Positions 1 to 19,845 of a stretch of 19,845 nt of DNA are shown in pieces. The position numbers and the translations under genes are program-made. The stretch comes from Clostridia bacterium (GTDB taxonomy: Bacteria; Bacillota_A; Clostridia; Christensenellales; Aristaeellaceae): positions 1 to 19,845 of the forward strand of contig JAFXMP010000125.1 of the NCBI GenBank assembly GCA_017530275.1, given 5' to 3'. How positions within the stretch are numbered: position 1 is the first letter of the stretch; each line of letters begins with the position of its first letter. The notes under the pieces are model-generated. The model was not told the DNA's origin. It did no database searches and was given only the letters and a program-made list of their open reading frames with translations.

Positions 1-135
1 TATTATCCATAGCTTTAGACATATACCAGCAGCTTGTACGATGACCACCGCCACCCAAAGCGCATCCGGAAGCCACCAGAACCTGTCGTAAAACGGTTTC
101 TTTTCCCGCCGCGCGCGGGATTTTTCTTTATCCAT
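1..135 (-). CDS. Small membrane protein, cut by left window edge
   Basis: An ATG at 135 opens a frame that runs off the left edge after 45 codons. It has a Shine-Dalgarno-like GGGAGGGTGG about 5 bases upstream and begins 16 bases after the stop of the Cro-like gene, so it is probably the next gene of the same early transcript. The N-terminus is very basic (MDKEKSRARREKK) and is followed by an aromatic patch and a hydrophobic stretch (ALWVAVVIVQAAGI) that looks like one membrane segment. It resembles the small membrane proteins often found near phage early operons, but I do not recognise a family. Its length and C-terminus are unknown. It was too short and incomplete to stand out as a long ORF; the start site and context are the support. 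Confidence 0.55.
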   Translation of the reverse strand, partial: MDKEKSRARREKKPFYDRFWWLPDALWVAVVIVQAAGICLKLWII

Positions 136-151
136 GGTTCCACCCTCCCGC

Positions 152-367
152 TTATGCCGTCTTTCCGTTGAAAATATCGTTTGGCGTGACGCCCAGCGCC
201 CGCGCAATAGCTGGAATATGTTCACCCATGATGACTTTTCGCCCATTTAGCATGTTAGAAAACTCCTGCTCACTGAAACCGCATTTTTTTGCAATGGCTT
301 TTTGCTTCATGCCGCTTTCATCAACAAGAGCGCGAATGCCTTGTATCAGTTTTTCTCTCTCATCCAT
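152..367 (-). CDS. Cro-like XRE-family DNA-binding protein
   Basis: This 71-residue protein is essentially one helix-turn-helix domain of the XRE/Cro-CI family. The recognition part reads KQKAIAKKCGFSEQEFSNMLNGRK (given here only as the span around residues 21-44), followed by the typical tail ending in ALGVTPNDIF. It has no C-terminal dimerisation or peptidase domain. It is transcribed away from the plus-strand repressor gene at 522, from a near-consensus promoter at 415-443, which is the standard arrangement of a Cro-like lytic-side regulator. The start ATG at 367 is preceded by GGGGAA. It probably binds the same operators as the divergent repressor and opens the early transcript that continues to the left. 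The functional role is inferred from size and orientation; the HTH family is clear. Confidence 0.85.
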   Translation of the reverse strand: MDEREKLIQGIRALVDESGMKQKAIAKKCGFSEQEFSNMLNGRKVIMGEHIPAIARALGVTPNDIFNGKTA

Positions 368-380
368 CTTACTTTTCCCC

Positions 381-406
381 TTTCTGAAATTCTCAGTATT
401 TCTGAA
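381..406. promoter_or_regulatory. Candidate operator: repeated TTTCTGAA elements
   Basis: TTTCTGAA occurs at 381-388 and again at 399-406, with a related TTCTCAG at 390-396 between them. The cluster lies just downstream of the -10 box of the minus-strand promoter, near the expected transcription start of the Cro-like gene. This fits a repressor/Cro binding site. The half-site pattern is visible; the binding role is inference. Confidence 0.35.
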
Positions 407-414
407 CCTCTTTT

Positions 415-443
415 ATAATATCTCAATAATACTAATCTGTCAA
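415..443 (-). promoter_or_regulatory. Sigma-70-type promoter of the Cro-like gene
   Basis: On the minus strand TTGACA (438-443) is followed, after exactly 17 bases, by TATTAT (415-420). This is a perfect -35 box with optimal spacing and a good -10 box, located about 50 bases upstream of the Cro-like start codon. Confidence 0.8.
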
Positions 444-475
444 TATCTTTTTCTCATTTTTTTTATACTTTTCTA

Positions 476-504
476 TTGACTGCCATTTGATAAGGCTTTA
501 TACT
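476..504 (+). promoter_or_regulatory. Sigma-70-type promoter of the repressor gene
   Basis: TTGACT (476-481), a 17-base spacer and TATACT (499-504) lie 18 bases before the repressor start codon at 522. The very short leader still contains GAGGTGA at 511-517 as ribosome binding site. The two divergent promoters do not overlap: their -35 boxes are about 32 bases apart. Confidence 0.8.
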
Positions 505-521
505 ATCTATGAGGTGATAAA

Positions 522-866
522 ATGAGTATCGGAAGCAGGATCGCGGAAGCCCGCAAAAATAAAAATCTAACTCAGGTTGAGCTTGCTAAATTGCTTGGAG
601 TAAGTAAAGGAGCTATCGCTAATTACGAAAACGAGTTTTGCACGCCGAAAGCAGAAATGATGTACAGGTTGTTTGACGTTTTACAGGTTGATGCAAACTT
701 CTTATATCAGGATGATATGGCGATAAAGGAAGAAAGCATCACCCTTTCGCCGGAAGAAAAGCGCCTGGTTTCCGCCTACCGTTCCGCTGAAAGACGCTAT
801 AAGGAAATCGCTCTTGAAATGTTGGAAGAGCACCCCGAAAAAGATTTGTCAAGGTCGGCGCTGTAG
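522..866 (+). CDS. XRE-family phage repressor (CI-like, no peptidase domain)
   Basis: This 114-residue protein has an N-terminal XRE helix-turn-helix (about residues 4-60; LTQVELAKLLGVSKGAIANY is typical). A connector and a charged helical C-terminus follow (LSPEEKRLVSAYRSAERRYK). The LSPEEKRLV...YR motif is common at the end of small Firmicutes phage and ICE repressors. There is no S24 autoproteolysis domain, so induction would not work by classical LexA-like self-cleavage. The start ATG is well supported by GAGGTGA and a near-consensus promoter. It is divergent from the Cro-like gene and lies in the lysogeny cluster with the integrase, so it is most likely the maintenance repressor. The family is certain; the role as prophage repressor is inferred from context. 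Confidence 0.88.
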   Translation: MSIGSRIAEARKNKNLTQVELAKLLGVSKGAIANYENEFCTPKAEMMYRLFDVLQVDANFLYQDDMAIKEESITLSPEEKRLVSAYRSAERRYKEIALEMLEEHPEKDLSRSAL

Positions 867-970
867 CCTACCTTTACGGCGCTATCCCGCCAGAACTAAG
901 AAAATGAACCAAAAGAAAGGATGTCAAACAATGAAAAAGCTGCTCTGATTGATTATAGCTTACAAAATAA

Positions 971-1000
971 AAAACGCCATCCGCCCGTAAGCGGATAGCG
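971..1000 (-). terminator. Rho-independent terminator, minus strand
   Basis: ATCCGC at 979-984 and GCGGAT at 991-996 form a hairpin with a 6-base loop. The stem is extended past one mismatch by CGC (975-977) and GCG (998-1000). On the minus strand the stem is followed directly by GTTTTTTATTTT. It therefore terminates leftward transcripts, most probably that of the membrane protein gene at 1138-1815. Confidence 0.65.
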
Positions 1001-1020
1001 TAATGAAAGGAAATATGTTT

Positions 1021-1137
1021 ATGTCATCTTCAAAAAATGCTGCTCCTGTAAAAGACACGCGGGATTCTTCCCCGGCGTATCCCGGAGTAAAACCCGCCAC
1101 GAAAGCGCCCGCAGCGCCGCCGCCAAAGAAGAAATAA
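1021..1137 (+). CDS. Tiny Pro/Ala/Lys-rich ORF (38 aa), uncertain
   Basis: An ATG at 1021 opens 38 codons. It is preceded by AAAGGAA about 8 bases upstream; an in-frame ATG at 1015 is too close to that site. The peptide is low-complexity and basic-proline rich, ending in APPPKKK, with no recognised domain or membrane segment. It lies on the same strand as the repressor, 154 bases downstream. Its stop codon at 1135-1137 directly abuts the stop codon of the convergent membrane protein gene (1138-1140). The region is also antisense to the predicted read-through of that gene to its terminator. It could be a real small protein of the lysogenic transcript or a chance ORF; the ribosome binding site is the main support. 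Confidence 0.35.
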   Translation: MSSSKNAAPVKDTRDSSPAYPGVKPATKAPAAPPPKKK

Positions 1138-1815
1138 CTATTTCAATTCCCCTGCAAGCCATTTGCTGAATTTCGTTCCATCCCTTATGATGATTTCCGC
1201 GCCATGATCCAGGTCAATGTAAGATACCAGCGGGGCACTTATCAAATCGTATTCCGGGTTATCCATGTACTCTTTCACCAGCCCGCAGTGCATCAGCGCA
1301 AAGCCTGTATCCTCCCGCAAATCATCCGGCACATGATAGGCAAGCCCACATTGCGCCAACTCTCCATTCTTCCGTATCTCTATCACATAGCCCGTTTGTG
1401 GCGTGTCCGGGTCTTCCATCATGCTCATCCATACCTGCTTTCGCGGCCCGTTCATTGCTTTCCCGTGCTTTGTGTTTCTCCTGTTCTCTGCCTTTTCCAA
1501 GCCCACCCGTGCCGCGAACCAAGTGAAGCCAATCGCCGCGCTGATCGCACAGGAAATAAAGGTATAGAAAAGCGCATTGTTGCCTTTTCCCAAAAAAGCA
1601 GCCGCGTTTTCAACCGTTAATTGCCGCCCCGTCATGAAGCCGATGAGTAACAAACTCAGAAGAGTGATGAAAGCGCTCAGGAAAAACACCCGTGCAATCC
1701 GAAAGTATTCTTCCGGCTTTTTGTAAAAATCCCTGTCTTTTGCAAAATAGGTGTACACAAATTCCGCGAAAGCGCCCGGATACGTGAACAGGATCGCTAT
1801 AATAATGTTTTCCAC
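1138..1815 (-). CDS. Membrane protein of unknown function in the lysogeny region
   Basis: This 225-residue protein starts at a GTG (1815) with an excellent AAGGAGGG site 7 bases upstream. It has three probable membrane segments near residues 3-20, 42-62 and 80-102. A soluble C-terminal domain of about 110 residues follows. I do not recognise a family with certainty; the layout resembles DUF6338-like phage and bacterial membrane proteins. The gene points opposite to the repressor and recombinase that flank it, and has its own promoter (1840-1868) and downstream terminator (971-1000). Such an independently transcribed gene in the lysogeny module is typical of a lysogenic-conversion or superinfection-exclusion gene. 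That role is inference; nothing in the protein itself proves it. Confidence 0.8.
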   Translation of the reverse strand: MENIIIAILFTYPGAFAEFVYTYFAKDRDFYKKPEEYFRIARVFFLSAFITLLSLLLIGFMTGRQLTVENAAAFLGKGNNALFYTFISCAISAAIGFTWFAARVGLEKAENRRNTKHGKAMNGPRKQVWMSMMEDPDTPQTGYVIEIRKNGELAQCGLAYHVPDDLREDTGFALMHCGLVKEYMDNPEYDLISAPLVSYIDLDHGAEIIIRDGTKFSKWLAGELK

Positions 1816-1839
1816 GGTTTTCCCTCCTTTTCCATTCCC

Positions 1840-1868
1840 ATTATACCATGTTTCTCCCTGAAAAACAA
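1840..1868 (-). promoter_or_regulatory. Promoter of the membrane protein gene
   Basis: On the minus strand a perfect TATAAT (1840-1845) lies 17 bases from TTGTTT (1863-1868). It sits about 25 bases upstream of the GTG start of the gene at 1138-1815. The -35 box is weak and the -10 box is perfect. Confidence 0.6.
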
Positions 1869-1881
1869 TGTCAGGTTTCTA

Positions 1882-1893
1882 AAGGAAGTGATC
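1882..1893 (+). promoter_or_regulatory. Near-perfect ribosome binding site that decides the recombinase start
   Basis: AAGGAAGTGATC matches the 16S-complementary sequence AAGGAGGTGATC at 11 of 12 bases. Spacing to the ATT at 1897 is 3 bases from the end of the match and about 10 bases from its AGG-like core. The GTG at 1888 is part of the site itself, so it is a poor start candidate. Confidence 0.5.
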
Positions 1894-1896
1894 TCT

Positions 1897-3468
1897 ATTC
1901 CCAAAACTAAAAAAGCTTCCTGCCGCCCCAAAACGGCAGTTGCTTATGCCCGGTATTCGTCGGCTGGTCAGCGGGATGTGTCCATAGAACAGCAATTGCA
2001 GGATATACGCGCTTTTGCCCAGCGGGAAGGATATACCATTATCCACGAATACGCCGACCACGCCAAATCCGGCTATCATAACACCGCCGCCCGCGCGGAG
2101 TTCCTTTCCATGCTTGCCGCCGCCGATTCCGGTATGTTTGATACTGTTCTTGTGTGGAAGGTGGACAGGTTCGGCAGAAACCGCGAAGAAAGCGCCACCT
2201 ATAAGGGCCAGCTGAGAAAATCCGGCGTTTCCGTTGTGTACGTCATGGAGCCTATCCCCGACGGCGCTGCTGGTGTATTGACTGAGGGAATGCTGGAAGC
2301 TCTCGCGGAATGGTATTCCCGTAACCTGTCCGAAAATGTCACCCGCGGGATGCGGGATAACGCCGCCAAGTGCATTTCCAATGGCTGCCCCATTTTCGGC
2401 TATCGGCGCGGCCCGGATGGACATTACACGATTCACCATGAGGAAGCCGCCGCCGTCCGTTCCATTTTCGCCCGCTATACGCAGGGTTATTCCGCCGCCA
2501 CGATCGCGGGCGAACTAAACGCCGCCGGATTGAAAACCATTCGCGGCTGTTCCTTTTCGCCGCAGACCGTCCTGCGCGTTATATCCAATGAGCGCTATAT
2601 CGGCACCTATATCTGGGCCGACGTGCGCACACCCGGCGGTATCCCCGCCATTATCACCCCGGAAGTATGGGAGGCAGCGCAAGATATGAAAGAAAAAACA
2701 GGCCGACACGTTGAACAGGGCCAAACGGATTTTCTCTTGACCGGAAAGGCTTTCTGCGGCCTTTGCGGTTCCGCCATGATTGGCGATTCCGGCACATCCA
2801 AAACCGGAGCCACCCATTATTATTACACCTGCCAGGTCCACAAATCCCGGAAAGGCTGCAACAAGAAATCCGTTCGCAAAGAATACCTTGAGGACACCGT
2901 GCTCCATTTCCTTGTTTCCCAGTGTCTCACAGGCCCGGAAAGTGAAAAGATTGCCGATGCTATCATCACCGCGCAGAAAGAAGAACAGAAAAAAAGCCCC
3001 CTTGTCGCCCTGGAACGTGAATTGACCGACACAAACAAAAAGATTGACAACATAAACGCCGCCATTGCTTCCGGCGTTTGGAACAGCTCCACCGCCGTCT
3101 ACCTGAAATCCCTTGAAGACGCCGCCGCCGACCTCCGCCAGTCCATCGAAACGGCCCGCTTTATGCAAGCGCAGCTTCTTTCCCGTGACGTGATCCTTTT
3201 TCACCTTGGAAAAATGTCAAAGTATGACCTTTCCGACCCCCGCCGCCGCAAACAGTTGATTGATACGTTTGTAAATGCGGTTTATGTCTATGATGGCTAT
3301 TTGCGCATTGCTATCAATTGCGTTGAAGGAAACGAACGTATACCCCTCTCCGATCTTGAGTCTCTTGATCTTCCGCCCGCCCCGCCGTGTTCGGATAGTA
3401 ACACGGATGGTGCACCATTTGTTACGCATCCGAACTTTCGGATAGTGGTTTACACGATCGCCGTGTAA
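1897..3468 (+). CDS. Large serine recombinase (phage integrase)
   Basis: This protein of about 523 residues catalyses site-specific integration and excision through a serine nucleophile. An N-terminal resolvase domain (about residues 15-155) carries the YARYSS catalytic motif and the WKVDRFGRN arginine motif. A recombinase domain follows (about 165-275), then a zinc ribbon (CGLC, later YTCQ and GCNKK), a coiled-coil stretch (about 370-430) and a short variable C-terminus. The start is unusual. The only in-frame GTG (1888) lies inside AAGGAAGTGATC (1882-1893), an almost perfect match to the anti-Shine-Dalgarno sequence. The likely start is therefore an ATT codon at 1897, or else the GTG at 1888. 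No ATG occurs before the catalytic motif. It converges on the holin gene across a shared terminator. The family call is secure. Confidence 0.93.
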   Translation: MPKTKKASCRPKTAVAYARYSSAGQRDVSIEQQLQDIRAFAQREGYTIIHEYADHAKSGYHNTAARAEFLSMLAAADSGMFDTVLVWKVDRFGRNREESATYKGQLRKSGVSVVYVMEPIPDGAAGVLTEGMLEALAEWYSRNLSENVTRGMRDNAAKCISNGCPIFGYRRGPDGHYTIHHEEAAAVRSIFARYTQGYSAATIAGELNAAGLKTIRGCSFSPQTVLRVISNERYIGTYIWADVRTPGGIPAIITPEVWEAAQDMKEKTGRHVEQGQTDFLLTGKAFCGLCGSAMIGDSGTSKTGATHYYYTCQVHKSRKGCNKKSVRKEYLEDTVLHFLVSQCLTGPESEKIADAIITAQKEEQKKSPLVALERELTDTNKKIDNINAAIASGVWNSSTAVYLKSLEDAAADLRQSIETARFMQAQLLSRDVILFHLGKMSKYDLSDPRRRKQLIDTFVNAVYVYDGYLRIAINCVEGNERIPLSDLESLDLPPAPPCSDSNTDGAPFVTHPNFRIVVYTIAV

Positions 3469-3470
3469 AC

Positions 3471-3506
3471 AAAAAGACCGGAGGAAGAAATTCCCCCGGT
3501 CTTTTG
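3471..3506. terminator. Bidirectional rho-independent terminator
   Basis: AAAAGACCGG (3472-3481) and CCGGTCTTTT (3496-3505) form a 10-bp stem. An inner GGAA/TTCC stem closes a GAAA tetraloop (3483-3494). T-tracts follow on both strands. It sits between the converging recombinase (ends 3468) and holin (ends 3511) genes and so can end both transcripts. Confidence 0.85.
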
Positions 3507-3510
3507 CTGT

Positions 3511-3702
3511 TTAGAAGTTATTTTTGTCCGTCGGATTGTTCACAATGCCGAAGCCCACCAGAACGGGCAGGAGCACGTCCAGCAGCCCGTCCACGGTTTC
3601 GCCGATCTCAATCCCGGCGAACTGTTTGACGCAGAACACCACCAGCGCGGCGATGCTTGTCCAGAGTGCCCAGGATTTCAAACGGTTTTGCTTTTCTTCC
3701 AT
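3511..3702 (-). CDS. Phage holin, phi-LC3-like
   Basis: This 63-residue protein has a charged N-terminus (MEEKQNRLKS), two hydrophobic segments (about residues 11-27 and 38-54) and the C-terminal motif GIVNNPTDKN. That motif matches the GIVNDPTTKG tail typical of phi-LC3-type holins. Holins form lesions in the cytoplasmic membrane that release or activate the endolysin. It is the last gene of the late array, after the endolysin and a membrane coiled-coil protein, which is the expected lysis cassette. The start ATG is preceded by AAGGGGAG. The length is short but normal for small two-segment holins. Confidence 0.85.
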   Translation of the reverse strand: MEEKQNRLKSWALWTSIAALVVFCVKQFAGIEIGETVDGLLDVLLPVLVGFGIVNNPTDKNNF

Positions 3703-3740
3703 TGTCTTTCTCCCCTTTCTTATTTCGCACGCCCGCCCGA

Positions 3741-4019
3741 TCAGTCAGGCGGGTGTGTTTTCATCTGATCCAGCCTGTGATGCGCGCTTTTGCAGCTGCT
3801 TTCCACGGCGCTGAGTCTTTCCGCCAGACCGTCCACGCGCCCACGCATCGTGCGCGTTTCCACCCGTATGTCCTCCACGCCGGATGAAATACTATCCAGC
3901 TTCGTTTCCAGACGTGCATTGCCCGCCGCATCGTCCCGCGTGCTCTTTCTTGTGCTCAGAAGCAGCCCCACCAGGGAAACCAGAACAGCGGCAAGGCTCA
4001 AAATTGCGCTCGTTTCCAT
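3741..4019 (-). CDS. Membrane-anchored coiled-coil lysis-cassette protein
   Basis: This 92-residue protein has one N-terminal membrane segment (AILSLAAVLVSLVGLLL). It is followed by about 65 residues of probable coiled coil with repeated heptad-like Leu/Ile/Val spacing and a short polar end. The shape resembles XhlA-like haemolysin or holin-accessory proteins encoded next to endolysins. The frame is open up to a GTG at 4043 that overlaps the endolysin stop. However, AAAGGAG stands 9 bases before the internal ATG at 4019, so that start is preferred. It lies between endolysin and holin, suggesting a role in membrane lysis or endolysin release. The role comes from position and shape only. Confidence 0.75.
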   Translation of the reverse strand: METSAILSLAAVLVSLVGLLLSTRKSTRDDAAGNARLETKLDSISSGVEDIRVETRTMRGRVDGLAERLSAVESSCKSAHHRLDQMKTHPPD

Positions 4020-4039
4020 ATCAACCGTTTCTCCTTTCG

Positions 4040-5023
4040 TCACTCATATTTCTTGATGACGTTTTGCGCCGCCGCAAACGCGGCCTTGATCGTCAACCAG
4101 TCATCCGTCGGCAGGAAAACGCCCGTTTCGGTATTCAAAACGCCCGATTCCGCGCTCTCTGCTGGTTTTGCGGTTTCCGTTTGCGCTGTCTGCCACACGC
4201 CCAGCGCGGCCCACGTTTTCGGCCCTACAATGCCGTCAACTGTCAGGCCGTGCGCTTGCTGGAACGCCTTAACCGCCGTTTCGGTCGCCTTTCCGAAGCT
4301 GCCATCAATCTCCAGCTCCGTTCCGTGCTTCGCGTTCAGCAGCGCTTGAAGTTCTTCCACGGTTTCCCCGACGCTTCCACGGCGCAATGTGGGAGTGTTC
4401 TTGGTTTCGTCCACGTTCAGCTCTGCCTTTCTCAGCTCGTCCACGCTGTAAAGCCCCGCCGGAATGCCCCAATGTGTCCATTTGGGCGTATCCGTGGAGG
4501 CGTTGCCGCGCTTAACGGTTGTGGAGCAGTGGATAACAAGGCCGCTACCGTCGCCCATGCTCATCCCGGCGTGTGACATTGTGTTATCCTTGCGCTTGTA
4601 AACACAGCACACAAGGCCGCGCGGCATGGTAGCAATCTCGCCTTTCGCGGCCCAGTTGGTCGCCGTGTTCCATTGCGTTGTGGCCCCGCCGCCGTACAGC
4701 GGGACGCCCACCTGCTCCAAAATCCAATGATCGAAGCCCTGGCAATCGAAGCACAAACAGCCGTCCCATTTGCACCCGGCGCATTGTTCCCGGTTTCCGC
4801 TCAATACGCCGCAATTATTCCTGATCGCGTCCGCGTATTTCTGCTCCCGGCAATAGGGGATTCTGTTTTTTCTCCATCCGGGTGTACATCTTTCACCGTT
4901 TGATGCCCAGACGTAAGGCCAGCCGATGCAGCAAGCCGCCGTGTTTTGGATGATTTGCGCTTTGCTGAATCCGGCCCTTTTCCATTCCGCAATTTTCGCC
5001 GCTACCGTTTTCGCGGTTTCCAT
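4040..5023 (-). CDS. Endolysin: NlpC/P60-like peptidase plus peptidoglycan-binding domain
   Basis: This 327-residue protein is predicted to cleave peptidoglycan peptides at the end of infection. The N-terminal half looks like a papain-like NlpC/P60 (CHAP-related) hydrolase. The probable nucleophile is Cys94 in CFDCQGF, the probable histidine is His151 in SHAGMSMG, and a third polar residue is His165 in VIHC. Residues about 211-275 form a PG_binding_1 repeat (LRRGSVGETVEELQALL, then DGSFGKATE and DGIVGPKTWAAL). An Ala/Glu-rich linker and a short C-terminal helix follow. It has many extra cysteines (about residues 31-94), suggesting metal or disulphide stabilisation. The ATG at 5023 is preceded by AAAGGGTGA. 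No signal peptide is seen, so export depends on the holin. The class is clear; the exact bond cleaved is not. Confidence 0.88.
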   Translation of the reverse strand: METAKTVAAKIAEWKRAGFSKAQIIQNTAACCIGWPYVWASNGERCTPGWRKNRIPYCREQKYADAIRNNCGVLSGNREQCAGCKWDGCLCFDCQGFDHWILEQVGVPLYGGGATTQWNTATNWAAKGEIATMPRGLVCCVYKRKDNTMSHAGMSMGDGSGLVIHCSTTVKRGNASTDTPKWTHWGIPAGLYSVDELRKAELNVDETKNTPTLRRGSVGETVEELQALLNAKHGTELEIDGSFGKATETAVKAFQQAHGLTVDGIVGPKTWAALGVWQTAQTETAKPAESAESGVLNTETGVFLPTDDWLTIKAAFAAAQNVIKKYE

Positions 5024-5114
5024 TGTGCATCACCCTTTCCCAGCATTGCGGGCAAAGCTGCCGCCCTTCTGGAATGACCTGATAGCACAGAAAGCATCTT
5101 TCCTCATTCCCCAT
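4893..5114 (-). CDS. Small zinc-ribbon protein overlapping the endolysin start
   Basis: The 73-codon ORF begins MGNEERCFLC and carries a CxxC-10-CxxC pair (Cys7, Cys10, Cys21, Cys24; the second pair is in CPQC). This is a classic zinc ribbon, with the IPEGRQ...CP signature seen in small phage zinc-ribbon proteins. It begins 3 bases after the stop of the 55-residue gene upstream. Its last 131 bases overlap the start of the endolysin gene in another frame, and the C-terminal part has no recognisable fold. Either this is a genuine overlap or the second half is a run-on tail. The function is unknown; zinc binding is inferred from the cysteines. Confidence 0.6.
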   Translation of the reverse strand: MGNEERCFLCYQVIPEGRQLCPQCWERVMHNGNRENGSGENCGMEKGRIQQSANHPKHGGLLHRLALRLGIKR

Positions 5115-5117
5115 GAA

Positions 5118-5285
5118 TCAGCACCACCCTTCCCGCTCGATTTCCTCCAGCAGTTCATCGCGTTTCTGTTCCACGGCCCCGGCGCTGGTCGTGATTCCGT
5201 GCATGTCCAGCAGCCGTGCCTGTTCCCGGATGATTTCCGCCGCCGCTTCCAGCATCCTGCACAGTTTTTCGATTGCCGGATACAT
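5118..5285 (-). CDS. Short helical phage protein (55 aa)
   Basis: This gene is only 55 codons long and starts at an ATG 2 bases after the stop codon of the gene upstream; translational coupling is likely. The protein is almost entirely helical and charged (MYPAIEKLCRMLEAAAEII at the start, RDELLEEIEREGWC at the end). It contains no membrane segment or known motif. It is collinear with its neighbours, and its stop is 3 bases from the start of the zinc-ribbon gene. The tight packing is the best evidence that it is real. Small helical proteins of this kind are frequent between fibre and lysis genes, but I cannot name a family. Confidence 0.6.
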   Translation of the reverse strand: MYPAIEKLCRMLEAAAEIIREQARLLDMHGITTSAGAVEQKRDELLEEIEREGWC

Positions 5286-5287
5286 GG

Positions 5288-5623
5288 TTACTCTTCTTCC
5301 TCTTCCTCGTCGTCATCCTCCAGCATACCGCCGCCCGCCGGGGTGTGCGCGTGATCGCGGAAGTAGTAGTGCGTCGTCAGCGTGCCGTCCACGTTGAAAT
5401 AGACCTGATAACCCTCCAGCACGCAGTCCTCAAACGTGAGAACCGGATTGCTCCCCCGCTTGATGGTCAGCGTAGAAAGGTTCCCTTCCTGCACGATCGC
5501 CAGCGCCGCGTCCATGTCCTCTTTGCTGGGATACGCCGCTATTACGTGCGGTTCCAGGACGGAACAGTCCCGGATTTTGATTTGCGTTCCGTTCGCCATT
5601 GCCAGATACAGCTTCTTTGCCAT
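5288..5623 (-). CDS. Phage protein of unknown function with polyacidic tail
   Basis: The 111-residue product starts at the ATG at 5623, which has GAAGGA about 8 bases upstream. An in-frame ATG at 5689 would overlap the RT gene and lacks a good ribosome site. The body (MAKKLYLAMANGTQIKIRDC onwards) looks beta-rich and soluble, with a YxVYFNVDGTLTTHYYF stretch near residues 76-92. The C-terminus ends in a run of Asp and Glu (LEDDDEEEEEE). Similar small proteins occur after tail fibre genes in Firmicutes phages, but I do not recognise a named family. It follows the RT gene by 40 bases and is coupled to the 55-residue gene. It could be a fibre-associated or chaperone-like protein; this is speculation. 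Confidence 0.65.
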   Translation of the reverse strand: MAKKLYLAMANGTQIKIRDCSVLEPHVIAAYPSKEDMDAALAIVQEGNLSTLTIKRGSNPVLTFEDCVLEGYQVYFNVDGTLTTHYYFRDHAHTPAGGGMLEDDDEEEEEE

Positions 5624-5663
5624 TGCCTTTCCTTCTTTCCCCGGTTTTCCCGGTTGTATTGAT

Positions 5664-6791
5664 TCATGCGGCATTGCCGCTGAATACACATTGCTGATAG
5701 AACCCGTTCATTTTCTGAATCGTGTTCCATGCGTTGCCGTGCATTGCATAGCTCCGCCATGATTGATAGCTTTGATACACGTCTTTCCAGGTGATCTTCC
5801 CGGCCTGCGCCATCTCCGCCAGCTTTTTCAGCTTCCGCCGTTCCCGTGAAACGGATTTCCGGCAGATTTTCATAATGATTTTCCCGGTTTTGGTCAGCGT
5901 AAAGCGCTTTTTCAGGATGGTAAAGCCATGCGCCAGTTTGACTATCCTTGTCTTTCTTTCGTTGAGGCGGATACCAAGCCACCCGGTTAAGGCGCGTAGC
6001 GCGTCCAGGCATTGCCGCAGAAACGCTTTGCTTTCGTGGATGATATAACCATCGTCCATATACCGCCCGTAGCGCTTCGCCCGCATGGTTTCCGTGATTT
6101 TATGGTCGATCGGGTCAGCCATGGCAAGCGCCAGCGTCTGGGAAATTTGGCTTCCCAGGCCCAGCCCGATTTCCCCGAAACAATCTATCAAATGGAAAAG
6201 CAGCGCCAGAATCCTTTTGTCCGTGATTCTCCGCGCTGCTATTGCCTTGATAATATCGTGTCGGATGCTTCCAAAATAGTTTTTGAAATCGAACAGCAGA
6301 ATATAGCCTTTTCTGCCGTGCTTCGCTATGTGATCTCTCAGCTGTTTCCTCAATCGCCGGATTGCAAAATGGTATCCTTTATCCTTCCGCGTTGCGCTGT
6401 TGTCGTAAATGAACGGCTCCGACATCAGCGGCACAAGGCAGTTATCGCATAAGCAGCGCTGCACATTGCGCTCTTTCGCGTTCACCGCCTGAATATGCCG
6501 GGTGTGGCCCCGTTCGTTTATCGTGAAACAATGAAACCCGTCGCTTCTGAATTTTCCCGCCCGCAGCTTGTCCAGTGTTCCGTGGATTTGGAAGGATAGA
6601 ACCGCGGAATATCTCTGCATCCCCGGCTTCCAGGACGTGCCCAGGCGTATCTTTCGATAAGCGCGGAACATGGATTTATATGTGAATACCTTGTCAAGCT
6701 GCCCGTACCAATAGCGCCGCAGCGCCTTTTTGAATGATCTGCGCAGCTCCCGCCTTGCGCGCCGCGCTTTGTGCCGTTCATAGCTGGTCAT
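5664..6791 (-). CDS. DGR reverse transcriptase
   Basis: This 375-residue protein is the error-prone reverse transcriptase of a diversity-generating retroelement. It copies the template-repeat RNA into cDNA with changes at adenines. Visible motifs: catalytic Asp168 in LLFDFKNYF (motif A), GLGLGSQISQ at about 209-218 (motif B, the place of the DGR-typical SQ), and YMDD at 244-247 (motif C, catalytic Asp246/Asp247). The thumb region follows, with a basic stretch at about 310-325. The N-terminus is strongly basic (RHKARRARRELRRSFKKALRR), fitting RNA binding. The start at 6791 is chosen because GGGAG lies about 9 bases upstream; the frame itself is open through the TR to 7226. Neighbours avd, TR and a VR-bearing target confirm a DGR rather than a retron or group II intron. 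Confidence 0.96.
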   Translation of the reverse strand: MTSYERHKARRARRELRRSFKKALRRYWYGQLDKVFTYKSMFRAYRKIRLGTSWKPGMQRYSAVLSFQIHGTLDKLRAGKFRSDGFHCFTINERGHTRHIQAVNAKERNVQRCLCDNCLVPLMSEPFIYDNSATRKDKGYHFAIRRLRKQLRDHIAKHGRKGYILLFDFKNYFGSIRHDIIKAIAARRITDKRILALLFHLIDCFGEIGLGLGSQISQTLALAMADPIDHKITETMRAKRYGRYMDDGYIIHESKAFLRQCLDALRALTGWLGIRLNERKTRIVKLAHGFTILKKRFTLTKTGKIIMKICRKSVSRERRKLKKLAEMAQAGKITWKDVYQSYQSWRSYAMHGNAWNTIQKMNGFYQQCVFSGNAA

Positions 6792-6945
6792 TGCCGATTT
6801 CTCCCTGGAAAAGGAACGCACGGCAGGAATAAACCGCGGGGGATTCCTATTAGCCGCGTAACGGTCGGTGCATGAAACTATCAGACTCCCCAGCCCTAAA
6901 CGCCATGCAAGAAGCGTCCGCACCGCCGTGTCGCCCTTATATTCA

Positions 6946-6973
6946 CACAATAGATTTTGAAAAAATCTTTGTG
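6946..6973 (-). other. Hairpin in the TR-RT spacer
   Basis: CACAA (6946-6950) pairs with TTGTG (6969-6973), and AGATTTT (6952-6958) with AAAATCT (6962-6968). They enclose a 3-base loop, with a single bulged base at 6951. It is a 12-bp AT-rich stem inside otherwise GC-rich DNA, 103 bases downstream of the TR end in the transcript. No U-tract follows on the minus strand, so it is not a normal terminator. A structural role in the DGR RNA is inference. Confidence 0.55.
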
Positions 6974-7075
6974 ACGGTCGCAATCTCCTTCTCTCCCCAT
7001 GCGCTGATTTCCCGCCCCTTGTTGGACGGTACTTTAACGGGCATTTAAGCGCCCCGTTCCCGGAGCGCAGAGAGG

Positions 7076-7204
7076 AGCCGAACCACAGGCCGCGCGAATT
7101 GTTCGCGTTGTTGTTGTTCGCGTTGCCGTTCGTGTTGACCGTGGCGAAGTTGTTCACGTTGTTCGGGTTGACCGAACGGAGGAAAGTATTCTCCGCCGAG
7201 GTCG
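7076..7204 (-). repeat. DGR template repeat (TR), 129 bp
   Basis: On the minus strand this copy carries 35 adenines. Read in the target's frame it encodes 15 asparagine codons, 13 of them AAC, arranged mostly in pairs. It aligns without gaps to 7743-7871 with 106 of 129 identical bases, and every one of the 23 differences is a TR adenine. The 23 bases at the RT-proximal end (7076-7098) contain no adenine and are identical in both copies, as expected for the initiation-of-homing end. Similarity stops sharply at both ends. Confidence 0.97.
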
Positions 7205-7232
7205 GTTTTGCAGATTGCGGCCTACGTTATGG

Positions 7233-7646
7233 TCAAGGAAAGCGAAACCGCTTTTTATCGCTTTCCATAACGCCGTCCACCAAGTTCCTGAGCGTGTAAG
7301 CCATCCGCGTCCATTCTTCCCGGATTTCGTAGGAAATCGGGATTTCGTCTTTCAGCCATTCAAAATCATCCACGTCGGAAGCAAGCGCGGTCAGTTTCGC
7401 GTTTGCCCGCTTAAATGCGTTGGCCCTTTCTTCCGCAAGCGCTTTGTTTGTTGGGAAAATGCTGTTGGCGTACAAAATCAGGTCTTTCGCGTCGTTCGCC
7501 AGCCGCTTCATCGGATCCCACATATCCTGTTTATACTTTTTCGGAAGGTCTGCGCATTTGTCGATCGTGTAAAATTTCAATTGCCGCGCAAGCTCTAAAA
7601 ATTCCGCAGGGGATTTTCCGCGCTTGCTTTTTGGTACGCTGCTCAT
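7233..7646 (-). CDS. avd: DGR accessory variability determinant (Avd-like four-helix protein)
   Basis: The 137-residue protein has a basic start (MSSVPKSKRGKSP) followed by four predicted long helices, the size and layout of the Avd/bAvd family (S23-ribosomal-protein-like four-helix bundle). In BPP-1, Avd forms a pentamer that binds the RT and the template RNA and is needed for mutagenic homing. Charged residues are abundant (KKYKQDMWDPMKR, EERANAFKRANAK), as expected for nucleic-acid binding. The ATG at 7646 is chosen because AGGAGA stands about 9 bases upstream; an in-frame ATG at 7697 lies inside a GC hairpin and lacks a good site. The gene ends 28 bases before the TR. Its position between VR and TR strongly supports the call. 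Confidence 0.92.
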   Translation of the reverse strand: MSSVPKSKRGKSPAEFLELARQLKFYTIDKCADLPKKYKQDMWDPMKRLANDAKDLILYANSIFPTNKALAEERANAFKRANAKLTALASDVDDFEWLKDEIPISYEIREEWTRMAYTLRNLVDGVMESDKKRFRFP

Positions 7647-7686
7647 GCTTTCCGTTCTCCTATTCGCTTGGTTGCCCCCGGAGCTT

Positions 7687-7709
7687 TCCCGCCCCATAAA
7701 GGGGCGGGA
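7687..7709. other. GC-rich hairpin just downstream of the VR
   Basis: TCCCGCCCC (7687-7695) and GGGGCGGGA (7701-7709) form a perfect 9-bp stem with loop ATAAA. It lies 33 bases beyond the VR end and 13 bases beyond the stop codon of the target gene. On the minus (coding) strand no T-tract follows. BPP-1-type DGRs need a short GC-rich hairpin or cruciform next to the VR for target recognition, and this element has the matching stem length and composition. That role is inference. Confidence 0.6.
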
Positions 7710-7722
7710 TTTTTACGGGAGA

Positions 7723-10700
7723 TTATTGATGATGAATACAGAAGCCGAACCACAGGCCGCGCGAAAAGTGCGCGCCGTGGATGCCCGCGTAGCCGAACGC
7801 GCCGACCGCGGCGAAGCCGTACACGTCGCTCGGGTGGACCGAACGGAGGAAAGTACTCTCCGCCGAGGTCGAGCCGGGTTTGTAGCGCTTCCTGCTTTCC
7901 GCGTCTTTCAGCACCTCCGTGTAGGTCGGCCCCATGGTTTCGTAGGATGTGCCGCCGAACACTTCACGGTAGGAGGGACGCCATACTTTGTCCACGGTCA
8001 TTTCGTTGTGAACCACCGTGCCGCTGGTGTCGTAAGTGTCGGAATACTTCTTTACTTCCACGATGCGCGCCGCCAGCGCCGGGTGATACTGCTGAATCAG
8101 CGGCATGATGACATTTGCAAACGTGGTATTCCGGTCAGCGGACTCTTTCCAGCCGCCAATGGCCCCGGTGCCGTTCACGTATACGCCTTCGTTCTGCTGT
8201 GCGCTCTGCGAGTTCATGGAGCGGCTGGTGTTGCAGTTGTATTTCGTGATGAAAGTAACATCCGCCATGTTGCCCGAACCGTCCGCCAGCTCGTCCTTTC
8301 CGCTGCCCATGATTTGCAGCATCACGTCGCCCTCGTTGCCCAGGGGGAAACTGAAATAGTTTCCGGCGCTATAGGTATCCCAGAACGTCCCGTTATCCAG
8401 CGCAGCCAGCAGCTCCGCGTCTGTCGTTGTGATTTCCCGCACGTCCACGGGCGAACCGAACACGGCGTAATATGTGGTGTTCCCGGTGATCGGCCCCAGC
8501 GCGGGACTCCATCCCTTGAAAGGATAGGTTGCCGCGTCGCCCTGCGTGGTGGTAGGTGTTGCCCCGCCATACGTGGGCGTGCTGCCGTAAGGCACGTTCG
8601 TTTGCGTGTACAGCGTGCCACCGCCGTCGTTGGCGCTCCTGGCAAAGTAGGCCGTGTACTTGCGCACCGTTCCGGTGTACGCCGCGTACAGCGTCCTGTC
8701 CGCCGTGACCGCTTTCTGTGCGCTGCCGTTCGCGCTGCCGTTCGCGCTGGTCGCCCATCCCGCGAAGGTGTAATCATACTGAGCCGTGCTGCTCCTGGAC
8801 GGCGTGCCGTTATAGGTCGCGTCGCCGCCATCCAGCACCGTTTCCGTGGTGATCGTGCTCGACCCGTCGAAAGTCTTGTACGTTACCACGCAAGAGATAT
8901 GATCCGCCGTAATGTTGAGATACGGATACCGCGCGTTGTAGCTTGCCACCTGCGCCCCGGTCAGGGTGTCCGTGTGGATGGTGCCGGATACCTGGGCCGT
9001 GTCGGTGTTGTTGCCGTTTTCGTCCAGGCCGCGCATCGTGTCCAGGGTATCCAGCAGCGCCTCGATCTCTTCCGCGTCCTCCGCTTCCCACGTAAAGCCA
9101 ACCAGCCGCACGCGGGTATTTTCATGGCAGGCGTTCAAGAGCGCCTTGGTGTTCACCGTGGGGCAGTTTTCAATGCGCAGGGTAGATAGGCCCGCCGTTG
9201 GCGCTATCAAATCGGAAATGCTCTTTTGATTGAGCAAAATCAGGCTGGTAATGGTACTCGGTAAATGCAGGGTTTCCAGCGCGCCGCCGTTCGGCATGGT
9301 TGCGCCCGTGATCTTCGTGCCGTCAAAGTACGCCGCCGTCAATCCTTCGCACCCGGACAAGTCCACCGTCTTTTGGTCGCCCGTTCCAAGCGCTTTGCAG
9401 TTGCGCACGTCCAGAACGCCCAGCTTCTTGTTGCTGCCAAGTGTCAGGTTGTCAAGCCGCTGGTTTTCGTACTGTTCCGAAGAATCACCCAGCTTCAAGG
9501 TTCCTTGCAGGTTGATGGCCTGGGAAAAGTCCGCGAAGCCCACCTGCATTGCGGAAAGGTCGCCGATGCTCTTGATCTGCTGGGCGGAATAGATGTAGAT
9601 TTCCGTATCGTTGACCGTTTCCAGGGGATTGATAAGCGTAGACGCCTGATCGTGCGCGCCGCGCGTCTGCACCACGTAAGAGCCATATTTCACCGTGGGA
9701 TAAATGTCCGCGTAAGGCGTCACCGTGATGTTTGCTTTCGCGTATCCGCGCAGCTGAATCACCTGGGAAAGCGCGTCGCCGCTGTTCCATTTGCTGTCCA
9801 TGTACTGGAAGCGGTTAAACAGCCACCACTTCCGCTGCTCTTCTTTGCTGCCCTGCATCATCGGCAGGTAAACCGCCGTCGGCTCTTTTCCGGTGTCGGG
9901 CGCAATCAGCGGGTCAATGTACTTGAACCAGGAGTCCTCAATCCATACCGCTTCGGGCCATTTCGCCTGGTGTTCCTCGAACCGCCGCTCCACTTCGTTG
10001 GCGGACAATCCGGCGGAACGCATCCGCTTGTACATGGCTACAATCTCGGTGTGGTAAGCGTCGCGGATGTTGTTCCACAGCACGCTGCCCTGCCCGTTGA
10101 ATACGCTTGCCCCGCCCGTCAGGGTGTCTATATCCTCCAGCGAATACCCGAACACAAGCGAGCCTTCGTTATTTGTCCCCAGTCCCGTGTCCATGTCGTA
10201 AGGCTCCGCCACGGCTTTCCGGGTCGCTATCCGGTTCTCTGCCGTCACGTCGGAACCCGTGAAGCCGATAAACAGGTTTTTTGCCCTGCTGTCTACCATG
10301 AGGAAAAGCTCGGTAAACACGTAGTAATAAACGAAGGTGTCCAGCTCCGCATATGTCGGAAACTCCGCCTTGAACTTCGCCAGCCTGTATGCCGCCGTGT
10401 CCGCCGTGTACTCCGTGCCGCCGTATGTGACCGCCGTTTCCAGCGCGTCCCCGGTCGCCGCCGTGCGGTCTGTGGACGCAACGAACGCCACAAGCTCCTG
10501 AATCATGGTATAGTCCAGCAGCTCGTCCGACGGAAAACGCGCCTCGAAGTCCTGCCGCCATGTGGGGCGCACTTCGCCGCTTTCCGGGTCGGTGTAAGGG
10601 GTTTCGTCGAAAACCCCGGTCTTGAACAGCATCAGGTCAGCCGTGTTGTTTTCAAACTCCCAGCTCTGCATGTCGCCGCTGTACCCATAAGGCCCCGGCG

Positions 10701-13368
10701 CTCTTTTGGGGAGATTGAAATTATATTTTCCCCAGAACTGCGTATCTCCGCCCCCGGTATCCTCCCAGAATACCACGACAGGCAAGCCGTCTATGCCCTG
10801 CCTCACCTTGCTGTTTGCCACCTGTTCCCGCGTCTTGAATGGCGAATAATCGCAGTAGAGCCGCACCAGCTCCACGTTGTTCGCGCCCTCAGAGCTTGCC
10901 ACGTCCGCTTTCAGCACGAAGCGGTTAAACGGCACCACGGTATCTTTCAGGGCGTAGTTGTCCGCGTGTCCGCCGGAAAGCTCGAACCCGTTCTTAAATT
11001 GCAGGTCGTAGTTTTTGCGGGCGTAGGGCGCGGAGGATGTTCCCTGCACGTTGGCCTGGCACCCGGTCGCCGTGAAGCTCTTTTCGGGGTTTACCGGGTC
11101 GGTGTACGCCACCTCGATGGTCTTCTTGTCGCCCTTGTACTGCGGAAGCTGTACCGCTTTCAGAACCATATAGGGCAGGTTTTGCGGCAGTTTGGCTATC
11201 ACGATATTCCCGTATTGGTCATAGAGGTTATTCCGGTTATACCGTTGCAGCATTTCATAGCCCGTCGGCGCGTCCGCTATGAAGTTGTCAAGCACCTGCT
11301 GCCTGTTCAGGTTCCTGTCGTAGACCCTGATCCGGTAAATATCCACGGTGCAATAATCGCTTCCGATGGAGATACCAACCGGGGTCGCCTGTGAAAAGTC
11401 GTCGTTTTCGTTGTACTGCACAACTCCACTCGGTTTCCCGTTGATGTAAACCATGAGCAGCCTGTGCTCGGTCTTCTTTTCGCAGACGAACGAAAGGCGC
11501 ACTTTGCTTTCTTCCCGGTACTGCATCCCGATTTCGGAAAGCTCCGATTTCAGCTCCGCCTTTTGCGCCGTGATCGTCAGGCCGCGCCCCCCGCTTGTGC
11601 ACGAAATGACCGCCGCATTATAGTCCAGCACGTTCCTGGTCGCAAACTCCACCTCAATGGTTTTTCCGCCCGTGCGGAAGTCCTCTCCGAAAAGCTGGAA
11701 CGGGATTGCCACCCGCGCCGCGCCCGCTACCCGCAGCACGTCCACGCCGTCGCCGTCACGCTGCCAGCCGTCGGTGTTCCAATTGAACCCCGTAAGCGTC
11801 GCCGAAACGTTCCCACTTGTCCATGTGGCTGGATTCGCTTCAGCGTTGCTCCGCCCGATGGCGTTCAAATGCAGCTCCAGGCCCTCTGTTTCCGCTGCCG
11901 CGTCGATGTTCAAGGCCGTTACCGTGAATGAAAGCGTTTTTTCCACCGCGCCCACCTTAAATTTTACGGTCGCCGCGCCCGCCGTGTCGCCCCGGTAGGT
12001 GTATTGATGTTCGCTCCGGTCTACCGTCACGGTGGATTTGAGCGTGCTGCCCTCGTAAATCTGCACCGCCGTTTCCAGCCCTGCCGGGTCGTATGCCTGG
12101 AAGGTGATCGGGATAGTGTCGTACTGCTGTACGCTGCTTTCGTGGAACTGCGAAATAATAATGGGCGTGCTGGTTCCGGAAACGACGCTGTAAAACTCAT
12201 AATACAGCCTGTTGCTTTCCACGGTTTCGCCGTTGACCGTGGCGGTAAACCATACCTCCAGCGTGTGTCCGCCGTGCGTCTGCGCGGGGATGGCGTAACT
12301 CAGCTCCCTGTTGGAAACGGTGGTCACCACGGTTTGCAGCTCGGTGCCGTCCAGCTTGAAATGTACGGTCTTTTCCGCCCGGCCCACGGGTGTGAAGCGG
12401 AAAGCGAACGCGCCGCTTGTTTCCTTGCTTTCGTCAAAGAATGTGGATGAAATGGAAAACTCCACGCATTCCACGGTGTACACAATGGAGCGTGCGTTCC
12501 CGTACACGTCGGAAATGGTCACGCGGACGGTGTTGTCGTCCGTCGTCAGGTGTGGCGCAAGGTCTACCGTCACGTTTCCCTGGTTTACGCTCAGCGTGGC
12601 TTTGATTGCGCCGTTTACGGTGATTCTCAATGTGCCTTTTCCGGTCGGCACTTCGTCCAGCAAGCTGCTCCAGTTCACAGTAACGGGCAGGGAAGCGCCC
12701 CGGTTTACCGTTGCCGCCGTCCACTGCATCCCGTTTGTCATGGTCATAACCGCGTTGTTATCTCCACCGCCGCTTCCTCCGCCGCCCATTCCGGCGAACG
12801 GCCCGGCGACCACAACGCCGTTGCTTGTGAGGTACAGGCTCCCATTTTCCACGAACCCGCCGTCGATCTTGCCGTCCAGCGCCGCGCCTATGGCGTTTAA
12901 CCGGGTGTGATCTGCTTCCACGGTTTCCTCGGTCGCCCCGATCTCGTTCTGTAAAGAGCTATGCAGCTTCCCGAACGTGACCGCCCCGTCCTGCACGGTG
13001 GTGGTTGCTTCCGGGTGTGCTGTCAGCCATGCAGAGATAGCGTCCGCCGTCTGTTCATCGGTCGGCAATCCCTGGTCTACCCATTCCGTGGTGCCGTCGC
13101 CGTGTGTGCGAAGCAGCTGCCCGTCCACGCCGTCCGGCGTTGTGGCAGGTTTTGCCACCTTGCCCGCGTCCGATGCTTGCAGCGCCGTGATGTTCGTTTC
13201 CGCCGCGCCCATGCGGGTGCCCACGGCCTTTGCGTCCGCCGCCATGCCGTGAACGGTCAGGGTTTCATCCAGCGGCGCTTGCGCCGTGTCGCCCGCTTCT
13301 ACCGTCACATTGATTTCCGGCGTATCCTCCGGCATATCCAACGGCAGGTTGATTTCACCGTTTGCCAT
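7723..13368 (-). CDS. Giant tail-fibre/adhesin protein, DGR target with C-type-lectin-like tip
   Basis: This 1881-residue protein most likely is the diversified host-binding fibre. From N to C: a low-complexity attachment region (1-190); a Gly-rich linker (about 195-205); beta-rich Ig-like domains (about 206-485); and a concanavalin/LamG-like domain (about 490-700). A CotH-kinase-like region follows (about 730-1090; NVQGTSSAPYARKNY, SRAKNLF, PYDMDTGLG). Next come a leucine-rich-like stretch (about 1300-1420) and two InlB-type beta repeats (about 1494-1640; TFAGWA, PFKGWSP). The C-terminal domain (about 1643-1881) is formylglycine-enzyme/C-type-lectin-like or DUF6273-like, with WRPSYREVFGG and the final SRGLWFGF; it contains the VR. 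The ATG at 13368 has AGGAGG upstream. It follows the tail genes and precedes avd. The fibre and DGR-target role is strong; the inner domain names are by motif only. Confidence 0.9.
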   Translation of the reverse strand: MANGEINLPLDMPEDTPEINVTVEAGDTAQAPLDETLTVHGMAADAKAVGTRMGAAETNITALQASDAGKVAKPATTPDGVDGQLLRTHGDGTTEWVDQGLPTDEQTADAISAWLTAHPEATTTVQDGAVTFGKLHSSLQNEIGATEETVEADHTRLNAIGAALDGKIDGGFVENGSLYLTSNGVVVAGPFAGMGGGGSGGGDNNAVMTMTNGMQWTAATVNRGASLPVTVNWSSLLDEVPTGKGTLRITVNGAIKATLSVNQGNVTVDLAPHLTTDDNTVRVTISDVYGNARSIVYTVECVEFSISSTFFDESKETSGAFAFRFTPVGRAEKTVHFKLDGTELQTVVTTVSNRELSYAIPAQTHGGHTLEVWFTATVNGETVESNRLYYEFYSVVSGTSTPIIISQFHESSVQQYDTIPITFQAYDPAGLETAVQIYEGSTLKSTVTVDRSEHQYTYRGDTAGAATVKFKVGAVEKTLSFTVTALNIDAAAETEGLELHLNAIGRSNAEANPATWTSGNVSATLTGFNWNTDGWQRDGDGVDVLRVAGAARVAIPFQLFGEDFRTGGKTIEVEFATRNVLDYNAAVISCTSGGRGLTITAQKAELKSELSEIGMQYREESKVRLSFVCEKKTEHRLLMVYINGKPSGVVQYNENDDFSQATPVGISIGSDYCTVDIYRIRVYDRNLNRQQVLDNFIADAPTGYEMLQRYNRNNLYDQYGNIVIAKLPQNLPYMVLKAVQLPQYKGDKKTIEVAYTDPVNPEKSFTATGCQANVQGTSSAPYARKNYDLQFKNGFELSGGHADNYALKDTVVPFNRFVLKADVASSEGANNVELVRLYCDYSPFKTREQVANSKVRQGIDGLPVVVFWEDTGGGDTQFWGKYNFNLPKRAPGPYGYSGDMQSWEFENNTADLMLFKTGVFDETPYTDPESGEVRPTWRQDFEARFPSDELLDYTMIQELVAFVASTDRTAATGDALETAVTYGGTEYTADTAAYRLAKFKAEFPTYAELDTFVYYYVFTELFLMVDSRAKNLFIGFTGSDVTAENRIATRKAVAEPYDMDTGLGTNNEGSLVFGYSLEDIDTLTGGASVFNGQGSVLWNNIRDAYHTEIVAMYKRMRSAGLSANEVERRFEEHQAKWPEAVWIEDSWFKYIDPLIAPDTGKEPTAVYLPMMQGSKEEQRKWWLFNRFQYMDSKWNSGDALSQVIQLRGYAKANITVTPYADIYPTVKYGSYVVQTRGAHDQASTLINPLETVNDTEIYIYSAQQIKSIGDLSAMQVGFADFSQAINLQGTLKLGDSSEQYENQRLDNLTLGSNKKLGVLDVRNCKALGTGDQKTVDLSGCEGLTAAYFDGTKITGATMPNGGALETLHLPSTITSLILLNQKSISDLIAPTAGLSTLRIENCPTVNTKALLNACHENTRVRLVGFTWEAEDAEEIEALLDTLDTMRGLDENGNNTDTAQVSGTIHTDTLTGAQVASYNARYPYLNITADHISCVVTYKTFDGSSTITTETVLDGGDATYNGTPSRSSTAQYDYTFAGWATSANGSANGSAQKAVTADRTLYAAYTGTVRKYTAYFARSANDGGGTLYTQTNVPYGSTPTYGGATPTTTQGDAATYPFKGWSPALGPITGNTTYYAVFGSPVDVREITTTDAELLAALDNGTFWDTYSAGNYFSFPLGNEGDVMLQIMGSGKDELADGSGNMADVTFITKYNCNTSRSMNSQSAQQNEGVYVNGTGAIGGWKESADRNTTFANVIMPLIQQYHPALAARIVEVKKYSDTYDTSGTVVHNEMTVDKVWRPSYREVFGGTSYETMGPTYTEVLKDAESRKRYKPGSTSAESTFLRSVHPSDVYGFAAVGAFGYAGIHGAHFSRGLWFGFCIHHQ
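7743..7871 (-). repeat. DGR variable repeat (VR), 129 bp
   Basis: This is the C-terminal coding end of the target gene, residues about 1833-1876. It is aligned with the TR at constant offset 667. The 23 substitutions are A to G (13), A to T (7) and A to C (3) on the coding strand. They change 17 residues between positions 1838 and 1868 while the framework (FLRSV, SRGLWFG) is kept. The VR ends 18 bases before the stop codon. Confidence 0.97.
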
Positions 13369-13388
13369 GTTCTTTTTTCCTCCTGTTC

Positions 13389-13745
13389 TTAAATATCGCC
13401 CACCGCAGGAAGCAGCGTCAGCGTCTTCGGCAAAAATGGCGTGTGTACGTGGTCACCGCTTACAATGGCCCCCTGGTCGTTGTAATACGGATGAATCACG
13501 AAACGCACGTCCCAGGAATAGCTGCCCGGTGAAAGGTAATCCGTTTCGGCGTTGGTGAAATAGATTGTGAACTCTCCGCTTTCGTCAATCTCGCATTGTT
13601 CCTGTTTCACCACCGTTCCGTCGGCGCTTTTCACCGTAAACAGCGCCCGGTCGCCCTCTGCGAACTCATACCCCGTCGCCTTGAACTTCACGGATCCCGT
13701 ATCCCCGCGCGTCATGGCGATTTCCTGATTTTCAACCCGGAACAC
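13389..13745 (-). CDS. Small beta-rich tail/baseplate protein (BppU-like N-terminal type)
   Basis: This protein of about 118 residues has the pattern of the small phage proteins found between the tail-endopeptidase gene and the fibre. It begins with a strand ending in TRGDTGSVKF, followed by Ig-like alternating strands and a PGSYSWDVRF motif. The end is an exposed VHTPFLPKTL stretch. The TRGDT...YxWDI/V signature is common in Firmicutes phage baseplate-upper proteins and their N-terminal domains. The start is ambiguous between two GTG codons. GGGGGTG about 7 bases upstream favours the one at 13745 over 13754. The stop is 20 bases before the fibre start. It may connect the fibre to the tail tip. 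The family similarity is by pattern, the role by location. Confidence 0.65.
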   Translation of the reverse strand: MFRVENQEIAMTRGDTGSVKFKATGYEFAEGDRALFTVKSADGTVVKQEQCEIDESGEFTIYFTNAETDYLSPGSYSWDVRFVIHPYYNDQGAIVSGDHVHTPFLPKTLTLLPAVGDI

Positions 13746-13760
13746 TTTCCGCACCCCCTG

Positions 13761-14021
13761 TTATTCCGTCTTTTTGAGTATGACCCTGTGTTTCTGCCCT
13801 TCTATCCAGGCCACGCTTACCAGCCGGGTGTACCCGGCGTGCACCGCCGTTATCTCTTCCTGGATGTGATCTGTGATCGTCCGCGTGTTTTCCGGCTTTG
13901 AAAATTCCTCCACCGCGCCCGCGAACGTGGACTCCGTCAGGATGATGTGCAAATAGCCGTCAGCGGCCCCGCACATCTCCACCTCATGCACCGCGCCCGA
14001 TGCCGTTTCAATTGTCCGCAT
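13761..14021 (-). CDS. Unknown small tail-region protein (86 aa)
   Basis: The 86-residue product (MRTIETASGAVHEVEMC start) is acidic to neutral and mixed alpha/beta, without membrane segments or recognisable catalytic motifs. The ATG at 14021 is only 3 bases after the stop codon of its upstream neighbour, with GGAGGG overlapping that gene's end, so coupled translation is expected. It ends about 15 bases before its downstream neighbour. Gene packing, a proper ribosome site and the shared strand make it a solid gene. Proteins of this length with the pattern strand-helix-strand occur in Firmicutes tail modules, but I cannot assign a family. A minor tail-tip component or assembly factor is possible. 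Confidence 0.65.
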   Translation of the reverse strand: MRTIETASGAVHEVEMCGAADGYLHIILTESTFAGAVEEFSKPENTRTITDHIQEEITAVHAGYTRLVSVAWIEGQKHRVILKKTE

Positions 14022-14024
14022 GTG

Positions 14025-14390
14025 TCAGCCCTCCGCGAACTCCACGAACCCCTCCAGCGCGTCCACATCGTCCGCGCTGATAGTGATTTCCGGAAGCATC
14101 GGCATTTTCACAACGTCCGCCGAAAGCTCCACCTCGTTTTCCTCCAGCTCTTTCAGCTTATCCCGGAATACCTGTGCGTCTTCCGGCGATTGGAACAGCA
14201 GGTCGCCGTTCTGCTCCATCTTCGGTTTCAGCCTGTTGATCTCTTTCTGTTCCTCTTCCTGCTGAAACTCCCACGTAGGCCGCATGGCGACCCGCAGCCT
14301 GTGCACCGCGCACGCGGTTTTGATCGGGAGCGGCTCTGCCGCCAGCTTGTTCAGCGCTTTGTAAGCCCGGATGATCGTTCCTTGTTTCAT
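14025..14390 (-). CDS. Conserved-type hypothetical phage protein (121 aa)
   Basis: This 121-residue protein begins MKQGTIIRAYKALNKLA and is mostly helical and strongly charged. A Glu-rich middle (QQEEEQKEINRLK) precedes a segment with DAQVFRDKLKELEENEVEL. The C-terminus ends in VDALEGFVEF, a pattern I know from small hypothetical proteins of gut Firmicutes prophages, where it lies near tail genes. AAAGGAAG stands about 10 bases before the ATG at 14390. It is collinear with the tail genes and follows the repeat-bearing tail protein by 23 bases. The function is unknown; helical shape and location would suit an assembly chaperone, which is speculation. Confidence 0.65.
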   Translation of the reverse strand: MKQGTIIRAYKALNKLAAEPLPIKTACAVHRLRVAMRPTWEFQQEEEQKEINRLKPKMEQNGDLLFQSPEDAQVFRDKLKELEENEVELSADVVKMPMLPEITISADDVDALEGFVEFAEG

Positions 14391-14413
14391 GGTTCGTTTC
14401 TTCCTTTCTGTTT

Positions 14414-17134
14414 TTAATCGTTGTCGAACAGGTCAGCAACGTAAAGCCGCGCGTATTTTGCGTTATCCGATGAACCGTATAGATACACGTATCCGTTTTC
14501 ATAACCAAGATACCCATACAAGCCGGAGTCCTCGTTGTCTGTGTTGATTCTGAACCGGCTCCCGATGTAGCTTGTGGCCCAGCTAAACGTAAGTGACGGA
14601 ACCCTCGCGCGGATATAGTATCCGTTTCCACCAAGCGTGCCATTGTTGGCGGCGCGTACATACATCCTTTCGCCCGGATACAAGTCCCAGTTTCCCGTCA
14701 ACTCATACATTCCGTTTTCTGTTCCGTCTGCTTCTATCCAGTTGCCGTAAACAGAAAGGCTTACCGTTTGGCTCGGCGCTTGCGGAACGGTTATATTGGT
14801 ATATAGGTCGTATTCTTCGTCGTCAATGCAATACACAGTAACCAGTTTTGTAACCGTGTTCCCGAAATCAGATGTTGATAGGCTGATATTTGACAGTGAA
14901 TGGGGCCTTGCTGCCGACACTCCGTTCTGATAATACGCAGTGTCGGCGATATTAAAAGAATCAGACCCAGCCGTCAACCTCGCTTTCCCGGTGGTCACTG
15001 TAACCGTGCCGCCGCTTACTGATATTGAAATATTGTGGTAATGGTCTAAATCAATGTCGCCCCTTGCGCTGCTTAATACGGTTGCGCTGATAATGCTCCC
15101 GATTTTGATTGTGCGCGGCAGGAAGTTCGTCCCCGCCACATGGAGGACTGTATCCGCTTGCAGCGACGACGCTGTAAGCGCCGTCGCGTGTGTTATTCCC
15201 GCTGTGAGGTTGTCGAACCTTGCTTTTTCCGCGTCCAGCTCTGTCGCCGTCACGTACCCTTGCAGGTTGATCTTGCTTGCTTGTATCAGCACGCTTTGCG
15301 CGGTCTGGTTGATCGTGCTGGATATTTCGCCCTTCCCTACCTTTGAAGTCAGGCTCTCCGCCGTCTGCGTGACCTTGCTGTACAGCGTTTCACCCTGCCC
15401 CAAGCTGTTGATGCCTGTCTTGGTGTAAACCGTTGACAGGCTCTCCGCCGTCTGCGTGACCTTGCTGTACAGCGTTTCACCCTGCCCCAGGCTGTTGATG
15501 CCTGTTTTCTGAAAAACCGTTGTCAGGCTTTCGGCGTTCATCACCTGGTTTCCGTATAGGGTTTCGCCCTGCCCCAGGCTGTTGATGCCTGTCTTGGTGT
15601 AAACCGTTGACAGGCTCTCCGCTGTCTGCGTGACCTTGCCGTACAGCGTTTCACCCTGCCCCAGGCTGTTGATGCCCGTTTTCTGGAAAACCGTTGCCAG
15701 GCTTTCGGCGTTCATCACCTGGTTTCCGTATAGGGTTTCACCCTGCCCCAGGCTGTTGATGCCCGTTTTCTGGAAAACCGTTGTCAGGCTTTCGGCGCTC
15801 ATCACCTGCATACCGTAGAGGGTTTGCCCGGCGTCCAGGCTTCCGATTCCGGTTTTCTCGAATACGGTTGTCAGGCTCCCCTCGGTCATGTCCTGCCGCC
15901 CCTGCATGGTGATGATGCTGCCTTGCGCAAGCACGACCTGCTGGTGGATTCCTTCGCCGTCCACGATGATTTCAGCCACCCGGCTCCAGTTCACCCCGTC
16001 CGGCCCCTGTCCGATGATGGCCTCCGCCACCATCCCCACGTGGCTCTCCGTGTCGATGAACCAGGCGTGGTCTTCCTTGTCCTTCTTTGCCTTGCTTCGC
16101 CCCGCGCTGCCGCTGCTTCCCGCCCCTTCGCTTGCAATCCTGTTCATGATGGACGCCACGTCCTGGAGCGTGTTGCATAGCGTCACGGTCACGTTTTCCG
16201 GCTCTTTCACCGTGTCGCGCCAGTTTAGTTTCGTTATCCGCTCGGTGATCGTGGTGCCGAACTCTGGAAGCGGCACGCGGCAGACGGTTCCCAAAACCAG
16301 ATGGTCAAGCGGCTCCCCGGTTGCTTCGCTCAGTTCAAGCCCGGCGATTGTGATTGTTACCGTCGGTTCGCAATGCTTGTCCAGCCTGTCCTGCGCCCAA
16401 ATCCGCAACATGGCTTCGTTGCTTTCCCCGGAATTGGTCAGCACCTTGTCCTTCCGCCCGTATTGGTTTTCGTTTTTGCTCAGGTAGTCCCCCAATATAT
16501 GCAGGTCATTCTCCCCGATTGGATAAACCCGCGTGTACATTTGGGAGCGGTCTATCGTTTTCCGCATGGTGGAAAGGTTGCGCCCCATCCGCATTTCGCA
16601 CGCCACCGCGCTGCTTTTGCGCCGAATATGCAGCGTAAACGGCAGGGAGGATAAATCATAATCCCACCACGGGTCGTCCAGCGTGCTGGTGATCGTTTGG
16701 AGCGCCGTGAATAGGTCGTCACCGTTGAATTTATACGCCGCGCTTGTGGAATACTCAAAATCTCCCAGCCGCCATATACTCTGGTGCCCCATGACGTACT
16801 GCGCCGCCTGGTATGCCGTGCATTCCGTGCCGCCGCCCATGTCCGCCGCTGTCACTTCGCCGAAAATGGACACGTCACGCAGCGTGTTAATGATGTGCTC
16901 CAGCGTTGCGGCGCGTGTATAGGTGTTGTATGTTGTTTCTATGCTTTTCACGCGCCACACAATGCCCGCGCCCGGTCCGCTGTCCTCCAGCAGCCAGACG
17001 CCCACTGCAAGCTCCGGCGCTTCCGGCCCCAGTGTAACTCGCGCCGTGCTCTGCCGCTCCATCAGCGTCAGGGCGTCGCCCTCCGGCGCGAATTTCTCCC
17101 CCGGTGTCAGGCTTAACCCCTGCAATTTAATCAT
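14414..17134 (-). CDS. Prophage tail protein (endopeptidase/tail-lysin type) with six 29-aa repeats
   Basis: This 906-residue protein follows the distal tail gene directly (stop and start abut, with GGGAGG inside the upstream gene). That is the place of the tail-associated protein Tal. Residues about 1-345 show the Prophage_tail/siphovirus ReqiPepy6 Gp37-like pattern (WRVKSIETTYNTYTRAATLE, MYTRVYPIGE, ITKLNWRD). A Ser/Gly/Lys linker follows. Residues about 422-595 are six tandem 29-residue repeats of the type TKTGINSLGQGETLYG. Then comes a segment ending ASKINLQGYVTATELDAEKA, typical of Firmicutes minor tail proteins, and a beta-rich C-terminus of about 250 residues with a YGYLGYENGYVYLYGS stretch. 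No peptidase catalytic motif is obvious, so enzymatic activity is uncertain. A structural tail-tip role is the safer call. Confidence 0.85.
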   Translation of the reverse strand: MIKLQGLSLTPGEKFAPEGDALTLMERQSTARVTLGPEAPELAVGVWLLEDSGPGAGIVWRVKSIETTYNTYTRAATLEHIINTLRDVSIFGEVTAADMGGGTECTAYQAAQYVMGHQSIWRLGDFEYSTSAAYKFNGDDLFTALQTITSTLDDPWWDYDLSSLPFTLHIRRKSSAVACEMRMGRNLSTMRKTIDRSQMYTRVYPIGENDLHILGDYLSKNENQYGRKDKVLTNSGESNEAMLRIWAQDRLDKHCEPTVTITIAGLELSEATGEPLDHLVLGTVCRVPLPEFGTTITERITKLNWRDTVKEPENVTVTLCNTLQDVASIMNRIASEGAGSSGSAGRSKAKKDKEDHAWFIDTESHVGMVAEAIIGQGPDGVNWSRVAEIIVDGEGIHQQVVLAQGSIITMQGRQDMTEGSLTTVFEKTGIGSLDAGQTLYGMQVMSAESLTTVFQKTGINSLGQGETLYGNQVMNAESLATVFQKTGINSLGQGETLYGKVTQTAESLSTVYTKTGINSLGQGETLYGNQVMNAESLTTVFQKTGINSLGQGETLYSKVTQTAESLSTVYTKTGINSLGQGETLYSKVTQTAESLTSKVGKGEISSTINQTAQSVLIQASKINLQGYVTATELDAEKARFDNLTAGITHATALTASSLQADTVLHVAGTNFLPRTIKIGSIISATVLSSARGDIDLDHYHNISISVSGGTVTVTTGKARLTAGSDSFNIADTAYYQNGVSAARPHSLSNISLSTSDFGNTVTKLVTVYCIDDEEYDLYTNITVPQAPSQTVSLSVYGNWIEADGTENGMYELTGNWDLYPGERMYVRAANNGTLGGNGYYIRARVPSLTFSWATSYIGSRFRINTDNEDSGLYGYLGYENGYVYLYGSSDNAKYARLYVADLFDND
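15350..15871 (-). repeat. Six tandem 87-bp repeats inside the tail protein gene
   Basis: Unit starts fall at 15350, 15437, 15524, 15611, 15698 and 15785, each exactly 87 bases apart, and a degenerate seventh begins at 15872. Each unit encodes 29 residues. Two subtypes occur, one with VTQTAESLSTVYTKTG and one with QVMNAESLTTVFQKTG, in a mosaic order. The unit farthest upstream in the gene is the most diverged. No frame change occurs, so the copy number can vary without breaking the protein. Confidence 0.93.
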
Positions 17135-17908
17135 TTACGCATACCTCCCGGCGCAGCTTATCGTCAGCGTTCCGGCCCCTTGCGTTATGATGGATACAAT
17201 CACGCTCCCCGGCATGACGAACAGGTCGTCGCTCGATGCCGCAGTCCGTTTCCCCAGCACGCTCTGCCCGCCCGCCGTAATCCGCAGAAGGCCGTCGTCC
17301 GTGTGGGTGATCGCCAGGGTTTGCCCGCTTGTCAGGTTCAGGCCCGCCAGCTCTATCGCGCTGCCCCCCGCCGATACCTTGAAAGATGTGCATGTCCCGC
17401 TTGTGCATCTGAACTCCACGTCCAGCACCGTGCGCACGCTTCCGCCCACGCCGAAAACTTTATTCATGCTGCCGCCGCTTGCCATGAGCTTTTTGGGCGT
17501 TGCGTCCTGCCAGTATGGAACGGCGTAAGCCCGGAACACGATGGAGTAAATGTTCGTCCATTTCCACATATCGCCCGCCGCCGGGTACTGTGCGCAAATA
17601 ACGCGGAGCCGTCGGTCTTCTTTGTAGTTCACGGTCAGCCAGCCACCGCCCGCCGCCCATGCGTTTACTTTCTCGAACACGTCGCTCCGCGCTTGCATAT
17701 CGCCTTTTTTGATGTGGATTGAAAAGCGGATGGTTACGTCCAGACTGTCCCGGTGCCGGTTCGTGATTCGCTGCCCCACGCCCCCGAAAAGGCTCACGGC
17801 GCTGATCTGTTCTTTTCCTGCTGCTTCCTCTATTCCCTGAATCAGAATCCGGTTGTCCACGCTGTCCAGCTCCACGCCGTTCAATGCGGCCCGATGGCTT
17901 AGAATCAT
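17135..17908 (-). CDS. Distal tail protein (Dit, siphovirus tail component)
   Basis: This protein of about 257 residues matches the Sipho_tail/Dit family. It begins MILSHRAALNGVELDSVDNRILIQ. The N-terminal beta domain contains the GGVGQRITNRHRDSLDVTIRFSI segment, typical of Dit after the first strands (shown in two overlapping parts). A galectin-like C-terminal half has many Ser/Thr/Gly strands. Dit forms the hub that joins the tail tube to the tail-tip proteins. A GTG at 17914 opens the frame, but AAGGGG upstream is better spaced to the ATG at 17908. Its place between the tape measure/glycosyltransferase and the prophage tail protein is the expected one, apart from the inserted glycosyltransferase. 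Confidence in the class is high. Confidence 0.85.
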   Translation of the reverse strand: MILSHRAALNGVELDSVDNRILIQGIEEAAGKEQISAVSLFGGVGQRITNRHRDSLDVTIRFSIHIKKGDMQARSDVFEKVNAWAAGGGWLTVNYKEDRRLRVICAQYPAAGDMWKWTNIYSIVFRAYAVPYWQDATPKKLMASGGSMNKVFGVGGSVRTVLDVEFRCTSGTCTSFKVSAGGSAIELAGLNLTSGQTLAITHTDDGLLRITAGGQSVLGKRTAASSDDLFVMPGSVIVSIITQGAGTLTISCAGRYA

Positions 17909-17920
17909 GTTCACCGCCCC

Positions 17921-18910
17921 TTAATGAATGTCGTACTTCGTTTCTATCGCTCTCAACCAGTCGCCCAGCGTGATCGTTTCCGCCGTGCACGCGCCGCTTT
18001 TTACCGCCGTGCTCCGCACGTTCTCCATGATGCTGGCAAGCATTCCAGACGGAGCGCCCATGAATACGGCCCGGTTCTTTCCCCACCAGGCCGCGAACTG
18101 CCCCTCGCAGCGCTTCATGTGCTCCGTTGCCTTTCCGCTTGTCAGCTCGTAGTAACAGTCTAATGCCGTGCGCACAACCGCGCCCGTGTGTTCTTTCTCA
18201 ATGCCGCGCCGTTCCAGCTCCTCCGCCGTCGCAAAACGGTGTTCCAGCATTTGCGCATAAAATACGCTCTTGTCCTTTTCCCGGCGCGTCACGCTGTCGC
18301 TGTTGGTGCACCACAGGTATATCGGCTCCCGGATTTCGCCCACCCGTTCAGGCCCGGCGATAATCTGGCAGAGCGTGTTAAAATCCGCGTCTTCGCCGAA
18401 AGACAGAGCCGGGTTGAAGCGCAGCCCGTTGTCGTTCAAAAAGTCCCGCCGGAAGAACCGCCCATGGATGAAGGTCATGTCCCAGGTGTGCTTATAGAGC
18501 AAATACGCCCCGGTTTCTGCGTCTTCGCCCTCTTCCATGAACCTGTTCCATAGATACACTTTCCCGTCCTTGTCGGCCTTCCTGAGCGCTTCCAGGGCCA
18601 CTTTCAACGAAAGGGCGCTGCTGTACATGTCGTCGAAGTCGCAGAACGCCACCCACACCGCGCCGCTCAGGTCTATACCCGCGTTTCGCGCCGCGCTTAC
18701 GCCCCCGTGCGGTATCACCTTTTCCGTGATCTGGAAGGGATACCGCAGGTATTTGATGAACGGGAGCCGCCCCTCTTCGCCGTCCTGTGCCAGTATCACC
18801 CTGATTTCGTCAAAGTCCACTCCTCGCTGCAATGCCAGCATGTCAAAGAGCTTTTTCCCGGTCGCCCATGGTTCCCGGCAATGCGGCACGATAATGTCCA
18901 GATAACTCAT
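17921..18910 (-). CDS. Family 2 glycosyltransferase inside the tail module
   Basis: The 329-residue protein has a GT-A fold of family 2: an N-terminal nucleotide-binding strand (LDIIVPHCREPW), the VSAARNAGIDLSGAVWVAF signature at about 71-89, and a DxD-type metal/nucleotide motif D91-F92-D93-D94. A region about 110-220 contains FFRRDFLNDNGLRF and SFGEDADF, typical acceptor-side elements. It has no membrane segment or signal peptide, so it should act in the cytoplasm using a nucleotide-sugar donor. GGGAGG lies upstream of the ATG at 18910. It starts 22 bases after the tape measure gene and ends 7-13 bases before Dit, so it is part of the late operon. Its substrate is unknown. A virion protein such as the fibre, or a host surface glycan, are the obvious candidates. 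Confidence 0.88.
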   Translation of the reverse strand: MSYLDIIVPHCREPWATGKKLFDMLALQRGVDFDEIRVILAQDGEEGRLPFIKYLRYPFQITEKVIPHGGVSAARNAGIDLSGAVWVAFCDFDDMYSSALSLKVALEALRKADKDGKVYLWNRFMEEGEDAETGAYLLYKHTWDMTFIHGRFFRRDFLNDNGLRFNPALSFGEDADFNTLCQIIAGPERVGEIREPIYLWCTNSDSVTRREKDKSVFYAQMLEHRFATAEELERRGIEKEHTGAVVRTALDCYYELTSGKATEHMKRCEGQFAAWWGKNRAVFMGAPSGMLASIMENVRSTAVKSGACTAETITLGDWLRAIETKYDIH

Positions 18911-18932
18911 TTTCCCGTTATCCTCCCGCGTG

Positions 18933-19845
18933 TCAGCCTGTATAATCCTGCGCTATAAATTCGCTCACATACGGCGCAAGCAAGCGCCCCGCCGTGTACC
19001 CGTCAATCACTACGCGGATGTTGCTTACTCCGTCCGCCGTGCCCGACCGCGCCGCCGCAGCCATCGCCGCGGGAAGATTGCGGAAGTTTTGAAGGTCGCC
19101 GCTTGTGATCGCGTTCCCGTTGTTCTGGTTCCCGCTCAATTGCCAGTTTGCCGCGTCAAGCCACCAGTTCGCGGGCAAATCCTCCATGTCCCGCCAACTG
19201 CTGTCCACGCTGTCGTACTCCGAAAGCTGGTCTATCAGGCTATCCAACTTTTCATATAGTTCCTGATCCCCTTCAAATGCTTTCTCCAAGTCGTCAAAAG
19301 CGCTGTCCGGCGTTTCTTCAAAGCGTTCCCTGAAAACGTCCCAAAACGCCTCCGCCGCTTCTTTCTGTGCTTGCGTCGGCCCGTTCGGTTCCGGTTCCGG
19401 CATGTACCCCGTCATGGAAGATTCGTCCGCCGTCCCGGTGATATTCTTTTTTCTCTTTAGCCCGCCGCTCGGTGTCGGTTGCGGTTCCGGTTCTTCTCCT
19501 TTCTTTTCTTCGCCCTTTCCGAGCAGTAAGCCCAGCCCGTAGTCAAGCGCCTGTTTTCTTTCCGCGTCCGTGTGCGAAAATGTTTCTTTGTAGGAGTCTA
19601 CCACCCCGGTCGGAACGCCCGGCATTTTTTCTTTTGGGAACATGGCGTCAAAGATTCCTTGCCAGCCAACCTCTTTGAATTTCTCGTAAAGCGGCCAGCC
19701 CGCAAGCAGCTCGACCCCGGCGGACAAAAGCCCGCCCAGGAAAGAGCCGCCGCCCAGCGCGCTTGAAACCAGCTTTCCTCCCGCTCCTGCTGCCGCCGCG
19801 TCTCCTGCTGTTTTCGCCGCAGCCACTCCACCAAGGCCCTTAAAA
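18933..19845 (-). CDS. Tape measure protein, C-terminal part (cut by right edge)
   Basis: The frame is open to the right window edge; the first visible start-like codon (GTG at 19826) is not a real start because codons FKGLGG precede it in frame. About 304 residues are visible. They begin with an Ala/Gly-rich hydrophobic stretch (GGSFLGGLLSAGVELLAGW). A Lys/Glu/Pro-rich low-complexity linker and a helical acidic part follow (EAFWDVFRERFEETPDSAF). The C-terminus (LPAAMAAAARSGTADGVSN, then DGYTAGRLLAPYVSEFIA) is a hallmark of siphovirus tape measure proteins from Firmicutes. Tape measures set tail length and are ejected ahead of the DNA. Being next to Dit (through the glycosyltransferase) supports this. 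The N-terminal bulk lies outside the window. Confidence 0.85.
   Translation of the reverse strand, partial: FKGLGGVAAAKTAGDAAAAGAGGKLVSSALGGGSFLGGLLSAGVELLAGWPLYEKFKEVGWQGIFDAMFPKEKMPGVPTGVVDSYKETFSHTDAERKQALDYGLGLLLGKGEEKKGEEPEPQPTPSGGLKRKKNITGTADESSMTGYMPEPEPNGPTQAQKEAAEAFWDVFRERFEETPDSAFDDLEKAFEGDQELYEKLDSLIDQLSEYDSVDSSWRDMEDLPANWWLDAANWQLSGNQNNGNAITSGDLQNFRNLPAAMAAAARSGTADGVSNIRVVIDGYTAGRLLAPYVSEFIAQDYTG

Follow-up and report, generated by a model that had tools for sequence, protein, structure and literature searches.

A diversity-generating retroelement with an RT-2 RNA beside its template repeat, in a predicted phage tail locus of a Clostridia bacterium

The locus described here lies in a 19,845-nucleotide stretch of DNA from a Clostridia bacterium (contig JAFXMP010000125.1; the whole stretch is hereafter the window), and raises the question of whether its template repeat (TR), variable repeat (VR), and reverse transcriptase (RT) form a complete and apparently active diversity-generating retroelement (DGR) in a phage tail module, as a first-pass annotation had claimed. 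The locus is a DGR. Its completeness, however, requires two parts missing from that claim, namely a structured RNA between the TR and the RT, and a hairpin after the VR (Table 1).

Read on the minus strand, the TR (7204 to 7076) and the VR (7871 to 7743) align over 129 bases without gaps and with 23 mismatches, comprising 13 A>G, 7 A>T, and 3 A>C changes from TR to VR. Every mismatch falls on one of the TR's 35 coding-strand adenines, leaving the other 94 positions unchanged, a placement with a chance probability of 5e-17, and the first base outside each end of the repeats is mismatched; the adenine-only divergence and the sharp repeat ends noticed in the annotation are thus borne out. A direct-repeat search independently recovers the pair (7073-7204 and 7740-7871, 82% identical). 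When 107 TR/VR pairs are pooled, mismatches affect 1765 of 3712 A, 10 of 3725 C, 1 of 2948 G, and 11 of 2586 T of the TR, a spectrum that is biased by design because the TR/VR scan rewards adenine mismatches, whereas the window's own counts are free of this bias.

Table 1. Features of the retroelement and its target gene, in positions of the window.
Feature	Position	Strand	Basis
Reverse transcriptase, 375 aa	5664..6791	-	PF00078, 61.4 bits; phrog_1423; profile against solved structures
RT-2 RNA (Rfam RF03077)	6791..7046	-	full-length model match (1-222 of 222), 81.3 bits against a gathering cut-off of 40
AAGG, proposed to hold the priming residue	6987..6990	-	invariant in 44 aligned spacers
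TR-junction helix, 3' strand (GAGAG), proposed primer strand	6991..6995	-	covariation across loci
TR-junction helix, 5' strand (CUCUC)	7070..7074	-	covariation across loci
Template repeat (TR)	7076..7204	-	ungapped alignment to VR
Avd-like gene, 137 aa if started at ATG 7646; open frame reaches 7697	7233..7646	-	phrog_3206, E 8.9e-5; start chosen from sequence
Hairpin 33 nt after the VR; stem of 9 bp, TTTAT loop	7687..7709	-	same arrangement in 80/100 relatives
Variable repeat (VR), codons 1834-1875 of target	7743..7871	-	ungapped alignment to TR
Target gene, predicted tail protein of 1881 aa, VR at C-terminus	7723..13368	-	ORF; phrog_14959 and CotH matches; surrounding tail genes
DUF6273-like domain of target, contains VR	7801..8097	-	PF19789, 21.2 bits, below cut-off 23.5; 24.9 in relative P0121
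CotH-like stretch, target residues 997-1138	9955..10380	-	PF08757, 29.3 bits, cut-off 23.8

The gene adjoining the TR encodes a DGR-type RT, as indicated by its profile and its SQ motif. The motifs LLFDFKNYF, SQISQ, and YMDD, already pointed out in the annotation, are all present in its frame; the description of the gene needs one correction, as the gene proper starts at ATG 6791 and the open frame extends back into the TR, to 7157. The SQ pair (S217 and Q218), which marks DGR RTs, is invariant across the 29 rows of the RT alignment. A profile comparison had been suggested to tell a DGR from a non-DGR clade and, among solved structures, it gives the reverse transcriptase of 8ub7 (328 residues) as the best match at 1.9e-28, with group II intron RTs following at 1.1e-13; 8ub7 is presumably the DGR complex of BPP-1, whose Brt likewise has 328 residues. 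Searching the genome contigs with the single RT sequence gave no match, and searching them with alignment A1 gave 72 loci.

The order of target with VR, accessory gene, TR, spacer, and RT is shared with the DGR of the Bordetella phage BPP-1 (AY029185), in agreement with the classical order that had been proposed. The weakest component is the Avd-like gene, which does match phrog_3206, but whose protein matches by profile neither BPP-1-type Avd (probability 4%) nor the solved structures. The frame as listed starts at ATG 7697, which lies within the post-VR hairpin, whereas AGGAG precedes ATG 7646, making the latter the likelier start.

The VR ends 17 bases before the stop codon of the 1881-codon target frame, and the phrog_14959 and CotH matches of this target, together with the tail genes around it, underlie its prediction as a tail protein; a C-lectin fold, sought for the VR domain, was not established. 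In P0121, a near-identical target protein, 7 of 1839 residues differ from the window outside the VR and 17 of 42 inside it. Comparing VR variants across relatives had been recommended as a check, and in P0121, P0122, and P0123 every VR difference falls on a TR-adenine codon (17 of 17, 15 of 15, and 14 of 14, respectively), all 42 VR codons of each being reachable from the window's TR through adenine changes only. In the more distant P0124, 18 VR differences affect adenine codons and a further 9 affect other codons, as would be expected if it had its own, putative TR.

The spacer between TR and RT is matched over the full length of the RT-2 RNA model, the only Rfam family found in 5600-7950 with E values up to 0.5. 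When the records of 100 of the 154 loci with related RTs were searched, RT-2 RNA was found in 94, in 92 of them above the cut-off. A search with the RNA core alone, some of whose contigs were already known through their RT, places a DGR-type RT next to 106 of 107 loci among the matches listed. Compensatory changes are present in 27 of 33 spacer base pairs; the folding energy of the window's own spacer is no better than that of shuffled sequences (z -1.0).

The Rfam model begins within the spacer, leaves the AAGG region unpaired, and does not include a further helix that covaries across loci and joins the 3' end of the TR to a strand ending at AAGG. In 134 loci, this helix reaches 5.28 bp against 3.45 when permuted, with none of 500 permutations as high; these loci are what remained of 204 after dropping 18 without the loop and AAGG motif and then the redundant ones. 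Windows placed 14 nt to either side of the TR junction give no comparable signal, and the minimum-energy fold of the window's spacer does not contain the helix. Among BPP-1-type loci the same helix is marginal (4.40 against 4.12, 1/300, or 14/300 when G-U pairs are counted). Both adenines of AAGG are paired in 35 of 50 helices of at least 6 bp, and the priming residue would likely be one of them. DGR cDNA priming was worked out on BPP-1, in which synthesis starts from spacer residue A56. The geometry of the junction helix suits a primer lying on its template, and we infer that RT-2 RNA primes cDNA synthesis. PMC12875486 describes, for BPP-1, a spacer adenine from which cDNA synthesis begins at the 3' junction of the TR.

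The other added part, the hairpin past the VR, was counted in 100 nonredundant loci of 115 eligible, where, with a stem of at least 7 bp, it follows 80 VRs (2.1 expected) and 3 TRs. Among 87 family hairpins with a stem of at least 6 bp, 64 share one loop pattern; the usual loop is a YnnRT of 5-6 nt. The published loop consensus, as given in PMC3240598, is the 4-nt GRNA; the loop TTTAT of the window is not such a tetraloop of BPP-1-type phage DGRs. Loop classes cluster in the RT tree, with 13 changes where shuffled classes need 21.3 (0/500); near-copies contribute to the figure. A strict pairing of loop class with RNA class was considered and rejected, given the GRNA loops of the RT-2-positive loci L132, L140, and L400, and the other G..A tetraloops of L116 and L409. 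Neither a paper linking RT-2 RNA to DGRs nor a description of the YnnRT loop was found in the open-licence literature searched, which does not amount to absence from print.

Each of these readings has a competitor. The hairpin might terminate transcription instead of serving the DGR as a target element, given that in the window it is terminator-like on the plus strand, opposite to the genes, and that an A-rich run precedes 18 of the 87 family hairpins, as for an antisense terminator. Even so, a sense-strand T-run occurs in just 3 of the 87, and the preference for VRs over TRs, the common loop, and the BPP-1 hairpin at that very place, needed for efficient retrohoming according to PMC3240598, render a terminator quite improbable. 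The cassette could also be a relic, its VR written once from the window's TR and no longer changing, a reading helped by the single DNA copy of the VR, that in the window. Such a relic is hard to reconcile with the differences of P0121, which are few outside the VR and confined to adenine codons inside it, or with an RT, a TR, and a spacer RNA that are intact in sequence, and we regard it as highly improbable. The P0121 alleles instead lend indirect support to the apparent activity claimed for the element, activity itself being deduced from sequence: the cassette probably continues to rewrite a phage tail protein predicted to bind the host, because TR and VR differ only at TR adenines and relatives carry different target tips.

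Regarding the RT-2 RNA, an alternative is that it stands apart from the DGR template RNA, as an independent small RNA or as a leader controlling RT translation. Its 3' end coincides with the RT start codon (6791), and the Rfam copy used types it only as 'Gene; sRNA', under a name and a description without mention of DGRs. Nonetheless, its 5' side keeps a near-constant distance from the TR, with the core 102-129 nt past the TR end in 68 of 78 loci (RNA-core search, among the matches listed), the covarying helix spans the TR/spacer junction, and the spacer of BPP-1, located equivalently, is a match to the Rfam 'Phage_DGR' RNA, all of which makes a separate RNA or leader unlikely and favours an RNA that is part of the DGR template.

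On the whole, we consider it very probable that this is a DGR with adenine-only TR/VR divergence and that its RT, for which a folded RNA adjoining the template is the probable primer, is likely still rewriting codons 1834-1875 of a predicted tail protein. In the proposed mechanism, the transcript carrying the TR and RT-2 RNA would fold so that the strand before AAGG pairs with the 3' end of the TR as a primer does with its template, and an AAGG residue, likely an adenine, would start the cDNA. The RT and the Avd-like protein would then copy the TR, misreading adenines, and the cDNA would replace the VR with the help of the hairpin, so that the altered residues may change what the tail binds. 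We give roughly even chances to a broader proposal: that in a large DGR lineage RT-2 RNA serves as the scaffold for self-priming, with a primer-template helix clamping the AAGG-ending strand to the 3' end of the TR and an AAGG adenine starting the cDNA; that several of the orphan 'RT-n' families in Rfam (RT-2, RT-3, RT-9, RT-14, and RT-18) represent the DGR template RNAs of distinct lineages; and that the target in the RT-2 lineage is mostly marked by a YnnRT instead of a GRNA loop. Many phage and prophage DGRs have a different RNA family in the place of the BPP-1 spacer, with a covarying helix at the template end that leads to a testable priming prediction. If the proposal is true, Rfam families whose names refer only to a reverse transcriptase close by would gain a function, and the target-marking DNA hairpin would gain a sequence rule.

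Set beside known systems, the window DGR belongs to an established kind and is an ordinary example of it, its RT-2 RNA and hairpin marking a lineage variant. The BPP-1 DGR likewise has adenine-only TR/VR divergence, a hairpin past the VR, and a structured spacer RNA. However, this RNA is RF03022 (104.7 bits) in BPP-1, a family to which the RT-2 spacer of the window is not assigned, the hairpin loop is GAAA against TTTAT, and the target Mtd has 381 codons by coordinates against 1881 aa. RT-2 RNA also lies between TR and RT in the Roseburia phage Shimadzu (144.9 bits; loop CTCGT; RT about 44% identical to that of the window) and the Faecalibacterium phage Pioen, which is locus L400 (175.1 bits; loop GGAA; RT about 34% identical), both with adenine TR/VR mismatches and at most one other. 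The Bacteroides phage BT-TP2, which we take to belong to the hankyphage group, has a large tail protein that is a distant relative (28.1% over residues 261-1507) and an adenine-only TR/VR pair, but differs in its spacer RNA, RT-3 (RF03068), and in having just a 6 bp stem with loop AAA after the VR.

A circularly permuted RNA common to BPP-1 and the window was also considered, prompted by CTTCTTGCATGGC, shared by both spacers; this sharing was taken as chance because TTGCATG is found upstream of the RT in just 1 of the 63 BPP-1-type loci listed, namely BPP-1's own record (L324). Lastly, some genomes carry second RT-2 matches on other contigs. On the same record, five loci (L053, L069, L099, L103, and L110) have a second RT-2 match about 3 kb from the first, with a second RT there, and are therefore tandem cassettes; L112, also scanned for a second RT, ends within its RT.

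The locus is a well-supported diversity-generating retroelement (DGR) and, as a DGR, an ordinary one. On the minus strand, the target gene, which carries the variable repeat (VR), is followed by a hairpin, an Avd-like ORF, the template repeat (TR), a spacer and the reverse transcriptase (RT) gene. The adenine-only difference between both repeats, reported in the first-pass annotation, was recovered in full: over 129 bases aligned without gaps, all 23 mismatches fall on TR adenines, of which 35 are available, and the homology stops sharply, with a mismatch at the first base outside both ends. The neighbours are of phage type, namely a protein with a peptidoglycan-binding domain, a Prophage_tail protein and a serine recombinase, plus a weak Dit match. 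The Prophage_tail protein gene (14414-17134) contains an 87-nt (29-codon) repeat array at 15288-15896, and a glycosyltransferase-like ORF lies amid the tail genes at 17921-18910, with an NF007482 match well under the cut-off.

Features of the DGR in the window and Rfam RT-n RNAs in public phage DGR regions
Feature	Record	Position	Strand	Remark
Target gene	window	13368-7723	-	VR near its end
VR	window	7871-7743	-	alignment with TR
Hairpin after VR	window	7709-7687	-
Avd-like ORF	window	likely 7646-7233	-
TR	window	7204-7076	-	alignment with VR
Spacer	window	between TR and RT	-
RT	window	6791-5664	-
RT-3	L402 (BT-TP2)	3319-3468		just upstream of DGR-type RT
RT-9	L406 (Mushu)	3198-3297		just upstream of DGR-type RT
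RT-14	L392 (BalMu-1)	3331-3474		just upstream of DGR-type RT
RT-18	L405 (LBR48)	702-777		just upstream of DGR-type RT

In Pfam the RT matches RVT_1, and among the PHROGs it matches phrog_1423. NCBIfam returned only matches below its curated cut-offs, the top one being a group II intron RT. Against solved structures, a profile of 29 rows ranked the 328-residue RT of 8ub7 first (1.9e-28), ahead of group II intron RTs (1.1e-13), which bears out its earlier assignment as DGR-type. The accessory ORF has a weak match to phrog_3206, 'Avd protein of DGR' (E 8.9e-5); a profile built from this ORF and 93 same-position ORFs of relatives found no match to the Avd of the Bordetella phage BPP-1 type.

The target protein contains a CotH domain (residues 997-1138) and a DUF6273-like end. 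According to the parts of the sources consulted, CotH among DGR targets (PMC4159848) and DUF6273 around phage VRs (PMC11792537, PMC10743442) are already published. For the target here, a role in host binding is predicted on the basis of its position and its relatives. Of 115 loci with a clean TR/VR pair, 110 have the VR inside an open frame 150 codons long or more. A search with target residues 900-1881 scored 7990 candidates and yielded 1679 homologues, the best four of which (P0121-P0124) were compared with the target at the protein level. For P0121, 7 of 1839 residues differ beyond the VR and 17 of 42 within it; all 17 belong to the 20 codons whose TR counterpart has an adenine at position 1 or 2. 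The VR differences of P0122 (15/15) and P0123 (14/14) likewise fall at TR-adenine codons, with 293 and 322 of 1838 residues differing outside the VR, and in these three proteins adenine changes alone derive 42/42 VR codons from the window TR. Variation confined to TR-adenine codons, as an element active in nature would give, is what these three proteins display; in the VR of P0124, 18 differences fall at adenine codons and 9 at other codons.

What marks this DGR as a lineage variant is its RNA and its hairpin. The spacer is a full-length match (7046-6791, minus strand, 81.3 bits) to the Rfam family RT-2 (RF03077), whereas that of BPP-1 belongs to RF03022, 'Phage_DGR'. Related RTs were collected at 154 loci (82 virus, 72 genome), 126 of them with a TR/VR pair in an adenine-aware scan. 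In the records of 100 of the 154 loci, RF03077 matched 49 of 50 virus records (49 above cut-off) and 45 of 50 genomes (43 above cut-off), with no match in 14 control genomes. Two orders, sampled at 295 genomes each with the starting genome counted, gave 3 and 10 matches (3 and 7 above cut-off). A scan with the RNA core only returned at least 120 stretches, and 118 loci were used. Among the matches listed, a DGR-type RT was present at 106 of the 107 loci that extend 500 nt or more downstream, and a TR/VR pair at 71 of the 75 that extend 1500 nt or more upstream; of 78 cores, 68 started 102-129 nt past the end of the TR. The core locus lacking an RT (L242) is no RT-2 match; L256, L271 and L282, where no TR/VR was detected, are.

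In the RF03077 model, which begins downstream of the TR end, the AAGG region is unpaired. In an alignment of 44 spacers, AAGG is invariant and 27 of 33 predicted pairs change on both sides. The sequence that closes the TR (CCUCUC in the window) is complementary to the one preceding AAGG, and both strands of this junction helix co-vary (e.g., CUGCAC/GUGCAG in L107). Over 134 nonredundant loci, window included, the longest Watson-Crick helix averages 5.28 bp, against 3.45 (sd 0.08) with permuted partners (0/500 as high). Control windows 14 nt upstream (3.21 vs 3.42) and downstream (3.36 vs 3.13, 2/500 as high) show no comparable gain, and reducing the non-GAGAG loci to a single representative of each distinct 3' strand (n=77) still gives 5.16 vs 3.37 (0/500). 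When the search window is 60 nt, helices 6 bp or longer occur at 50 of 96 loci, and 42 of these 50 begin at -8 to +4 of the end of TR/VR homology (permuted mean 6.9, maximum 14 in 100 permutations). The first A of AAGG lies at a median spacer nt of 55 (quartiles 51-62) and, from coordinates, at nt 86 in the window, whose spacer is longer. Speaking against the helix, the window spacer folded on its own does not exceed shuffled sequences in stability (z -1.0), and the helix is absent from its best fold. A similar helix is marginal across 40 BPP-1-type loci (4.40 vs 4.12, 1/300; 14/300 with G-U pairs allowed).

The strand before AAGG would pair with the template's 3' end, its 3' side facing the TR, which is the geometry of a primer. 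Since cDNA synthesis in BPP-1 is primed by an internal adenine of the spacer at the 3' junction of the TR, as stated in the portion of PMC12875486 consulted, AAGG likely holds the priming residue of the window's DGR. Both As are themselves paired in 35 of the 50 helices that reach 6 bp, so any particular residue of AAGG is a candidate at most. No tie of RT-2 RNA to the priming of DGRs turned up in the open-licence literature searched, and the link is testable.

In the 90 nt past the VR, 80 of 100 nonredundant loci carry a perfectly paired stem 7 bp or longer (2.1 expected from shuffles), against 3 of 100 past the TR. Stems of at least 6 bp are found in 87, with loops that are YnnRT in 64 (5-6 nt, such as CTTGT, CTTTGT or TTTAT; fitted by 12% of shuffled 5-6 nt loops), GRNA in 6 and neither in 17. 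BPP-1-type loci, in contrast, carry the hairpin in 37 of 45, with 35 GRNA loops, 2 others and no YnnRT. The part of PMC3240598 consulted gives a GRNA loop of 4 nt as the consensus for phages; BPP-1 activity falls near background with CTTT replacing the loop or with a loop 2 nt longer. Loop class clusters on the RT tree and is not fixed by RNA family. The window hairpin is terminator-like on the opposite strand too.

Other orphan 'RT-n' RNAs may, in general, be DGR template RNAs. Among 20 public-phage DGR regions picked from two hit lists, 19 with a TR/VR pair (the exception being LBR48), RT-2 was found in three and RT-3, RT-9, RT-14 and RT-18 in one each, with no such family matched in 13. RT-2, RT-3 and RT-16 are among the families whose structures gained covarying pairs in Rfam 15, according to the section of PMC11701678 consulted.

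Several relatives show further arrangements. L136, a contig whose title names a Methanobrevibacter MAG and which may be a binning error, carries a DGR of the same RT family. It gave no RT-2 match in the RF03077 search, its hairpin loop is GAAA, and another VR lies ~10.8 kb downstream. L271 has three type II hammerhead ribozyme matches (12609-13998) on the opposite strand, less than 6 kb from its RT-2 RNA. Tandem cassettes occur in L053, L069, L099, L103 and L110, where a second RT lies ~3 kb downstream of the first, each with its own RT-2 match.
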